A stretch of DNA of 64,000 nucleotides from Halobacterium sp. R2-5 (GTDB lineage: Archaea > Halobacteriota > Halobacteria > Halobacteriales > Halobacteriaceae), in the NCBI RefSeq assembly GCF_011734195.1, contig NZ_JAANTH010000001.1:1240001-1304000 (forward strand), written 5' to 3'. A model generated the notes under the pieces. The model searched no databases. It worked only from the letters and a program-made list of their open reading frames with translations, and was not told the origin of the DNA. A program made the translations under genes and the position numbers. This document shows, piece by piece, positions 1 through 64,000 of the stretch (positions within the stretch are counted from its first letter, which is position 1; every line of letters starts with the position of its first letter).

Positions 1-138
1 CTGCCTTCCCACTGGGACATGTGGAAGGGCCTGACGGCGGATCCGACCGCCCTCCACCACCACGTCCGGAGCTTCGAGTCCCCTCGTTCGCTCGAGATCG
101 CGGAAATCGGCGACCGCGTGGACGTGACAGGGAAGTAA
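1..138 (+). CDS. C-terminal end of a metallo-beta-lactamase-fold hydrolase (UlaG-like), truncated by the window edge
   Basis: Only the last 45 codons are present, open from base 1 to a TAA at 136-138. The translation starts LPSHWDMWKGLTADP and then has a run of three His. This resembles the C-terminal P-x-H-(Y/W)-D-M-(W/F)-x-G ... DP segment of UlaG-like MBL-fold hydrolases, where the His is a metal ligand. The rest of the fold and its other metal ligands lie outside the window, so substrate cannot be judged. The family assignment rests on this short motif. Confidence 0.6.
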   Translation: MPSHWDMWKGLTADPTALHHHVRSFESPRSLEIAEIGDRVDVTGK

Positions 139-159
139 CGTTCCCCTGCGAGCGGCGGG

Positions 160-169
160 TAATTTAAGT
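160..169 (+). promoter_or_regulatory. TATA-like element for the coiled-coil protein gene
   Basis: An AT-rich patch (gtaatttaag) stands out in GC-rich DNA about 50 bases before the chosen GTG start. Spacing predicts transcription near 190. An 11-codon ATG reading frame at 192 (MHDPHAGGSSE, then stop) would lie at the transcript start; it may be chance. Confidence 0.4.
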
Positions 170-219
170 CTCCGTCCGCGTAGGTGGGGGTATGCACGAC
201 CCACACGCGGGTGGTTCCA

Positions 220-1590
220 GTGAGTGACGAGACGGTCGTCGAGACCGACGGCGTCGCGGTGAGCAAGTTCTTCAACGCCGAGGACTTCCCCGTGCCCGCA
301 GTCGCCTTCGACGTCGACTCCTCGCGGGACGACGCGGTCACCCTCCGCATCGTCGACGAGATTCCCGACGAGTTCGGCATCGACCAGATCGGGTTCCACC
401 CCGAGTACGGCAGCGAGCACTGGACGGCCAGCGGCGACGGCGTCGTCCGGTTCGAGCGCGAGATCGACGCCGGCGAGACGTTCACCACCGTCTACGGCGT
501 GCGCATGGAGGACGGCCAGGACGAGACGCCGTTCCTCTCCGCGCCGACCGTCGAACTCGACGGCGAGGACATCGGCGACGTCGTCCCGCCGGAGTCCACG
601 TCGGTCGTCCGCGAGCTCGCGGGCGGCGAGCGCGACACGGTCCCCGGTCTCGAAGACGACGGCGAGGAGGCCGGCCTGGAGGCCGACATCGAGGGCAGCA
701 TCGAGTCCCTCGAAGAGGAGGACGCCGAAATCCTCGAGGGCGACGTCGACATCGGCGCCGACGACGAGCCGGAGTCGGAGCCCGAGCCCGAGCCCGCTCC
801 TGAGGCGGCGTCGAACGCGAGCGAGGAAGCCGAGGGGGGCTTCGAGGAGGAGCCGCCGACCGAGCCCGAGGCCGAGGGCTTCGGCGCCGAGCAGCCCGAC
901 CCGCCCGCGGCTGACGCCGAGGAGCTGAACGAGCCCGAGGCGCAGGGCTTCGACGGCGACGACGCCGACGAGTCCGGCGAAACGGCCGCCGAGCCCGCAG
1001 CCGTCGGCTTCGACGCGGGCGACGTGGCCGGCGCGCTCGCGGAGGCCATCCGGAACGACGAGGTCAGCGACGACGACCTCGCGACGTTCGAGGAGGCGTT
1101 CGGCGGCGTGCCGAACAGCACCGAGGTCGAGATCGACCACCTCCAGAGCCGCGTCTCCGAACTGGAGGCGTACACGGACGCCTTAGAGGAGTTCCTCGAC
1201 GAGGAGGGCACCGCCCAGCAGCTCGTCAGCGACGTCGAGAGCGAGGTGTCCTCGCTGTCCGCGGAGCTCGCGGACCTCGGCGACGAGCTCGCGGAAGTGG
1301 AGGCGAGCGTCGAGGACGCCGCCGGCGACCGCGAGGAGCTCCGCGAGCGCGTCGCGGACGTGGAAGCCGACGTGGGCGCGATAGACGACCTCCGCGAGGA
1401 CGTCGAGCGCGTCCGCGGGGACGTCGACGCCCTCGACGAGCGCCTCGAAGACACCGAGGAGGACGTCATGGCGGTCGACGAGCTCGAGGGCGACCTCGAG
1501 GACGTCTCCGAGGACCTCGACGACCTGGAGGACCACGTCGACGACATCGAGGAGTGGCGCGACCAGCTCTCGGACGTCTTCGGCACGTAA
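220..1590 (+). CDS. Acidic coiled-coil protein of unknown function
   Basis: 456 residues if the GTG at 220 (MSDETVV...) is the start; an in-frame GTG at 184 would add 12 residues, but those do not look haloarchaeal. Residues 1-110 look like a compact beta-rich domain. Residues 120-270 are a low-complexity Glu/Pro/Ala linker in which a short unit (EPEAEGF, EPEAQGF, EPAAVGF) recurs three times. Residues 300-450 form a long predicted coiled coil with heptads of Leu and Val between Asp/Glu. No enzyme motif, signal peptide or membrane segment is seen. It could be a cytoplasmic scaffold, or a partner of sensory or gas-vesicle-type systems, but nothing nearby says which. Confidence 0.75.
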   Translation: MSDETVVETDGVAVSKFFNAEDFPVPAVAFDVDSSRDDAVTLRIVDEIPDEFGIDQIGFHPEYGSEHWTASGDGVVRFEREIDAGETFTTVYGVRMEDGQDETPFLSAPTVELDGEDIGDVVPPESTSVVRELAGGERDTVPGLEDDGEEAGLEADIEGSIESLEEEDAEILEGDVDIGADDEPESEPEPEPAPEAASNASEEAEGGFEEEPPTEPEAEGFGAEQPDPPAADAEELNEPEAQGFDGDDADESGETAAEPAAVGFDAGDVAGALAEAIRNDEVSDDDLATFEEAFGGVPNSTEVEIDHLQSRVSELEAYTDALEEFLDEEGTAQQLVSDVESEVSSLSAELADLGDELAEVEASVEDAAGDREELRERVADVEADVGAIDDLREDVERVRGDVDALDERLEDTEEDVMAVDELEGDLEDVSEDLDDLEDHVDDIEEWRDQLSDVFGT

Positions 1591-1647
1591 CCCCGGCTCT
1601 TCTCCCGAATCACAACGGTTTTCGGCGCGCGCCGGCTCTCTCCGACA

Positions 1648-2556
1648 ATGACAGCGCCGGTGCGCGTCGCCGTCCCGCGGAAGGGGCGGCCGCTGGAAGC
1701 CGTGCTCGACAGATTCGCCGCTCGCGCCGACGCGACCGCGGTCGCCGACGAGGTGGCCTCGACGCTCCGCTACGAGAAGGCCGTCACGAAGGACGAACAG
1801 GACGCCGAGCGGGGCGTCTACGACCGCCTCGCCGCGTACAGCGAGCCCGAAGACCCCCGCCGGCCGGACTTCACGCTGCTGCGGGACGCCCGCGCGGGCA
1901 AACCCCGGCGCGTCGTCTTCGATTCGCTGACCCTCGACGTCGGGGGGACGCCCGTCCAGCTCGTCGGCCGCGAGGAGCCGTTCCGCGCGCTCCGCACCCA
2001 CGAGTTCGCGCTCGGGTTCGACAGCGCCGACCTCGTGCTCGAGGAGGTCGTCCAACTGGAGCCCGAGCCGCTCTCGACCATCGCGGACCTGAACGACCGC
2101 ATCGACCCCCACGACACGGACGTGCGCGTGATTTCGGGGCTCGGCGACACTGTCCACCACACGCTGCTGGCGACGCCCGCCGCCCGGCAGTCGGTCGGTG
2201 CCGACGACCTCGACCGCGCGTTCCTCGCGGCCTACGAGGGCGACGTCTGCATCAGCCCGCGGTACGAGCGCCTCGTGCGCGCGGTTCTCGGCACGGACAC
2301 CACGCAGGGCATCGAGTTCGTCTACCCGGACGCGGGCCGCGAGGAGGAGGCCGCCATCGCGGACGTCGGCGTCGGCGTCTACCTCACGGTCACGGGGTCG
2401 ACCGCCCGCGAGCACGGCCTCGAAGTCGGCGAGCGCCTGTTCCCCAGCGAGACGGTGCTCATGGAGAACCAGTCAGAGGCCGGCAGCGACGACGTCGAGG
2501 CCGTCAAGCGCGCGCTCGCGACCGACGCCGAGGAGACCGCGATTCCCCCGCAGTAG
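1648..2556 (+). CDS. HisG-like protein (ATP phosphoribosyltransferase fold), divergent paralogue
   Basis: 302 residues. Several blocks match the periplasmic-binding-like fold of HisG. The N-terminal VAVPRKGRPLE corresponds to the HisG A-(L/V)-P-x-KGRL strand. EPFRALRTHEFALGFDSADL corresponds to the segment ending GITGEDLV. TGSTAREHGLEVGE corresponds to the PRPP-binding STGxTLRENGL motif. The surrounding sequence is much diverged and no other his gene is near, so I do not call it the histidine biosynthetic enzyme. It may bind a phosphoribosyl compound or another small ligand. It lies between the coiled-coil gene and an MFS gene on the same strand, with separate intergenic gaps. Confidence 0.65.
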   Translation: MTAPVRVAVPRKGRPLEAVLDRFAARADATAVADEVASTLRYEKAVTKDEQDAERGVYDRLAAYSEPEDPRRPDFTLLRDARAGKPRRVVFDSLTLDVGGTPVQLVGREEPFRALRTHEFALGFDSADLVLEEVVQLEPEPLSTIADLNDRIDPHDTDVRVISGLGDTVHHTLLATPAARQSVGADDLDRAFLAAYEGDVCISPRYERLVRAVLGTDTTQGIEFVYPDAGREEEAAIADVGVGVYLTVTGSTAREHGLEVGERLFPSETVLMENQSEAGSDDVEAVKRALATDAEETAIPPQ

Positions 2557-2625
2557 CCGTCCGCTGACCGCGCTGGTCGCCGTGCCGTACTGTTATCTGC
2601 GAACCCCTCGAACCGCCGCGTAGCT

Positions 2626-3936
2626 ATGGGTGACGACCGCCGCTCGGTCGACCCGGGCGCGCCGTTCCGGCAGCTCGCGTCGATGGAGCGGGACGTGCTC
2701 GTGCTCTCGGTGGCGATGTTCGCGTTCAGCCTCGGCTTCCAGATGACCAGCCGGTACGTCCCCCGGTACATGAGCGTGCTCGGCGCCGGAGCGGGCGTCA
2801 TCGGGCTCTACGGCAGCCTCGGCAACCTCGTCAGCGCCGTCTACCCGTACCCGGGCGGCGCCGTCTCGGACCGCCTCGGCTCGCGGCGCGCGCTCACCGC
2901 GTTCGGCCTCGTCTCCGCGCTCGGGTTCCTCTTCTGGCTGCTCGCCCCGCGACTCGGCACGCTCGAGGTCGGCCCGGTCGCGGTGCCGCCGTGGGCGTGG
3001 ATCTTCGCCGGCCTGTTCCTCACGCAGGCCTGGAAGTCGTTCGGCCTCGGCGCGACGTTCGCCGTCGTCAAGCAGAGCGTCCCGAACGCCGAGCTCGCCG
3101 CCGGGTTCGCGAGCACGGAGACGTTCCGCCGGGTCGGCTTCCTCGTCGGGCCGCTGCTCGCCTCGGGGTTCATCGCGTACGCCGGCGACTTCACGCTCGG
3201 CTTCCAGTGGGTGCTCGCGGCCGCCGTCGCGTTCGCCGCCGCCGGCACCGCCGTCCAGCACGTCCTCTACGACCCCGCGGGCGACAGCATCGGCGACGAG
3301 TTCGAGGGCGTCCGGCAGGTCGTCGCCGACCTGCGTGGGCTCCCCGCGGAACTCCGGCCGCTGCTGGTCGCGGACGTGCTCGTGCGGTTCGCGAACGGGA
3401 TGGCGTACGTGTTCTTCGTCATCGTCGTCACGGAGTTCCTGGGCGGCGACGGCGTCGGCTTCGCGGGCTTCGGCGTCTCCCTGAGCCCGGAGGCGTTCTT
3501 CGGCGTGCTGCTCGGCGTCGAGATGTTCGTCGCCCTGCTGTCGATGCTCCCGGTCTCGCGGCTCGCCGAGCGCGTCGGCCTCAAGCCCGTCATCGCCGCG
3601 GGGTTCGCCGTGTACGCGACGTTCCCCGTCCTCCTCATCAACGCGCCCGCCGACCAGTGGGCGCTCGTCGCGCTGTTCGCGTACTCCGGCCTGCGGTTCG
3701 CCGGCCTCCCCGCCCACAAGGCGATGATTGTCGGGCCCGCCGAGAACGAAGCGGGCGGCCGCGTCACCGGGACGTACTACCTCGTGCGGAACGCCGTCAG
3801 CATCCCGAGCACCGCGCTCGGCGGCGCCGTCTACGCGGTCTCGCCGACGCTGTCGTTCACGCTCGCGACCGCCGTCGGCCTCGTCGGCACCGGCTACTTC
3901 CTCGCGTTCGGTCGGGAGTTCGACGCGTACGCCTAG
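2626..3936 (+). CDS. MFS transporter
   Basis: 436 residues with about 12 hydrophobic segments. The loop between helices 2 and 3 reads GGAVSDRLGSRRALT, the typical G-x3-D-x-x-GRR-like MFS motif A. A central cytoplasmic loop falls near residues 210-245. Substrate cannot be inferred. The stop codon (TAG 3934-3936) overlaps the stop of the convergent lipoprotein gene inside a CTAG tetramer. The ATG at 2626 gives a short soluble N-terminus before the first helix and is preferred. Confidence 0.88.
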   Translation: MGDDRRSVDPGAPFRQLASMERDVLVLSVAMFAFSLGFQMTSRYVPRYMSVLGAGAGVIGLYGSLGNLVSAVYPYPGGAVSDRLGSRRALTAFGLVSALGFLFWLLAPRLGTLEVGPVAVPPWAWIFAGLFLTQAWKSFGLGATFAVVKQSVPNAELAAGFASTETFRRVGFLVGPLLASGFIAYAGDFTLGFQWVLAAAVAFAAAGTAVQHVLYDPAGDSIGDEFEGVRQVVADLRGLPAELRPLLVADVLVRFANGMAYVFFVIVVTEFLGGDGVGFAGFGVSLSPEAFFGVLLGVEMFVALLSMLPVSRLAERVGLKPVIAAGFAVYATFPVLLINAPADQWALVALFAYSGLRFAGLPAHKAMIVGPAENEAGGRVTGTYYLVRNAVSIPSTALGGAVYAVSPTLSFTLATAVGLVGTGYFLAFGREFDAYA

Positions 3937-5003
3937 AGCGTCAGCGTCACGGACTCGGTGTCGAGAAACGCCGTCTCGTAGCCCTCGTGGCGGCCGACCT
4001 GCGGCGGCTGGCGCACCGAGAGCGTGAGGTCGTCGCCGTCCTCGACGCTCGGCACCGCGGCACCGAGGTGGAGGCCGAGGTCCGGGCTGAGCGTGCGCGA
4101 CAGCGTCCCGTCGTAGACCGTCTCGCCGTCGCGTTCGAGCGTCGCGTCCAGCGCCATCGCCGAGAGCTCGTAGCCGTTGTACCGCGTGCGCGCCGACACC
4201 GCGAGGTACGCGTCCTCGGGGCTCCCGACGCGCTCCGCGGACGCGAGGTCGGTGACGACGAAGTAGGCGTCGTCGATGGCTGCGGTGCCGCGTACCGCCC
4301 CCGGGAGGTCGTCGCGAGCGGGCGCGAACGACTTCGGGTAGCTGGTCTCGCGCGGCGCGAGCGCGCCCGGTTCGCCGGCCTGCTCGATCGGCGAGGAGCC
4401 GACCCGCGCCCGCGTCTCCTCGGTGAACTCCACGGTCATCTCGGCGGTCTCGACGCTGTCGAAGCGCCCCTCGAAGGCGCCCGTCTTGCGGGGGGCGGTG
4501 GCGCCGATGGAGACGGTCGCGGTGTACGTGCCGTCGCCGTCGAGGCTGAAGTTGTCTCCGTAGTGCGAGCCCATCGGCTGGGAGAGCATCGGGTAGAGCA
4601 CTTCCTGCGCGAGGAACTCGCCGCGCTCTAGCTCCACGGAGACGGCCGCAGCCGGCAGCACGGTGTCCGTCTCGTCGTCCCAGACGACCGCCATCAGATG
4701 GACGTCGTCCTCCGGGCTCTTCGCGGTCTTCGAGACGTCCTCGTTGGTCAGCGTCCAGAACGTGTGCGGCACCGTGAACAGCAACGCGACCGTGTAGTCG
4801 TCGACGGTCGTCGTCCCCTGCATCGCCATCCGCTCCTCGAAGGACTGCACGTAGACGCCGTCGGGCTTCTCGGCCGTCGTCTGCGTCGGTTCGGTCGTCG
4901 CTGGCGGTTCGGTCGTGGCGTCGTCGGTGGCGTCGCTCGCGCAGCCGGCGAGGAGGGCGGTGGAGGCGAGCGACCCGAGCGCGAGGAACCGTCGGCGGCG
5001 CAT
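3933..5003 (-). CDS. Tat-exported lipoprotein with P19/Tpd-like metal-binding domain
   Basis: 356 residues starting MRRRRFLALGS: a twin-arginine signal followed by a lipobox ending LLAGC near residue 24, so probably anchored outside the membrane. After a Thr-rich linker, residues 45-190 resemble the P19/Tpd iron-transport fold. HLMAVVWDDETD is the first block. MLSQPMGSHYGDNFSLDGDGTY matches the family's M...G-x-HYGxNxxLxGxGxY motif, whose Met and His bind copper or iron in bacterial P19. A second beta domain (about 200-356) has no clear match. It is divergent from the PGF-CTERM-like gene, with about 80 bases between them. Substrate (Fe or Cu) is inference. Confidence 0.75.
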   Translation of the reverse strand: MRRRRFLALGSLASTALLAGCASDATDDATTEPPATTEPTQTTAEKPDGVYVQSFEERMAMQGTTTVDDYTVALLFTVPHTFWTLTNEDVSKTAKSPEDDVHLMAVVWDDETDTVLPAAAVSVELERGEFLAQEVLYPMLSQPMGSHYGDNFSLDGDGTYTATVSIGATAPRKTGAFEGRFDSVETAEMTVEFTEETRARVGSSPIEQAGEPGALAPRETSYPKSFAPARDDLPGAVRGTAAIDDAYFVVTDLASAERVGSPEDAYLAVSARTRYNGYELSAMALDATLERDGETVYDGTLSRTLSPDLGLHLGAAVPSVEDGDDLTLSVRQPPQVGRHEGYETAFLDTESVTLTL

Positions 5004-5082
5004 ACGCCCAACGGCGGCCGGCGGGACAATAGAGTTCCCGGTCTCCAGAAGCGTTAACCCCGCTTGCCGGGTAGACGCGGGC

Positions 5083-6039
5083 ATGCGACGCGCCGCCATC
5101 GCCGCCCTCCTCGCGGTCGCGCTCGTGGCGTCCGCGGCCCCCGCCGCCGGCCACGGCAACCACGTCGAAGTGGACAGCCAGCGCTCGACGGACGGCACCG
5201 TCGTCGTGGAGGCCGTCCGCCCGCTCACGGACGGCTTCCTCGTCCTCCACCGCGCCACCGGCGACGGCGAAGTCGGCGAGCCAATCGGCCACACGGACGT
5301 CCGGATGGACGACGGCTTCCAGCAGGGCGTGCCCGTCGAGATGGACGACGACGCGTGGGCCGACTGGCCCGAGAACGGCACGCTGTGGGTCGTCTTCCAC
5401 GCGGATAGCGACGACAACGGCGAGTTCGACCCCGGGACGGACGAGCGCGCGTCGGCGTTCGGCGCGTCGACCGGGCAGGCCGTGACCGTCGCGAAGAGCG
5501 ACGAGCCGGCGAGCGTACTCGCAGAGCGCGAGGGCGCACAGCAGACCGCGTCCGCGACCGCGACCGTCTCACGGGCCGTGCTCCCCGAAGACGGCTTCCT
5601 CGTGCTCCGCACGGACTCGGGCACTGACGGCCGCGTCGTCGCTACGAGAGCGCTCGAACGGGGCGCTCACGAGAACGTCAGCGTGGACTTCGACCCGTCG
5701 GCGTTCCCCCAGAATCGCTCGACCGTCGGCCTCTACGCGCAACTGTACACCGACGACGGCGACGGAGAGTTCTCCGAGGGCGACCAGCTCGTGCGGGCCG
5801 GCGACAGCCCCGTGAGCTCGTACTTCCTCGTCTGGCAGGTCGACGAAGCGACTGCGACGACCGGCCCCGTCGTCCAGACGCCCGGTGACGACGGCGACGT
5901 CGTCACGCCGACCGAGACCAGCGACGCGACGACGAGCGAGCCCGACACGAACGAATCCGACGCGACCGTCCCGGGCTACGGCGTCGTCCACGCCGTCGTC
6001 GCCGCCGCGCTCGCAGCCGTTCTGCTCGCGCGGCACTGA
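5083..6039 (+). CDS. Secreted surface protein with two DUF7282-like repeats and a PGF-CTERM-like tail
   Basis: 318 residues. A Sec-type signal peptide covers residues 1-23. Two homologous beta modules follow, recognisable by DGFLVLHRATGDGEVGE and DGFLVLRTDSGTDGRVV and by the paired acidic segments SDDNGEFDPGTDE and DDGDGEFSEGDQ, which may bind divalent ions. A Thr/Asp linker precedes a terminal PGYGVV plus hydrophobic helix ending in RH, the layout of archaeosortase PGF-CTERM signals with Tyr in place of Phe. It is probably exported, trimmed and lipid-anchored in the S-layer region. Its molecular function is unknown. Confidence 0.75.
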   Translation: MRRAAIAALLAVALVASAAPAAGHGNHVEVDSQRSTDGTVVVEAVRPLTDGFLVLHRATGDGEVGEPIGHTDVRMDDGFQQGVPVEMDDDAWADWPENGTLWVVFHADSDDNGEFDPGTDERASAFGASTGQAVTVAKSDEPASVLAEREGAQQTASATATVSRAVLPEDGFLVLRTDSGTDGRVVATRALERGAHENVSVDFDPSAFPQNRSTVGLYAQLYTDDGDGEFSEGDQLVRAGDSPVSSYFLVWQVDEATATTGPVVQTPGDDGDVVTPTETSDATTSEPDTNESDATVPGYGVVHAVVAAALAAVLLARH

Positions 6040-6086
6040 GTGTCGCTACCCAGACTTACTTCGGCCCGCCCGCGGTACGTTGACGC

Positions 6087-6392
6087 GTGATCGTACTCCA
6101 CGCGACCTTCCCGATCAACCCGGAGCGCCGCGAGGACGCGCTCGAACTCGCCGACCACCTCGTCGAACAGTCGAACGAGGAGGCGGGAGTCATCGACTAC
6201 CGCGCCGCCGTCGATGTCCAGGACGAGCACGTGATTCGGTTCTTCGAGCAGTACGAGGACGCGGCCGCCGTGGACGCCCACGAGGAGAGCGAGCACTTCC
6301 AGCGCTTCGAGGACGAGCTCCCCGACCTGCTCGCGGGCGAGCCCGAGGTCCTGCAGTTCGACGTCGACGACGTCACCGAACTCGGCCTGTAG
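6087..6392 (+). CDS. Antibiotic biosynthesis monooxygenase (ABM) domain protein, putative quinol monooxygenase
   Basis: 101 residues starting at a GTG (MIVLHATFPINPE). The length, the opening beta strand, the paired helix rich in Glu/Ala and the motif VIRFFEQYEDAAAVDAHEES match single-domain ABM proteins of the YgiN type. These are ferredoxin-like dimers that act on quinols or small aromatics without cofactors. The frame begins only 47 bases after the previous stop and abuts the stop of the convergent DyP-like gene. The physiological substrate is unknown. Confidence 0.8.
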   Translation: MIVLHATFPINPERREDALELADHLVEQSNEEAGVIDYRAAVDVQDEHVIRFFEQYEDAAAVDAHEESEHFQRFEDELPDLLAGEPEVLQFDVDDVTELGL

Positions 6393-7679
6393 TCACGGGT
6401 CGGGCGCGGGGAGCGCGCGCAGCTCGCGGGGCGGCACGAGGAAGTAGCCGCGGCGCCGCGCGAAGACGTACTCGAGGATGCCGTTGTTGACGCGCTGGCG
6501 GACCGCCGGCGACGAGTCAACGAGGTCCGTGCCGTTCATCGCGCGGCGAACGTCCTCGAACGTCGATATCTCGCGCTGGAGCGACGGGAAGTGGAGGCTC
6601 GCGACCTCGCGGTCGGAGCCGACGTCGTCCGTGGACTCGAAGTGCCGGCGGAGCACGCGCACGTTCCCGTCGGCGTCGCGGTTCGAGCGCGCGGCCTTCT
6701 GGGCGTGCCCGACGCGGCCGTACTCGCGGGCGTGAGCCTCGACGTCGTCGACGTACTCGTCGATGCGGCTGTCCGCGCCGAGGTTGTTCCCGACGCCCTC
6801 GACGAGGCCGTCGGCGGCGTGGCCGGGGCTGAACAGCTCCGTCACGCGCTCCTCGTAGCCCTGTTCGACGTACCAGTCGTCGAGGCGCTGGCGGAGGTTC
6901 GAGACGACCTTCGTCGTGCCGCCAGCGAACGGCGCGGACTCGATGGTGACGTAGTCCTCGGTCGCCTGATTCTCCCGGAAGCCAGCCGTGAACCCCATGA
7001 ACAGCGGCGCGTCCTCGGGCACTGGATTCGTGTCCGGGACGCCGTCCGCGTCCTGGCGCTCGGCGGGCATCCCCGCACCGACGAACCCGGTCCGTCGCGA
7101 CTCGACGGACAGCGCGTCCGTCAGCGGCTCTGCGTCGACGCCGTTCGCTTCGTCAGTCTGCCCCGTGAGCGCGTGTTCGGCTTCGAGGACGACGTCCGCG
7201 CGGTCGCTGGCGAGGTGGACGAGCGCGTCCTGGGTGTCGAAGACCGGGTCCTCGAACGGCGACAGCGGCGCCGGCTCCGGGAGGTCGACGTTCACGGGCG
7301 CGGCGTCGAAGCGCTCGAAGTACGCCCGCGAGTACGCCACCGAGAACAGCAGGCCGTCGCTCGACCACTCGTAGGCCTCGTCGAGCACGGCGAGCGCGCG
7401 CTCGACGGTCTCTCGGTCGGCCTCCGTCGGCGGGCCGTCGCGGTCCAGCGATAGGTAGAGGAGGGTCTGGTGGCGCGGCAGTTCGACGTTCCCGTAGTCG
7501 TCGGTGCGGACGTGGTCGTTCCACGCGTGCTGGCGGGCGGGCTTCGAACCGGGGGAGCCGGTCGGCGGGCCGTCGTCGGGCGCGAGGTCGACGCAGGCGG
7601 CGAGGGCGGTCGTGGTGCCGGCGGCGACCGCGGCCTTCAGGACGTCCCGCCGCGACCGGCCGTCGGAGGGGGACGGCAT
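6393..7679 (-). CDS. Tat-exported DyP-type-peroxidase-like protein (DUF7405-like), catalytic Asp lost
   Basis: 428 residues. RRDVLK near residue 10 and a lipobox-like ALAAC ending at Cys29 indicate Tat export and possible lipid anchoring. The order of motifs follows DyP peroxidases: FMGFTAG (residues 228-233) at the place of GFxDG; FAGGTTKVVSNLRQRLDDW at the place of the GGSYLVxRxxxxxxxW block; GRVGHAQKAARSN (His325) at the place of the haem-ligating SHIRRANPR segment; then SLQREISTFEDVRR and a C-terminal GYFLVPPR. The catalytic Asp of GxxDG is Ala232 here. Haem binding is plausible but classical peroxidase chemistry is doubtful. I recall this as a haloarchaeal family (DUF7405). Confidence 0.7.
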   Translation of the reverse strand: MPSPSDGRSRRDVLKAAVAAGTTTALAACVDLAPDDGPPTGSPGSKPARQHAWNDHVRTDDYGNVELPRHQTLLYLSLDRDGPPTEADRETVERALAVLDEAYEWSSDGLLFSVAYSRAYFERFDAAPVNVDLPEPAPLSPFEDPVFDTQDALVHLASDRADVVLEAEHALTGQTDEANGVDAEPLTDALSVESRRTGFVGAGMPAERQDADGVPDTNPVPEDAPLFMGFTAGFRENQATEDYVTIESAPFAGGTTKVVSNLRQRLDDWYVEQGYEERVTELFSPGHAADGLVEGVGNNLGADSRIDEYVDDVEAHAREYGRVGHAQKAARSNRDADGNVRVLRRHFESTDDVGSDREVASLHFPSLQREISTFEDVRRAMNGTDLVDSSPAVRQRVNNGILEYVFARRRGYFLVPPRELRALPAPDP

Positions 7680-7861
7680 TCGACTGCGGCTTGGGCGCGG
7701 CGGGGCTTGGGTGTTGCCGTTACTGGACGTCCGAGCTCGACGCGCCGTTCAGGAAGGAGACCGTGGCGGCGCCGAGCGCGAGGTCGAGGACGGCGACTGA
7801 CGGCTCCCCGGCTGGCGTCCCCGCCCTCGGAAGTTATGGACGAACCGCCCGTACGTCCCGT

Positions 7862-9679
7862 ATGGGGTACGCGCCGATAGAGAACTACGGCCTCGTCGGG
7901 AATCTCGAAACGTGCGCACTGGTCGGCGACGACGGCTCCGTCGACTGGTGTTGTTTCCCGCACCTGGAATCCGGGAGCGTGTTCGCCGCGATTCTCGACG
8001 ACGAGACGGGCGGCCACTTCGACGTCCGGCCCAGCGGCGCCTTCGAGTCCGAGCAGTCGTACGTCGAGCGGACCAACGTCCTCGAGACGACGTTCTCCGT
8101 GGACGGCGGCGAGGCCGTGCTGACGGACTTCATGCCGGTCAGGCACGCCCGGTCGGCGACGACGCTCGCCACGCCGGCGCTCGTCAGGCGGGTCGCGTGC
8201 ACGAGCGGAGCCGTCGAACTCGACGTGGAGTTCCGCCCGCGCTTCGACTACGCGCGCGCCGAGACCGTCCTCGAACCGACCGACTACGGCGTCGCTGCGC
8301 GCGCCGGCGGCGACCAGCTCAACCTCCACAGGTCGCTGTCCGTCGACCAGGACGCGGACGTCGCGCACACGACGCTCGCGCTCGACGAGGGCGACTCCGT
8401 CTGGTACCTCGCCCAGTACGGCCAGCCGGAACGAGAGTTCCCGTCCTACGAGGAGCTCCACGACGATACGGTGCGGTACTGGCACAGCTGGCTGCGCGGC
8501 TGTCGAAACGAGCGGGAAGCCGCCGACAGCTGGTCGGCTGCCGCGGTCCGTTCGCTGCTCGTGCTGCGGCTGCTCATCCACCAGCCGACCGGCGCCATCG
8601 CCGCCGCACCGACGACGTCGCTCCCGGAGGAAGTCGGCGGCGTCCGCAACTGGGACTACCGGTTCAGCTGGCTGCGGGACTCCGCGCTCACCATCCGGAC
8701 GCTCGTCCGCATGGGGTGCCGGGAGGAAGCCCGCGGGTTCGTCGAGTGGTGCCGCAACATCATGTACCAGGGCGACCCCAGCGACGCCGCCCGGCCGTTC
8801 TACCACCCCCTGTACGGCCTCCACGGAGAGACCGACATCGTGGAGGAAGTGATTCCGAACCTCGAAGGCTACCGCGAGTCCGCGCCCGTTCGCGTCGGGA
8901 ACGCCGCCGTCGACCAGCGCCAGCTCGACGTCTACGGGGAGCTCGTCCTCGCGATCTACGAGATGGCCCGCTATCAGGAGGTCGTCACCGACCGGCTCTG
9001 GGATACCGTGACGGACATCGTGGAGTACGTCTGCGAGGCCTGGACGGAGCCCGACAGCGGCATCTGGGAGGTCCGCAGCGAGCCCCGGCACTTCGTCCAC
9101 TCGAAGGTGATGTGCTGGGTCGCCGTCGACCGCGCCATCAGAATCGCCACTCGGAGGGGCTTCGACGCGCCCGTCGAGACCTGGACGGACGAGCGCGCGG
9201 AGATCAAGGCGGCGATTCTCGACCGCGGCTACGACGAGGACCGCGGGTCGTTCGTGCGGGCGTTCGGGTCGGAGCAGCTCGACGCGGTCGCGCTCCGCAT
9301 GTCGATTCTGGAGTTCCTGCCGCCCGACGACCCCCGCATCGTGAGCACCATCGAGACTATCCGCGACAAGCTCGCGACGGAGGACGGGCTCGTGTACCGC
9401 TACTTCGGGGAGGACGGCATTCCCGGGCACGAGAACCCGTTCGTGCTGTGCTCGTTCTGGCTCGTGCAGTCGCTGTTCCGCGCGGGCCGCGAAGACGAGG
9501 CCGAAACGGTCTACGAGAACGTGATGGAGTACGTCTCCCCGCTCGGTCTGTTCGCCGAGGAGATCGAGCCGGAGACGGGCGAACACCGGGGGAACTTCCC
9601 GCAGGCGTTCAGCCACATCGGGCTCGTCCAGTGCGCCCGTCACTTCCACACCTCCCAGGACGCCGACGTTCCCGAGTGA
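7862..9679 (+). CDS. Glycoside hydrolase family 15 protein (glucoamylase / trehalase type)
   Basis: 605 residues from the ATG at 7862, chosen because MGYAPIENYGLVGNLETCALV is the standard GH15 N-terminus (YxPIxDYGLIGN). The N-terminal 230 residues form the beta-sandwich domain. The (alpha/alpha)6 barrel begins near VGGVRNWDYRFSWLRDSA, the family signature. The C-terminal block EEIEPETGEHRGNFPQAFSHI also matches. Family members hydrolyse alpha-glucosidic bonds (starch ends, dextrins or trehalose). There is no signal peptide, so it acts in the cytoplasm, perhaps on trehalose as an osmolyte or on glycogen-like polymers. Substrate is not decidable from sequence. Confidence 0.9.
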   Translation: MGYAPIENYGLVGNLETCALVGDDGSVDWCCFPHLESGSVFAAILDDETGGHFDVRPSGAFESEQSYVERTNVLETTFSVDGGEAVLTDFMPVRHARSATTLATPALVRRVACTSGAVELDVEFRPRFDYARAETVLEPTDYGVAARAGGDQLNLHRSLSVDQDADVAHTTLALDEGDSVWYLAQYGQPEREFPSYEELHDDTVRYWHSWLRGCRNEREAADSWSAAAVRSLLVLRLLIHQPTGAIAAAPTTSLPEEVGGVRNWDYRFSWLRDSALTIRTLVRMGCREEARGFVEWCRNIMYQGDPSDAARPFYHPLYGLHGETDIVEEVIPNLEGYRESAPVRVGNAAVDQRQLDVYGELVLAIYEMARYQEVVTDRLWDTVTDIVEYVCEAWTEPDSGIWEVRSEPRHFVHSKVMCWVAVDRAIRIATRRGFDAPVETWTDERAEIKAAILDRGYDEDRGSFVRAFGSEQLDAVALRMSILEFLPPDDPRIVSTIETIRDKLATEDGLVYRYFGEDGIPGHENPFVLCSFWLVQSLFRAGREDEAETVYENVMEYVSPLGLFAEEIEPETGEHRGNFPQAFSHIGLVQCARHFHTSQDADVPE

Positions 9680-9860
9680 CTCCCCAGAAGCCAGCCGAAA
9701 CGCGGCGGCTGGTCGCGTTACCGAACACCTTATCGTCGTCTCTCCGCCCGTACAGGCGACAACGAGGGTGTTACGTGGACAGTACTGAGGGGGAGACGCG
9801 GTCGCCCGAACCACCAATTTCTATATTGCATCATACGATTTACGCGTTGGTTTTCGAGCG
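9680..9860. other. Intergenic stretch between convergent genes, AT-rich at its right half
   Basis: This 181-base gap separates the GH15 stop from the recombinase stop. The right part (about 9815-9860) is clearly AT-rich for this genome. I see no gene, tRNA or strong hairpin. It may act as a bidirectional termination region. Confidence 0.4.
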
Positions 9861-10904
9861 TTACGTCAGCGAGTAGATGTAGTCCAGGTAGACGCGACGG
9901 ACCCGGTCGCCCCAGTTGTGGGTGTACGTGTCGATGACGTCGTCGGCGACGTCCCCGCGGAGGTACTTCACGATGCCGCGGTCTCCGGTCCTGTCCCGGA
10001 GGTGCGTAGTGAAGAAGTGCCGGAAGTAGTGGGGCGTGACGTTCTCCGCGGCGTCCGCGCCGCTACGGTACCAGCCCTCGCGTTCGGCGTGCTCGCGCAC
10101 CGCCGAGCGCACCATCTCCGGCGTGAGCCGCTGTCCCCACGCGTCTCGCGTACTCGCGAACAGGGGCTCCGCGGGGGACGGCGTGTCTGGTCGAATCGCC
10201 AGCCAGCGCACGAGCGCGGCCTTCAGCTCTCCGTCCACGGGGACGAGCGTCGCGCGTTTGCGCTTGTTCGAGGCCGTCCGCTCCTCGCCGTTCGCGACCT
10301 CACCGCGGCTCACGTCCGGGTCGACGAACAACGTGTCCGGGTGCCCCTCGAGCTGCGGCCGCGTCCCGAGGTCGTAGGCCTCGCTCACTCGCGGTTCGTC
10401 CAGCGCGACGTCCCGGAGGTCGAGGTTGCAGAGCTCGCCCACCCGGACCCCGGTCTTCAGCAGCGTCAGCATGACTGCGCGGTCGAGCGGGTGCGTGACG
10501 CCGTCGACGAACGCCCGCATCCCCGGAATCGAGATCTCCCGCCGCGTCGGGTCCGTGTCGATGGCTTCGTCCATCTCCTGGGTGACCAGCGTCATCGGGT
10601 TGCCGTCGAACTCCCCGACCTGAGTCATGTAGCCGTAGAACCGGTTCAGGTAGGAGGCGTACGTCGCGACCGTGCTGTCCGCGTGGTCGCCGCGGAGCTC
10701 GTGCACCCACGCCAGGCAGTCCCGGCGGTCTGCCTCCGCGGGCGTCGTCGCTGTCTCGGCGAGGAACGCCTCGAACTCCCGGAGGACGCGCCCGTAGGCC
10801 TCGCACGTCCGCTCGGACTTTCCGTGGTAGGACATGTCTTCGAGGAAGTACTCGATCGGGTCCTCGACGCCTCCGCCCCGGGACCGGCCCGCGCGCTCGC
10901 TCAT
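9861..10904 (-). CDS. Tyrosine recombinase / integrase (XerC/D-like)
   Basis: 347 residues. The N-terminal SAM-like core-binding domain (about 14-110) is followed by the catalytic domain. I see the first Arg in TGVRVGEL (Arg154), the HxxR box HYFRHFFTTHLRDR (His292, Arg295), the second His in TYTHNW (about 329) and a nucleophile candidate Tyr339 ten residues later. All elements needed for strand cleavage are present. It is transcribed after the DUF5805 gene with a 4-base ATGA overlap, a pairing that recurs in haloarchaea as far as I recall. It sits beside AT-richer, gene-poor DNA, so it may be a chromosomal Xer homologue or an island integrase. Confidence 0.85.
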   Translation of the reverse strand: MSERAGRSRGGGVEDPIEYFLEDMSYHGKSERTCEAYGRVLREFEAFLAETATTPAEADRRDCLAWVHELRGDHADSTVATYASYLNRFYGYMTQVGEFDGNPMTLVTQEMDEAIDTDPTRREISIPGMRAFVDGVTHPLDRAVMLTLLKTGVRVGELCNLDLRDVALDEPRVSEAYDLGTRPQLEGHPDTLFVDPDVSRGEVANGEERTASNKRKRATLVPVDGELKAALVRWLAIRPDTPSPAEPLFASTRDAWGQRLTPEMVRSAVREHAEREGWYRSGADAAENVTPHYFRHFFTTHLRDRTGDRGIVKYLRGDVADDVIDTYTHNWGDRVRRVYLDYIYSLT

Positions 10905-11275
10905 CGGTCGCCCCGCAGCACGTAGCCGTTCTCACGGGGGTCGTGGCGAATCCGGCCGGCGTCCTCTAGTTCCTGGACGGTCTCGTAGAGCCTGTCCTCG
11001 AAGTCCCCGGAGAGCTCGGCGACCAGTTCGTCCCACGACAGCACTCCCTCGGAGAGCGAATCGAGGACCCGGTCTTCGAGGCCGCTCCCCCCAGGGGTAG
11101 CGTCCCCAGAACCACCTTCCTCGCGGCCGGTCAGGAACCCTCGCCGCCCGGCCTGTACCATCGTCCTGAGGTACTCGCTCTGGGACATGTCCAGCTCGTC
11201 GGCGTGCTCGCTCCACCGCTCTTTCTGCTCTGTCGGCACGTACGTCTTCGCGACTGCGCGGTCCTCGCCGGCCAT
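10901..11275 (-). CDS. DUF5805-like DNA-binding protein
   Basis: 124 residues. The N-terminal part (AKTYVPTEQKERWSEHADE ... SQSEYLRTMVQAG) looks like a ribbon-helix-helix segment. The C-terminal part (about 60-124: LEDRVLDSLSEGVLSWDELVAELSG ... LQELEDAGRIRHD-like) looks like a small winged helix. The ATG at 11275 is the first in frame. It precedes and overlaps the recombinase gene by 4 bases, so the two are co-expressed and probably act together, for example as accessory or directionality factor plus recombinase. A perfect inverted repeat lies 44-63 bases upstream and could be its own operator. Confidence 0.75.
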   Translation of the reverse strand: MAGEDRAVAKTYVPTEQKERWSEHADELDMSQSEYLRTMVQAGRRGFLTGREEGGSGDATPGGSGLEDRVLDSLSEGVLSWDELVAELSGDFEDRLYETVQELEDAGRIRHDPRENGYVLRGDR

Positions 11276-11318
11276 GCTCGTCGGATTTCACCCCGCGCAC
11301 TTCAGTGTTCCCCTACAA

Positions 11319-11338
11319 GTGATAAGGGCATTTATCAC
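11319..11338. promoter_or_regulatory. Inverted repeat upstream of the DUF5805-recombinase pair (candidate operator)
   Basis: Perfect 7-base arms GTGATAA (11319-11325) and TTATCAC (11332-11338) flank 6 bases. It lies in the leader or promoter of the minus-strand DUF5805 gene, and its AT-rich arms may overlap the TATA element. Its symmetry fits binding of a dimeric ribbon-helix-helix protein, perhaps autoregulation. Confidence 0.45.
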
Positions 11339-11934
11339 TCTGGACGAGGCCTGTTCTGGTGCCAATGTGGTGCTACTATTCTTGATTATTTCGCTTCTTG
11401 CACCTTCTAGAATGATATTCGACCTCTACATGTAGTGCTGGATTCCGTGATAAGGATAATCCACGGGCGGAGTCTCTCTTCGGTCTCTGCACAGATCACG
11501 TCCAACTTTGACGGGGCCGCGACTGGCGTTCCACTCCGAGGCGGGACCGTTGTTGTAGAAGTCCTCCTTCGTATCCGGGATGCTGCTTCAGCAACTGCTC
11601 GCAGTTCCCTGGCGACGACGGGCAGCCCTACGATTGCATCTTCGGCCCCCGGGCTGTTCGATCTACTGTCAGGCGCGACACGCGAGCGTGTAGGAGGCTA
11701 CCTCTACTCACGGGTGAAGAACCGAGGAAGCCGGAATCAGTCGGTCCCACCCACAGATGATAGCGGGAGGCGACTGCACGGTGGCTACTCGGCGGCGCCT
11801 CGCGCTCACGACGAGACACGGGGCTGTTCCGCTCGCCGGCAGCCCCGAGAGGAGACGCGTCTCGGTTGTGATATTCGTGGCCGAATCGGTCACCCGCTGA
11901 TGCTCGATCCGTCGTCTCGGCGCTCGTCCGAAGT
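11339..11934. other. AT-richer gene-poor stretch with no supported gene
   Basis: About 600 bases have lower G+C and no reading frame with the G/C-rich third positions typical of this genome. Frames on both strands are short, rich in Ser/Arg and interrupted. A minus-strand stretch near 11475-11600 reads like protein (SIPDTKEDFYNNGPASEWN...), but I cannot match it to a family and it soon meets stops. Its position next to a recombinase suggests decayed accessory DNA. Confidence 0.45.
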
Positions 11935-12339
11935 CGACGCGCCCGGCACTCTTCGATAGGGGCGTCGAGTTCGTCGTCGTGGACCGTCACGAGGACGTTC
12001 GACTTCGTGTTGGACCTGTACACGGCGAGCGGAAACGACGCGAGGCTCGACGGGGGCTTTCTCGACGAACACGTCGAACGAACTCCCCTCGGGCTCGTCG
12101 ATTCGGGACAGGATGTCGCGGTGGTCGTCCGCGGGAACGTCGACCGTCCCGGAGATGGGCGTGGACTCCCCGATTATCCCGGCCGTGACCGCCAGCCCGG
12201 CGTTGGCTACGTCGACGAAGGTCAGGTTCGCGACGGCGCGGGAGACGAGTTCGGTGCTCGTGTGGGTCCCGTCGTCGTCAGTAAGACAGTCAGTGAAGAC
12301 GGGTGGGGCGGCCGCACTGGCCGTCTGCCGGTGGGGCAC
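11935..12339 (-). pseudogene. Probable frameshifted remnant of an unknown haloarchaeal protein
   Basis: The minus strand from ATG 12339 codes for about 95 residues with good haloarchaeal codon use (MPHRQTASAAAP ... SRIDEPEGSSFDVFVEKAPVEP). Codon quality then moves to another frame near 12025-12040, continuing as FPLAVYRSNTKSNVLVTVHDDELDAP until about 11935. A single frameshift would join the two parts into one open protein of about 135 residues. I do not recognise the family. It could instead be a genuine short CDS (complement 11890-12339) with a poor C-terminus. Its place in AT-richer DNA supports decay. Confidence 0.4.
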
Positions 12340-12648
12340 ACCCTGAGCGCCTTCGCGGGCCGACGAATACCTCGTTGAGCGTACTGTTCGTCACTGACTA
12401 CCAAGACACCTCGGCCGCGATGTGAACGAATAAATCAAATGCAGCTATATCAATTTAGGGCGCGTGTTCGGACCTATCGTGTCGCACCGGCGCCGGATTC
12501 CGTCGTTTCATCACCTCACGCGCTACGGTCTCTACCGAGCGTTTGCTCGGAGCGTGGCGAGCGCGCGGACGCGCCCGGGACGGGTAGACGTTCCCGGAGG
12601 CTGGGACCGAGGGAAACCCGCTTTTCCGCGGCGAGCGAACGCGCTCGC
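12340..12648. other. Intergenic region before the SRPBCC gene
   Basis: No gene is supported here. An AT-rich patch at about 12423-12462 (aataaatcaaatgcagc and following) looks promoter-like but lies about 190 bases before the next start. The remainder is ordinary GC-rich DNA. Confidence 0.35.
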
Positions 12649-13065
12649 ATGAACGACGTCACGGAGACGCGGCGAATCGCGGCGCCGCCCGCGGCCGTCG
12701 AGGACGCCACGACGGACCTCGAAGCGTTCGTGCGCTCGGCGGGCTTCGACGAGGTCGACGTCGACGGGGAGACGATTCGCGTCGCGAACAGCGTGGGTAT
12801 CGCGGACATCGTACTGGAACTGGAAGTCGTCGACCGGGAGGGCGCGGCGCTCGCGTACGAGCAGCGCGAGGGGATCTTCGGGCAGATGTGGACGAGCTAC
12901 GCCGTCGAGGCGCGCGCGGACGGCGAGGAGTCCGAAGTAATTGCGCAGACGGCGTTCTCGCTGGACGTCCCCGTCGTCGGCGACGTGCTGGACGCGACGC
13001 TCATCGAGCGCCAGCGCCGCAAGGAACTGCGCGCGCAACTCGACTGGCTGGAGGCGGAGACGTAA
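12649..13065 (+). CDS. SRPBCC-superfamily (START/polyketide-cyclase-like) protein
   Basis: 138 residues starting MNDVTETRRIAAPPAAVEDATT. The opening motif (xxRxIAAPPxxVxxxxxD) and the alternating beta strands ending in a long C-terminal helix (LIERQRRKELRAQLDWLEAE) are typical of the SRPBCC helix-grip fold that encloses hydrophobic ligands. It is usually cytoplasmic. No ligand or pathway can be named. It stands alone between the gene-poor region and the arylsulfotransferase-like gene, which has its own AT-rich promoter region at 13085-13140. Confidence 0.7.
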   Translation: MNDVTETRRIAAPPAAVEDATTDLEAFVRSAGFDEVDVDGETIRVANSVGIADIVLELEVVDREGAALAYEQREGIFGQMWTSYAVEARADGEESEVIAQTAFSLDVPVVGDVLDATLIERQRRKELRAQLDWLEAET

Positions 13066-13147
13066 CAGCAGTTGCTATCGCGACTTCGAAACACCTGGTA
13101 TAGAACTCGTAAATACGCCTTTTGTAAAGTATCCTGAACTGACGTGT

Positions 13148-14515
13148 ATGCGCACCACGACGGCGTTCAGGGTCGTGTTCGCCTCGGCCATCCTCGTGTC
13201 GTCGGCCCTCCTCGTCGCCTCCGCGGTTCCCACAACCGCCGAGAACACGGACGAACAGACCCAATCCGACTGGAGTCTCACCGTCGCCGACGGGTACAAC
13301 ACGAGCAACCCCGGCGAGCGGACCACCGTCGTCACCGCACACGTCACCGGCGGCGACATCTGGCAGTACTCCCTGAACGGCACACTGCTGTACCACGACG
13401 ACACCCACGACGCCTACTGGGACGTCGACCCGGTCCCCAACGAGTCGAACTCGGTCGTGTACGTCGCCACCGACGAAGTCCACAACGAGTCGCTGTGTGA
13501 CCCCGTCGGCGACGACGAGTCCTGCTACCGCCAGATCATCGAGCGCGCGAACCTCACGACCGGCGAGACCGAGGTGCTGTACTCGCGCGTGGACCCGACG
13601 GACTACCGGCAGTGGCACGACGCCGACCGGGTCGGCGACTCGCGGTACGTCGTCGGGGACATGCACGCCGACGAGGTGTTCGTCGTGAACACCACCACCG
13701 GCATCGTCACGTGGGAGTGGAACATGCAGAACCACTTCTCGCTCGATTCGGGCGGGCAGTACCCCGACGACTGGGCGCACATCAACGACGTCGAGCAGCT
13801 CGAAGACGGGCGCATCATGGTGAGTCCCCGCAACCACGACCAGGTGATCTTCCTCGACCCAGAGACCGGCCTCCAGGAAAACTGGACGATCGGCGCGGAC
13901 GACCGCTTCAGCGTGCTCGACGGCCAGCACAACCCGGACTACTTCGACGAGTCCGCGGGCGGGCCCGCCGTGTTGATCGCGGACTCGAACAACAACCGCA
14001 CCATCGAGTACGCGCGGACCGAAGCCGGCGGCTGGGAGCAGTCCTGGGTGTGGCAGGACGAGCGGCTCACGTGGCCGCGCGACGCGGACCGACTGCCGAA
14101 CGGCCACACGCTCATCACCGACACCAGGGGCGGGCGAGTCGTCGAGATAAACGAACAGGGGGAGGTCGTGTGGAACCTGACCCGTGTGGGCCACAGCGAG
14201 GGCGGGTACGCGGCGTACGAGGCCGAGCGACTGAACACGGGTGACGAGAGCGCCGGCGGTGAGAGCGCCGCCTCACTCGGTCTGACCTCGCGAACCGCCC
14301 AGGACGACGAGGACAGCGCCGCGAGAGACGCGAACGCCTCGGACGCCGGACTCGTACCCGAGAGCGTCTCGAACACCGCCAGTGGCGTCGTCCAGGCGCT
14401 GCTCGGCCTCCCCGCCTGGGTGCTGCTCGCGACCATCGCCGCCACCGCGCTGGCGTGGTTCGGCGTCGAACTGTGGCACGACGACGGCGCCATCCAGGGC
14501 GCCCCAAGACGATAG
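13148..14515 (+). CDS. Membrane-anchored arylsulfotransferase-like beta-propeller protein
   Basis: 455 residues from ATG 13148. An N-terminal signal peptide or anchor covers about residues 6-30. Propeller repeats follow, with motifs WAHINDVEQLEDGRIMVSPRN, VLIADSNNNRTIEYA and RDADRLPNGHTLITDTRGGRVVEIN. These W-H-x-N and N-G-x-T/(L/I)-x-(T/S) blades are characteristic of ASST/PQQ-like families found in haloarchaea. A Ser/Ala/Asp-rich linker and one C-terminal membrane helix (about 420-440) end the protein, so the propeller faces outward. Sulfotransferase activity is not assured. It lies 150 bases upstream of the oxidase cluster, in the same direction. Confidence 0.7.
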   Translation: MRTTTAFRVVFASAILVSSALLVASAVPTTAENTDEQTQSDWSLTVADGYNTSNPGERTTVVTAHVTGGDIWQYSLNGTLLYHDDTHDAYWDVDPVPNESNSVVYVATDEVHNESLCDPVGDDESCYRQIIERANLTTGETEVLYSRVDPTDYRQWHDADRVGDSRYVVGDMHADEVFVVNTTTGIVTWEWNMQNHFSLDSGGQYPDDWAHINDVEQLEDGRIMVSPRNHDQVIFLDPETGLQENWTIGADDRFSVLDGQHNPDYFDESAGGPAVLIADSNNNRTIEYARTEAGGWEQSWVWQDERLTWPRDADRLPNGHTLITDTRGGRVVEINEQGEVVWNLTRVGHSEGGYAAYEAERLNTGDESAGGESAASLGLTSRTAQDDEDSAARDANASDAGLVPESVSNTASGVVQALLGLPAWVLLATIAATALAWFGVELWHDDGAIQGAPRR

Positions 14516-14665
14516 AACGGCGGCTCCCGGAAATCGGGTAGCGGCCTGTACCGGCCGACAGTTTCGTTCTCGACTCCGAATAGAGCGACCCGTTGTCAGC
14601 TACTGGTAACCCTGACGAACGCGTTCGGGGCAACTTCCTCCGGGGGTGCGCGACGACGCTCGACT

Positions 14666-14818
14666 ATGTCCAGTGACACGACCGACGGGGACAGCCCGCC
14701 GTGGCCCCAACAGCTCCTCGACAGCGAGTGGCTGCTGGCGGGCGCGGCCATCCTGTACTTCATGGTCTCGTACGTCCTGTGGGGTGTAATCGACATCTTC
14801 ACCGTTCCCGCGGGGTGA
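14666..14818 (+). CDS. Small single-helix membrane subunit of the haem-copper oxidase (CbaD-like)
   Basis: 50 residues (MSSDTTDGDSPPWPQQ ...) with one membrane helix at about residues 22-43 (WLLAGAAILYFMVSYVLWGVI). It ends 4 bases before the start of subunit II, so co-translation with the oxidase genes is very likely. Haloarchaeal ba3-type oxidase clusters carry a comparable tiny subunit. The call rests on size, topology and position, since the sequence itself is too short for a firm family match. Confidence 0.65.
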   Translation: MSSDTTDGDSPPWPQQLLDSEWLLAGAAILYFMVSYVLWGVIDIFTVPAG

Positions 14819-14822
14819 CACG

Positions 14823-15806
14823 ATGGGCGACGACGATCACTCCCCGCTCGACTCCCCGGAGGGCGACTGGTGGAATCAGTCGGTCAACCGCCGGGAGTCC
14901 ATCTGGCTGGGCATCTCGGGCGCGTGGGCGGTGTCGCTGTTCGGCTGGATGGTCGGCTGGACGCAGTTCGGCGAGCAGAACCAGACCGGCGAGACCTACG
15001 AGGTGACCACGGAGCGCTACCGCCAGAAGGTCCAGTCGTTCAAGGACTCGGCGGGCGCGCTCGACGTGGACGGCGAGGAACTGCTCGTGCCGGACGGAAA
15101 CGACGTCTACGTCGGCGCGCTCCAGTGGGGCTGGGACGGCCTCCCGGTCGTGCTGCGCCCGGGCGAGACGTACAAGTTCCACCTCGGCTCCTACGACGTC
15201 CAGCACGGGTTCGGCGTGCGCCCGGAGGGCAACCTCAGCAAGCAGATTTCCCTCCAGATTCTCCCCGGCTACGAGTGGGTGCTGGAGATGTCCTTCGACG
15301 AGACCGGCACCTACCACGTCGTCTGTAACGAGTTCTGTGGCGTCGGCCACCGCTCGATGCACGGCACGTTCGTCGTGCGCGACCACGAGCCGGTCGAGAC
15401 CGGCAGCAGCAACTCGGGCGAGGAATCCGGCGCCGCCTACGACGGCTGGTTCACGAGCGACGCGCGCGGCGGCGCGACCGAGACTTTCGAGGGCTCGCCG
15501 ACGGACGCCACCGACCAGAGCGAGGTCACCGTCGACGTCGGCGCGGAGGGGAACGGCGGGCCGTACGCGTTCGGCCCGACCGCCGTCCAGGTGTCCTCGG
15601 GGACGACGGTGAACTTCGAGTGGGTCTCGGACAACCACAACGTCCTCGTGGAGTCCCAGCCCGACGGCGCGGGCTGGCAGGGCGTCGAGTCCTTCGAGAA
15701 CGAGGGGTACAGCGACTCGGTCACGTTCGAGGAACGGGGCGTCTACACGTACTACTGCGAGCCCCACCTCGGCATGGGGATGAAGGGCGTCGTGGAGGTG
15801 GTCTGA
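14823..15806 (+). CDS. Haem-copper oxidase subunit II fused to a halocyanin (blue-copper) domain
   Basis: 327 residues. One membrane helix (about 26-46) leads to an external CuA domain. The CuA ligands are complete: His128 (DVQHGF) and CNEFCGVGHRSM (Cys168, Cys172, His176, Met179). After a Ser/Gly/Glu linker (about 190-232), a second cupredoxin follows with His272 (NHN), Cys312, His315 and Met318 or Met320 (YYCEPHLGMGM), which is a type-1 copper site of halocyanin type. The fusion puts a blue-copper electron donor on the CuA acceptor. The gene ends 1 base before subunit I begins. Electrons probably flow from the halocyanin to CuA and then to the haems of subunit I. Confidence 0.9.
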   Translation: MGDDDHSPLDSPEGDWWNQSVNRRESIWLGISGAWAVSLFGWMVGWTQFGEQNQTGETYEVTTERYRQKVQSFKDSAGALDVDGEELLVPDGNDVYVGALQWGWDGLPVVLRPGETYKFHLGSYDVQHGFGVRPEGNLSKQISLQILPGYEWVLEMSFDETGTYHVVCNEFCGVGHRSMHGTFVVRDHEPVETGSSNSGEESGAAYDGWFTSDARGGATETFEGSPTDATDQSEVTVDVGAEGNGGPYAFGPTAVQVSSGTTVNFEWVSDNHNVLVESQPDGAGWQGVESFENEGYSDSVTFEERGVYTYYCEPHLGMGMKGVVEVV

Positions 15807-15807
15807 G

Positions 15808-17517
15808 ATGTTCGGATTGAGCACGTTCGAGTACGACAGCGACGGCTTCCGGGAGTGTGGCGTCACGGGGCTCACGATTCACAAGTCCGCCGAGGACCTC
15901 GTGAAACTGTTCGGCGTCACCGCCATCGTCTCGCTGGCGGTCGGCGGCGCGTTCGCGCTCACGGTCGCGATGACCCGCTGGGAGGCGATCGGCTTCCTCG
16001 ACCCCGGGCAGTACTACCGGTTCACGAGCCTGCACGCGTGGTTCATGATCCTGTTCTGGATGGTGTTCATGGAGATCGCCATCCTCTACGTCGGCGGGCC
16101 GTTCGTGCTCGGCCGCCGGCTCTCCGTCCCGAAACTCGGCTGGGCGGGCTACGGCATCATGGTGCTCGGCGGCGGCCTCGCCGTCTACAGCATCGCGACG
16201 TACGAACTCCCGAACCAGGCGCCGTTCTACACGTCGTACGTCCCGCTGCCGTCGCCCGCGCCGTACTTCGCGGGCGCCGTCCTCTTCCTGCTGGGTGCGC
16301 TCGTCGCCGCCGTCCCGTTCTTCGTGACGCTCTGGCACGAGAAACGCGAGCACCCGAGCAAGACGCTGCCGCTCATCACGTTCGGTGCGTTCATCACCGC
16401 CGTCATCGCGCTGGAGGCGCTCGTCGGCGGCATCACCGCGCTCGTCCCCGCGTTCCTCTGGCGCGTCGGCTTCCTCGAACACCTCGACGCGGCGTGGTAC
16501 CGCCAGATGTTCTGGACCATCGGTCACGGCAGCCAGCAGATCAACCTCCTCGCGATGATCACGGTCTGGTACTTCATGACCCACGTCGTCGGGGGCGCCG
16601 AGGTCGCCTCCGAGAAGATCTCCCGCATCGCGTTCGTGCTCTACCTCTTCTTCATCAACCTCGGCGCCGCCCACCACCTGATGTCCGACCCCGCGCTGTC
16701 GTCGTCGTGGCGCATGTGGAACACCTCCTACGCCGCGTACGGCGCGGTCGTCGCGTCGATGATTCACGCGTTCGCCATCCCGGCGGGCCTCGAAGCCGGT
16801 CGCCGGCGGAAGGGCGCGGGCGGCGGCCTCTTCGGCTGGCTGTGGTCCGCCCCCTGGAAGGACCCCGGGTTCTCCTCGACGATTCTGTCCATCATCCTGT
16901 TCGGCTTCCTCGGCGGCATCACCGGCGTGATGATGGGCCAGATGCAGCTCAACATGAGCTGGCACAACAACCTCGCCGTCCCCGGGCACTTCCACGCCAC
17001 CGTCGTCACCGGCACCACGCTCGCGTTCATGGGGCTCGCGTACTACGTCCTCAGACTCGTGTTCGGTCGCGACTGGATCGGCGGCATCCTCGCGTCGATC
17101 CAGCCGTTCTTCTACGCCGGCGCGATGGCCGTCGTCTGCCTCATGATGATGTACCTCGGCCTCCTCTTCGGCGTGCCGCGGCGCCACCCCTCCGTGATGG
17201 ACATCCCCGGGACCGCGTTCGACTTCTCGCCGTCGGCGCCGTTCTTCGCGGTGTTCGGCGTCGCCGCCATCCTCTCCGTCGTCGGCGGCGCGCTGTTCGT
17301 CGTGATCGCGGTCGGCACGCTGGTCGCCGGCGACAGCTTCGACGGCGGCCCCCTCGTCGACGACCCCGCGCTCACCGCGGACGGCGGCGACGGCGAGGTC
17401 CACGAGCAGAGCATGCGCGGGACGTTCGCGCTCACGCTCGTGTTCCTCGCCGTCTTCGTCGTGCTGTACGCGCTGAACTGGTTCCTGCTCTCGAACGTCT
17501 GGCAGATCGGGCCCTGA
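15808..17517 (+). CDS. Haem-copper oxidase superfamily subunit I, annotated type b(o/a)3, lacking the His-Tyr cross-link tyrosine
   Basis: 569 residues with about 13 membrane helices. The low-spin haem ligands are His76 (LHAWF) and His396. The high-spin haem ligand is His394 (VPGHFH). CuB ligands are His240 (WTIGHGSQQIN) and His289-His290 (GAAHHL). In A- and B-family O2 reductases, residue +4 from the first CuB His is the cross-linked Tyr; here it is Gln244. The C-family position in helix VII is also not Tyr. Lack of this Tyr is usual in nitric oxide reductases. The gene follows the CuA-halocyanin subunit directly. Membership of the superfamily is certain; whether it reduces O2 or NO is open. 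Confidence 0.9.
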   Translation: MFGLSTFEYDSDGFRECGVTGLTIHKSAEDLVKLFGVTAIVSLAVGGAFALTVAMTRWEAIGFLDPGQYYRFTSLHAWFMILFWMVFMEIAILYVGGPFVLGRRLSVPKLGWAGYGIMVLGGGLAVYSIATYELPNQAPFYTSYVPLPSPAPYFAGAVLFLLGALVAAVPFFVTLWHEKREHPSKTLPLITFGAFITAVIALEALVGGITALVPAFLWRVGFLEHLDAAWYRQMFWTIGHGSQQINLLAMITVWYFMTHVVGGAEVASEKISRIAFVLYLFFINLGAAHHLMSDPALSSSWRMWNTSYAAYGAVVASMIHAFAIPAGLEAGRRRKGAGGGLFGWLWSAPWKDPGFSSTILSIILFGFLGGITGVMMGQMQLNMSWHNNLAVPGHFHATVVTGTTLAFMGLAYYVLRLVFGRDWIGGILASIQPFFYAGAMAVVCLMMMYLGLLFGVPRRHPSVMDIPGTAFDFSPSAPFFAVFGVAAILSVVGGALFVVIAVGTLVAGDSFDGGPLVDDPALTADGGDGEVHEQSMRGTFALTLVFLAVFVVLYALNWFLLSNVWQIGP

Positions 17518-17524
17518 CTCCCGC

Positions 17525-17534
17525 AAATATATTC
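17525..17534 (+). promoter_or_regulatory. TATA-like element upstream of the oxidase-linked membrane protein
   Basis: The sequence aaatatattc lies between the subunit I stop and the GTG start at 17587. It suggests that the downstream membrane protein can also be transcribed on its own. Confidence 0.4.
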
Positions 17535-17586
17535 GGGACAACCCCCACCCGGTCCGCTCGCGAATCTCCACGCAAGGTGATGCGCC

Positions 17587-18285
17587 GTGTCTAACAGGTC
17601 CGAGCGGGCGTCGCCGTTCTCGGGCGCCATCGCGAGCGCGGTCGGCAGCGGCTGGCGGGCCGCGAAGACCGTCTACTACGCGAACTCGGTGAGCTGGCGG
17701 GTGTTGAAGAGCGGCGCGCTCCTCTTCCTGGGCTTCTTCCTCTGGGCGGGGTCGAACGTCCTCGAGTCGTACGTGGACTGGGGGTTTCTCGACTACACGA
17801 TGGCGTACGGGTTCGTGGTGCTGTTCTACGGGCCGATCCACCACGTCGTCGTGATTCCGCTGGCGCTCCGGTGGCGGCGGTCGTCGGGGCTGCGCCAGCG
17901 CGTCGGGAAGCGGCTCCCGACGGCGATGCTCGCGGTGTTCCTCGCGGTCGTGCTCGTCGCCGGGACGTTCCCCGCGGGCGCGATGACCGTGGACTTCGGG
18001 TCGGCGATGACCGCCGACGGTGCGCCGGACGCCCAGCCGGAGCTGGCGTGCTCGGAGACGGCAGGCGGCGACGCGGTGGCCTGCGAGGTGACGAACGCCG
18101 AAGGCGTCGACCGCGTCGTCGTCACCACCGGGAGCGGCACGGAGCTGCGAGCCGTCGAGGACCCGCCGTACGACTTCACCGTCCGGAAGGACGAGATCGA
18201 GGCGACGATGGACACCAAGCAGTTCACCGTCCACTTCTACGACGAGCACGGCGACCTCCTCCGGCGGTACACCCACCGGCTCTGA
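17587..18285 (+). CDS. Membrane protein downstream of the oxidase genes, function unknown
   Basis: 232 residues from a GTG start (MSNRSERASPFSG). Hydrophobic helices lie at about 42-60, 70-90 and 110-132. They are followed by an external domain of about 95 residues containing two Cys (LACSE, VACEV) that could form a disulfide. I do not recognise a family. Its position, 69 bases after subunit I on the same strand, suggests a role in assembly or function of the oxidase, but it has its own TATA-like element. It is nearly adjacent to the stop of the convergent DMT transporter. Confidence 0.7.
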   Translation: MSNRSERASPFSGAIASAVGSGWRAAKTVYYANSVSWRVLKSGALLFLGFFLWAGSNVLESYVDWGFLDYTMAYGFVVLFYGPIHHVVVIPLALRWRRSSGLRQRVGKRLPTAMLAVFLAVVLVAGTFPAGAMTVDFGSAMTADGAPDAQPELACSETAGGDAVACEVTNAEGVDRVVVTTGSGTELRAVEDPPYDFTVRKDEIEATMDTKQFTVHFYDEHGDLLRRYTHRL

Positions 18286-18286
18286 G

Positions 18287-19216
18287 CTAGTCGGCGGCGT
18301 CGACGTCGCGGTCGGCGGCGCGCCGGAGTTCCGCGCGCAGCGCCCGCCACTTCGCGGCGACGAACCCCGCGAGGATGAACGCGAACCCGGTGACGGTCGC
18401 GGGCGTCACTTCCTGGCCGAGGACGAGCCAGCCCGCCAGCGCCGCGAACACGGGAATCACGTACTCGATGAAGCTCATCTCGATGGGGCCGAGGTCGTCC
18501 AGCAGCGTGAAGTACAGCAGGAAGCCGCCGACGCCGGCGATGGCGGAGAGGTACGCGACGGCGCCGAGCGCTGACGGCGTCCACGTCGCGTCCGCGAACG
18601 ACTGGCCGGGCAGCGCGAGCACGGCGGCGTGGAGGACGACGGCGCCGACGGCCATCATCCACGCCTGCGTGGAGAGGAACGGCATCGAGGGCGAGCGGCT
18701 GTGGGTGACGACCGCGGCGACGGCGAACGCGAGCGCGGACGCGAGCACGAGCGAGACCCCGAGCACGCTGTCCGCGAGGTTCGTGGGGTCGGGATCGGCG
18801 ATGACGACGACGCCCGCGAACCCGAGCGCGACCCCGAGCGCGGTCGCGGCGGTGAACTCCTCGTCGGTGGAGACCAGACGCGTGAGCGCGGGCGTCACGA
18901 CGGGGACGAGCCCCAGGAGAACGGCCGCGACGCCGCCCGTGACGTAGCGCTGGCCGGCGAAGAGGAGCGCGTGGTGGGCGCCGATGATGAGCGCGCCGCC
19001 GACGAGCACGTAGACGTAGTCGTCGCGGGTGTGCGGTCGGAACTCGGTTCCCGAGGCGAGGACGGCGGCGAACAGCAGCGCGGCGGCGACGTCGAAGCGC
19101 ACCGCGGCGAACGGCACCGCGGGGAGGTCCGCGAGGCCGACGTCCGTCGCCATGAACGCCGTCCCCCAGACCGCGCACAGCAGCAGGAAGCGGCCGGCCG
19201 TCCGGTAGCGACTCAT
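18287..19216 (-). CDS. EamA-family (DMT superfamily) transporter
   Basis: 309 residues with ten hydrophobic segments in two repeats of five, the standard EamA layout. The first helix contains LLLCAVWGTAFMATDVGL, matching the family's N-terminal W-G-x-x-F pattern. The second repeat has FIEYVIPVFAALAGWLVLGQEVTP, matching the conserved E-x-P-V-x-A-x-L-x-G-x-x-L-x-G-E segment. Such carriers export amino acids or other metabolites; the substrate is unknown. Its stop lies one base beyond the stop of the preceding plus-strand gene. Confidence 0.88.
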   Translation of the reverse strand: MSRYRTAGRFLLLCAVWGTAFMATDVGLADLPAVPFAAVRFDVAAALLFAAVLASGTEFRPHTRDDYVYVLVGGALIIGAHHALLFAGQRYVTGGVAAVLLGLVPVVTPALTRLVSTDEEFTAATALGVALGFAGVVVIADPDPTNLADSVLGVSLVLASALAFAVAAVVTHSRSPSMPFLSTQAWMMAVGAVVLHAAVLALPGQSFADATWTPSALGAVAYLSAIAGVGGFLLYFTLLDDLGPIEMSFIEYVIPVFAALAGWLVLGQEVTPATVTGFAFILAGFVAAKWRALRAELRRAADRDVDAAD

Positions 19217-19314
19217 TCACGATAGGGTCGCCGCCCGACCGTGAAATGTGCGTCGAACCGGCTCGGTTCTCCGCGCGGCTCGCCGCGCTCGCGGAAAAAC
19301 AGGAGACGGCGCGG

Positions 19315-22300
19315 TCAGTCGTCGGCCGGGTCGGGGCCCGCGTTCCCGCCGTCGGTCGCCGCCCCGCGGTCGCCCGCGTCGAAATCGAACTCCTGCTCGG
19401 ACGGCTCGTAGCTCTGGCCCGCCGTCCCGGCGTCGTCGGCGACGTCGAACTGCGCGACGAGCGACTGCAGGGCCTTCGCGGACTGGGAGACGTCCTGGAT
19501 GTTCGTCGTCACCTCGTCGATGGCGGCGGTCTGTTCCTCGGTCGCCGCGGAGACGTTGCTCGCCTCGGCGGCGGACTCCTCGCTCACGCTGGAGACCTCG
19601 TCGACCATCGCGACGACCTCCTCCGTGGAGACCGCCTGGTCCTCGGTCGCGTCCGAGATCTCCTCGACGCCGCGACCGGCGTCGGTGACCGCCTCGGCGA
19701 TGTCGTCGAACATCTCGATGGCCTCGGCGATGGTATCCGAGCCGGTCTCGACGCGGTGTTGCATCGACTGCATGTCTTCGACGGTCTCGTCGGTGCTGGA
19801 CTGGACGTCCTCGATGAGCGCCTCCACCTCGTCGGTGGCGTCGCCGGCCTCCGCGGCCAGCGTCTTGATCTCGTCCGCGACGACCGCGAAGCCCTCACCG
19901 GCTTCGCCGGCGCGCGCCGCCTCGATGGACGCGTTCAACGCGAGCAGGTTCGTCTGCTCGGCGATGTCCGTGATGAGCCCGACGATCTCGTTGATCTCCT
20001 CGATGCGTGAGTCGAGGCGCTCGACCTGCTCGACGGCCTCGTCGGCCTCGGACTCGATGGCGGAAATCTCGTCGGTGGCGTCCGCGGCGTGGTCGCGGCC
20101 GCGGTCCGCAAGCTCGACGGCCTCGTTGGCCGTCGCGACGACGTCCTCCGAGGAGGAGGCGACCTCCTCGATGGTCGCCGAGAGGTCGTTCATCTCGTGG
20201 GAGACCGACTGCAGCTGTTCGGTCTGCTGGTCGGCGCCGCTGGCGATCTGCTCGACGGCCTGGGCGGTCTCCTGGCTCGCCGTCTTGATCTCCTCGGCGC
20301 TCGCGGCGGTCTCGTCGCTCAGCTCCGCGAACTTCCCGGCGACCTCGCGGACCTCGGCGAGGCTGGCTTCGAGCTCCTCGACGCCGGCCTCGAGGTCGGT
20401 CATCACGTCGCCGTACTGGCCGGGCAAGTCGGTGTCGATGTCCTGGTCGAGGTCGCCGTCGCGGAGCTGGCGGCTGACCTCGCCGAGCTGGTCGAAGCTC
20501 CCGGAGAGCTGCTGGACGCCCGCGTCGAGGTCCGCGAGCACCGCGCCGTACTCGCCGGGGAGGTCGGTGTCGACGTCGCTGTCGAGGTCGCCCTCGCGAA
20601 TCCGTCGGCTGGTCCCGCGAATCTCGTCGAAGCCGACCTGCAGGCGGCTGATGCCGCCGTCGAGCTCGGTCATGATGGCGCCGAACTCGCCGGGGAGGTC
20701 GGTGTCGACGTCCTGGTCGAGGTCGCCCCGTTCGAGGCCCGTACTGACGTCCCGCAGCTCGGCGACCTGTTGGCGGAGGTTCCGCCGCATGTCGTCGAAC
20801 GCGTCGACGAGTTCGCCGATCTCGTCGTCCGGCGCGTCGATGTCCGTGCCGCCGTCGAACTGCCCCTGCGACAGCGACGTGGCCTCGTCGCGAACCGCTT
20901 CGATGGGCCGCGAGAAGTACCGCGAGGCGTAGTACCCGAGCGCCACGACGCCGACGATGACCACGCCGAAGAGCAACAGCAGGAGGTTGCGTGCGTCCGT
21001 GGTGCGGTCGTTCAGCGCCTGTGCGAGGGCGTCCGCCGGCCCCGTCACGTCGGTCTCCGGGACGGTCCCGACGAGCGCGAACTGCTTGTCCCCGAACTGC
21101 AGGGGTGCGTACGCGGCGTAGTAGCGCTCGGTCCCGTCCCCGGTCGTGCGCTCGAACGTCCGCATGCCGGACTCTCCGGCGAGAATCGTGTCCGCGGCGT
21201 CGCCGGCGAGCGTGCCGCCGTACGACTCGCTCGTGATGGACGCGCCGGACTCGACGACCGACTCGTCGGGATGGCTGAGGACGGTGCCGTCCCCGTCGAC
21301 GATGCTCAGGTGGCCGGAGTCGCCGACCGTGATGCCGGTCGCGATGTCCGAGATGATGCCGTAGTCGAAGCGCAGCGACACCACGCCCGCGAACTCGCCG
21401 TCGTAGAACACCGGCGTGGCGACGTACACCACCTGCTCGCCGTCGACGGTCTGCACGTCGCTGACGTGGATTTCGCCGTTCCCGAGGGACTCGGTGTCCG
21501 CGTACCAGTCGGTGTCCGCGTAGGACGTGTCCCCGACCGTCTCCGTGGCGACCGTCCCGTCGGCGGTCCGGTGGGCGCGCACGACGCCGCCGCCGGTGTC
21601 GTCGGTCAGCACGACCTCGTCGTACGCGGGTCGCTCCTCGTCGCCCACGGTGACGGTGCGGCTCTCCATGTAGCTCTTGAACGAGTCCCGGATGCCGTCG
21701 CGGGCGTCCTCGACGGCGCTGGTCTGGAGCTCGTAGTAGTAGACGTTCGGCGCGAGCACCCAGTCGAAGTCCTCGTGGTACGTGTACGCGATGAACTTCT
21801 GCTCGACGGGGTTGCCCTCCTGTGTCGTGTCCTCCCAGCCGTACTCCGCGATGCCCCACTCCTCGCCGTGCCGGACGGCGTCGTCGGACTCGACGGTCGA
21901 CTCGATGTCGTCGAACACCGTCAGGCCAGCGTCCTCGCGGAGGCTGTAGCCGTCTTCGAGGCTGTGGTGGGCGACGATGCGCGAGTCGAGGTCGGTCACG
22001 TACGCGTAGCCGGTGTCGCCGATGTACCCCGGCTGCAGCGACTCCGACAGCGTCCCGCTGGGCTGCGTGAAGTCACCGTCCGTGCCGAACAGCCGCTGTT
22101 CGACCTGGTCCTTGACGGCCCGCTGTTCGGTCGCGCTGAGGTCGCTCCACGCCTGCCCGCCGTGCTCCTGGTCGAGAATTTGCTGTTTGGTGGTCTCGAC
22201 GGTGGCGTGCATCTGGAGGGCGACGTGGCCGACCTGCCGCTGGCTCTGCTCCCTGATGAGCTCCATCTCCCCGGCGTTGGCGGCCTCGTAGTTCTGGACG

Positions 22301-22548
22301 GGCGTCGACTCCGACAGCGACCGGGCGTCGACTTTCCGCACGCTCAGGATGTTCTGGAACTCGCTCTGCCGGGATTGGATCGTCCCGTTGAGCTCCCCCG
22401 TGATCTGGTCTTCGAGCTGCGCCGTGCTCTCGTCCTGGGCGTACGAGCCGACTGACTCCATGTTCTGGAGGCCGGCGACCCCGACGACCGACACGGGGAT
22501 CAGCGAGATCGCCAGGCAGAGCGCGATGAGCTTCGTCCGAATCTTCAT
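19315..22548 (-). CDS. Methyl-accepting chemotaxis protein (haloarchaeal transducer) with Cache sensor and HAMP repeat array
   Basis: 1077 residues. Helix 1 (about 7-27) and helix 2 (about 535-555, [20 protein letters not shown]) enclose a large external region with two Cache-like modules; the second ends in [17 protein letters not shown] sequence. After a first HAMP come three tandem HAMP-like units, each with GDLDxDxDTDLPGxxGxxxxxL, spaced exactly 45 residues. The methylation helices and the hairpin tip ([24 protein letters not shown]) are complete. It senses an external small molecule and signals through CheW/CheA to the archaellum. A cheW gene and archaellum genes occur 33 kb downstream. 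The ligand is unknown. Confidence 0.92.
20431..20740 (-). repeat. 135-base in-gene tandem repeat encoding HAMP units
   Basis: On the plus strand the string ggtgtcgaygtc starts at 20431, 20566 and 20701, giving an exact 135-base period. The repeats encode the conserved core of three HAMP-like units (GDLDxDxDTDLPG). The units differ at silent and a few replacement positions, so they are old, not a recent slippage product. Confidence 0.85.
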
Positions 22549-22832
22549 GGCGATCCACGCTCGCCGGTCGTCGAGAGTACCGTGTCCACCGCCGCCGGCC
22601 GTCTCCCGGCCCTCCTCGCAGTATCTGCGCTCTCTGTACCGAATCGACCTCTGACGCTAGCCATGCCCCCCGCGACACTAGACCCGGTAGTTAAACCTTC
22701 CGTGGGGTTCTTACCTACGATAATCACGAGGTTACATTTTCGACACGAACGGCGTCGAAGTGGGCGCTACACCGTCGAACCACCGCCGCGCGCCGACAGA
22801 ACGTACATGGGCCTCCGCGCGGATGGCGAGAC
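22549..22832. other. Divergent promoter region between the chemoreceptor and kynureninase
   Basis: No gene is supported in these 284 bases. An AT-rich patch at about 22688-22740 contains a TATA-like gttaaacctt and a further AT-rich stretch. It could serve either gene. Confidence 0.4.
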
Positions 22833-24104
22833 ATGGACGAGTTCGACGCGTCGCGGTCCGCCGCCCGGATGCGCGACGCCGAATCCCCGCTGACGGGACT
22901 CCGCGAGCGCTTCTCCGTGCCCGAGGACACCGTCTACATGGACGGGAACAGCCTCGGCGTCCACGGTCAGGACGCCGCGGCCGCGCTGGAGCGAGCCGTC
23001 GACCAGTGGAAGGAGTACGGCGTCGAGGGGTGGACGGAGGCGGACCCGCCGTGGTTCGACTACGGCGAGCGCCTCGGCGACAGGCTCGCGGACGTCGTCG
23101 GCGCGAAGCCCGCGGAGTGCGTCGCCGCGAACGCCACGACGGTGAACATCCACGCGCTCGTCGGCGCGTTCCTCGACGCCGCCGACGGCACCCGGGTGGT
23201 CGTCAACGAACTCGACTTCCCGACCGACCACTACGCGATTCGCTCCCGGCTTCGAGTGCGGGGCCTCGACCCCGACGAGCACCTCGTCGTCGTCGAGAGC
23301 GACGACGGACGAACCATCGAGGCGGACGCCGTCGCCGAAGCGGTCGACGACGACACCGCCGTCGTGTTCATGCCCTCGGTGCTCTACCGGAGCGGCCAAC
23401 TGCTCGACGTCGAAGCGATCACGGAGATCGCCCACGAGTACGACGCCTACGCGGGGTTCGACCTCGCGCACTCCGTCGGCGTCGTCGACCACGACCTCCA
23501 CTTCGACGGCGTCGACTTCGCGGTGTGGTGCAGCTACAAGTACCTCAACGCCGGCCCGGGCGCGATCGGCGGGCTCTACGTCCGCGAGGACCACTTCGAC
23601 CTCCCGCCCGCGATGGCGGGCTGGTGGGGGAACGCCGACGACACGCAGTTCGACCTCGCGCCGGAGTTCGAGCCCGCCCGGGGCGCCGCCGCGTTCCAGA
23701 TCGGGACCGTGCCCGTGTTCGCCGCGGCGCCGCTGTTCGGCGCGCTCGACGTCACCGAGGCCGCGGGCGTCGGCGAACTCCGCGCCCACTCGCTGGCCCT
23801 CACGCGCTACCTCGTCAGCCTCGTGGACGAACGCCTCCCCGAGTGTACGATCGGGACGCCCCGGGAGGGCGAACGCCGCGGCGGCTACGTCGCCGTCGAG
23901 CACCCCGACGCCGGAAAACTCAGCCGCGCGCTCCGCGACCGCGGCGTCGTCGTCGACTTCCGCCCGCCGAACGTCGTCCGCGTCGCGCCCTCCCCGTACT
24001 ACGTCGGCTTCGAGGACGTCTGGCTCGCCGTCGACGAGATTCGCGAGATCCTCGACGCGAACGCCCACCTCGCGTACGGCGAGGACGGCGAACAGGTGAC
24101 GTGA
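22833..24104 (+). CDS. kynU: Kynureninase
   Basis: 423 residues. It hydrolyses kynurenine (or 3-hydroxykynurenine) to anthranilate and alanine using PLP. The N-terminus YMDGNSLG is the family's landmark. GFDLAHSVG carries the Asp (210) that binds the PLP ring nitrogen and a conserved His (213). WCSYKYLNAGPG carries the Schiff-base Lys236. Length and motif order match bacterial KynU throughout. No tryptophan dioxygenase or other kynurenine pathway gene is in the window, so upstream steps must be encoded elsewhere or substrate is imported. It is convergent with the histidine kinase, 3 bases apart. Confidence 0.93.
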   Translation: MDEFDASRSAARMRDAESPLTGLRERFSVPEDTVYMDGNSLGVHGQDAAAALERAVDQWKEYGVEGWTEADPPWFDYGERLGDRLADVVGAKPAECVAANATTVNIHALVGAFLDAADGTRVVVNELDFPTDHYAIRSRLRVRGLDPDEHLVVVESDDGRTIEADAVAEAVDDDTAVVFMPSVLYRSGQLLDVEAITEIAHEYDAYAGFDLAHSVGVVDHDLHFDGVDFAVWCSYKYLNAGPGAIGGLYVREDHFDLPPAMAGWWGNADDTQFDLAPEFEPARGAAAFQIGTVPVFAAAPLFGALDVTEAAGVGELRAHSLALTRYLVSLVDERLPECTIGTPREGERRGGYVAVEHPDAGKLSRALRDRGVVVDFRPPNVVRVAPSPYYVGFEDVWLAVDEIREILDANAHLAYGEDGEQVT

Positions 24105-24107
24105 CGA

Positions 24108-26501
24108 CTACGTCCGGAACTCGAAGCGCGCGCCGCCGTCCGCGCTCTCCGTGACGCCAGCCGTCCAGCCGTGCGCTTCCGCGATGCTCTTGACGATCGC
24201 GAGCCCGAACCCGGTGCCGTCATCGTTCCGCGTCTCGCCGTACTCGAAGACGTGCTCGCGGCGGTCCTCGGGGATGCCGCGGCCGTCGTCCTCGACGTAG
24301 AACCCCGTGCCGTCGTCGAGGCGGCCGACCGTGACGGTCACGTCGCGGCCTCCGTGCTCGACTGCGTCCCCGGAACGCTGCGCGTTCCGGCCGGCTGTCG
24401 AACCGTGTTCGACAGCATCCCGCCTCGAAGGCTCGGCAAGGTCCGTGGAGCCGTGCTCCACGGCGTTCCGGAAGAGGTTCTCCAGCAGCGAACCGAAGCG
24501 CGCGGGGTCGGCGTCGAGCGTGACGTCGCCGGCGACGTCGAGGTCCGCGCCCGCAGTGTCGACGTTCCGCCACGCGTCCTCGGCGGCCTCCGACAGCGCG
24601 AACTCGCGGACGTCTTCGATGCTGCGGCCGTGGCGCGCGAGCGCGAGCACGCTCTCGATGATCTCGTGCATGCGGTCCAGGGACTCGTCCATGCGCTCGA
24701 AGTACTCGTCGTCGCCGGTCTGTTCGGCGAGTTCGAGGTAGCCGCGCGCGACGTTCAGCGGGTTGCGGAGGTCGTGGCTGACGATGCTCGCGAACTCCTC
24801 CAGGCGGTCGTTCTGGCGTTCGAGCTCGCGCTCGTGTTCCTTCCGGTCGGTGATGTCCGTGTACATCGCGTAGCCGTGGATGTTCGGCTCGTCGAGGCGG
24901 AAGGGGACGACGTCCAGCAGGAAGTCCCGCGGGCCGTCCGCGGTCTCGCGGCGCACCTCGACGTTGATGTTCTGGCCGTCGACGAGCTTCTGGTTGTACT
25001 CGTCGGCCTCGTCCTGCTGGCCGGGCGACGTGATGTAGTCGTCGATGTTCTCGCCGACGAGTTCGTCCTCGCTGTACCCGAACACCTCCTCGAAGGCGGG
25101 GTTGACGGCCCGCACGATCGGTTCCTCGTCCTGCAGGGAGAAGCTCGCCGTGGGGCTCGGGACGTTCTCGAACAGCGCCGCGAGGCGGCTGTGCTCGCGG
25201 CGCAGGTCCGCCTCGCGGCGGCGCAGCTGGCGGACGCGCTCGGCGCGGTCGAGGGCGGCCTCGGCGTTCGTCGCGAGCACGCGAACGAGGTCGTGGTCGG
25301 TCTGGTCGAGGCGCCCGGGCTCGGTCGCCGCGACGAGCAGGACGCCGTGGTCGCCGAGCGGGTGGATTATCTCCTCGCGGATGGCCGTCTCGGTGTTGTG
25401 GACGTTCGGCTCGCCGGGGACGTCCGTGTACATCCGCGTCTCGCCGGACTCGTAGGCCTCCCAGGCGAGACTCGACCCGGGTTCGAAGACCGGCGGGTCG
25501 TCGCCGGAGACGGGGTCGGAGATCGACGCCGGACGGAGCTCGTCGGCGTCGTCGGCGGCGTAGAACACGCCGACGTACGGGAGCCCGAGGCGGTCGCTGG
25601 CGGCTTCCGCGATGACTGCGGCGATGTCGTCCGGGTCGTCCTCGACGAGCATGCGCCGCGTGGCGTCGTGGAGCCCGGTGAGCGTGTGCTCGCGGTGGCG
25701 TTGCTCGGTGACGTCGCTGACAACCGCGAACGCGTCCGGGCCGTCGTTGCGGAGGAACTCCTTGACGGTGATCTCGAAGACGCGGTCGTCGTCCGGGAAC
25801 CGGGTCTCGAAGGTCTTCGCGCCGGTCGACGGCGAGAACTGCTCGGCGTCCGCCTCGAAGCAGTCGCTCAGGGACTCGCCGCGCAGCGCGTCTTCGGCGG
25901 CGCCGACGACGTCTTCGGCGGCGTCGTTGACGAGCCGCACTTCGCTGTCGCCGTCGACGGTGACGTCGTAGAGGACGAGCGCGTCGTCGTTCTGCTCGAA
26001 CAGCTCCCGGAAGCGGGCTTCGCTCTCGCGGACCTCGCGCTCCGAGCGGATCCGTTGGACCGCCTGGAACGCGTGGGACGCGAGCAGCTCCGCGAGTTCG
26101 ACGTCGTCGTCGTCGAAGCCGCCGGGCTCGTCTATCCCCGCCTGGAAGACGCCGATGTCGCCGATGGGGACGCTGACGACCGACCGCGGCGCTCCCGGCG
26201 GGGGGTCCTCGACGCGCGGGTCGGCCTCGACGTCCTCGACGAGCTTGGGTTCGCCCGTGTGGTAGGTGTCGCCGGCAATTCCCTCGTCGATGGGGATGCC
26301 GTCGACGCTCGGCGGGCGGCCGCTCCACGAGCGCACGGAGAGCACGCCGTCCGTCTCGGTCTCGACGACCGCCGACGAGAAGTCGAAGGCGACCTCGGCG
26401 GCGCCGGCCATCGCGTCGTAGACGTCGTCGACGTCGTCCGCGCGCGCCACCTCGGTGGCGTACGAGAGGAGTTCGCTGCGGTGGTCGCGCTCACCCGTCA
26501 T
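24108..26501 (-). CDS. GAF/PAS multisensor histidine kinase with inserted VEHG repeats in the N-box
   Basis: 797 residues, no membrane helices. Order: GAF (about 5-150), PAS (about 160-270), GAF (about 275-430), PAS (about 440-555), then HisKA with VSHDLRNPLN (His576) and HATPase. The N-box reads LFRNAVEHGS near 679 and is followed by an unusual stretch of about 35 residues in which VEHG recurs three times (VEHGST, VEHGST, VEHGG) before the ATPase fold resumes. G1 (DDGRGIP) and G2 (GTGFGLAIV) are intact, so it is probably active. It overlaps the response regulator gene by 11 bases, and the two should form a cytoplasmic two-component system. The signal is unknown. Confidence 0.9.
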   Translation of the reverse strand: MTGERDHRSELLSYATEVARADDVDDVYDAMAGAAEVAFDFSSAVVETETDGVLSVRSWSGRPPSVDGIPIDEGIAGDTYHTGEPKLVEDVEADPRVEDPPPGAPRSVVSVPIGDIGVFQAGIDEPGGFDDDDVELAELLASHAFQAVQRIRSEREVRESEARFRELFEQNDDALVLYDVTVDGDSEVRLVNDAAEDVVGAAEDALRGESLSDCFEADAEQFSPSTGAKTFETRFPDDDRVFEITVKEFLRNDGPDAFAVVSDVTEQRHREHTLTGLHDATRRMLVEDDPDDIAAVIAEAASDRLGLPYVGVFYAADDADELRPASISDPVSGDDPPVFEPGSSLAWEAYESGETRMYTDVPGEPNVHNTETAIREEIIHPLGDHGVLLVAATEPGRLDQTDHDLVRVLATNAEAALDRAERVRQLRRREADLRREHSRLAALFENVPSPTASFSLQDEEPIVRAVNPAFEEVFGYSEDELVGENIDDYITSPGQQDEADEYNQKLVDGQNINVEVRRETADGPRDFLLDVVPFRLDEPNIHGYAMYTDITDRKEHERELERQNDRLEEFASIVSHDLRNPLNVARGYLELAEQTGDDEYFERMDESLDRMHEIIESVLALARHGRSIEDVREFALSEAAEDAWRNVDTAGADLDVAGDVTLDADPARFGSLLENLFRNAVEHGSTDLAEPSRRDAVEHGSTAGRNAQRSGDAVEHGGRDVTVTVGRLDDGTGFYVEDDGRGIPEDRREHVFEYGETRNDDGTGFGLAIVKSIAEAHGWTAGVTESADGGARFEFRT
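24370..24463. repeat. Cluster of three short perfect hairpins inside the kinase gene
   Basis: Three inverted repeats: arms of 8 bases at 24370-24377/24383-24390 (loop 5), arms of 10 at 24394-24403/24407-24416 (loop cgt), arms of 9 at 24443-24451/24455-24463 (loop cgt). They encode the repeated VEHGST peptide on the minus strand and keep the reading frame. They look like a small palindromic insertion that expanded in place. Confidence 0.8.
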
Positions 26502-27096
26502 CGGGATCCTCGGCGGAGAACTGGCGGAACAGCACCTCGTAGTCGTCCTCGTCGAAGTCCTCGACGACGTCGTCGAGGCGGCCGCGGAGGGCCGCGAGCC
26601 GGGCTTCGAGCGCTTCGAATTCCTCGGCGTCCGTGACCGACGGGTCGTTGGACTCCGAGAGCAGCGCGTGCTTGCGCGCGGCGGCGAAGTACGCCTGGAC
26701 GGCCTCGTCGTACGCCGAGCGCCGCAGCAGCCGGTCGACGGTTTCGCGGAGGGTCTCGCGGTCGACGGGCTTGCGGAGGTAGTCGTCGAACCCGAGGTCG
26801 ACGATGTCGAGTTCGGGCTCGACCGCGGTCACCATCGCGACGCGGCAGTCGAGTTCGCGGTCGCGGATCGCTTCGAGGACGTCGTCGCCGGAGACGCCGG
26901 GCATCTGGCGGTCGAGCAACACGACGTCGACGGTCTCGTCGAGGGCGTCGAGAGCGGCGTCCCCGTCGTAAGCGGTCTCGACGGCGTACCTGTCGCGGAG
27001 CCAGATGGCGTAGAGGTCGGCCAGCCCTTCCTCGTCGTCGACGACGAGCACCGTCGCTTCGCCGTCCCCCTCCTCGTCCGTGGCTTCACCTGTCAT
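26491..27096 (-). CDS. HalX-domain response regulator
   Basis: 201 residues from ATG 27096 (MTGEATDEEGDGEATVLVVDDEEG). The receiver has the acidic pair Asp20-Asp21, phospho-acceptor Asp62 (VVLLDRQMPG) and the Lys in YLRKPVD. The C-terminal 70 residues (YDEAVQAYFAAARKHALLSESN ... LEARLAALRGRLDDVVEDFDEDDYEVLFR) match the haloarchaeal HalX domain, a helical output of unknown mechanism. An in-frame ATG at 27150 would add 18 unlikely residues. It precedes its histidine kinase with an 11-base overlap. Confidence 0.9.
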   Translation of the reverse strand: MTGEATDEEGDGEATVLVVDDEEGLADLYAIWLRDRYAVETAYDGDAALDALDETVDVVLLDRQMPGVSGDDVLEAIRDRELDCRVAMVTAVEPELDIVDLGFDDYLRKPVDRETLRETVDRLLRRSAYDEAVQAYFAAARKHALLSESNDPSVTDAEEFEALEARLAALRGRLDDVVEDFDEDDYEVLFRQFSAEDPDDG

Positions 27097-27173
27097 TGTT
27101 TCCGCGCACCAGCGGGTCTGGCGGACGTTCGGAGTGTACCTATTTATCACTTGTTGGTGGTCCGCGTTTTTGG

Positions 27174-27190
27174 TAAGCCTAAAATAGGGC
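27174..27190 (+). promoter_or_regulatory. TATA-like element of the glycosyltransferase gene
   Basis: The AT-rich string taagcctaaaatagggc is centred about 28 bases before the ATG at 27210. This is the spacing expected of a leaderless haloarchaeal transcript. Confidence 0.45.
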
Positions 27191-27209
27191 GGCGGCGTAG
27201 CCGACAGCG

Positions 27210-27917
27210 ATGACCGACACGGACGCGCCGTACACGCTCGACGACGTCACCGTCGTCATGGGCACGTACAACGAGGAGACCGCGATCGGCACAGTCCTCG
27301 ACGACATCGACGACGTCACGGACGGCCGCGCGGACGTCGTCTGCGTCGACAGCTCCGACGACCGCACGCCGGAAATCGCGCGCGAGCACGGGGCTCGCGT
27401 GGTCAGGCAGGAGCCGCTCGGCTACGGGGTCGCCGTCCGCTCGGCGCTGTACGAGGCCGACACGGACGTCGTCGTCACGACCGACTGCGACGACACGTAC
27501 CCGATGGAGCGCATCCCGGACTTCCTCGAGTACGTCAACGAGGGGTACGACGTCGTCAGCGGCGACCGCCTCTACTGGGGCGCCGACGAGATGCCCGCCG
27601 TCAACCGCTTCGGGAACGCCGCGTTCGCCGCCGTCGCGTCCCTGCTCGTCGGCGAGCGCCTCCACGACACCACCACCGGGATGCGAGCGTACCGCCGGGA
27701 CGTCATCGAGGCCATCGACTGGACGCGCAACACCGGCCTCTCCGCGGAGCTCCTGATTCGCCCGGTCTGCCGGGACTACGACGTCGTCGAGGTCCCCATC
27801 GAGTACGACGACCGCCTCGGCGAGACGAAACTCGACCCCCTGGAGGGCGGCGCCGAAATACTGGGCTCGATTCTGACGGTCTGCGCGGAGGAGCGACTCC
27901 GTCGCGTGCTCCCCTGA
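27210..27917 (+). CDS. Family 2 glycosyltransferase (dolichol-phosphate-sugar synthase type)
   Basis: 235 residues, no membrane helix. The N-terminal VTVVMGTYNEETAIG and the DxD-type motif TTDCDDTYP (about residue 92) define a GT-A family 2 enzyme. The block HDTTTGMRAYRRDVIEAI is typical of DPM1/DolP-sugar synthases, which move a sugar from a nucleotide to dolichol phosphate on the cytoplasmic side. A later GT-C enzyme would use the product outside. A GT-C gene lies 0.4 kb downstream on the other strand. Donor sugar is unknown. Confidence 0.85.
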   Translation: MTDTDAPYTLDDVTVVMGTYNEETAIGTVLDDIDDVTDGRADVVCVDSSDDRTPEIAREHGARVVRQEPLGYGVAVRSALYEADTDVVVTTDCDDTYPMERIPDFLEYVNEGYDVVSGDRLYWGADEMPAVNRFGNAAFAAVASLLVGERLHDTTTGMRAYRRDVIEAIDWTRNTGLSAELLIRPVCRDYDVVEVPIEYDDRLGETKLDPLEGGAEILGSILTVCAEERLRRVLP

Positions 27918-27991
27918 CTGTACCGATTTCAGCAGTGAACGTTCGACGCGCTGGGGCGAGAGTATAAGACAGCTGGCTGCGTAGCCGTATC

Positions 27992-28309
27992 ATGGCTCGG
28001 ATTTCTGAAACTATCGGGGCGGCGGGGAGCGAGCGGGGCGGCGCGGAGCGGGCGTACGCGGTCGTCGACCGCCACGTCGGTACGTGGCTGCCGGTGGCGT
28101 GGAAGATCGCCGTCTTCTACGCCGCGTGGATCGGGTCCGCGCTCGTCGCGCGCTCGCTGGTGGCTTCCCCGGAAGCGCTCGCGCTCGTCGCCGTCGCCTA
28201 CTGGTTCGGCCTGCTGTTCGCCGGCGTCACGGTCGTCGCTGGCGGTCTCATCGTACTGACGGGCCTCCTCGACCAGCACCGACTCACCGCGCGGCAGGCG
28301 AAGTACTAG
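27992..28309 (+). CDS. Small two-helix membrane protein, function unknown
   Basis: 105 residues with helices at about 33-55 and 62-90 and a basic C-terminus (QHRLTARQAKY). I do not recognise the family. Its ATG at 27992 is preceded by an AT-rich run (gagagtataagac), a plausible TATA element. Its TAG lies in a CTAG shared with the stop of the convergent GT-C gene. Confidence 0.65.
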   Translation: MARISETIGAAGSERGGAERAYAVVDRHVGTWLPVAWKIAVFYAAWIGSALVARSLVASPEALALVAVAYWFGLLFAGVTVVAGGLIVLTGLLDQHRLTARQAKY

Positions 28310-30351
28310 CTCTCCGTTCTCACCGACGCGTTCAGGGCGGCGCCCTCCGGCCCCACGCCGGGCACGTACGCGGCGCCGCCGCCGCACGTCCGCAGGTCCG
28401 TGCAGAGCTCTCGGTACGGCGTCAGCGTCCGGTACTCGCCGTCCGCTCGCTCGACGGGGAACCGGACGCGGTAGGCGAACCCCGCGCCGTAGCCGCCGTC
28501 GACGTGCGCGTCGAGCGCGACGCTCGCCCCGTCTTCGACGGGGACCGACGCGTTCTCCCCGCCGGCGGAGAGTCGCGCGCGGCCGTCGGAGACTGCGAGG
28601 TCGACGTCCGCGCGGGTCGCGTTCCCCGGCGCGAGCGTGACGTATGCCTCCTCGCCGTCCGCCGAGAGCGTGAGCGTCACCGTCTGCGTCCACGACGGGA
28701 GGCCCAGTTGCGCGTTCACCGCTACGGACTCGCCGGACGCGACGCGCACGCGCTGGAGGTGGGGGTCGACGGGGTCGCCGCCGTACGGCGACCACGACCC
28801 GCGGTAGACGTACCGGTAGTGGTCGCGGTCCGGGTACTCGGCGGCGACGTCGAGCGGCCGCTCGTCGAGCGCGTAGACGGTGCGGCCGTCGAATCCCGGG
28901 TCGTTGCGCAGCGGCTGGAACGGGTGGTTCAGCCAGTCGCCGTACGGGTCCGGGAGGAAGACCACGGCGTTCGCGGGGGGCGCGGGCTCGAACGGCTCGT
29001 AGGCGGCCTCGTAGTGCTCGGTGAGCGCTGCGTTGTCCCGCACCTGCTCGCTGGTCGCCGAGGCTGCGGCGCCGCCGAGGACGGCGCTCGCGACGAGCGC
29101 GACGGCGAGCACGACCGGGACCGCCCGACTCGCCGTGAGCCGGCTGGCTGCGGCGTCCCGGAGCCAGTCGAAGGCGGCGAGGAGGCCCGCGGCGGCGAAC
29201 GCGCTCGCGGGCACGAGTAGGTCGAAGTGGTAGTACGGGCCGAGCGTCGTAATCAGGCCGTTCGGGTCTTCGACGTCCCCGAGGACGTTGAAGTTCCCCC
29301 AGAAGTAGACGTTCCCCGCGACGACGGCGACGGCGACGCCCGCGAGCACGGCCTGCTGCCACGTCCAGCCGCGGCGCTGGGTCGCGAGCGCGCCGACCGC
29401 CGCCACGGGGACGCCGAGCGCGCCGAACGGCGCCCACTCGGACACGAACTGTTCGACGACGGCCGCGTTCGCGCGCAGCGCGAGCTCCGGCGTGTACCGG
29501 ATTTCGTGGTTCAGTATCCGCCGCCGGCCGAACCCGAGGCCGTCCAGCGGCGCGAACGCCTCGTAGGGGAACAGCAGCGGGTCGCCCGTGACGACGGCGT
29601 TGTACGCGAGCGTGACGCCGACGCCGCAGAGTCCGAGCGCGGCGGTCGCGGTGCGTCGCCGGAAGACCGAACCGAGGCGGCGCTCCTCGAGCGGCTCCCG
29701 GAGCGTCCAGACGGCGTGGAGGATGAACGGCGTCGCGAACAGGACCGCGGTGTACGGCCGCGAGAAGAACGCGAGACCGACGGCGACACCGGCGACGGCC
29801 GCCCAGCGGGCGCTCCCGGTGCGCTCCGCGCGGAAGTACGCGAGCGCGAACGCGAGGTTCAGCATCGTCGTGGGCGCGTACGGGAGGAAGACCGCGGACT
29901 GCACGAGGAACAGCGGCGAGCACAGCAGCGCGACCCCCGCGAGCACGCCCGTTCGGTGGTCGAAGGCCTCGCGGACGACGCCGTACAGCAGCGCGACGTT
30001 GGCGGCGGCGACCGCCGGAAGCGCGTACCGGTAGGCGCCCGCGACCTCGCCGAGCGCGTAGATCGCGGCCGTGACGGGCGCGTACTTCGGATAGAGGCCG
30101 CGCTCGGAGTCGACGAAGAACCACGGGCGGAACGAGCCTTCGACGGGCGGGTGCAGGAACAGTCGGCCGTCGAGGAGCATTGCGGCCTGCTGGAGGTAGA
30201 CGGCCTCGTCGTGGTTCGTGGAGTGGTACGGGAACACCGTCACCGAGAGCGCGTACGCGAGCGCCGCCGCGGCGACCGCGAGCAGCGCGGGCGCGAGAAG
30301 CCGCCTGTCGCGAGCGGCAGCGACCAGTCGGGGCGCGCGGCCGCCGGTCAT
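28306..30351 (-). CDS. GT-C membrane glycosyltransferase (PMT/ArnT-like)
   Basis: 681 residues from ATG 30351, which overlaps the stop of the ABC ATPase gene as ATGA. About ten membrane helices occupy the first 430 residues. The first external loop has NHDEAVYLQQAAML, matching the Asp-Glu catalytic motif of PMT/ArnT enzymes, which use lipid-linked sugars. The C-terminal 250 residues form a soluble beta-rich extracellular domain. It probably adds sugars to proteins or lipids outside the membrane. Its translational coupling to an iron-type transporter operon is unusual and suggests expression under the same condition. Confidence 0.8.
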   Translation of the reverse strand: MTGGRAPRLVAAARDRRLLAPALLAVAAAALAYALSVTVFPYHSTNHDEAVYLQQAAMLLDGRLFLHPPVEGSFRPWFFVDSERGLYPKYAPVTAAIYALGEVAGAYRYALPAVAAANVALLYGVVREAFDHRTGVLAGVALLCSPLFLVQSAVFLPYAPTTMLNLAFALAYFRAERTGSARWAAVAGVAVGLAFFSRPYTAVLFATPFILHAVWTLREPLEERRLGSVFRRRTATAALGLCGVGVTLAYNAVVTGDPLLFPYEAFAPLDGLGFGRRRILNHEIRYTPELALRANAAVVEQFVSEWAPFGALGVPVAAVGALATQRRGWTWQQAVLAGVAVAVVAGNVYFWGNFNVLGDVEDPNGLITTLGPYYHFDLLVPASAFAAAGLLAAFDWLRDAAASRLTASRAVPVVLAVALVASAVLGGAAASATSEQVRDNAALTEHYEAAYEPFEPAPPANAVVFLPDPYGDWLNHPFQPLRNDPGFDGRTVYALDERPLDVAAEYPDRDHYRYVYRGSWSPYGGDPVDPHLQRVRVASGESVAVNAQLGLPSWTQTVTLTLSADGEEAYVTLAPGNATRADVDLAVSDGRARLSAGGENASVPVEDGASVALDAHVDGGYGAGFAYRVRFPVERADGEYRTLTPYRELCTDLRTCGGGAAYVPGVGPEGAALNASVRTES

Positions 30352-31475
30352 CCCTGTTTGGGGTACCACGCCAGCGAGTGGTCGGAGACGAGGTCGACGG
30401 TGACCGGTTCGCCGACGGCCATGTCCTCGGCGTGGTTGTGCAGGCAGCGCACGACGTCGCCGTTGTCCAGTTCGACGTGGTAGATGAACGACGGGCCGGT
30501 GTACTGGCGGCGGACGATGGTGCCGTTGGCGCCGGCCTCGTTGGCGGGGACCGCGCGGAGGTCGTCCGGGCGCACGAGCACGTCCACCATCGCGCCAGCG
30601 TAGCCGTCCGAGAGCCCCTTCAGGAGCGTGCGGTCGTAGCTCCCGATGGACGTGTCCACGGTGTCGCTGCCGACGCGCGCGGAGAGGAACCCGGCCTGCC
30701 CGAGGAAGGAGGCGACGAACCGCGACTCGGGGTGCTCGAACACCGCCTCGGGGTCGCCGACCTGTTCGAGGCGGCCGTCGTTCAGCACCGCGACGCGGTC
30801 CGAGATGGACAGCGCCTCCTCCTGGTCGTGGGTGACGGAGACGGCGGTGACGCCGGCCTCCTTGAGGATGCGCCGGACCTCCTCGCGCATCTCCACGCGC
30901 AGGCGGACGTCCAGATTCGAGAACGGCTCGTCGAGCAGCAGGATATCGGGCTCGGGCGCGAGGCTGCGCGCGAGCGCGACGCGCTGCTGCTGGCCGCCCG
31001 AGAGCTGGTCGGGCGCGCGGTCGCCCATCCCCGGCATGTCCACGAGTTCGAGGAGTTCGTCGACGCGAGCGTCGGTCGCGTCCTCGTCGCGGTCGGTGAG
31101 TCCGAACGCGACGTTCTCCCGGACGGAGAGGTGGGGAAACAGCGCGAAGTCCTGGAAGACGATGCCGACGCCGCGGTCCTCCGCTTCCACGAACGTCGAC
31201 GGCCCGGCGACCTCGTCGCCGGCCAGCGTGATGACGCCCTCGCTGGGGCGTTCGAGCCCGGCGAGCATCCGCAGCGTCGTGGTCTTCCCGCAGCCCGACG
31301 GTCCCAGGAGCGTGAGGAGTTCGCCGTCGCGGACGGACAGCGAGAGGTCGGTCACCGCAGTCTCGGCGCCGTAGCGCTTGGTCACGCCGTCGAGTTCGAG
31401 GACGGCGTCGGCCGGGCTGTCGGGGTCGGCGTCGGGCCCGGCCGCGGCGTCCGAAGTGAGTTCGCTGTCAGCCAT
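30348..31475 (-). CDS. ABC transporter ATP-binding protein (iron/putrescine/thiamine type)
   Basis: 375 residues from ATG 31475. Walker A LLGPSGCGKTTT, Q-loop IVFQDFALFPHL, signature LSGGQQQRVALAR, Walker B ILLLDEPFSNLD and switch His (VTHDQEEA) are all intact. A TOBE-like C-terminal domain follows from about residue 270. This layout is that of FbpC/PotA-type ATPases. It starts 8 bases inside the end of the permease gene and overlaps the GT-C start by 4, so the whole cluster is one operon. It powers import of the ligand bound by the lipoprotein encoded upstream. Confidence 0.92.
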   Translation of the reverse strand: MADSELTSDAAAGPDADPDSPADAVLELDGVTKRYGAETAVTDLSLSVRDGELLTLLGPSGCGKTTTLRMLAGLERPSEGVITLAGDEVAGPSTFVEAEDRGVGIVFQDFALFPHLSVRENVAFGLTDRDEDATDARVDELLELVDMPGMGDRAPDQLSGGQQQRVALARSLAPEPDILLLDEPFSNLDVRLRVEMREEVRRILKEAGVTAVSVTHDQEEALSISDRVAVLNDGRLEQVGDPEAVFEHPESRFVASFLGQAGFLSARVGSDTVDTSIGSYDRTLLKGLSDGYAGAMVDVLVRPDDLRAVPANEAGANGTIVRRQYTGPSFIYHVELDNGDVVRCLHNHAEDMAVGEPVTVDLVSDHSLAWYPKQG

Positions 31476-33078
31476 TGTATCGTTCCTGTGCGAGGATGAC
31501 GACCATCGAGAGCGCTGACACGCCCACGAGCACGAGCGCGGGGATCGCGGCCGCGCCGTACGAGCCGGCTCCTCTGACGAGCCAGATGTAGGACACCAGG
31601 GTTTCAAAGCCTATCGGACTCAGCAGCAGCGTCGCCGGCAGCTCCTTCATCGACGTGAGGAACACGAGCGCGGCGCCCGCGGCGACGCCGGGCGCGATGA
31701 GCGGCAGCGTCACCTTCCGGAACGCGCCGAACGGCGACCGGCCGAGCGTGCGCGCGGCCTCCGTGAGCTTCGGGTCGACCTGGAGGACCGACGACCGCAC
31801 GGTGCCGACCGCTTGCGGGAGGAAGCGCACGACGTACGCGAACACGAGCAGCGGCACGGTCTTGTACAGCGACTGGGCGAACTCCGTGGAGAGGTACAGC
31901 AGCGCGATCCCGATGACGACGCCCGGCACGGCGTACCCGACGTACGTGAGGCGGTCGGTGAGCGTCGAGAACAGGGACGTCGAGCGCGCGGCGTACCCCG
32001 CGACGGGCAGCGCCATCAGTGTGGCGGCGACCGCGGCGGCGACGGCGACCTTCAGGGAGTTCCACGCCACGCCGGGGTCGAACTCGAAGACGGCCTCGCC
32101 GGCGTCCGCGAACCACCACGCGAGCACGCCCAGGGGCACGCCCAGCGAGAGCACGGCGACGGCCGCGCAGAACGCGAGCGCGGGCACCTTCCACGCGCCG
32201 AGGGTGATGCGGCCGGGCTGGCGGGAGCCCCGGGAGACGTACGACGCGCTGGTGTTGCCGCCGATGCGGGACTCCAGGGCGAGCACGACTGCGACGACGG
32301 CGAGCAGCTGCAGGGAGAGCAAGGCGGGGTAGCCCTCTGGGACGCCGAGACTGCGCTGGGCGACGTAGATCTGCTGGGTGAACACCTGGTAGCGCATGAT
32401 GGAGGGCGTCCCGAAGTCCGAGAGCGCGTACAGCGCGGCGAGCAGCGCGCCAGCGGTGACGCCGGGCAGAATCTGGGGGACGGTGACGCGCTTGAACGCC
32501 GCCCACCGCGAGTGGTTGAGCGTGCGCGCGGCCTCCACCAGCGTGCCGTCGAACGACAGCAGCGCGGCCCGCGTCGTGAGGAAGACGTACGGGTAGGTGA
32601 ACAGAACGAGGACGAGCGCGGTGCCGTGGAGTCCGTAGATGGCGGGGATGCGTTCGACGCCGACGACGGCGAGCGCGTCCGCGAGGTCGCCCTGCGGGCC
32701 GAACGCGGAGACGAACGTGAACGCGCCGATGTAGCTCGGGACGACCAGCGGGAGCGCCGCGACGACCGTCCAGAAGCGCCGCCCCGGGAGGTCCGTCTGG
32801 ACGGTGAGCACGGCCAGCGGCACGCCGACGAGCACGCAGCCGAGCGTCACCCAGAACACGAGCACGAGGCTGTTGACGAGCACGTCGACGCTGCTTGTCT
32901 GCGTGACCAGCCCCACGAGGTGGCCGAGCCCGTAGTTGGAGGCGCGGACGAGCAGCGCGACGAGCGGCAGGGAGACGAGCGCCGCGACTGCGGCCGCGAG
33001 TACGGCGAGCGAGAACCCCGGCTCCTCGTCGCCGACGACTGCGTCGCGGAGGCGGGCGAGTCGCTCGCTCGCGGCCAT
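31468..33078 (-). CDS. ABC transporter permease, fused FbpB type
   Basis: 536 residues with about 12 membrane helices in two homologous halves. Each half carries the cytoplasmic EAA loop that docks the ATPase: EAARTLNHSRWAAFKRVTVP and EAARTLGRSPFGAFRKVTLP. This fused two-half architecture is the rule for bacterial and archaeal ferric iron (FbpB) permeases. It begins directly after the substrate-binding protein gene (stop 33079, start 33078) and overlaps the ATPase gene by 8 bases. Confidence 0.92.
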   Translation of the reverse strand: MAASERLARLRDAVVGDEEPGFSLAVLAAAVAALVSLPLVALLVRASNYGLGHLVGLVTQTSSVDVLVNSLVLVFWVTLGCVLVGVPLAVLTVQTDLPGRRFWTVVAALPLVVPSYIGAFTFVSAFGPQGDLADALAVVGVERIPAIYGLHGTALVLVLFTYPYVFLTTRAALLSFDGTLVEAARTLNHSRWAAFKRVTVPQILPGVTAGALLAALYALSDFGTPSIMRYQVFTQQIYVAQRSLGVPEGYPALLSLQLLAVVAVVLALESRIGGNTSASYVSRGSRQPGRITLGAWKVPALAFCAAVAVLSLGVPLGVLAWWFADAGEAVFEFDPGVAWNSLKVAVAAAVAATLMALPVAGYAARSTSLFSTLTDRLTYVGYAVPGVVIGIALLYLSTEFAQSLYKTVPLLVFAYVVRFLPQAVGTVRSSVLQVDPKLTEAARTLGRSPFGAFRKVTLPLIAPGVAAGAALVFLTSMKELPATLLLSPIGFETLVSYIWLVRGAGSYGAAAIPALVLVGVSALSMVVILAQERYNG

Positions 33079-34236
33079 CTACGAGAGGATGCCGACGTCG
33101 CGGAGGAGTTCCAGCGTGGGCTGGACGTCCGACAGCGCCTGGAGGTCCAGGTCCGGCGGGGAGAGCTCTTCGATGGTCGGGAGCGGGCCGACCGGCTCGA
33201 CGCCCTCGATCATCGGGAACGCGAACCCGCGCGTGGCGAGGAACTCCTGGGCCTCCGCGGAGAGCAGGTGGCGGACGAACGACTCCGCGAGGTCCGGATT
33301 CTCGGCCCCGTCGAGGACGCTCGCGCCCGCGGTGTTGACGAGCGCGGCGGCGTCGTTCTCCGTGAACGCGAGGTCGATGGGCGCGTCGGGGCTGTCGGCG
33401 ACCATCAGCATCGCGTAGTAGTGGTTACCGAAGCCGGCGCCGATCTCGCCGTTCGTGACGCTCTGCGCGACGCGGTACTCGCTGTCGTAGCGCGCGGGGT
33501 TCTGGTCGAGCATCGAGTTCAGCCACTCGCGGGTGCCGTCGTCGCCGCGGAGCTGGCGCATCGCGGTGACGAACCCGTGGAACGCGCCGTACGTGGGCGC
33601 CCAGCCCATATTGTCCGCGAACCGAGACTCGCTCGCGAACGCGTCGACGCTGGTGGGGAGGTCGGACTCGCCGAACTCGTTCGTGTTGTACGGAATCGCG
33701 CGCGAGCGACCGGCGAGGCCGACCCACTGGTCGGTCGCGAAGCGGTCGTCGGCGACCGCGGAGACGGTGTCGTCGGAGAGGTCGACGGTCGCGCCGTTCT
33801 CCGTGACGTACGCCAGCGAGCCGGCGTCGACCGACCAGAAGACGTCGGCCTGCGTGGTGCCGCTCTCGTACTCCTGGACGATGGAGTTCGCGAGCTGGGA
33901 GGACGGCTGGGTGTCCGTGGTCGGCTCGAAGTCCGGGTAGTACCGGGCGAGGAGGTCGACGAGGGTGGTGTAGCGGCCGCCCTCGCCGCCGCCGAGGTAG
34001 ATAGAGAGCTCGCCTTCGAGGTCGGGGAGTTCTTCGATGGAGGTGCCGCCGGGCGCGGGCCGCCCGGAGACGAGCTCGCCGGAGCCGCGGAAGTCCGCGA
34101 GCGTCGGCTCGTCGTCGTCGCCGCTGCCGCTACCCCCGTCGCCGAGGATGCCCGTACAGCCGGCGAGAGCGGTCGTCGAAGCGACGCCAGCGGCCGCGAG
34201 GAACCGCCGGCGCGTCTGGCTGTGTCGCTGAGTCAT
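33079..34236 (-). CDS. Tat-exported ABC substrate-binding lipoprotein, ferric iron type
   Basis: 385 residues. RRRFLAAAG is a twin-arginine motif and TALAGC gives the lipobox (Cys about 27), so the protein folds inside, is exported by Tat and stays on the membrane. The mature part begins after a Gly/Asp linker and has the periplasmic-binding fold (LSIYLGGGEGGRYTTLVDLLARYYPDFE, ADVFWSVDAGSLAYV, GIGAGFGNHYYAML-like). Tyr residues in the last motif resemble the iron-coordinating Tyr pair of FbpA-like proteins. It is the first gene of the operon and has an iron-box-like palindrome just before its start. Confidence 0.9.
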   Translation of the reverse strand: MTQRHSQTRRRFLAAAGVASTTALAGCTGILGDGGSGSGDDDEPTLADFRGSGELVSGRPAPGGTSIEELPDLEGELSIYLGGGEGGRYTTLVDLLARYYPDFEPTTDTQPSSQLANSIVQEYESGTTQADVFWSVDAGSLAYVTENGATVDLSDDTVSAVADDRFATDQWVGLAGRSRAIPYNTNEFGESDLPTSVDAFASESRFADNMGWAPTYGAFHGFVTAMRQLRGDDGTREWLNSMLDQNPARYDSEYRVAQSVTNGEIGAGFGNHYYAMLMVADSPDAPIDLAFTENDAAALVNTAGASVLDGAENPDLAESFVRHLLSAEAQEFLATRGFAFPMIEGVEPVGPLPTIEELSPPDLDLQALSDVQPTLELLRDVGILS

Positions 34237-34243
34237 ATGTTGG

Positions 34244-34259
34244 ATTAGGTTGGCCTAAA
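34244..34259. promoter_or_regulatory. Iron-box-like palindrome upstream of the ABC iron transporter operon
   Basis: ATTAGG (34244-34249), TTGG, CCTAAA (34254-34259): half-sites TTAGG/CCTAA with a 4-base spacer, 8 bases upstream of the start codon of the substrate-binding protein. DtxR-family iron repressors (SirR/Idr in haloarchaea) use TTAGG-type half-sites. Binding here would block transcription when iron is plentiful. Confidence 0.75.
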
Positions 34260-34286
34260 TCACTTGTACCTACCGGTTCGGTCGCG

Positions 34287-35435
34287 TCAGTCGTCCGCGG
34301 GTGCGGCCGCCCGATGGGCCGCCAGCTCTCCGCAGCAGTCCACCCAGTCGAGCAGATACTCGCCGCACTCCGCGAGGAACGCGCCGTTGTTGTACTCCTC
34401 GTAGTCGCCGTCGACGAGGCGCTCGCCGACCGCGCGCGCGACCGCCGCGTACGACGCCGCCTCGGGGTCGACGGCGGCCACTTCCTCCCAGAAGTGCTCG
34501 TTCAGTTCGAGGCCCGCGACCTCGTTCGCGAGGTCGTCGAACGTCGACCGCGGCGCCTTGTTGTGCTCGCACAGCGGCGCGCCGTTGTAGATCTGGCCGC
34601 CCACCACGTCCGCCGCGCGCTTCAGGAGCACGCCGCTCCAGATGTCGTCGAAGCGGCCGACCTCCCACGCGTTGTCGTCCATCGGGAACTGGTAGAACGC
34701 GGGCACGACCTCGCGCCGGAACGCGAGGTTCATCGAGCACACCGTGAGGTAGTCGCCCTCCGCGGCGACGAAGTCCCGGTCGAAGTCCTCGAAGCCCGTG
34801 CGCGTCTGGGCCTGCCCCTGCAGGTCGCCGTCCATCAGGATGCGCACCGCGTCGAGGTCCGGGACGTTCGTCCAGAGCCCCTGCGAGGCGACCACGTGGT
34901 CGGTCTCTGTCGTCCCGGTCTCGATTTCCTCGTCCATCGCGGAGTACGGGTACCCGCGCGGGTAGAGGTCCGAGTCGGACTGGTAGAGGACGTTCACCCA
35001 GCGCTCGTCCGAGGACACTTCCTCGACTTCGCCCTCGTGGGCGAGGTTGTCGAGGTGCGTGCCGAAGAAGTCCCACTCGTCGTGGGGGAGCGTGTCGTCG
35101 TCGATGAACACGCCGTACTCGAAGTCGTTCGCCCACAGGTACAGCAGCCCGAACGACGTCTGCGCGTGACTGGCGGCGGGAATCAGGTGGTCGTACTCCT
35201 CGACGCCCTGCTCGGCGAACCACGCCTCGCGGTCGTCGCCGTCGAAGACGGCGCCGGCGACGCCCTCCTCGTCGAGCATCTCGCGCATCCCGTCGGTGTC
35301 ACAGAAGTCCTCGGTGACGAGGACGACGAACAGCCGGTCGAGGTCGAAGCCGTGCTCGCGGGCGTTCTGGAAGTACGAGCGCATGCACTCGTACTCCCGG
35401 ATCGTCGGGACGATCACGCAGACGTCTCGGGTCAT
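34287..35435 (-). CDS. UDP-arabinopyranose-mutase-like / reversibly glycosylated polypeptide (RGP, GT75) family protein
   Basis: 382 residues. The N-terminal VCVIVPTIREYE and the DDD motif (IDDDTLP, Asp112-114) are of GT-A type. RGYPYS (Arg160) matches the RGYPFS motif with the self-glycosylated Arg of plant RGPs. ASQGLWTNVPDLDA, VCSMNLAFRRE, RFDDIWSG and APLCEHNKA match later family blocks in order. Plant members interconvert UDP-arabinopyranose and UDP-arabinofuranose. Archaeal members are little studied and may act as mutases or protein-glucosylating enzymes. ATG 35435 is chosen over 35447 because MTRDVCVIVP fits the family start. Two iron-box palindromes lie directly upstream. Confidence 0.78.
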   Translation of the reverse strand: MTRDVCVIVPTIREYECMRSYFQNAREHGFDLDRLFVVLVTEDFCDTDGMREMLDEEGVAGAVFDGDDREAWFAEQGVEEYDHLIPAASHAQTSFGLLYLWANDFEYGVFIDDDTLPHDEWDFFGTHLDNLAHEGEVEEVSSDERWVNVLYQSDSDLYPRGYPYSAMDEEIETGTTETDHVVASQGLWTNVPDLDAVRILMDGDLQGQAQTRTGFEDFDRDFVAAEGDYLTVCSMNLAFRREVVPAFYQFPMDDNAWEVGRFDDIWSGVLLKRAADVVGGQIYNGAPLCEHNKAPRSTFDDLANEVAGLELNEHFWEEVAAVDPEAASYAAVARAVGERLVDGDYEEYNNGAFLAECGEYLLDWVDCCGELAAHRAAAPADD

Positions 35436-35451
35436 GGGTTGCCCCACTCTA

Positions 35452-35467
35452 TTTAGGGCGCCCTAAA
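35452..35467. promoter_or_regulatory. Perfect iron-box-like palindrome, proximal site of the RGP-like gene
   Basis: TTTAGG-GCGC-CCTAAA is a perfect 16-base palindrome 17 bases upstream of the ATG. It shares half-sites and spacing with the site before the iron transporter operon. Confidence 0.8.
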
Positions 35468-35480
35468 AGGTGTGTCGATG

Positions 35481-35496
35481 TTTAGGCACTCCTAAA
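35481..35496. promoter_or_regulatory. Iron-box-like palindrome, distal site of the RGP-like gene
   Basis: TTTAGG-CACT-CCTAAA lies 29 bases from the proximal site (start to start, nearly three helical turns). The two sites may be bound cooperatively. The distal site ends one base before the stop codon (TAG) of the upstream membrane protein gene. Confidence 0.75.
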
Positions 35497-36204
35497 CTAC
35501 GAGAGGCCCGCGACCGACTGCTGGAGGCGCACGGTCGGCGGGACGAGCAGGCCGCCCAGCAGCACGAGGAACACGTGGAAGATGCCGTCCGCGACGGCGG
35601 CCGGCGCCACCAGCGCCAGCGCCTCCGCGACGGCCACCCCGGTCGCGCACACCAGCACGAGCAGGAGGTGGCGGCGCAGCGTGTCCAGCGCCGTGCCGTG
35701 AGCCAGCGACTCCAGGCGCTCGCTGAACGCCACGCCGTACGCCGCGAACGCGAGCGCGCCCAGTCCCTTCACCGTCGCCGCGACCGCCGGCTGGTCGATG
35801 AGCAACACGACCAGCCACTCCACGGCGACGACCGCCACGAACCCGAACTCGATGCGGCGCACGCGGGCCAGCGAGAGCGCGCGTTCCTCCTGGGAGGGCG
35901 CGAGCGCGCTGTTGTAGTACACCTCCCGCAGCGCGAACGTCAGGAACGCGATGGCCACCAGCAGTGAGACGTCCGCGAACGCCCGCACCACGGTGCCGCC
36001 GCCCGCGACCAGTGCGAGGCCGAGCGCGCCGAACGCCGCGAACGCCACCCCGAGGTACGTCAGGTACCCCCAGAAGTCGTCGTACCCCTCCAGGCGGTCG
36101 AACGCGAAGTTCCGGACCGCGTAGTACGTGAACGCCAGCGCGGTGACGACGACGGTGCCGTAGCCCGCGAACGCCACCGCCGACAGCGCGTCCGCCGAGG
36201 TCAT
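35497..36204 (-). CDS. Multi-helix membrane protein coupled to the HEAT/pseudokinase gene
   Basis: 235 residues with about seven hydrophobic helices and short charged loops (RNFAFDRLEGYDDFW, REVYYNSALAPSQEERALSLARVRRIEF). I do not recognise a family, though the topology resembles small haloarchaeal 7TM proteins of unknown function. Its ATG overlaps the stop of the pseudokinase gene as ATGA, so the two are translated together and may form a membrane-linked signalling pair. It ends next to the iron-box region of the following gene. Confidence 0.75.
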   Translation of the reverse strand: MTSADALSAVAFAGYGTVVVTALAFTYYAVRNFAFDRLEGYDDFWGYLTYLGVAFAAFGALGLALVAGGGTVVRAFADVSLLVAIAFLTFALREVYYNSALAPSQEERALSLARVRRIEFGFVAVVAVEWLVVLLIDQPAVAATVKGLGALAFAAYGVAFSERLESLAHGTALDTLRRHLLLVLVCATGVAVAEALALVAPAAVADGIFHVFLVLLGGLLVPPTVRLQQSVAGLS

Positions 36205-37709
36205 CCGCTCACCCCGTCGAGGTCCGCCGCGAAGTCGTCGAACGCGCGCTGGAAGTCCAGCACCGTCGCGAACCGCACGCGCTTCTCCGGGGCCATCGCG
36301 CGCCGGAACAGCGCGTCCGCGGCTTCCGGGAGCGCGGGGTTCTGCTCGGACGCCGGAACCCGGGAGTCGCCGTCGCCGGGTGGCTCGCCCGTGAGCAGGA
36401 AGTACGCGAGCGCGCCCAATCCGTAGACGTCCGTCGCCTGGTCGAACCGGCCGTACGTCTCGGGGTCGCGGTGCTCGGGCGCCGCGAACCCCTCGGGAAT
36501 CGGGGGCGTCTGGCGCGCGCTCGCGGCGTGCGCGAACCCCCAGTCGCCGAGCACGGGCGCGGCCCACGTCCGCGGGCCGGTCTCCACGAACCGCACCGCG
36601 TCCGGATAGATGCCGCCGTGCACGACACCCCGGGAGTGAGTGTAACTCACCGCGCGCGTGAGGCGGTCCACGTCCCAGACGGCCTCCGCGAGCGTCGGCG
36701 GCGCGCCGCGGCGGTCGAGCGTGTCGCCGTCGTCGTAGCGGGTCGCCAGCCAGCGCGCGCCGTACCCGAGCACGGTCACCACGTGGTCGTGGTCGTCCAC
36801 GCTCGCCCACTGCTCGACGGCGTCCGCGAACGCCGCCGCGACCGCGCTCTCCTCGGCGTGTAGCCGCCGCACCGTCGCCAGCCCGTGTTCGAGGACGTCC
36901 TCGTCGACGTCCGCGCGGTAGTCCGTCGTGAGCAGGCCCTCGCGGAGCTTCAGGTCCGGCGCGAGGTCGCCCTCCGCGAGCGTCACGCCCGGCGGCTTCG
37001 GAACCTCCTCGGGCGGGCCGGCGTCCGGTTCGTCGTTCTCGACGTCGTCGGTCCTGACGGGCGCGTCCTCCCCGAAGGAGACGTAGACGGGCCGCGTGCG
37101 GTCGTCGTCGCCGTTCACCTCGACCACGCTGACGCCGTCCGGGAACAGCCCCGCGTACTCGGGGTGGGCGCGCACCACCATCGGGTAGCCGGCGTCCTCC
37201 GCGCGCTCCGCGATGGCCGCGGTCACCTCTCGGACGGCCTGCTTCGCGTACCGCTGGACGAGCGCGTCCCCGGACTGCGTGAGCGGCGCGATGGCGGACA
37301 GTCCGGAGGTCGCGCGCGCCGGGAAGGACTTCGTGACGCCCGCCACCGCGACGACGCCGTTCTGCTGGACGAGCGAGTCCTCCGCCCGCGTCAGGTCCAC
37401 GAGCTCCGAGAACTGCACGGAGAGCGCGTCGGGCTGGCGCTCGGCGAGCTCCGCGAGCGCCCACGTCGCGCCCCGCCGCACCCAGAGGTCCGGGTCCTCG
37501 GTCGCGTCGAGCACGTCGTCGAGGACCGCGCGGACGCGCGTCGGCTCCGTGGTCGCGGCCTCCACGAGCCGCCACGCCGCGCCCGCCCGCTCGTCGGGGT
37601 CGTCGCTGTCGAGGCGCTCGGCGAGCTCGTCGACGCCGTCGGCGTCCACGGACTGCCGGAGCGCGGCGACCCGCTCCCCGTCGACCGGACCGTCGGTGTC
37701 CCGTTCCAT
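36201..37709 (-). CDS. HEAT-repeat protein with a C-terminal protein-pseudokinase domain
   Basis: 502 residues from ATG 37709 (MERDTDGPVD); a GTG at 37727 is possible. Residues 20-150 are helical repeats of HEAT type (AAWRLVEAATTEP, GATWALAELAERQPDA). A linker of unknown fold spans about 150-240. The kinase-like domain covers 250-500. The catalytic loop reads VVHGGIYPDAVRF (His364), so HRD is HGG and the catalytic Asp is absent. The DFG equivalent is DWG (about 389-391). The APE block APEHRDPET and the helix DVYGLGALAYFLLTG are intact. It may bind ATP and act as a regulatory scaffold rather than phosphorylate. It is coupled to the membrane protein downstream. Confidence 0.8.
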   Translation of the reverse strand: MERDTDGPVDGERVAALRQSVDADGVDELAERLDSDDPDERAGAAWRLVEAATTEPTRVRAVLDDVLDATEDPDLWVRRGATWALAELAERQPDALSVQFSELVDLTRAEDSLVQQNGVVAVAGVTKSFPARATSGLSAIAPLTQSGDALVQRYAKQAVREVTAAIAERAEDAGYPMVVRAHPEYAGLFPDGVSVVEVNGDDDRTRPVYVSFGEDAPVRTDDVENDEPDAGPPEEVPKPPGVTLAEGDLAPDLKLREGLLTTDYRADVDEDVLEHGLATVRRLHAEESAVAAAFADAVEQWASVDDHDHVVTVLGYGARWLATRYDDGDTLDRRGAPPTLAEAVWDVDRLTRAVSYTHSRGVVHGGIYPDAVRFVETGPRTWAAPVLGDWGFAHAASARQTPPIPEGFAAPEHRDPETYGRFDQATDVYGLGALAYFLLTGEPPGDGDSRVPASEQNPALPEAADALFRRAMAPEKRVRFATVLDFQRAFDDFAADLDGVSG

Positions 37710-37799
37710 GTCAGTCGTTACCCGCACACCTTCGCCGGCATGCGCTTGAAGGTTCGGCTTTCCCCAGCGGTTTTGGCGGCTCGCGCTCTCCGCGTCCGT

Positions 37800-38152
37800 A
37801 TGGTGGACGTACGGGACCGCGACGCGCTCGCGAGCACGCCGGCCCGGGAGACGGCGCGTTCGAGGACGTCGATACGTACGTGCTCGCGGACGGCTCGACC
37901 GCGCTCGCCGCCGCCGGTCGCCTCCCCGACGGCGCGGCGTTCGCGTGCGTCGACACGGACGGCGTGAACGTCGCCAGCGAGTACGCCGGCGCAGTCGTGG
38001 ATAGCGAGACGGTCGCCGACCCGGCCGCTGCCCGTGCGGCGCTCCGCGAGAACGACTCCGGTGGCTTCCTCGCCGGTCGGAACGCGTCGATTCGCGCCGG
38101 CGCGACGGGCACGAACGTCAACGACCTGCGCGTGCTGGTCGTCGAGGCGTAG
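37800..38152 (+). pseudogene. Glycerate 2-kinase (MOFRL family) remnant with internal deletions
   Basis: ATG 37800 begins VDVRDRDALASTPARE, matching the usual N-terminus (IRNRDALA-type) of haloarchaeal glycerate 2-kinases. The frame then shifts near 37845. The next piece, DTYVLADGSTALAAAG, resembles the mid-protein segment xxYVLADNxTALxAA. It joins directly to DTDGVN ... AGAVVDSETVADPAAARAALRENDS and TGTNVNDLRVLVVEA, the family's C-terminal TDG and TGTNVNDLRV blocks. About 300 residues of the normal 400-450 are missing. It cannot be a working kinase. The short open frame 37880-38152 could still be translated. Confidence 0.75.
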
Positions 38153-38491
38153 CTACTGGTCGGCGAGCCACGACAGCGCTTCGTCGTTGCTCGCGAAAAT
38201 CCGGTACTCGTAGTCGGGGTCGATGGCGTTCAACTGTTCCTCGATGCGTTCGTTGTCCATCTTCGCGATGGCGGAGTCGGCGTAGACGCCGGCCGCTGCG
38301 CGGACGCCGTTCTCGACGAGGTTCGGGACCCACGTCTCAGCGAGCCACCGCTTGTCCTCCTCGTCGTGCGCGGAGATTGCTTGGGTGTTCACGACGTACC
38401 GCTCGGCGCCGCGTTCGAGGACGGTGTCCGCCCACTCGCGGGCGATCTCCCGGAGGTCGTCCCCGGAGACGTACTCCTCGTACGTGAACAC
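38153..38491 (-). CDS. SpoIIAA-like (STAS-fold) protein, start uncertain, possible nonsense at codon 2
   Basis: 112 residues from a GTG at 38491. The sequence (TYEEYVSGDDLREIAREWADTVLERG ... YRIFASNDEALSWL) matches SpoIIAA/STAS-like proteins, which are small regulatory or lipid-binding domains. Protein-like sequence continues upstream in the same frame (TLQQTDEHTVEVDDEHGIPV) up to an ATG at 38554 that is followed at once by TAG. A TATA-like cttaag about 31 bases before that ATG fits a leaderless start there. So either the gene starts at the internal GTG or it carries a nonsense second codon. The stop is next to that of the convergent kinase remnant. Confidence 0.6.
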   Translation of the reverse strand: MFTYEEYVSGDDLREIAREWADTVLERGAERYVVNTQAISAHDEEDKRWLAETWVPNLVENGVRAAAGVYADSAIAKMDNERIEEQLNAIDPDYEYRIFASNDEALSWLADQ

Positions 38492-38581
38492 CGGAATGCC
38501 GTGTTCGTCGTCGACTTCGACAGTGTGCTCGTCGGTCTGCTGGAGTGTCTACATCGCTACCGGAACAGCTCAAATCGGTCA

Positions 38582-38587
38582 CTTAAG
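38582..38587 (-). promoter_or_regulatory. TATA-like element for the SpoIIAA-like gene
   Basis: The motif cttaag, in an AT-richer patch on the minus strand, is about 31 bases before the ATG at 38554. The spacing points to that ATG, not the internal GTG, as the ancestral leaderless start. Confidence 0.4.
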
Positions 38588-38786
38588 AGTTGCCCGCCAG
38601 TTATTGCTCGCGATACCGCCGCGGTCTGAACGAACCCGCTTCCCGAATAGAGAACGGACAGGAAGAATCGATTTTGGCTGACGGAAGGACTCTTTCAATC
38701 TCGTACAGAAAACGTGCATACTGTAATAGGGAATTTTACCTGACAAGTGGAAAGTATGAAACGCCGTCGATTCGAACGGACGCCCG

Positions 38787-39833
38787 ATGGAAGGACACGA
38801 CTCGGACGCCCTCGAACGCGGCGGGGACGCCGCCCGGTTCCGGTACCTCTTCGAGAACGTGCAGGACGCGATCGTGGAGTTCGAGCTCCGAGACGAGGAG
38901 CCGTTCGTCGCGACGGTCAACGACTCGTTCTGCGAGCTGTTCGGCGCGGACCGCCAGGAAGTCCTGGGCGAGTCGCTGAACGACCTCATCGTCCCGAGCG
39001 AGTACGGCAGCGAGAGCAGCCGCTTCGACCAGCGCACGGCCGCCGGGAAGCCGAACTACGCCATCGTGGACCGCCGCACCGAAGACGGCCTGAAGACGCT
39101 GCTCTACCGCGGCATCCCGTACGACGGCGGCGACGGCGGGTTCGCGCTGTACACGGACCTCACGGACGAAATCCGCCAGGAGCGGGAGCTCGCCGTGCTC
39201 AACCGCGTGCTCCGGTACAACCTCTCCGAGGAGGTGGACGCGCTGCTCGAACACGCCGAGCGGCTCGCGGACGGCGTCGACGACCCCGCGCTCGCCGACG
39301 ACGCCGCGGCGGTCCGGGAGCGGGCGCTCGCGCTCTACCGCACGAGCGAGGAGGCCAGGGACGTCGAGCGCGTGCTAGACGCCGACCCCGCCCTCGAACC
39401 CACAGACCTCGGCGACGTCGTAGACGGCGCGCTCGGCGACCTCCAGCTCGCCGAGTACGCGGACGTGCGCGTCGACGTCGGGGACGTCCCGCAGGTGCTC
39501 TCGGGAGGGCACCTCGACCGCGCCGTCGCGGCGCTCGTCGACAACGCGATTCGGTACGCGGACGCGCAGACGCCGGAAGTCAGGATAACCGCCGAGCGCA
39601 CGGGCGAGACGGTCGCGCTGACGGTGAGCGACGACGGCCCGGGGCTCCCGGACGACGAGCGCCGCCTGCTCACGGGCGAGGTCGACGTGACGCCGCTGGA
39701 CCACGGGAGCGGTCTCGGCCTCTGGCTGGTGCGCTGGATCGTCACCGCCTACGACGGCGCCGTCTCGTACACCGAGAACGACGGCGGCGGCAGCGACGTG
39801 ACGCTGGCGCTCGCGGCGGCGCGGCGAACCTGA
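38787..39833 (+). CDS. PAS-domain histidine-kinase-like protein without phospho-acceptor His
   Basis: 348 residues. A PAS domain covers about 15-130 (FRYLFENVQDAIVEFELRDEEP ... LYTDLTDEIRQER). The dimerisation helix reads LNRVLRYNLSEEVDALLEHAE: haloarchaeal kinases usually have LNRVLRHNLRND, so His is Tyr144 here. The HATPase domain is complete: N-box DNAIRYA, G1 DDGPGLP, G2 GSGLGLWLV. It may bind ATP and PAS ligands but cannot autophosphorylate on the normal residue. It has no partner response regulator nearby. An AT-rich region at 38690-38760 holds its likely promoter. Confidence 0.85.
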   Translation: MEGHDSDALERGGDAARFRYLFENVQDAIVEFELRDEEPFVATVNDSFCELFGADRQEVLGESLNDLIVPSEYGSESSRFDQRTAAGKPNYAIVDRRTEDGLKTLLYRGIPYDGGDGGFALYTDLTDEIRQERELAVLNRVLRYNLSEEVDALLEHAERLADGVDDPALADDAAAVRERALALYRTSEEARDVERVLDADPALEPTDLGDVVDGALGDLQLAEYADVRVDVGDVPQVLSGGHLDRAVAALVDNAIRYADAQTPEVRITAERTGETVALTVSDDGPGLPDDERRLLTGEVDVTPLDHGSGLGLWLVRWIVTAYDGAVSYTENDGGGSDVTLALAAARRT

Positions 39834-39867
39834 AAGCGTAAAGACCCCGCTCCGAGTTGGACGGGGT

Positions 39868-41019
39868 ATGGACCGCGTAGCGATTATCGGTGCGTCGATG
39901 ACGGAGTTCGGCGACCGCGACGCCTGGGTGCGGGAGTTGCTGGCGGAGGCCGGCGACGCCGCGCTGCGGGACGCGGGCGTCGACGGCGGCGACCTCGACC
40001 ACCTCTACGTCTCGAACATGGCCAGCGGCGAGTTCGAGGGGCAGACCGGCGTCCCGAACGCGCTCGCCCACGACCTCGGCGCGCTCGGCGCGTACACCCA
40101 GCGCGTCGACCAGACGAGCGCCTCGGGCGGCGCGGGCATCTACGCCGCGTGGCAGTCTATCGCCTCGGGCGCGAGCGAGATGACGCTGCTCGTCGGCGGC
40201 GAGAAGATGACCCACAAGACAACGGGCGAAGCCACCGACGTCATCGCCAGCCTCACCCACCCCGTCGAGTACAAGCACGGCGTCACGCTCCCGAGTTTCG
40301 CCGGCCTCACGGCGCGCAAGTACCTCGACCAGTACGACGCGCCCCGGGAGAGCCTCGGGAAGGTCGCCGTGAAGAACCACCGCAACGGCGTCGACAACCC
40401 CCACGCGCAGTTCCGCAAGGAGGTCGACCTGGAGACGGTTCTCGACTCGCCGATCGTCGCGGACCCGCTGCGGCTGTACGACTTCTGCCCGATCACGGAC
40501 GGCAGCGCTGCCCTCCTCTTCTGCCCGGAGTCCGTCGCCGAGCAGTACACCGACGACTACGTCGTCGTCTCCGGCATCGGCGGCGCGACGGACACTCACG
40601 TCGTCCACGAGCGCGAGGACCCGACGACGATGAACGGCGTCGTCGAATCCTCCGACATCGCCTACGAGATGGCCGACCGCGGCCCCGAGGACGTCGACTT
40701 CGCGGAGCTCCACGACATGTTCACCATCCTGGAGTTCCTCCAGAGCGAGGACCTCGGCTTCTTCGAGAAGGGCGAGGGCTGGAAGGCCGTCGAGGACGGC
40801 GTCACCGACCGCGACGGCGACCTCCCCGTCAACACGTCTGGGGGACTCAAGTCGAAGGGCCACCCGCTCGGCGCGAGCGGCGTCGCACAGGCGTACGAAC
40901 TGTACGTGCAGTTGCTCGGTGACGCCGGCGACCGGCAGGTCGATGGGAGCGTCGGCCTCGCCTGCAACGTCGGCGGGTTCGGCAACTGCGTGACCACCAC
41001 CATCCTCGAACAGCCATGA
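39868..41019 (+). CDS. Thiolase-family acyltransferase (acetyl-CoA C-acyltransferase / SCP-x thiolase type)
   Basis: 383 residues. The opening MDRVAIIGASMTEFGDRD, the QTSASGGAGIYAAWQSIASG region where the nucleophile lies (Ser, not Cys, next to SGGAG in this subfamily), HDMFTILEFLQSEDLGF and SKGHPLGASGVAQ place it in the archaeal SCP-x/thiolase group. Its stop overlaps the start of a DUF35 OB-fold protein as ATGA. In archaea this thiolase-DUF35 pair forms a complex acting with HMG-CoA synthase or in acyl-CoA breakdown, where DUF35 proteins channel the CoA intermediate. HMG-CoA synthase is not in the window. Confidence 0.88.
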   Translation: MDRVAIIGASMTEFGDRDAWVRELLAEAGDAALRDAGVDGGDLDHLYVSNMASGEFEGQTGVPNALAHDLGALGAYTQRVDQTSASGGAGIYAAWQSIASGASEMTLLVGGEKMTHKTTGEATDVIASLTHPVEYKHGVTLPSFAGLTARKYLDQYDAPRESLGKVAVKNHRNGVDNPHAQFRKEVDLETVLDSPIVADPLRLYDFCPITDGSAALLFCPESVAEQYTDDYVVVSGIGGATDTHVVHEREDPTTMNGVVESSDIAYEMADRGPEDVDFAELHDMFTILEFLQSEDLGFFEKGEGWKAVEDGVTDRDGDLPVNTSGGLKSKGHPLGASGVAQAYELYVQLLGDAGDRQVDGSVGLACNVGGFGNCVTTTILEQP

Positions 41020-41381
41020 GCTTCGACGCACACCGCTGCCCGAACGGCCACGTCACGTACCCCGGACACACGCGCTGTCCGGAGTGCGGGGAGGAACAGA
41101 CCGAGACCGTCGACCTCACCGACCGCACCGGAGCGGTCGTCACCTGGACGACCTCGCAGGCGACGCCGCCGGGCGTCCGGGAGCCGAACCACCTCGCCAT
41201 CGTCGAGTTCGAAGTCGAGGGCGAGTCCGTGCGCGCGCTCGGCCAGCTCGCGACCGCCGACGGCGTCGAAATCGGCTCCGAGGTCGAACCCGTCTACGAG
41301 GAGGAGCTCCGGGACCCCGAGGCGGGCATCCGCGAGCCCGCGAGCCACGAGTGGGACGGCTACCGGTTCGAGCCGGTTTAG
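41016..41381 (+). CDS. DUF35 OB-fold protein with zinc ribbon, thiolase partner
   Basis: 121 residues. The N-terminal rubredoxin-like ribbon reads HRCPNGHVTYPGHTRCPECGEEQ with three Cys and a possible His ligand. The remainder is an OB fold (VVTWTTSQATPPGVREPNHLAIVEFEVEGESVRALG). Such proteins bind acyl-CoA and bridge thiolase and partner enzymes. The ATGA overlap with the thiolase gene makes them a unit. Its TAG overlaps the TAA of the convergent small gene. Confidence 0.88.
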   Translation: MSFDAHRCPNGHVTYPGHTRCPECGEEQTETVDLTDRTGAVVTWTTSQATPPGVREPNHLAIVEFEVEGESVRALGQLATADGVEIGSEVEPVYEEELRDPEAGIREPASHEWDGYRFEPV

Positions 41382-41578
41382 CTCCCGCCGGGCGTCACGT
41401 CGCTGACGACCGCGCCGAGCTTCTCGACGCCGCCGTCGACGAACGACCGCACGGAGCCCAGGATTTCGCCCACGAAGTCCGGCACGGGTTCGGGCAGGTC
41501 CGTCGGCGGACCGGCCTGCGCGACGTTGTTCGCGAAGTCGATACCGGCCGTCGACAGCACGTTTGCGAGTTCTATCAT
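41378..41578 (-). CDS. Small protein of unknown function
   Basis: 66 residues from ATG 41578 (MIELANVLSTAGIDFANNVAQAG). The N-terminal half is an amphipathic helix, then Pro-rich TDLPEPVPDFVGE and a second helix. Codon use is normal for the genome, which supports a real gene. No family is recognised. The stop overlaps the stop of the DUF35 gene. Confidence 0.5.
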   Translation of the reverse strand: MIELANVLSTAGIDFANNVAQAGPPTDLPEPVPDFVGEILGSVRSFVDGGVEKLGAVVSDVTPGGS

Positions 41579-41692
41579 TGCACTCGTACCCGAGAGCCCC
41601 ACGGATAAGGAGGGTGCAGTCGCTGACGCCTGGTTCTCTCGATTTCAGCCCAATTAGGCCCGATTAAGCGCGGGTTCGCGTCCCGAGTGCGC

Positions 41693-42886
41693 TCAGAACC
41701 CTTCGCGGAGGAACGTCGGCCGTTCCGGGAGCGCGTCCGCGAGGTTCGCGACTGCGGATTCGTCGCCGGTCAGGTCGCCGACCGCCGCGAGGTCGCGAGC
41801 GCTCCGGTAGCCGGCGGCGAGCTGTGAGAGCGTGCCGACGCCGAGCCTGACGTCCGCACTCCCGGAGTCCACGGCCTCGACCGTCGCCTCGCCGTCCGCG
41901 ACGGCGAATCGGAACGCGCCGTCGTTCCAGTCCGCGAGCGGGTCGTCGACGTCGAGCACGAGGTCGATGGCGGCGTCCGCGGGGTAGGAGAGCGCTTCGA
42001 GCGCATCCGGGACGTCGACGAGTCGCACCATCGGGCAGAGGTGGAGTTCGGCGTCCACGTCGTCGGTGTCGGGCAGCAGGTCGAGCAGGTCCTCGTCCGG
42101 GTGCGTCCAGAGGTGGAGGGCGTCGACCTGGGAGTCGTGGTCGGCGAGGAACCGCAGGAGCGCGAGCCGGGCGTCGTGGTCGACGCACGCCCAGTCGCGC
42201 ACGCGGAGCGCGGTCTCGTCGCCGTCCTCGAAGGTGTACGTGACCCACGCGGCGAGCTCGCCGTCGCGCTCGAAGCCGTACGCGTACGGGTCGTCGTCCC
42301 AGCCCGCGAACACGCGCTTGCGCCACCACTCCTCGGTGCGGTCCATCGTGAGCTCGTAGCGCTCGCCGTGGGCGTCGTGGACGGCGTCCGCGCGCTCCCA
42401 GTCGTCGGCAGTCAGTTCGACGAACTCGCCGTGGCCGTGGGCGGGCGCGAACGACAGCGCCGCGGGGTCGAGTTCGTGTTTCACGGCGCGCGTGCAGGTC
42501 GCCCAGCCGTACTGCGCGTAGAACGAGCGCTTGAACGGCCACAGCGCCGAGAGGTAGACGTCCTCGCTGCGGGAGTGTTCGAGGCTCCCGGCGAGCAGGT
42601 CGCGGACGTGGCCGCGGCGGCGGCGCTCGGGCGGGCTCGCGACCACGGAGAGGCCGTGGAGGTCGTGGACGTCCCCGCGGAGACGCGTGCGGAAGTCGAT
42701 GTGCTTGCACGTGGTCAGGAGGTCGTCGCCGTCGTAGAGGCCGTAGCGGTCGCCGACCTGCCAGGGAGCGGGGACGTCGTCGGGGTCGAACTCCTCGACG
42801 GGGCCGGCGTCGGGCCGGAACGCGTACGTGACCAGCGTGTGGAAGGCCTCGCGGTCGCTTTCGGGGACGGACCGGAACTCGGGCAT
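41693..42886 (-). CDS. GNAT-family acetyltransferase, Eis-like, with SCP2-type C-terminal domain
   Basis: 397 residues. It starts MPEFRSVPESDREAFHTLVTYAF. The first GNAT domain has the acetyl-CoA loop ASPPERRRRGHVRDLL (about 83-98, pattern V-x-x-x-x-RRRGxxRxL). A second degenerate GNAT and a C-terminal sterol-carrier-like domain (DAAIDLVLDVDDPLADWNDGAFRFAVADG...) complete the Eis layout and length. Eis enzymes acetylate amines on aminoglycosides, proteins or small molecules. The haloarchaeal substrate is unknown. It is a single gene with a 50-base gap to the divergently placed neighbours. Confidence 0.87.
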   Translation of the reverse strand: MPEFRSVPESDREAFHTLVTYAFRPDAGPVEEFDPDDVPAPWQVGDRYGLYDGDDLLTTCKHIDFRTRLRGDVHDLHGLSVVASPPERRRRGHVRDLLAGSLEHSRSEDVYLSALWPFKRSFYAQYGWATCTRAVKHELDPAALSFAPAHGHGEFVELTADDWERADAVHDAHGERYELTMDRTEEWWRKRVFAGWDDDPYAYGFERDGELAAWVTYTFEDGDETALRVRDWACVDHDARLALLRFLADHDSQVDALHLWTHPDEDLLDLLPDTDDVDAELHLCPMVRLVDVPDALEALSYPADAAIDLVLDVDDPLADWNDGAFRFAVADGEATVEAVDSGSADVRLGVGTLSQLAAGYRSARDLAAVGDLTGDESAVANLADALPERPTFLREGF

Positions 42887-42935
42887 ACCACCAGCACCGC
42901 GGGACGGCGGCTTGAAACTGACGGGACCGTGCGAG

Positions 42936-44036
42936 TTACTCGAACGCGCGGTGGTACTGGATGGGGACGTCGACGGCGTCCTCTCGGCCGAGTTCCTTCG
43001 CGGCGTGCAGCGGGAAGTAGGGGTCGCGGAGGAACTCGCGGCCGACGATGGCGAGGTCGGCGCGGTCGTTGCGGATGACGGCGTCGGCCTGTTCGGCGGA
43101 CGTGATGCCGCCGACAGTGCCGACCTTGATGTCGGTGTCGCGGCCGTTCCGGATGTGTTCGGCGAACCGGAGCTGGTAGTTCGGACCGGTCCACTCGATG
43201 TCCTGGTCGGGGTGAATCCCGCCGGAGGAGACGTCGACGAGGTCGGCGCCGGCCTCGTAGAGGTCGTCCGCGAGGCGTGCGGACTGCTTGACGTCCCAGG
43301 AGTCGCGGTCGTCGAGCCAGTCGGTCGCGGAGATGCGCACGAAGACGGCCCTGTCCTCGCCCATCGCCTCGCGGACGGCTTCCGTGACCTCGCGGACGAC
43401 GCGAGTACGGTTCTCGAAACTGCCGCCGTACTCGTCGTCGCGGTCGTTGGTCACCGGCGAGAGGAACTCGTGGAGGAGGTACCCGTGGGCCGCGTGGACC
43501 TCCGCGATTTCGAAGCCGGCCTCGCGGGAGCGCCGGGCGGCCTCGCGGAACGACTCGATTACCTCGTCGATGCCGTCGTCGTCGAGGGCTTCGGTCGCGG
43601 GCGGCTCCTGCTCGTAGGGCCACGGCTCGTCGGAGGGGCCGACGACCGTCCAGCCGCCCTCGTCGGGGTAGACCGGCTCGCTGCCCTCCCACGGCCGGGA
43701 CTTCGAGGCCTTCCGGCCGGCGTGCGCGAGCTGGATGCCGGGGGTCGCGCCCTGGGACTTCACGAAGTCGACGACGGGTTCGAGCGCGTCGCGGTGCTCG
43801 TCGCTCCAGATGCCGAGGTCCTCGGGCGTGATGCGTCCGCGGGCCTCGACGGCGGTGGCCTCTGTCATCACGATGCCGGCGCCGCCGGTGGCCCGCGATC
43901 CGAGGTGGACGCGGTGCCAGTCGGTCGCGAGGCCGTCGCGGTCCTCGACGGAGTACTGGCACATCGGGGACACGACGAATCGGTTCCGGGCGGTCACGTC
44001 TCGCAACTCGAGCGGCGAGAAGACGTCGTCTGTCAT
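42936..44036 (-). CDS. NADH:flavin oxidoreductase / old yellow enzyme, YqjM-like
   Basis: 366 residues forming an FMN TIM barrel. SPMCQYS carries the YqjM-class Cys (about 25). QLAHAGRKAS, AAHGYLLHEFLSP and NDRDDEYGGSFENRTR are the standard OYE blocks with substrate-binding His residues. VDVSSGGIHP and AIVGREFLRDPYFP bind the FMN phosphate. Such enzymes reduce activated C=C bonds with NAD(P)H, often in detoxification. It is divergent from the gene at 44169; an inverted repeat at 44100-44120 lies between them. Confidence 0.92.
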   Translation of the reverse strand: MTDDVFSPLELRDVTARNRFVVSPMCQYSVEDRDGLATDWHRVHLGSRATGGAGIVMTEATAVEARGRITPEDLGIWSDEHRDALEPVVDFVKSQGATPGIQLAHAGRKASKSRPWEGSEPVYPDEGGWTVVGPSDEPWPYEQEPPATEALDDDGIDEVIESFREAARRSREAGFEIAEVHAAHGYLLHEFLSPVTNDRDDEYGGSFENRTRVVREVTEAVREAMGEDRAVFVRISATDWLDDRDSWDVKQSARLADDLYEAGADLVDVSSGGIHPDQDIEWTGPNYQLRFAEHIRNGRDTDIKVGTVGGITSAEQADAVIRNDRADLAIVGREFLRDPYFPLHAAKELGREDAVDVPIQYHRAFE

Positions 44037-44099
44037 TGCGTCGTCGTAGCGCCGCTGGTGGTTTAGCCGCGGTGAACGAGGGCCTGATTGCCGATTCCC

Positions 44100-44120
44100 C
44101 GAGTTGTTTTTCCCAACTCG
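44100..44120. promoter_or_regulatory. Inverted repeat between divergent genes (candidate operator)
   Basis: Arms CGAGTTG (44100-44106) and CAACTCG (44114-44120) flank a T-rich 7-base centre. The site is between the OYE gene and the gene at 44169, upstream of the latter's TATA-like element, so it could regulate either. Confidence 0.4.
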
Positions 44121-44130
44121 AAACCTTCCA

Positions 44131-44142
44131 AATCTTTATTAC
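44131..44142 (+). promoter_or_regulatory. TATA-like element for the gene at 44169
   Basis: The AT-rich string aatctttattac is centred about 32 bases before the ATG, near the spacing of leaderless haloarchaeal promoters. Confidence 0.5.
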
Positions 44143-44168
44143 TTCGGTCGGCGTGGATACGCGTATCG

Positions 44169-44840
44169 ATGACAGACAGGTCCACGGCCGCCGGGTGGGT
44201 CGACGACCGCGCCACCTTCGCGGCCGCCCTCGACGACCTCAAGTCGACGGGGTGTCTGCTGCTCGTCCTCGAAGCCGGCGGCAGCGACGCCGGCGACGAC
44301 GGCTGCCGGCGGCTGCTCGGCGACGACGCCGTCGACGAGCGCAAGCGCCTGTTCGTCCGCAGTCAGGCCGACCCCGATACCCCCGGCCCGTCGGCGGACG
44401 GCAGCAGCGAGCGCACGCTCGTCTACCAGTCTACGGGCCGGAGCGCCGGCGCGGCCCAGTCGGCGTCCTCGGGCTCGGCGACTACGGTCGTCGCGGGCGT
44501 GGACGCGCTGGAGGACGCCGCCGAGCGCGAAATCGAAGCCCTCGCACCGCTCGGCGGCTACGAGGACGGTCAGCTCCGCGTCTGCGTGGACGCGCTCGGC
44601 ACGCTCCTCGAGGACGACGACCTGCTGTCCGTCCTGGAGTTCACGAAGACGCTGGGGGACGCGGCCCGCGAGCGCAGCGGCATCGCGCACGTCCACGTCG
44701 ACCAGCACGTCGCCGGGATGGCGGTCGAGGCGCTGCTACCGCAGTTCGACGCCGTCGTCGAGGTCGGCGGCGACGAGGACGCCCGGCAGCGCTGGCACCT
44801 CCCCGACGAGTCGCTGTCGACGGCGTGGCTCGAACTCTAG
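44169..44840 (+). CDS. Uncharacterised haloarchaeal protein (DUF7504-like)
   Basis: 223 residues from ATG 44169 (MTDRSTAAGWVDDRA). The alternating strand/helix pattern (TGCLLLVLEAG, LRVCVDALGTLLEDDDLLSVLEFTKTL, GIAHVHVDQHV, FDAVVEVG) is of RecA/P-loop-like type, but no Walker A is present. I associate this layout with haloarchaeal proteins once called HTR-like and now DUF7504. They often occur near sensory genes, and their function is unknown. Its TAG is in a CTAG shared with the stop of the convergent acidic protein gene. Confidence 0.65.
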   Translation: MTDRSTAAGWVDDRATFAAALDDLKSTGCLLLVLEAGGSDAGDDGCRRLLGDDAVDERKRLFVRSQADPDTPGPSADGSSERTLVYQSTGRSAGAAQSASSGSATTVVAGVDALEDAAEREIEALAPLGGYEDGQLRVCVDALGTLLEDDDLLSVLEFTKTLGDAARERSGIAHVHVDQHVAGMAVEALLPQFDAVVEVGGDEDARQRWHLPDESLSTAWLEL

Positions 44841-45121
44841 TCCTCTAGTTCCGACTCCTCCTCGGCGGTTCCCGTCCCCGTCTGCTTCCCCGAGGGCGAC
44901 TCTCCGTCTCCGGTCTCGTCGCCACCCTCGCTCTCTTCGGCGTGTGCTTCGTGGTCCTCGGCACCGCTCTCACTGGCGACTTCGACTTCGGCTTCCACTT
45001 CGATCTCGAGGCCGGGCGCTTCGAGTTCGGCCTCGAACTCGTCGTACTCGCCGGCTTCGACTTCGAGCTCCGCGCTGTCGACCTCGATTTCGACCTCCGC
45101 GTCGACGTACGTGTCGGGCAT
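44837..45121 (-). CDS. Very acidic small protein of unknown function
   Basis: 94 residues from ATG 45121 (MPDTYVDAEVEIEVDSAELEVEAGEYDEF). The first half alternates Glu with Val/Ile/Leu in a pattern typical of beta strands. The second half is a Glu/Gly/Ser/Thr tail that is probably disordered. Acidity is extreme even for a halophile. The stop shares a CTAG with the opposing gene. I know no function. A start 4 codons further up (45133) is possible. Confidence 0.6.
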   Translation of the reverse strand: MPDTYVDAEVEIEVDSAELEVEAGEYDEFEAELEAPGLEIEVEAEVEVASESGAEDHEAHAEESEGGDETGDGESPSGKQTGTGTAEEESELED

Positions 45122-45170
45122 AGTCGAGAACACGGCGCGGAGGGAGGTAAACGACAGGGCCGACTGGACC

Positions 45171-45812
45171 TTAGAAGGACTCGCGGTGGAGGACTTCGGC
45201 GACGCCGCGGCGCGGCAGGCGCTCGGGCTCGTCGCCGCCGCTCGGGCCGACGGCGACGAGGACGACGGGCACCGTGTCCTCGGGGAGGTCGACGAACTCC
45301 GCGGCGGCCTCGAAGTCGAAGCCGGTCATCGGCGTCGCGGTGAGGCCGCGGGCGTGCGCGGACAGCAGGAGGTTCTGCGCGGCGAGGCCGGCGTTTCGCA
45401 TCGCGTAGTCGCGGCCCGCGCGCTCGCTCTCGTAGCTGGCGACGGTCTGTTCCTTGAGTTCCTCGCCGGTCTCGGCGTCGAAGCGGCCGGCCTCGACCCA
45501 CTCCTCGAAGACGCGGTCGGCGGTCTTCGGCTCGGTGTGGCCGGCGACGAGAATCGACGTGCCGGCCTCCCGGATGTGCTCCTGGCCGTACGCGATGTCG
45601 ACGAGTTCGTCGAGGCGGTCGTCGTCCCGAATCGCGACGAACTCCCACGGCTGGAGGTTGTACGACGACGGCGCGAGCGTCGCGTCCTCGACGAGCGCTT
45701 CCAGCGTCTCGCCGTCGACGTCCGCGTCGGGGTCGAAGTTGTGCCCGGAGCGTCGGCTGTGGAGTGCGTCGATTACGGCGTCCGTGCTCGATCTCTGGTG
45801 TGCCTCTGACAT
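45171..45812 (-). CDS. Nitroreductase-family flavoprotein
   Basis: 213 residues. It starts MSEAHQRSSTDAVIDALHSRRSGHNFDPD. The RRSxxxF FMN-phosphate motif, APSSYNLQPWEFVAI, the helix RNAGLAAQNLLLSAHARGL and the C-terminal VAVGPSG match the NfsB/NfnB group of homodimeric FMN enzymes. They reduce nitro compounds, quinones or similar acceptors with NAD(P)H. Neighbouring redox genes (OYE, DsrE, disulfide reductase) make a stress or detoxification role plausible, but they are not in one operon. Confidence 0.9.
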   Translation of the reverse strand: MSEAHQRSSTDAVIDALHSRRSGHNFDPDADVDGETLEALVEDATLAPSSYNLQPWEFVAIRDDDRLDELVDIAYGQEHIREAGTSILVAGHTEPKTADRVFEEWVEAGRFDAETGEELKEQTVASYESERAGRDYAMRNAGLAAQNLLLSAHARGLTATPMTGFDFEAAAEFVDLPEDTVPVVLVAVGPSGGDEPERLPRRGVAEVLHRESF

Positions 45813-45961
45813 CGGATTACTATACGTTACCCAGACCGAGGGGGTTGACGCTCCCAGCGCGTCCCGCCGATTGACGTGTGTGAGCGCGAGCCACTGAACT
45901 CGCGGTGTCGCGACTCGGGAGTGGAAAACGCGAGAGAGGGGACGGGGAGCGCGTGTCGCGC

Positions 45962-46318
45962 TTAGAACGTGATTATCTCGTAGTCGTCGTCGACGAGCGA
46001 GCGAATGGAGGGGTGGCCGTCGTGCTCGTCGAGCGTGACGACGCCGGCGTCCGCGACCGCGTCCTCGACGCCGAACGCGCCCGAACAGTAGTCGCAGGCG
46101 GAGGTGTCGTCCTTGACAGCCATGTAGAGGTCGTGGTAGTCGTGGTCCTCGTCCTCGAGCTCGGGGATCCACTGCGTGCCGGCGCCGTCGAAGATGAGTT
46201 CGAGGTCGTCCTCGTCGTTCTCCGCGAACTCCTTGGCGGCTTCGAGGCCGTTGGCGATGCGTCCGAGGTTCTCGTGTCCTTCAGTCCCTGCCAGAATTAC
46301 GATGGCTGCTTTCGTCAT
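45962..46318 (-). CDS. DsrE-family protein
   Basis: 118 residues (MTKAAIVILAGTEGHENLGRIANGLEAAKE). The Rossmann-like fold, length and the segment SACDYCSGAFGVEDAV, with Cys residues at the position of the sulfur-carrying Cys in DsrE/TusD relatives, support the call. Family members bind or relay sulfur (persulfide) in multiprotein complexes. It lies 81 bases downstream of the disulfide reductase gene on the same strand, so a thiol-redox link is possible. Confidence 0.82.
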   Translation of the reverse strand: MTKAAIVILAGTEGHENLGRIANGLEAAKEFAENDEDDLELIFDGAGTQWIPELEDEDHDYHDLYMAVKDDTSACDYCSGAFGVEDAVADAGVVTLDEHDGHPSIRSLVDDDYEIITF

Positions 46319-46399
46319 TGCGTTCCACCCGACGGGCGCCGGCCGCAAAAGGTCACGCGAACGTGCCGGTAACGAAGTTACCGGCCCGTAATCCCCGAC

Positions 46400-47836
46400 T
46401 CAGTGGTGGTGCTGGTGCTGGTGGTCGCCGCGGCTGAACTGCCCGGAGAACGCACGCTGGACGACCTCCGGCAGCGCGGGGTGGATGTGCACCGACTCCC
46501 GGATGTCCCGTGCGGACCCCGACCCGGCCTTCATCGCGACGACGACCTCCTGAATCAGCGTCGACGCGTCCGGGCCGACGATGTGGCAGCCGAGAATCTC
46601 GCCCTCCAGGTCGACGAGCACTTTCACGAAGCCCTCGGCGTGCATCGCGTCGCCGCGCGCGGTGTCCGCGAAGTCGTAGGTGTTCGTCGCGTACTCGCGG
46701 CCCGCCGCCCGCAGTTCGGCCTCGGTGGCGCCGACGCCCGCGACCTCCGGCGACGCGAACACCGCGAACGGCATCGCCGAGTAATCCACGGGCTCGCGTT
46801 CGCGCCCGAAGACGTTGCGCGCGACGGCCTGCGCCTCGTGGTTCGCGCTGTGCTTGAGGAGGTACTCGCCGACGATGTCGCCGAGCGCCCACACGTCCTC
46901 CACGTCGGTCTCGAGGTACTCGTCGGTCGCCACGAATCCCCGGGCGTCCGTCTGGACGCCGGTCGCGTCGAGGTTCAGCGTGTCCGTGTTCGGCGTCCTC
47001 CCTGCCGCCACGAGCAGCGCGTCCCCGGTCACGGACACCGACTCGCCGCTCTCGACGCGGCCGGGGTCGTCGCCGTACTCGTACTCGCGGGCCTCCAGCG
47101 TGACGTCGCCGCCGGACTGCGAGACGCTCGTCGCCTCGTAGCCGGTGTAGACGTCGAAGCGGTCGTCGTAGCGCTCCGTGAACGCCTCCGCGACCTCCTC
47201 GTCGGCGGCCGGCAGCAGGTGCGGACGGCGGCCGACGACGGTGACGTCGCTGCCGAACGTCCCGAAGAAGTGCCCGAGCTCCGCCGCGATGTAGCCGCCG
47301 CCCACGACGACGAGATGGTCGGGCGGGGTCTCGAGCTGGAGGGCCTCCCGGCTCGTGAGGTAGTCCACGTCGCCGATGCCGTCGATCGGCGGAATCGCGG
47401 GTCGCGTGCCCGCCGCGATCAGGGCGGTGTCGGCGCGAACCCGCGCGCCGTCGTCCTCGCCGCCGGAGATCTCGACCTCGTAGTCGTCCACGAAGCGCGC
47501 CTCTCCCTCGTACAGCGTGTGCCGGTCCGACGACCGCAGGCCGCGGCGAATCGAGTCCGCGTCCGCCTGCACGTCCTCGTTGACCTTCTCGACGATGTGC
47601 TGGAAGTCGACGTCGTTCACGTCCGCGTCGATGTCGAACTCGTCCGCGCGCTCGACGGTTTCGAGGACGTCGGCGTGGTACAACAGCAGCTTCGAGGGGA
47701 TACAACCCCGGTTCAGGCACGTGCCGCCGAGCGGCCCCTTCTCGACGACCGCGACCGACTGGCCCTGATTCGCGGCCACGTTCGCGACGTCTAGCCCGGA
47801 CCCCGAGCCGACGACGAGGAAGTCGACTTCGTCCAT
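46400..47836 (-). CDS. FAD-dependent pyridine-nucleotide disulfide oxidoreductase (bis-gamma-glutamylcystine / mycothione / lipoamide reductase group)
   Basis: 478 residues. FAD-binding VVGSGSGLDVANVA opens the protein. The redox disulfide is in GGTCLNRGCIPSK. The NAD(P) site is VVVGGGYIAAELGHFF. The FAD-ribityl Asp is in VWALGDIVG. The dimerisation domain ends with the catalytic pair SVHIHPALPE. A His-rich tail (HQHQHHH) is unusual and could bind metal. Haloarchaea use gamma-glutamylcysteine as main thiol and keep it reduced with such an enzyme, so that role is a good candidate. The sequence alone does not separate it from dihydrolipoyl dehydrogenase or mercuric reductase. Confidence 0.85.
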   Translation of the reverse strand: MDEVDFLVVGSGSGLDVANVAANQGQSVAVVEKGPLGGTCLNRGCIPSKLLLYHADVLETVERADEFDIDADVNDVDFQHIVEKVNEDVQADADSIRRGLRSSDRHTLYEGEARFVDDYEVEISGGEDDGARVRADTALIAAGTRPAIPPIDGIGDVDYLTSREALQLETPPDHLVVVGGGYIAAELGHFFGTFGSDVTVVGRRPHLLPAADEEVAEAFTERYDDRFDVYTGYEATSVSQSGGDVTLEAREYEYGDDPGRVESGESVSVTGDALLVAAGRTPNTDTLNLDATGVQTDARGFVATDEYLETDVEDVWALGDIVGEYLLKHSANHEAQAVARNVFGREREPVDYSAMPFAVFASPEVAGVGATEAELRAAGREYATNTYDFADTARGDAMHAEGFVKVLVDLEGEILGCHIVGPDASTLIQEVVVAMKAGSGSARDIRESVHIHPALPEVVQRAFSGQFSRGDHQHQHHH

Positions 47837-47935
47837 ACCACACGTACGTCCGCCGAAGGGAAGAAACCGCACGTCGACCCGGCCCTCGCCGGTTGCCCCG
47901 AGAGTTATCGGCTCGCGGAACGACGGTGCGCGTAG

Positions 47936-48619
47936 ATGAGCTTCGATGCCCAGCGCGTCACGACGGTGACCTTCGACTCGTACAGCACGCTCGTGGACGT
48001 CGACGCCGCCGAGCGCGCGCTCGCCGACAGAGTCGCGGACCCCGAACCCGTCTCGCGGCTGTGGCGATCGCGATCGCTGGCGTACACGTTCGTCGCGAAC
48101 CAGATCGACGCCTACCAGCCGTTCTACGAGATGAACCGGGACGCCCTCCAGTACGCTCTCGACGCCCACGGCGCGGACGTCACCACGGAGGAGCGCGACG
48201 AGATTCTCGCCGTCTACCACGAGCTCGACGTCTTCGACGACGTCCGGGACGGGCTCGAAGCGCTCGTCGACGCTGGCTACGACTGCTACGTCGTCTCGAA
48301 CGGGAACCCGGAGATGCTGGATTCGATGGTCGAGCACGCCGACATCGACGACCTCCTCGAGGACACGGTGAGCGCCGACGAGGTGGAGACGTTCAAGCCC
48401 GCCGCCGAGCTGTACCGACACGCTGCCGCCCGCACGGGGACCCCTATCGGCGAAATCGCGCACGTCACGGCGGGCTGGTTCGACGTGCTCGGCGCGAGCC
48501 ACGCGGGCATGCAGAGCGTCTGGGTCGACCGGAAGTCCTCGCCGTGGGAGCCGTTCGGCGGCGACCCCGACCTGACGATCGGGGACTTCCACGAACTCGT
48601 CGACGTGCTGGCGGCCTAA
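47936..48619 (+). CDS. Haloacid-dehalogenase-like hydrolase (type II)
   Basis: 227 residues. The nucleophile motif is VTFDSYSTLVD (Asp at about 14), VVSNGNPEML is motif II, the Lys is in VETFKPAAELY, and HVTAGWFDVLGASHAGM is motif IV. The cap insertion and length match L-2-haloacid dehalogenase-type HADs, which hydrolyse C-halogen or phosphate ester bonds. The usual DxYGTLxD is DSYSTLVD. The substrate is unknown. It is divergent from the disulfide reductase gene with 99 bases between. Confidence 0.87.
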   Translation: MSFDAQRVTTVTFDSYSTLVDVDAAERALADRVADPEPVSRLWRSRSLAYTFVANQIDAYQPFYEMNRDALQYALDAHGADVTTEERDEILAVYHELDVFDDVRDGLEALVDAGYDCYVVSNGNPEMLDSMVEHADIDDLLEDTVSADEVETFKPAAELYRHAAARTGTPIGEIAHVTAGWFDVLGASHAGMQSVWVDRKSSPWEPFGGDPDLTIGDFHELVDVLAA

Positions 48620-48698
48620 CCTGCAGACGGCGCGGTGGGTGGTATCCGCCTCAACCCCGAGCTATTTGTCCCCGCGTGACACACACCGGGACGATTAG

Positions 48699-49565
48699 AT
48701 GACGACCGACGAGACGAGCGTCGAGCCACAGACAGTCGGCGACGCGCTCGACCGGATTCAGAACGCCGCGACGGCGCTCGGCGTCCCCGCCGAGACCACC
48801 GAGACCGCCGTCACCGTGTTCCGCCGGCACCGGGACGAGCGCGCCGCCCACGCCCACAACGTCGCGACGACCGCCGCGGCCTGTCTCTACGTCGCGTGCA
48901 AGGTCGAGCGCGTCCCTCGCACGGTCGACGAGTTCGTGGAGGCGACCGGCGTCGACCGCACGCAGCTCCTGCGGCGCGCGAAGGAGGTGACCAGCGAGCT
49001 CGGCATCGACCTCTCCGGGTTCGCGGACGCCTCCCAGTACGTCGACAGGTACGCCGGCGACCTCGGGCTCCCCGAGCGCATCGCCGACCGCGCTCGCGAG
49101 GTCGTCGACTGCTGCGAGGACGCCGGCATCGCGGGCGGGAAGTCCCCGAGCGGGTGGGCGGCCGCCGCCGTCTACAACGCCTGCGTGGAGGCGGACTTGG
49201 ACGTCCGACAGGACACTCTCACCGAACTCGCCGACGTCACGCACGTCACCATCCGGAACCGCTACAAGGAGCAACGCGAGGTGCTGCGCGAACGGAACCC
49301 GCCGCCGGCGACTGCCATCGACGCGGTCGACTGGTACCGCGAGTACCTCCCGGCGTCGAACTACGTGGCGTCGACGGCCCGAGATCTGCTGCGGGCCGCC
49401 GAGCACCTCGACCTCGACGACGAGCCCGCTGCGTGGGCGGCCGCGGCGCTCCGAGTCGCCGGCGAGCGCGCGGGCGCGCCCATCGGGATGAAGGCGCTGA
49501 AGACGCCCGCAGGCTGCTCGTCGACGGACATTCACGAGCGTGCGAGCGAACTCGAAGCACTGTAG
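48699..49565 (+). CDS. TFB-like protein without zinc ribbon, with three cyclin-like repeats
   Basis: 288 residues. Residues 13-105 match TFB/TFIIB cyclin repeat 1 (ALDRIQNAATALGVP ... AACLYVACKVERVPRTVDEFVEATGVD). Residues 112-203 match repeat 2 (YVDRYAGDLGLPERI ... GGKSPSGWAAAAVYNAC ... VTIRNRYKEQREVL). A third segment (about 207-288) has the same AAWAAAALRVAGERAG and STDIHERASELE signatures and looks like an extra repeat. The N-terminal zinc ribbon and B-reader/linker of true TFBs are absent, so it could bind TBP-promoter DNA but not recruit polymerase in the normal way. It may act as a repressor or specialised factor. Confidence 0.85.
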   Translation: MTTDETSVEPQTVGDALDRIQNAATALGVPAETTETAVTVFRRHRDERAAHAHNVATTAAACLYVACKVERVPRTVDEFVEATGVDRTQLLRRAKEVTSELGIDLSGFADASQYVDRYAGDLGLPERIADRAREVVDCCEDAGIAGGKSPSGWAAAAVYNACVEADLDVRQDTLTELADVTHVTIRNRYKEQREVLRERNPPPATAIDAVDWYREYLPASNYVASTARDLLRAAEHLDLDDEPAAWAAAALRVAGERAGAPIGMKALKTPAGCSSTDIHERASELEAL

Positions 49566-49616
49566 GCGGGACTGTTCTCGTGGGTTTCGCGTTCGCGGCG
49601 GAGCGGAGCCGTGGGC

Positions 49617-50393
49617 TCAGGCGTCCTTGGAGAGAACGGGGATGAACGCGCGCTGTTCGGCCAGCACGTCGGGGTCGAGGTCGGCCACGAGCGTGCGCTC
49701 GTCGCGGTTGAGCGCGGCGCTGACGGCGCCGTCCGGCCGCACGACCGCGGACTTCCCGGCGTAGTCGACGGCGCGGGCGTCCGGGAGGTCACGCCGGCCG
49801 GTGCGGCCACAGCCCACGACCCAGCGGACGCCGTCGAGCGCGCGGGCGCGCAGGAGGAGCCGCCAGTTCTCGCTGTGCTCGCCGGGCCACGCGCCGACGA
49901 CGAAGAGGGCGTCGGCGCGATCGCGGGCGAACGCCGCGCTCACGTCCACGAAGTTGAGGTCGTAGCAGGTCACGAGCCCGGTCTCCCCGACTGGGGTCTC
50001 GACGGTCACGGCCTCGTCGCCGGCGGCGAGCACGTCGGCCTCGCCGCTCCAGAGGTTCCGCTTCCGGTAGTACGCGCGCTCACCGTCGCTGTCGACGTAG
50101 ACGACGGTGTTGTAGTAGTCGTCGCCGGCGTCCTCGACGAACCCGGCGAGGAGACTCACGCCGTAGTCGGCGGCGGAGGCGGCGAGGCGGTCGAGTTCGT
50201 CGCCGTCGCGGGCGAGCGCGGCGTCGTAGACGCGGTCGTCGGCGACGAACCCCGTGAGCGCGTACTCGGGGAACAGCGCGACGTCCACGCGGGCGTCGAG
50301 GGCGGCGAGCCGTTCGCCGACGGTGGCGAGGTTGGCGGCCGGGTCGAGGTCCGCGACGTCGGTCTGACAGGCGGCGACGGTCGGTGTCGGCAC
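49617..50393 (-). CDS. Nitrilase-superfamily carbon-nitrogen hydrolase
   Basis: 258 residues from a GTG at 50393 (MPTPTVAACQTDVADLD, the usual opening strand). The Glu-Lys-Cys triad is complete: FPEYALTGF, YYRKRNLWSGE and LVTCYDLNFVDV. These cytoplasmic enzymes hydrolyse amides or nitriles such as omega-amidic acids, deaminated glutathione or carbamoyl putrescine. The substrate cannot be told here. It is divergent from the aldehyde dehydrogenase gene, with 96 bases between. Confidence 0.88.
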   Translation of the reverse strand: MPTPTVAACQTDVADLDPAANLATVGERLAALDARVDVALFPEYALTGFVADDRVYDAALARDGDELDRLAASAADYGVSLLAGFVEDAGDDYYNTVVYVDSDGERAYYRKRNLWSGEADVLAAGDEAVTVETPVGETGLVTCYDLNFVDVSAAFARDRADALFVVGAWPGEHSENWRLLLRARALDGVRWVVGCGRTGRRDLPDARAVDYAGKSAVVRPDGAVSAALNRDERTLVADLDPDVLAEQRAFIPVLSKDA

Positions 50394-50436
50394 GCCGCCG
50401 AGTCGGCGCGCAGCCGGCAAAAACCCGGCGGATGTG

Positions 50437-50445
50437 TTTTAATAC
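50437..50445 (+). promoter_or_regulatory. TATA-like element for the aldehyde dehydrogenase gene
   Basis: The sequence ttttaatac lies about 50 bases before the ATG at 50490, just upstream of a short palindrome. Confidence 0.4.
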
Positions 50446-50453
50446 GAATTTGA

Positions 50454-50466
50454 GTAAAGTCTTTAC
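50454..50466. promoter_or_regulatory. Short perfect palindrome GTAAAG-T-CTTTAC before the aldehyde dehydrogenase gene
   Basis: Six-base arms with a single central base lie 23 bases upstream of the start codon and downstream of the TATA-like element. This is a good place for a repressor to block transcription start. Confidence 0.45.
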
Positions 50467-50489
50467 CCGGGGCGCGCCAACCTCGGAGT

Positions 50490-51935
50490 ATGGAACGAGA
50501 GGCCATCCGTCGCCGGGAGCGACTGTACGCGGGCGGCGAGTGGGTCGCGGGGCCGGACACCTTCCCCGTGACCGACCTCGCCGACGGCGGCACGTTCGCG
50601 GAGGTCGCCGCGGCCGACGAGGCGGCCGCCGAGCGGGCGCTCGCCGCCGCGGAGGACGCGAAGGCGACTCTCCGAGAGACCACGATTCCGCAGCGCTGCG
50701 AGTGGCTGCAGGCCATCGCCGACGGCCTGCGCGACCGCAAGACCGAGCTCGCCGAGGTCATCGTCCGCGAGGCCGGCAAGCCCATCTCGTCGGCGCGCGG
50801 CGAGGTCGACGCCGCCGCCGAGCGCTTCGAGCGCGCGAAAGAGGAGATCCGTCACCTCAAGGGCGAGTACCGCGAGGGCACGACGAGCGGCCACGAGGGC
50901 TGGAAGGCCATCGTGAAACACGAGCCCGTCGGCGCGGTGCTCTGCATCACGCCGTACAACTACCCGCTCGCGACGACCGCGCTCCAGGTCGCGCCCGCGC
51001 TCGCCGCGGGCAACGCCGTCGTCCTCAAGCCCGCGAGCAAGACGCCCGTGAGTGCGGCCATCCTCGCGGAGATCGTCGACGAGGCCGGGCTGCCGGACGG
51101 CGCGTTCAACTTCGTGCCCGGGAAGGCCAGCGCCATCGGCGACAAGCTGGCGGGCGACGAGCGCGTGAACGCCATCGCGATGACCGGCTCCTCGGGCGCG
51201 GGCAAGCACGTCGCCTACGAGTCCGGGATGGTGAACCTCCACATGGAGCTCGGCGGGAACGCGCCCGCCGTCGTCTTCGAGGACGCCGACCTCGACGAGG
51301 CCGCGGCCGCGGCCGCGAAGGGGTCGCTGAAGTACGCCGGCCAGCGCTGCTCGGCGGTCTCGCGCGTGCTCGCTCACGACTCCGTCCACGACGACCTCGT
51401 CGAGCGCATCGACGCCGGGATGGACGACTGGGTGCAGGGCGACCTCTTCGACGAGGACACGGCTCTCGGCCCGCTCGTCAGCGAAGACCAGGCCGACTGG
51501 GTCGAGGAGCTGGTGGAGGACGCCGTCGACCGCGGCGCGACCGTCGTGCGCGGCGGCGACCGGTACGAGGAAGCCGAGGGCGTCCACGTCTTCGAGCCGA
51601 CGCTGCTCGCCGACGTCCCCCAGGACGCCCGCATCGTCCACGAGGAGCAGTTCGGGCCCGTCTGCGCCGTGACGACGTTCGGTGACGACGACGAGGCGCT
51701 CGAAATCGCGAACCGCTCGGACCTCGCGCTCGACGCCTGCGTGTTCACGAGCGACTACGACCGCGCGCTCGAAATGGCCGAGCAGATCGACGCGGGCGCG
51801 GTCCGCGTCAACGGCGCCCCCTCCCACGGGCTCGGCGACATCCCGTTCGGCGGGAACGAGGACTCCGGCATCGGCCGCGAGGGCCTCGACGCCACCATCC
51901 GCGAGTTCGTCCGGAAGAAGTCCATCATTCTGTAG
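50490..51935 (+). CDS. NAD(P)-dependent aldehyde dehydrogenase (lactaldehyde / non-phosphorylating glyceraldehyde-3-phosphate type)
   Basis: 481 residues. The conserved blocks follow the ALDH order: PVGAVLCITPYNYPLA, LKPASKTPVSA (NAD-binding Lys), MTGSSGAGKHV, MELGGNAPAVVFEDADL (general-base Glu) and KYAGQRCSAVSRVL (catalytic Cys). EEQFGPVCAV and the C-terminal GNEDSGIGREG also match. The closest group by feel is lactaldehyde/GapN-like enzymes of archaea, which oxidise small hydroxyaldehydes. The substrate is inference. Confidence 0.9.
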   Translation: MEREAIRRRERLYAGGEWVAGPDTFPVTDLADGGTFAEVAAADEAAAERALAAAEDAKATLRETTIPQRCEWLQAIADGLRDRKTELAEVIVREAGKPISSARGEVDAAAERFERAKEEIRHLKGEYREGTTSGHEGWKAIVKHEPVGAVLCITPYNYPLATTALQVAPALAAGNAVVLKPASKTPVSAAILAEIVDEAGLPDGAFNFVPGKASAIGDKLAGDERVNAIAMTGSSGAGKHVAYESGMVNLHMELGGNAPAVVFEDADLDEAAAAAAKGSLKYAGQRCSAVSRVLAHDSVHDDLVERIDAGMDDWVQGDLFDEDTALGPLVSEDQADWVEELVEDAVDRGATVVRGGDRYEEAEGVHVFEPTLLADVPQDARIVHEEQFGPVCAVTTFGDDDEALEIANRSDLALDACVFTSDYDRALEMAEQIDAGAVRVNGAPSHGLGDIPFGGNEDSGIGREGLDATIREFVRKKSIIL

Positions 51936-51959
51936 CGCGGCATCCGGCGGGGAACGTCC

Positions 51960-52338
51960 CTACGCGACGAGCAGCGGGAGCATCGCGACGACGCCCACGA
52001 GGAGGCCGGTGGCGAGTTCGCGGCGGCCGTCGTTCGGGAGCCGGCGGCCGACCTCGCGCGCTTCGGGGATGAACTCGGTGAGCACGAGGAAGACCATCGC
52101 GCCGCCGGCGAACCCGAAGCCCGCGGGGAGCAGCGAGCGCGCGATCTGGACGAACGCGAACGCCAGCACCGCGCCGATGGGTTGTGGAATGCTCGTGAAC
52201 ACGGCGACGCCGACGAGCGTCCAGCCCGAACCCGGACGGAGAGAGCACGATGCCGGAAGCGAGCCCCCAGAGGCCGCCGCGCCAGCGGTCGTCGACGTCG
52301 TCCACGAAGACGAACGCGAGCGCCCCCGTCAGTTCCAT
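51960..52338 (-). pseudogene. ZIP-family metal transporter remnant, centre deleted and frame shifted
   Basis: ATG 52338 gives LTGALAFVFVDDVDDRWRGGLWGLASGIVLSPSGFGL, close to the N-terminal helices of GufA/ZupT-like ZIP proteins. Near 52225 the good sequence jumps to another frame and continues WTLVGVAVFTSIPQPIGAVLAFAF ... GGAMVFLVLTEFIPEAREVG, the family's C-terminal helices, to the stop at 51960. The central helices with the H-N-x-P-E and E-x-x-H metal-binding motifs are absent. About 125 of the usual 260-300 residues remain, so it cannot transport. The open frame from 52202 could make an 80-residue fragment. Confidence 0.75.
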
Positions 52339-52444
52339 GCGCGGGACTACGAACGCTTGACGAACAGAATCTTACATTCCATAAACAATATTTCGGAAAC
52401 TCTAAACCGGGCGAGTGAAGGTGCTCGCGGGCGCAGCCGCCGGC

Positions 52445-52750
52445 ATGGACGAGCAAGCCCGCGTCGCCGCGTTCCTCGACGACAACGACATGCGCACGCC
52501 GCCCGCGTACCGCGTCCTCGACCTCGCCAGCGAGGTCGGTGAACTCGCGAAGAACGTCAACGAGTCCACCGAGTACGGCGCCGACGCCGCGGCCGCCGGC
52601 GTCGAGCGCGACGAGCTCGGGGACGCGCTGTTCTGCCTGCTCGCGCTCGCCGACGAGCTGGATTACGACGCGAGCGCCGCCCTGGCGGAGTCGCTGGCGA
52701 AGTACGAGGCGCGGTTGGCGGACTCCGGGACCGCGGGCTCCGGCGAGTAG
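52445..52750 (+). CDS. MazG-like nucleotide pyrophosphohydrolase-fold protein
   Basis: 101 residues from ATG 52445 (MDEQARVAAFLDDNDM); a GTG at 52415 would add 10. The metal-binding pattern E-x-x-E ... E-x-x-D is present as LASEVGELAKNVNES and RDELGDALFCLLALA. Such all-alpha dimers hydrolyse nucleoside triphosphates to monophosphates and pyrophosphate in house-cleaning. The exact nucleotide is unknown. AT-rich DNA at 52378-52400 (ataaacaatattt) is the likely promoter. Confidence 0.82.
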   Translation: MDEQARVAAFLDDNDMRTPPAYRVLDLASEVGELAKNVNESTEYGADAAAAGVERDELGDALFCLLALADELDYDASAALAESLAKYEARLADSGTAGSGE

Positions 52751-52816
52751 CGGGTTCTCGCCGCACGGGAGTGGCGGACGCTTTTATGGCCCTGCTGGGC
52801 GTCTCTCCGAACGAAG

Positions 52817-54913
52817 ATGGAAGACGACGCAAGCGGGCTGTTCGCGCCCGACAGAGTCGCCGTCGTCGGCGCGACCGACAGGGAGGGCGCCGTCGGCCGC
52901 GCCATCGTGACGAACCTCGCCGACTTCGACGGCGACGTCGTCGCCGTCAACCCCGGCCGCGACGAGGTGCTCGGGTACGACTGCTACCCGGACCTCCAGT
53001 CGGCCCCCGACGCCGACCTCGCCGTCGTCGTCGTGCCGCCGTCGGCGGTGGTCGACGCCGCCTGCGACGCTGGCGAGGCGGGCGTCCGGAACGTGGTGGT
53101 CATCACCGCGGGGTTCAGCGAGACCGGCAGCGAGGGCGCCGACCGCGAGCGCGAACTCGCGGCCGTCGCCGACGACTACGACCTCAACCTCGTCGGGCCG
53201 AACAGCCTCGGCGTGCTCTCCACGCCAACCGGACTGAACGCGACGTTCGGCCCGTCGAACGCGCTCCCCGGCTCGCTGTCGTTCATGAGCCAGTCGGGCG
53301 CGTTCATCACGGCCGTGCTGGACTGGGCGAACGACCAGGGAATCGGCTTCAAGGACGTGGTCAGCCTCGGCAACAAGGCCGTCATGGACGAGACGGACTT
53401 CCTCCGCCAGTGGCACGACGACCCCGAGACGAACGTCGTGCTCGGCTACCTGGAGGGCATCGAGGACGGCCGCGAGTTCATCGACACCGCCCGCGAGGTT
53501 ACGAAGGACACCCCCGCTGTCGTCGTGAAGTCCGGCCGCACGGAGGCCGGCGCGCAGGCCGCGTCCTCGCACACGGGGACCATCGCGGGCAGCGAGGCCG
53601 CCTACGAGGCGGGCTTCGACCAGGCGGGCGTCGTCCGCGCGGAGAACGTCCAGGAGCTGTTCGACTTCGCGCGCGCCCTCGACGGCCTCCCGCTGCCGGA
53701 CTCCGAGCGCGTCGCGGTCGTCACGAACGCCGGCGGCCCGGGCGTGATGGCGACCGACGCGGTCGGCGACGCCCGGCTCTCGATGGCGTCGTTCGACGAC
53801 GACACGCTCGACGCGCTCTCGGAGACACTGCCGGACGCGGCGAACGTCTACAACCCCGTGGACGTGCTCGGGGACGCGGGCGTCGACCGGTTCGCGGAGG
53901 CCCTCGACACCGTGTTCGCGGCCGACGGTGTCGGCTGTGCGGTCGTCGTCGCCGCGCCGACCGCCGTGCTGGACTTCGAGGACCTCGCCGAGGTGCTCGC
54001 GGACAGGCAGGCCGAGCACGGCAAGCCCGTCGTGGCGTGCCTGATGGGCGGCGAGCGCACCGAGCGAGCGTCGGACGCGCTCGCCGAGGCGGGCATCCCG
54101 AACTACTTCGACCCGGCGCGCGCGGTCGGCAGCCTCGACGCGCTCGCCGTCCAGCGCGCCGTCGAGAACCGCGAGTACGAGGCGCCCGCGGAGTTCGACG
54201 TCGACCGCGAGCGCGCCCGCGAGATTCTCGACACCGCCGCCGAGCGCGACTCCCGCCGGCTCGGCGTCGAAGCGATGGACCTGCTGGACGCCTACGGCAT
54301 CCCGACGCCCGAGGGCGAAGTCGTCGACGACCCCGCGGACGCCGTCTGGGTCGCCAACGACATCGAGGGCGACGTGGTGATGAAGATCGTCAGCCCGGAC
54401 ATCCTTCACAAGTCCGATATCGGCGGCGTCAAGGTCGGCGTCCCCGACGAGGACGTCCGGGACGCCTACGAGGACCTCGTGACGCGCGCGAAGAACTACC
54501 AGCCCGACGCCACCATCCTCGGCGTCCAGATTCAGGAGATGGTCGACACCGACGCCGGCACGGAGACGATTCTCGGCGTGAACCGCGACCCGCAGTTCGG
54601 GCCGCTCGTGCTGTTCGGGCTGGGCGGCATCTTCGTGGAGGTGCTGGAGGACACGAGCGTCCGCGTCGCGCCCGTCTCCGGGCGCGAGGCTGACGAGATG
54701 ATCGACGACCTCGACTCCGCGCCGCTGCTCCGGGGCGCGCGCGGCCGCGAACCGGCCGACGAGGCAGCGATCACGGAGGCCGTCCAGCGGCTCAGTCAGC
54801 TCGTCACGGACTTCCCGGCGATACTGGAACTGGACGTCAACCCCCTGCTGGCGACCGGCGACGGCGTACAGGCGCTGGACGTGCGGCTCACGATCGACCC
54901 CGAGGAACTATGA
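52817..54913 (+). CDS. acd: ADP-forming acetate/acyl-CoA ligase, fused alpha-beta chain
   Basis: 698 residues. The alpha part (1-460) starts with a CoA-binding Rossmann domain (VAVVGATDREGAVGRAIVTNL) and has ligase-CoA segments and SHTGTIAG with the phosphorylated His candidate. The beta part (about 480-698) is an ATP-grasp fold (VVMKIVSPDILHKSDIGGVKVGV, GVNRDPQFGPLVLFGLGGIFVEVL). It converts acyl-CoA, ADP and phosphate to acid, CoA and ATP, the haloarchaeal route for acetate formation with energy gain. Its stop overlaps the start of the DRTGG protein as ATGA, so the pair is co-translated. Confidence 0.93.
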   Translation: MEDDASGLFAPDRVAVVGATDREGAVGRAIVTNLADFDGDVVAVNPGRDEVLGYDCYPDLQSAPDADLAVVVVPPSAVVDAACDAGEAGVRNVVVITAGFSETGSEGADRERELAAVADDYDLNLVGPNSLGVLSTPTGLNATFGPSNALPGSLSFMSQSGAFITAVLDWANDQGIGFKDVVSLGNKAVMDETDFLRQWHDDPETNVVLGYLEGIEDGREFIDTAREVTKDTPAVVVKSGRTEAGAQAASSHTGTIAGSEAAYEAGFDQAGVVRAENVQELFDFARALDGLPLPDSERVAVVTNAGGPGVMATDAVGDARLSMASFDDDTLDALSETLPDAANVYNPVDVLGDAGVDRFAEALDTVFAADGVGCAVVVAAPTAVLDFEDLAEVLADRQAEHGKPVVACLMGGERTERASDALAEAGIPNYFDPARAVGSLDALAVQRAVENREYEAPAEFDVDRERAREILDTAAERDSRRLGVEAMDLLDAYGIPTPEGEVVDDPADAVWVANDIEGDVVMKIVSPDILHKSDIGGVKVGVPDEDVRDAYEDLVTRAKNYQPDATILGVQIQEMVDTDAGTETILGVNRDPQFGPLVLFGLGGIFVEVLEDTSVRVAPVSGREADEMIDDLDSAPLLRGARGREPADEAAITEAVQRLSQLVTDFPAILELDVNPLLATGDGVQALDVRLTIDPEEL

Positions 54914-55971
54914 ACACGCTACTGGTCACATCCACCGAAGCAGGCACCGGCAAGACCGCGGTCGCGCTCGCGCTCGCGCGGCTCGCGAACGAACGCGGCG
55001 ACGACGTCGGCTACATGAAGCCGAAGGGCACGCGGCTGGAGAGCAACGTCGGGAAGACCCTCGACGCCGACCCGATGCTCGCCCGCGAACTGCTCGACCT
55101 CGACGCCGAGATGCACGAGCTCGAACCCGTCGTCTACTCGCCGACGTTCGTCGAGGGCGCGATTCGCGGCCGCGAAGACCCCGAGGAGCTACGGACGCGC
55201 GTCCGTGAGGCCTTCGAGGGGCTCGCCGAGGGGAAGGACGCGATGGTCGTGGAGGGCGCCGACGACCTCGCGACCGGCGGCATCGTCGACCTCACGGACC
55301 CCGAGGTCGCCGAGCTGCTGGACGCCGACGTGGTCGTGCTCTCGCGGTACCGCGAGCCCGGGGACGTCGACGACGTGCTCGCGGCCGCTGACGCGCTCGG
55401 CGACCGCTGCGCGGGCGTCGTGTTCAACGCCGTCGCGGACGCCGACTACGACGACGTAGAGACGGACGTCGCGCCGTTCCTCGACGGCCGTGACGTCCCC
55501 GTGCTCGGCGTGGTCCCGCGGGACGCGGACCTCGCGGGCGTCACCGTCGCCGACCTCGCGAGCGAGCTCGGTGCGGACCTGCTCACGGAGGACGGCGTCG
55601 GCACCGACGGCCGCGTCGAGCGCTTCCTCGTCGGCGCGATGAGCGGCGAGGCCGCGCTCAGTCACTTCCGGCGGACGAAGGACGCCGCGGTCATCACGGG
55701 CGGCGACCGCGCGAACGTCCAGACCGCCGCCCTCGACTCGCCGGGCGTGACGTGTCTCGTGCTCACGGGCGGCCACCGGCCGTCGGGCGCGGTGCTCGGG
55801 AAAGCGGCGGAGGAAGGAGTTCCGGTGCTGTCGGTGCAGTCGGACACGCTGACGACCGTCGAGCGCGCCGAGAACCTCGTGCGCGGCGGTCGCGTGCGCG
55901 ACGAGCGAACCGTCGACAGGATGCGAGAACTACTGCACGACCACGCGGACGTCGACGTGCTGCTCGACTAG
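54910..55971 (+). CDS. P-loop/DRTGG-domain protein (Pta N-terminal-domain-like)
   Basis: 353 residues. The N-terminal dethiobiotin-synthetase-like P-loop domain has TSTEAGTGKTAVALALA (Walker A) and MVVEGADD (Walker B region). The C-terminal DRTGG domain (about 215-330) has VGAMSGEAALSHF and AVITGGDRANVQTAAL. This pair is the regulatory N-terminus of large phosphotransacetylases, here without the catalytic Pta domain. Coupled by ATGA to the acyl-CoA ligase, it probably senses a nucleotide or metabolite to regulate acetate metabolism. Its TAG shares a CTAG with the stop of cheW. Confidence 0.87.
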   Translation: MNTLLVTSTEAGTGKTAVALALARLANERGDDVGYMKPKGTRLESNVGKTLDADPMLARELLDLDAEMHELEPVVYSPTFVEGAIRGREDPEELRTRVREAFEGLAEGKDAMVVEGADDLATGGIVDLTDPEVAELLDADVVVLSRYREPGDVDDVLAAADALGDRCAGVVFNAVADADYDDVETDVAPFLDGRDVPVLGVVPRDADLAGVTVADLASELGADLLTEDGVGTDGRVERFLVGAMSGEAALSHFRRTKDAAVITGGDRANVQTAALDSPGVTCLVLTGGHRPSGAVLGKAAEEGVPVLSVQSDTLTTVERAENLVRGGRVRDERTVDRMRELLHDHADVDVLLD

Positions 55972-56363
55972 ACGAGGGCGTCCGGCTTCACCCAGACGAC
56001 GAAGCGGTCGTCGCGCCGGACGACACCGCGCGTGCTCTCGGAGGCCGCCGACTCGTCGATCGCCTCCGGGTCGACGGACTCGACCTCGTGGACGTCGTCG
56101 ACCAGCAGGCCCGTGCTCTCGTGCTCGGAGAGCACGACGATGCGCTTGCCGTTCGCCTCCCCGTTGATGCCGAGGCGTACGCGCGGGTCGACGACCGTCG
56201 TCGTCTCGCCGCGGAGGTCCACGACGCCGACGACGTGGGCGTCGGCGTTCGGAATCGGGGTGACGTCCTCGGTGGCGTCCACGATCTCGTCGACGTGCGC
56301 GATGTCGATGCAGTAGCGGTCCTCGCCCAGAGAGAACTCCAGCACGTCCGTCGCCGATGTCAT
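55968..56363 (-). CDS. cheW: Chemotaxis adaptor CheW
   Basis: 131 residues. LEFSLGEDRYCIDIAHVDEIVD is the usual first strand pair. IPNADAHVVGVVDLRGETTTVVDPRVRLG is the core motif joining the two SH3-like halves. VLSEHESTGLLVDDVHEVESVD completes it. It links chemoreceptors to CheA kinase in cytoplasmic arrays. It lies 7.2 kb from the archaellum genes and probably belongs to the same motility region. cheA and cheY are not in the window. Confidence 0.93.
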   Translation of the reverse strand: MTSATDVLEFSLGEDRYCIDIAHVDEIVDATEDVTPIPNADAHVVGVVDLRGETTTVVDPRVRLGINGEANGKRIVVLSEHESTGLLVDDVHEVESVDPEAIDESAASESTRGVVRRDDRFVVWVKPDALV

Positions 56364-56521
56364 ACCGGCGACTCTGCCGCCGACCGAATTAAGCGTTGGG
56401 ACTACGCCCCCGAGAAGTATTATCTAGTTAACGTCTTCTGCCGGCCGTTACCCGGCCCGCTCCGCCGTCTGTCACGACAACCCCGACACTCTTTTTTCTC
56501 TCCGCTGTCATCGTCCGCTCG

Positions 56522-56863
56522 ATGGACCCGGTGGACGTGCTACGAGTACTCGGCAACAAGTACAACGCCGAGATCCTCGAAGCGACGCACGCCCCGAAGT
56601 CTGCCCAGGAGCTCAGCGAGGAACTCGACATCCCCATCGCGACGAGCTACCGACGCATCGAGGAACTGAGCGAGCACGACCTCCTCAAGCTGGAGGGCAA
56701 GGAGCTCTCCGACGAGGGCCGACGCACCAAGGTCTACCGCCGGCAGGTCGACGAGATCTCCGTGAAGTTCGGGGTCGACGAGACCGAGATCGAGACCACC
56801 GAACGCACCGAGGCGAAGAACGCCCTCGTCGACGTCTGGAGCGACCTGCGCTCGGAGCAGTAG
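56522..56863 (+). CDS. Winged-helix transcriptional regulator (ArsR-like)
   Basis: 113 residues (MDPVDVLRVLGNKYNAEILEATHAPKSAQELSEELDIPIATSYRRIEELSEHDLLK). Helix-turn-helix and wing are clear (SAQELSEELDIPIATSYRRIEEL). The C-terminal helix may dimerise. No metal-binding Cys are present, so it is not a classic metal sensor. It is followed 91 bases later by a DUF7521 membrane protein, a recurring haloarchaeal pair in which the regulator may control or sense through the membrane protein. A T-rich tract at 56491-56500 lies at the TATA position for a leaderless start. Confidence 0.85.
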   Translation: MDPVDVLRVLGNKYNAEILEATHAPKSAQELSEELDIPIATSYRRIEELSEHDLLKLEGKELSDEGRRTKVYRRQVDEISVKFGVDETEIETTERTEAKNALVDVWSDLRSEQ

Positions 56864-56907
56864 CCGACCGCTCTGCGCGGATTCTCCGAGATAATAATTA
56901 CGGGGAC

Positions 56908-56918
56908 ACCTTTATACG
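56908..56918 (+). promoter_or_regulatory. TATA-like element for the DUF7521 gene
   Basis: The string acctttatacg stands 37-47 bases before the ATG at 56955. The membrane protein thus may have its own promoter beside read-through from the regulator gene. Confidence 0.45.
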
Positions 56919-56954
56919 GAGACTGCGGGACGTGCGTACGAGCCACGCGAGACA

Positions 56955-57254
56955 ATGGGCCCCATCGAAGCAATCTACCTCGTATTCAGCGCGACGCTCG
57001 CCGCCGCCGGCCTCAGCATGGTCGGGTTCGCGGTGCGCGCGTACCTCGACACCGGCCGGCACTCGATGATGCACCTCTCGGCGGGATTCGCGCTCGTCGT
57101 CGCCGCCGCCATCGGCACCACCGTCGTGGCGTTCGTCACGGACTTCGAGTACACGCGCACTCTGCTGACGGCGAACTACGTGGTCACGACCGCGGGCTAC
57201 ATCTTCGTCATGTACAGCATCGTCGCGCCCGAATCCGGGCGCCAGAAACCCTGA
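56955..57254 (+). CDS. DUF7521-like small membrane protein
   Basis: 99 residues with three membrane helices at about 5-25, 37-60 and 68-90, and short loops. The pattern (helix, AVRAYLDTGRHSMMHLSAGFALV, helix, YTRTLLTANYVVTTAGYIFVMYSI) is what I know as the haloarchaeal DUF7521 family, usually next to an HTH gene. Function is unknown. Confidence 0.75.
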   Translation: MGPIEAIYLVFSATLAAAGLSMVGFAVRAYLDTGRHSMMHLSAGFALVVAAAIGTTVVAFVTDFEYTRTLLTANYVVTTAGYIFVMYSIVAPESGRQKP

Positions 57255-57282
57255 AAATCCACGGACTCCCGGCGGAACCCGT

Positions 57283-58227
57283 CTACGAGAACTTCGACTT
57301 CACGCGGTCGTACAGCTTCACGCGGCGCTCGGAGGCGTCGCCGTCCGCGTCCAGGCCGGCTTCCTCGATGAGGTCTTCGAGCGGAATCTCGTACACGGGG
57401 CCGTCGTCGGTGTCCTCCGCGGGCGTTCCCGGCTCTTCGGTCTCGCCGGTCGCGGGGTCGACCCACTCGAAGCCCGACGGCTCGGGCTCCGGGGGTTCCA
57501 TCCCGACGCTGTCCGCGAGCTTCGCGGCGAGCCGGTCGTACGCACGGGCCGCGGGGCTGTCCGGTTTCAGCGCGACGACCGGTCGGCCCTTCCGCACCGC
57601 GAGCTTCACCGCCTCGTCGTGCGGGACGCTGACCGTCACCGCGTCGGTCGTCCCGAGCGCCGCCGCGATGCCCTCCACGTCGTCGAAGCCGCCGTCGCCC
57701 GTGCGCGTGAACACCGCGCCCACGACCGGCTTCTCCAGTTTCCCGACGAGCTTACCGGTCTTCGTGGCGTCGGTCAGCGACATCAGCTCCGCCGTCGTCA
57801 CCAGCAGCACGCCGTCCGCGACGCTCATCGCCATCGCGATGTCGTAGCTCAGGCCCGCTCCCGCGTCCAGCAGCACCACGTCGTTGCGCGCGCGGAGGTA
57901 CTCCACGACGCGGTGGAGGGACTTCGCGTCCGCCTCCGCGAACTGCTCTAAGTCCGTCGAACCGGGCACGAGCGTGAGGCCGTTCGTCTCGTAGGTGGCG
58001 TCGGCCGGCCCGGCGTTCCCCGAGAGCACGTCGTGGAGCGTGACGTCCGCGTCGACGCCGAGCAGGCTCGCGAGGTTCGCCATCCCGAGGTCGACGTCCA
58101 CGACGGCCACGTCGAACCCGTCGTCGGCGAGCGCCACGCCGAGGTTCGCCGTGGTCGTCGACTTGCCGACGCCGCCCTTCCCGCTGGCGACGGCGAACAC
58201 GTACCCGTCGCCTCCGGCCTCGTTCAT
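57283..58227 (-). CDS. minD: MinD/ParA-family ATPase linked to the archaellum locus
   Basis: 314 residues. The deviant Walker A SGKGGVGKSTTTANLGVAL and the switch VVDVDLGMANLASLLG are typical of MinD. VVLLDAGAGLSYD is Walker B-like. The C-terminus (from about 245) is an extension with Pro/Glu-rich linker and a conserved-looking end (YEIPLEDLIEEAGLD ... KLYDRVKSKF) rather than a plain membrane-targeting helix. In Haloferax one MinD paralogue with a C-terminal extension (MinD4) places archaella and chemoreceptor arrays at the poles. Position next to arlJ supports a similar role here, as inference. Confidence 0.82.
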   Translation of the reverse strand: MNEAGGDGYVFAVASGKGGVGKSTTTANLGVALADDGFDVAVVDVDLGMANLASLLGVDADVTLHDVLSGNAGPADATYETNGLTLVPGSTDLEQFAEADAKSLHRVVEYLRARNDVVLLDAGAGLSYDIAMAMSVADGVLLVTTAELMSLTDATKTGKLVGKLEKPVVGAVFTRTGDGGFDDVEGIAAALGTTDAVTVSVPHDEAVKLAVRKGRPVVALKPDSPAARAYDRLAAKLADSVGMEPPEPEPSGFEWVDPATGETEEPGTPAEDTDDGPVYEIPLEDLIEEAGLDADGDASERRVKLYDRVKSKFS

Positions 58228-58272
58228 CGTGCCGTTGGTAACATGCTACGGTACATAAGTGTGGCTCCCTCC

Positions 58273-60012
58273 TCAGACCGAGAGCAGCGATTCGACCAGC
58301 CCCAGCGTCAGCGACCCGATGACCGCCGAGATCCACGTCAGCACCACGAAGTGGAGGTACGCGTTGAGCTTGTGCCCGCCGTCGACGACGCGGATCATCA
58401 GCGACGACAGCACGGCGTTGACCAGCACGGTCAGCACCAGCAGGTACTCGATGAGCTGGATGTCGTACATGGCCGTGTTGATGAGGTCGTCGACGGGGAG
58501 CGCGGAGTTCGAGAAGTCCAGGCCGAGCCCCGAGATGACGTCGACGATGCCCAGCCCGATGAAGAACGCGAACGTCGCCGCCGCGCTGATACCGTACAGC
58601 ACGCCCACCATCGTCGACGCGGACTGATTGCGGCGCTGGCGCAACTGCTGGACCTCGCCCATGTTCCCCGAGATGAGGTCACCGAGGTTCTTCGGATCGC
58701 CGCCCATCTCGCGGCCGATGAGGTACATCTCGCTGAACTTCTGGATCAGGTAGGAGTGGGCGTCCGCGGTGAAGTACCGCCACGCCCGCGAGGCGTCCAG
58801 CCGGAGGTTCAGGCGCTTGTAGAGGTCGTCGACGAGCTCCGTGAGCGCGCCGAAGTTCTTGTTCCGCAGCGTCTCCAACACCCGAGTGGTGGTCGTCTGG
58901 CGAGCCGTCTCGCTGGCGCCGAGCGCGCGGATGAAGTTCGTGAACGCGTCGTCGCGGTCCTTCACGCGCTCCTCTTCCCCACGTGCGACGAGCCCGGGGA
59001 TGACGAGCGGCGTCGTCGGCACCGCTGCGTACATCGGTAGCGGCACGTCGTGGGGGTCGATGCGCGTCCAGCCGAGGAACACTGCGAGCACCCCGATTAC
59101 GAGTACCAGCGACAGCCCGACGCCGATGCCGGTCGCGATGCGTAACCGCCACTCCGTCCACGTCGTCCGGTTCTCCGGGAAGTACCACAGCGGGTCGCTC
59201 GGCGCGACCGTGTAGATGGCGTACAGGAACCCGATCTGGATGAACGAGTACAGCACCACGACCGCGGACACCGTCATCGTCGGGTTCGTCCCGGAGAGAA
59301 TCGGGAGCACAGTCGCGAACACGAGCGCGAACGTCACGGACAGCACCATCGACAGGTAGAGGTCCTTCATCACCTGGAGGTTCTCCAGCTGGCCCTCGTA
59401 GACGGTCGCGTAGTTCCGGATGATGGCGTTCTGCTCGGACGTCAGGTAGGACTCGAGGCTCTCCCCGGAGTTGATGGTGTACGCGAGCCGGTCGAGGAAG
59501 TCCGCGACGAGGTCGCTCGGCACCTTGTTCGCGCGCATCCGGCAGGCGTCGTCGAGGCTCTGGTTCCACGCGTCGATGAGCTGGACGATGCGGCGGGCCT
59601 CCTCGGCGAGCGGACCGTACTCGTGCTCGTCGCCGATGCGGCGGAACACCTCCACGCGGTCGATGTTCGTCGTCGACAGGATGGTCATGTGCGTGACGAA
59701 CAGGTGGAACTTGTTCTCCATGCGCGTCCGCCGCTGGTCGCGCTTGATCTTCGGGTACAGCACCGCCGTGACGAACGCCAGCGACCCGAGCATCGGAACC
59801 GGCACCGCGACGAGCATCGGCAGGTCCACGACGAACACGGCCGCGATGGTCGCCGCGAGGAAGACGATGGACGGCACGACGACGAGGAGCGCGTACGTGA
59901 ACGCCGGCATCGGCATCTGCCGGTAGGACTCGAGGACCGATTCGACCAGGTCACCGAGCTGGACGTCTTCGAGCGTCCCGGACGGCTCGGCTTCGACGTC
60001 CTCGGCCGCCAT
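58273..60012 (-). CDS. arlJ: Archaellum membrane platform protein ArlJ (FlaJ)
   Basis: 579 residues with seven or more membrane helices in two groups (about 50-100, 225-350 and 455-575) and two large cytoplasmic T2SSF domains rich in Arg/Glu between them. Motifs such as YLTSEQNAIIRNYATVYEGQLENLQVMKDLYLS and REMGGDPKNLGDLISGNMGEVQQLRQRRNQSA match the family. It anchors the ArlI motor ATPase and the filament base in the membrane. It begins one base after the arlI stop, and the set is one operon. Confidence 0.93.
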   Translation of the reverse strand: MAAEDVEAEPSGTLEDVQLGDLVESVLESYRQMPMPAFTYALLVVVPSIVFLAATIAAVFVVDLPMLVAVPVPMLGSLAFVTAVLYPKIKRDQRRTRMENKFHLFVTHMTILSTTNIDRVEVFRRIGDEHEYGPLAEEARRIVQLIDAWNQSLDDACRMRANKVPSDLVADFLDRLAYTINSGESLESYLTSEQNAIIRNYATVYEGQLENLQVMKDLYLSMVLSVTFALVFATVLPILSGTNPTMTVSAVVVLYSFIQIGFLYAIYTVAPSDPLWYFPENRTTWTEWRLRIATGIGVGLSLVLVIGVLAVFLGWTRIDPHDVPLPMYAAVPTTPLVIPGLVARGEEERVKDRDDAFTNFIRALGASETARQTTTTRVLETLRNKNFGALTELVDDLYKRLNLRLDASRAWRYFTADAHSYLIQKFSEMYLIGREMGGDPKNLGDLISGNMGEVQQLRQRRNQSASTMVGVLYGISAAATFAFFIGLGIVDVISGLGLDFSNSALPVDDLINTAMYDIQLIEYLLVLTVLVNAVLSSLMIRVVDGGHKLNAYLHFVVLTWISAVIGSLTLGLVESLLSV

Positions 60013-60013
60013 G

Positions 60014-61903
60014 CTAGAACCCGCGCGTGATGGTGAACGGGAGGCCCTCGATGCCGTCCCGCTGGAACGACTCGATGGTCTCGTTGAACTCGTGGTACCC
60101 CGTGAGGTCCTCCTGGATGATGCGTTCGATGACGTCCGCGCGGAAGTCCAGCTCGTCGTAGATCTCGCGAGTGTCGGCGTACCCCAGGAGGGTCGCGATC
60201 TGCTCCTCGAGCACGTAGGAGTTGTTCCGGCCCTGGAAGACGATCTCGTCCTCCACGGGGTCCCAGTAGAACGCCTGCCGCGTGACGACGCCGCCCATCT
60301 CCTTGGAGTACCCCTCGATCTCCTGGACGGACGTGACCCGGCGCAGCACGTCGTCGCCCTGCTTCACGCGGTTCTGGAACAGCGCCACGTCGGCGTTGTC
60401 CATGAACGTCTCCGGGACGTTGATGGGCTCCCCGGTGAAGCGCTGAATCATCGAGACGATGTCGCTGGCGTGGAACGTCAGCATCACGGGGTGGCCGGTC
60501 TGGGCCGCCTGGAACGCCATGCGGCCCTCCTCGCCACGCACCTCACCGACGATGATGTAGTCGGGACGGGAGCGCAGCGCGGCCGCGACCAGGTCGAACA
60601 TGTCCACGTCCGCGGAGTTCTCGCCCTGGCCCTCGCGGGTGAGCAGCTGCTGCCAGGTGTCGTGGGGCGGCAGCACCTCCGCGGTGTCCTCCGCGGTGTA
60701 GATCTTCGAGTCCCGCGGGATGAACGACATGATGGCGTTCAGCGTCGTCGTCTTCCCGGACGCCGTCTCCCCGACCACGAACACCGTCTGCTCGTTCTCC
60801 AGGCAGAGCCAGAGGTACGCCGCCAGCTCCGGCGACAGCGTCCCCCAGTTCGTAATCTGGCCGACCGACAGCGGCACCTCGTCGCCCTGACGGATGGTCA
60901 GCGACGGCCCCTTCAGGGAGACGTCGTCGCTGTAGATGATGTTCACACGGGAGCCGTCCGGGAGCGTCGAGTCCACGATGGGGTCGGCGTCGGACACCGG
61001 GTCGCCGATGCGCTCGCCCATGTTCCGCAGCCAGCCGTCGAACTCGTCGGGCGTCCCGAAGTCCACCGTGGTCTCCAGCATCCCGAACGTGCCGTGGTCG
61101 ACGTAGCAGTGGCTCGGGCCGATGACGTGAATGTCCTCGTTGTACGGGTCGCGCATCACCGGCTCCAGCGGTCCGAACCCGACGATGTCCCGGTTCAGCT
61201 GGTAGCGGATGTTCTCGTACGTCGACTGGGTGACGGGAATCCGGCCGAACCCGAACGCCTCCTCTAGGGCCTCGCGGACGACCGGGACGGCCTCGCGGAA
61301 CTGCCGGGCGGCGTTCTGTGGCGCGCTCGCGACGCGACGCGCGCCAGCCTTCACCTGCTGGCCCGAGAGGTCCCCGGAGTCGAGGGACATCTGACCGCGC
61401 TCGTCGCTGACCATCCGGTCGGCGACCGCGGACGCGTCGAAGTTCCGCGCCAGCGACCCGAGGTTGTTCGGGAGCGTGCGAACGCGCTCGAAGACGCCGC
61501 CCTCGTCGTCGTCGTTGATGCGGACGGTCTCCTCTAAGAGCTCCTCGATGCGGTCGTCGTACTCCGCCTCCTCCTCGGGCGCCGGCTTGTTCACCGACTT
61601 CTCGAGGATGCGCTCCTGGACCTGACTGAACACCGCGGCCTCCGGCCCGGAGAGCTCCGGCTCGATGGTGTAGTACTTGGTGTCCTTCCCGAGGTCGCCG
61701 TACACGTGGCAGTAGATCGGGCCGCCGACGGGGTAGAGGACGTTCGGCTTGTTCGCTTCCCACTCGTCGGTCGGCTCGTCGATGAGCTCCGGGAACTCCC
61801 CCGTGAACTGCTTGAACCGCTGGAGGTACTCGCGCAGATGGGTGTTCCGACTCGCGGTCTCCCGCAACTCGTGCCCGATCTGACGGCTCCCGTGGTCTGC
61901 CAT
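60014..61903 (-). CDS. arlI: Archaellum motor and assembly ATPase ArlI (FlaI)
   Basis: 629 residues. The type II/IV secretion ATPase core has Walker A VVGETASGKTTTLNAI, the Asp/His boxes and Walker B IIVGEVRGEEGRM. The N-terminal region is longer than in Sulfolobus ArlI, with an acidic insertion of about 90 residues (EEEAEYDDRIEELLEETVRINDDDEGG...) common in haloarchaea. It drives assembly of archaellins and rotation of the filament. It sits between arlH and arlJ, 15 bases after the arlH stop. Confidence 0.94.
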   Translation of the reverse strand: MADHGSRQIGHELRETASRNTHLREYLQRFKQFTGEFPELIDEPTDEWEANKPNVLYPVGGPIYCHVYGDLGKDTKYYTIEPELSGPEAAVFSQVQERILEKSVNKPAPEEEAEYDDRIEELLEETVRINDDDEGGVFERVRTLPNNLGSLARNFDASAVADRMVSDERGQMSLDSGDLSGQQVKAGARRVASAPQNAARQFREAVPVVREALEEAFGFGRIPVTQSTYENIRYQLNRDIVGFGPLEPVMRDPYNEDIHVIGPSHCYVDHGTFGMLETTVDFGTPDEFDGWLRNMGERIGDPVSDADPIVDSTLPDGSRVNIIYSDDVSLKGPSLTIRQGDEVPLSVGQITNWGTLSPELAAYLWLCLENEQTVFVVGETASGKTTTLNAIMSFIPRDSKIYTAEDTAEVLPPHDTWQQLLTREGQGENSADVDMFDLVAAALRSRPDYIIVGEVRGEEGRMAFQAAQTGHPVMLTFHASDIVSMIQRFTGEPINVPETFMDNADVALFQNRVKQGDDVLRRVTSVQEIEGYSKEMGGVVTRQAFYWDPVEDEIVFQGRNNSYVLEEQIATLLGYADTREIYDELDFRADVIERIIQEDLTGYHEFNETIESFQRDGIEGLPFTITRGF

Positions 61904-61918
61904 GGTGTGTGTCTCCTG

Positions 61919-62677
61919 CTACGCGACGCTCCGGCTCTCGATGACGATTCCGGTCCCGGACCGCACCGAGAACCCGATCGTGTCACCGACCTGCTCGCCC
62001 ATCCCGGCGAACCGGCGCACCGCGATCGAGCGGCGGACGTCGTTGCCGACCTCCGCCATCTGTAGCTCGAAGTACACGTCCGCGATGGAGCGGAACGGAC
62101 CGATCGCCTCCTCGTCTACCGTACTGGGGTCCACGGTCAAAACGATGACCTTTCCTTTCGAGACCAGATCCCTGAAGAACGAAATAATTTCCAGGGCCGC
62201 CTGGCGCTCGTCGTTCTGCCGGATGAGCGCCTCGAACTTCGGGTCGTTCCGGAGGATGGCGTCGAACGTGTCGATGATGACGACGTCCGCCTCCCACATC
62301 TTCTCGGCCTCCATCAGGCGCTTCAGCAACTGCATCCGGCTGCCCTCGTCTTCCGTGCCGCGGAGCGTACTCCCACCTGAGTCGACGTCCGCCTGGAAGA
62401 ACAGGAGGTTCTCGTTCAGGAGGTGCTCCTCGACGTCGTAGCTCAGGGAGTGCATCTGGTCGATGAACCCCCGCACCGTCAGCTCCGTCGACACCAGCGT
62501 CACGGAGTGCTGTTCCTCGCAGAGGCCGTACGTGAGCCGCTGGCTCATCGCGGACTTCCCCGCGCCGTAGTCGCCCTCGATGAGAACGATGCTGCCGCCG
62601 GGAATCCCGCCGCCGAGTTCGTTGTTCAGCCGATCGTGTCCGTCCAGACCGAGCGAGTAGAGGTTTCGCGTGCTCAT
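61919..62677 (-). CDS. arlH: Archaellum regulator ArlH (FlaH)
   Basis: 252 residues. A RecA/KaiC-like ATPase fold with Walker [17 protein letters not shown] and Walker [13 protein letters not shown]. Archaeal ArlH binds ATP, forms a ring at the base of the motor and docks to ArlI. The start overlaps the arlG stop as ATGA. Length is typical of the family. Confidence 0.94.
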
Positions 62678-63126
62678 GATGTTCTGAACTCCAGCACTTC
62701 GCGGTCGCCGTTGACTATCACCACCACGCGGTGGTCGCCCGCAGTCAGGTTCCGCACGATCGTCACTTCCGCCACGTCGCCCGTCTGCCAGCTCTCGCCG
62801 CCGATGACGTTCGCGTCCGACGGCGTGGCGTACTGTCCGTCGACGAGCACGTCGAACGTGCCGGGCTGGGCCGCTAGCGTCTGCGACCCCGTGTTCTTCA
62901 CCAGCAACGTGATCGTCTCGTTGTCGCTGTCGTAGATCGAGGACGGCGTCCCGGGGTCGTTGATGAGTTCGACGTCCGTCCGGATCTCCTGGCTGACGTC
63001 GACGCTCCTGTCGCCGAGCGCGCCGCTCAGCCGCTGGACGCCGTTGGTCATCGTCCCCGCGACGGACGCCGCCACGAGGATGCTCGCGATGAAGATGATG
63101 AGCGTCGACGACGAGACGCTCGCCAT
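62674..63126 (-). CDS. arlG: Archaellum stator protein ArlG (FlaG)
   Basis: 150 residues. One N-terminal membrane helix ([22 protein letters not shown]) is followed by a beta-sandwich domain ([15 protein letters not shown] ... [36 protein letters not shown]). ArlG filaments capped by ArlF bind the S-layer and hold the motor still. The gene abuts arlF (stop 63127, start 63126) and overlaps arlH. Confidence 0.9.
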
Positions 63127-63576
63127 TCAGGCCACCTCCACGGCCTCGATATCCGTGACTCCGGAGCCCGTGACGACTTTCACGCGGTCGGGTTCGCTGT
63201 CCACGGCCACCGTGACGTTGTACGTCTCGCCGGGCAGCCACAGCGTCGTGTCCGACTTGCCCTCGACGTTCCAGTCGACGTAGCCGTCCCGCGGCTGGAA
63301 CTCTCCGTCCACGAGGACGTCGGTGTCGTTCACGGACAGCGTCGTCGACCCCGTGTTGGTCACGTTCACGGCCACGTACTCGTTTCCGCTGGCGTTGTAC
63401 TTCGCGTCGGTGACGTTCACGGCGGTGTTGCGCTGTTCGAGCATCTGCTCGCCGTGGCTGTCGTCGGCGTCCTGGACGCGCTCGTAGCCGTTGTACGCGG
63501 CCGAGTAGAGGATACCGACGCAGACGAACGCGGCAATGAACAGGATTGCCGCGGAGCCACTAACGCTGAATCCCAT
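63127..63576 (-). CDS. arlF: Archaellum stator protein ArlF (FlaF)
   Basis: 149 residues. The N-terminal helix ([23 protein letters not shown]) and the external immunoglobulin-like domain ([25 protein letters not shown] ... [29 protein letters not shown]) match the family. ArlF binds the S-layer. Several N-x-T/S sequons (NVT, NAS, NVT, NTT-like) may be N-glycosylated. Its start lies 17 bases inside the end of the arlC/E gene. Confidence 0.9.
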
Positions 63577-64000
63577 TCCTGTGGAGGTCGTCGAAGCGGT
63601 CGACGATGGCGCGCTCGATGTTCTCGCTCGCCAGCTCGTCGATGTAGTCCAGACTCTCGAGGTGGTCGTCCATCGTCAGCTCGGTCGTCCCGAACTCCTC
63701 GCGGTAGAGGTAGTCGGAGTCGGTCAGCCCCTCGAGGTAGTCGAAGAGGTGGTCCCGGACCGGCTCGCCGATCCAGCCGATGCGCTCGTAGTAGTTCAGC
63801 GTCCGGACCGTGTTCTTCGGCCCGAACTCCGAGAGCAGGTAGTCCAGCCACTCCAGGGCGACCACGTCCGCGAGGTAGCCCGTCGGCGGCTCCGCGAGGT
63901 GCGGCTCGTCGCCGCCCGACGCGAACCCGAGACCCGGCGCCGCCGGTGCCGCGCCCGAGGACTCGTCGACGCCAGTGGACTCCGCTTCCTCCTCTTCCTC
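63560..64000 (-). CDS. arlCE: Archaellum cytoplasmic ring protein ArlC/E (FlaD/E), N-terminus outside the window
   Basis: The last 146 codons are present and the frame is open through base 64000. A Glu-rich linker (EEEEEAESTG) and a Gly/Ala/Pro hinge precede the conserved FlaD/E domain: YLADVVALEWLDYLLSEFGPKNTVRTLNYYERIGWIG ... LESLDYIDELASENIERAIVDRFDDL. In haloarchaea these proteins form a ring below the motor and contact the chemotaxis adaptor CheF. Whether the complete gene is arlD, arlE or a fusion cannot be judged here. Confidence 0.9.
   Translation of the reverse strand, partial: EEEEEAESTGVDESSGAAPAAPGLGFASGGDEPHLAEPPTGYLADVVALEWLDYLLSEFGPKNTVRTLNYYERIGWIGEPVRDHLFDYLEGLTDSDYLYREEFGTTELTMDDHLESLDYIDELASENIERAIVDRFDDLHRNGIQR

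What the first reader, a model, noticed from the sequence alone, without database searches (positions are those of the whole stretch)
14666..18285. Haem-copper oxidase with CuA-halocyanin fusion but no active-site tyrosine: oxidase or nitric oxide reductase?
Subunit I keeps every metal ligand (His76, His240, His289, His290, His394, His396), but the residue four positions after the first CuB histidine, which is the cross-linked Tyr in A- and B-type O2 reductases, is Gln244 in GHGSQQIN. The C-type Tyr position on helix VII is also not Tyr. Known families without this Tyr are nitric oxide reductases. I recall the same GH-x-x-QQIN pattern in other haloarchaeal proteins named b(o/a)3 oxidase. So this locus, with its own small subunit, a blue-copper donor fused to CuA and an extra membrane protein, may encode a copper-fed NO reductase that is routinely misannotated as a terminal oxidase.
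Basis: partly seen in the sequence, partly recalled or inferred. Interest (0 to 1): 0.8.

Follow-up and report, generated by a model that had tools for sequence, protein, structure and literature searches.

The report
Haloarchaeal NO reductase misread as oxidase
This four-gene operon of a salt-loving archaeon looks like a cytochrome oxidase but carries the active-site signature, relatives, gene partners and regulatory site of a nitric oxide reductase (the known eNOR type), so it probably turns nitric oxide into the greenhouse gas nitrous oxide rather than oxygen into water.

Summary
Subunit I (15808-17517) keeps all six metal-binding His, and Gln244 replaces the cross-linked Tyr. That Gln is the published marker of eNOR, a B-family-derived NO reductase already reported in Natronomonas and other Halobacteria and noted as misannotated as oxidase. 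Tests here agree. All 109 relatives examined have GHxxQQ[IV]N. They form a clade (100/99) apart from Tyr-bearing B-type oxidases. In 292 Halobacteria genomes the gene tracks nitrite reductase NirK: 50/53 carriers against 108/239 non-carriers, within-genus p = 5e-6; the Tyr-bearing B-type oxidase shows no within-genus link. Many copies lie 2-10 kb from nirK. In 18 NirK genomes it is present and qNOR was not found. A CGAA-palindrome stands 50 bp before the operon here and in most close relatives; similar palindromes occur at this genome's nirK, nosZ and qNOR. The complex is IIa + CuA-halocyanin II + I + a conserved Haloarchaea-only membrane protein. Verdict: an eNOR, fed by copper proteins, expressed with denitrification. 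New member of a known kind; new here are the haloarchaeal co-occurrence evidence, the tethered donor and the extra subunit. Activity is not shown. Haloarchaeal surveys still call qNOR the group's only NOR.

The parts
14616..14627 (.). Palindrome CGAACGCGTTCG, 50 bp before the operon's first ATG; likely activator site of the denitrification regulon
   Evidence: at -50/-51 in 10 of 11 loci L133-L143 with varying central bases; 39 such sites in the whole genome; same form at this genome's nirK and nosZ, one-mismatch form at qNOR
14666..14818 (+). Subunit IIa, 50-aa single-helix protein
   Evidence: a counterpart just upstream of subunit II in 19 of 20 haloarchaeal loci examined (the automatic pick for L147 is not convincing); short ORFs at the same place in Thermus and Thermomicrobium; no Pfam match
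14823..15806 (+). Subunit II: CuA cupredoxin domain (Cys-x3-Cys-x3-His-x2-Met) fused to a C-terminal halocyanin (blue copper) domain
   Evidence: halocyanin fused in 10 of 20 haloarchaeal loci, absent in the other 10
15808..17517 (+). Subunit I: haem-copper catalytic subunit with Gln243/Gln244/Asn246 in place of Val/Tyr/Trp; eNOR type
17524..17535 (-). CGAATATATTTG, exact match to the published haloarchaeal denitrification motif CGAAYATDKTYG, 52-63 bp before the third gene
   Evidence: the one exact match in 64 kb; kept in the two nearest relatives only
17587..18285 (+). Third subunit or accessory protein: 3-4 membrane helices plus a C-terminal beta domain with two invariant Cys, and one invariant His; no known family
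   Evidence: in 20 of 20 haloarchaeal loci, none of 84 bacterial ones

Best explanation
The operon encodes an eNOR-type nitric oxide reductase. Electrons from the respiratory chain reach the halocyanin domain of subunit II, pass to its CuA centre, then through the low-spin haem (His76/His396) to the binuclear centre of high-spin haem (His394) and CuB (His240, His289, His290), where two NO are reduced to N2O + H2O. Gln243/Gln244/Asn246 replace the redox-active Tyr and its neighbours; the Tyr is needed to split the O-O bond of O2 but not to couple two NO. Protons are probably taken up through a K-path kept from B-type oxidases (Ser317, Tyr255) with His320 in place of Thr. The operon is probably switched on together with nirK, qNOR and nosZ at low oxygen through the CGAA-palindrome. 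Shown here: sequence, family, distribution, linkage and conserved site. Inferred: substrate, electron and proton route, regulation.
For: Gln at the Tyr position is the published diagnostic of eNOR, with cupredoxin subunit II just upstream and members in Halobacteria (PMC8756737); eNOR is listed among biochemically characterised NORs and as related to B-family oxidases (PMC11388526 citing Murali 2024). Residues invariant in 109 relatives. Tree: haloarchaeal clade 100/100 inside the Gln clade 100/99, apart from Tyr-bearing B-type 94/90. Co-occurrence with NirK 50/53 vs 108/239, p=4e-12, within-genus p=5e-6; the Tyr B-type control shows none within genera, p=0.9. 18 NirK+ genomes have it where qNOR was not found. 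Linkage: 2-10 kb from nirK in about 16 genomes; L148 carries haem O/A synthase - II - I - third - metal ATPase - NirK - blue copper protein - SCO in a genome with no qNOR found. A Thermus homologue (43%) sits with a nirK-like gene, an Rrf2 regulator, a RIC-like domain protein and cytochrome P460. Palindrome at -50 of the operon.
Against: No enzyme assay of any haloarchaeal member was found. The own genome also has a qNOR, so NO reduction is already covered there, and its eNOR is not next to nirK. The overall fold is nearest to ba3 oxidase, not to cNOR/qNOR, though this is as published for eNOR. Genomic association does not exclude side activity with O2. The characterised R. marinus eNOR sequence could not be fetched for direct alignment.
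Confidence: 0.86

Rival explanations
1. It is a true O2 reductase (variant ba3 oxidase) that works without the cross-linked Tyr, perhaps using another residue as the electron/proton donor.
For: Nearest solved fold is ba3 oxidase; all oxidase metal ligands and part of the K-path are kept; databases name such proteins b(o/a)3 or cbb3 oxidase.
Against: No replacement Tyr was seen at the aligned site: Tyr255 is the K-path Tyr that Tyr-bearing B-types also have. The gene tracks NirK within genera while the Tyr B-type oxidase does not. It carries the denitrification-type palindrome, and the host's A- and B-type oxidase loci have none. Three ordinary oxidases are already in the genome.
Confidence: 0.06
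2. An eNOR whose job is to remove NO (from NirK or from the surroundings) at low oxygen, with minor O2 reduction, rather than a respiratory step of denitrification. This is a variant of the best explanation, not an alternative to NO reduction.
For: qNOR coexists in 32 of 50 NirK+ eNOR+ genomes; a paper states that eNOR reduces NO under microoxic conditions; relatives sit near hemerythrin and RIC-like genes in bacteria.
Against: Copper and haem assembly genes nearby, a dedicated donor and CuA look like a respiratory enzyme; 18 genomes pair it with NirK and no qNOR found.
Confidence: 0.3
3. A member of another Tyr-less NOR family (bNOR/CuA-NOR, sNOR, gNOR, cNOR, qNOR).
For: The CuA subunit recalls the Bacillus CuA-NOR.
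Against: Published residue at this position: N in CuA-NOR and sNOR, D in gNOR, E in cNOR/qNOR, Q in eNOR (Table A4); here Q in all relatives. No NorB cytochrome-c-like domain as in the own qNOR.
Confidence: 0.03

Closest known systems
eNOR (Hemp and Gennis 2008; Murali et al. 2024; haloarchaeal members in PMC8756737)
   Same: Gln at the cross-linked Tyr position, all His ligands, cupredoxin subunit II just upstream, descent next to B-family oxidases, occurrence in Halobacteria, misannotation as oxidase
   Different: Here subunit II carries a fused halocyanin domain, and a third membrane protein, found in 20/20 haloarchaeal and 0/84 bacterial loci, belongs to the operon
ba3-type (B-family) oxygen reductase, e.g. 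Thermus ba3 and the host's own B-type enzyme (L003)
   Same: Fold, subunits I/II and a small IIa, six His, Tyr255 and Ser317 of the K-path
   Different: Tyr to Gln, Val to Gln, Trp to Asn, Tyr to Ile/Val, Thr to His at five fixed positions; NirK-linked distribution
Haloarchaeal qNOR (NorZ)
   Same: Likely reaction, and co-occurrence with NirK
   Different: Single chain with a NorB cytochrome-c-like domain, fed by quinol; distant sequence. Stated to be the only NOR of haloarchaea (PMC8400030, PMC8301774), which these data question

Membership tests
eNOR | Gln in place of the cross-linked active-site Tyr (H+4) | tested here: met
   Gln244; invariant in 109 relatives; definition from PMC8756737
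eNOR | Haem-copper catalytic subunit with all metal-binding His | tested here: met
eNOR | Cupredoxin-containing subunit II immediately upstream | tested here: met
   14823-15806, CuA motif
eNOR | Groups with Gln-bearing homologues of Chloroflexota, Pseudomonadota etc., apart from Tyr-bearing B-type oxidases | tested here: met
   100/99
eNOR | Groups with the biochemically characterised R. marinus enzyme | not tested
eNOR | One proton channel | tested here: inconclusive
   Ser317 and Tyr255 kept, His320 invariant; no coordinates or assay
eNOR | NO reductase activity | not testable with these tools
   Needs biochemistry
B-type (ba3) oxygen reductase | Tyr cross-linked to a CuB His | tested here: not met
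   Gln244
bNOR/CuA-NOR and sNOR | Asn at that position | tested here: not met
   Gln; Table A4 of PMC8756737
cNOR/qNOR | Glu at that position; for qNOR a NorB cytochrome-c-like extra domain | tested here: not met
   Gln; Pfam scan shows COX1 only

The most novel reading that the evidence does not exclude
Haloarchaea have a second, overlooked NO-reducing route: an electrogenic eNOR with a covalently tethered blue-copper donor and a new lineage-specific subunit, which is the only respiratory NOR in a sizeable share of NirK-bearing Halobacteria and therefore an important source of N2O in brines.
Probability: 0.5. Interest if true: 0.65.

Novelty: new member of a known kind. Interest (0 to 1): 0.52.

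Why it matters
Haloarchaeal denitrification surveys state that qNOR is the only NO reductase of the group (PMC8400030, PMC8301774). Here 18 of 39 NirK genomes in which no qNOR was found carry this enzyme, so they may not be the NO-releasing partial denitrifiers they seem. Annotation pipelines name such proteins as oxidases, which distorts both O2-respiration and N2O-budget inference in brines. The operon also offers a natural CuA-donor fusion for electron-transfer work and a clean test of why O2 reduction needs the Tyr and NO reduction does not.

Tried and rejected
Direct alignment with R. marinus eNOR: tried through its plasmid as a search centre, not possible. PNAS 2024 paper not held. NCBIfam has no matching eNOR model; only sub-cut-off oxidase hits. 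Structure search of the third protein gave only weak Ig-like hits. The ASST-like gene upstream (13151-14515) was considered as part of the operon and rejected: found in 1 of 20 loci. A second CGAAC-N2-GTTCG site at 33672 lies inside an ORF and is taken as chance. Bacterial neighbourhoods: only 7 of 84 gave a NirK-like hit with a single Thermus seed; not pursued with proper profiles.

Full report
What is there. The window lies in a 2.98 Mb haloarchaeal genome, G000:C1:1240001-1304000. The locus is a compact operon: a 50-aa single-helix protein (IIa, 14666-14818), a CuA subunit II fused to a halocyanin domain (14823-15806), subunit I (15808-17517) and a 232-aa membrane protein (17587-18285). Subunit I matches Pfam COX1 well above cut-off, and its closest solved relatives by sequence are Thermus ba3 chains. 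NCBIfam gives only sub-cut-off matches to oxidase models. The AlphaFold model (pLDDT 81) also matches ba3 oxidase best (E 7e-17, TM about 0.76).

What the Gln means. In PMC8756737 a conserved Gln at the position of the cross-linked Tyr is the stated marker of eNOR, distinguishing it from oxygen reductases (Tyr), cNOR and qNOR (Glu), sNOR and CuA-NOR (Asn) and gNOR (Asp). The same paper says eNOR is known from Natronomonas, clusters throughout other Halobacteria, has its cupredoxin subunit II immediately upstream, and is often misannotated as cytochrome c oxidase. PMC11388526 lists eNOR among biochemically characterised NORs, related to B-family oxidases, citing Murali et al. 2024; that primary paper was not held.

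Relatives. A whole-protein search found the gene in 53 of 292 Halobacteria genomes (59-92% identity). On plasmids, Thermus, Thermomicrobium and Defluviimonas encode full-length relatives at 40-44% identity, while Tyr-bearing B-type oxidases score far lower, mostly 25-30%. A scan of bacterial and archaeal genomes with an alignment gave at least 517 relatives; 80 were kept, from Gemmatimonadota, Pseudomonadota, Nitrospirota, Chloroflexota, Deinococcota and others. Across 30 haloarchaeal and 79 bacterial sequences, Gln243, Gln244, Asn246, Tyr255, Ser317 and His320 do not vary; 16 B-type oxidases have Val, Tyr, Trp, Tyr, Ser (Thr in 2) and Thr there. One scan pattern contained the QQ motif, so conservation in the bacterial set is partly selected; the haloarchaeal set is free of that. 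The maximum-likelihood tree puts the window in a haloarchaeal clade (100/100) inside the Gln clade (100/99), with Tyr-bearing B-types as a separate group (94/90). It lacks cNOR, C-type and R. marinus references.

Link to denitrification. The host genome has two NirK (TIGR02376), a TAT-type NosZ (TIGR04244, 748 bits) and a qNOR with the NorB cytochrome-c-like domain. In the same 292 genomes NirK occurs in 50 of 53 eNOR carriers and 108 of 239 non-carriers (Fisher p=3.8e-12). To control for kinship I permuted NirK labels within genera: p=5e-6, with examples such as 9/9 vs 0/6 in genus g8 and 5/5 vs 1/5 in the window's genus. Genus labels were known only for genomes printed in some list; missing ones mostly lack both genes, which works against the association. 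The Tyr-bearing B-type oxidase shows no within-genus association (p=0.9). Among NirK genomes eNOR is less common where qNOR is present (p=0.03), and 18 carry eNOR where no qNOR was found, some of them single-contig genomes. In about 16 genomes the eNOR and nirK genes lie 2-10 kb apart. In L148 the cluster reads haem O/A synthase, II, I, third protein, heavy-metal ATPase, NirK, blue copper protein, SCO. The Thermus plasmid homologue sits beside a multicopper oxidase with a sub-cut-off NirK match, an Rrf2 regulator, a protein with a RIC-like domain and cytochrome P460.

Regulation. A published motif CGAAYATDKTYG precedes nar, nirK, nor and nos in Haloferax mediterranei (PMC11218638). In this genome the related palindrome CGAAYNNRTTCG occurs 39 times; six copies lie in a 9-kb stretch at nirK, one lies upstream of nosZ, one at 14616-14627 just before the eNOR operon, and none at the A- or B-type oxidase loci. 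Across 20 haloarchaeal loci, 13 have a site with at most one mismatch within 200 bp upstream of IIa (background 8.7% of windows; p about 7e-10, not corrected for kinship). In 10 of the 11 loci L133-L143 it sits 50-51 bp before the start codon with varying centre bases. A second site, an exact match to the published motif, lies before the third gene and is kept only in the two nearest relatives.

Subunits. IIa is found at 19 of 20 haloarchaeal loci and the third protein at 20 of 20. The third protein has no known family; it has 3-4 helices and a C-terminal beta domain, one invariant His and two invariant Cys, and was not found in 84 bacterial loci. The halocyanin fusion is present in 10 of 20 loci, those without nirK close by; nirK-linked loci such as L148 have an unfused subunit II and encode a separate blue copper protein nearby. 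This suggests that the fused domain is the electron donor (inference).

Mechanism and limits. The most likely reaction is 2 NO + 2 e- + 2 H+ to N2O + H2O, electrons entering from halocyanin through CuA. Losing the Tyr fits, since Tyr supplies an electron and a proton for O-O cleavage in oxygen reductases (established knowledge). His320 at the place of the K-path Thr is fixed in the family and may carry protons (inference). No activity has been measured, and whether the role is respiratory or detoxifying is open.

Noticed in passing
L046:11983-13665 and L047:9983-11662 (Thermus thermophilus plasmids): In these two eNOR-like subunits the His that binds the low-spin haem (HFH) is Lys (HFK); the other 77 of 79 bacterial relatives keep His.
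   Followed up: no
window 17587-18285 and 17 aligned relatives (A4): A conserved haloarchaeal membrane protein of unknown family, with an invariant His at a helix and two invariant Cys in its beta domain, always accompanies eNOR.
   Followed up: partly
window 13151-14515: Arylsulfotransferase-like (ASST) membrane protein just upstream; found in only 1 of the 20 eNOR loci.
   Followed up: no
window 19315-22548: 1077-aa dCache/HAMP/MCP chemoreceptor downstream of the operon, kept at one close relative's locus.
   Followed up: no
G000:C2:785693-794556: Six CGAAYNNRTTCG palindromes within 9 kb around nirK, a dense denitrification regulatory island.
   Followed up: partly
292 Halobacteria genomes: 21 genomes have NirK but neither qNOR nor eNOR by these searches; another NO sink or truly partial denitrifiers.
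   Followed up: no
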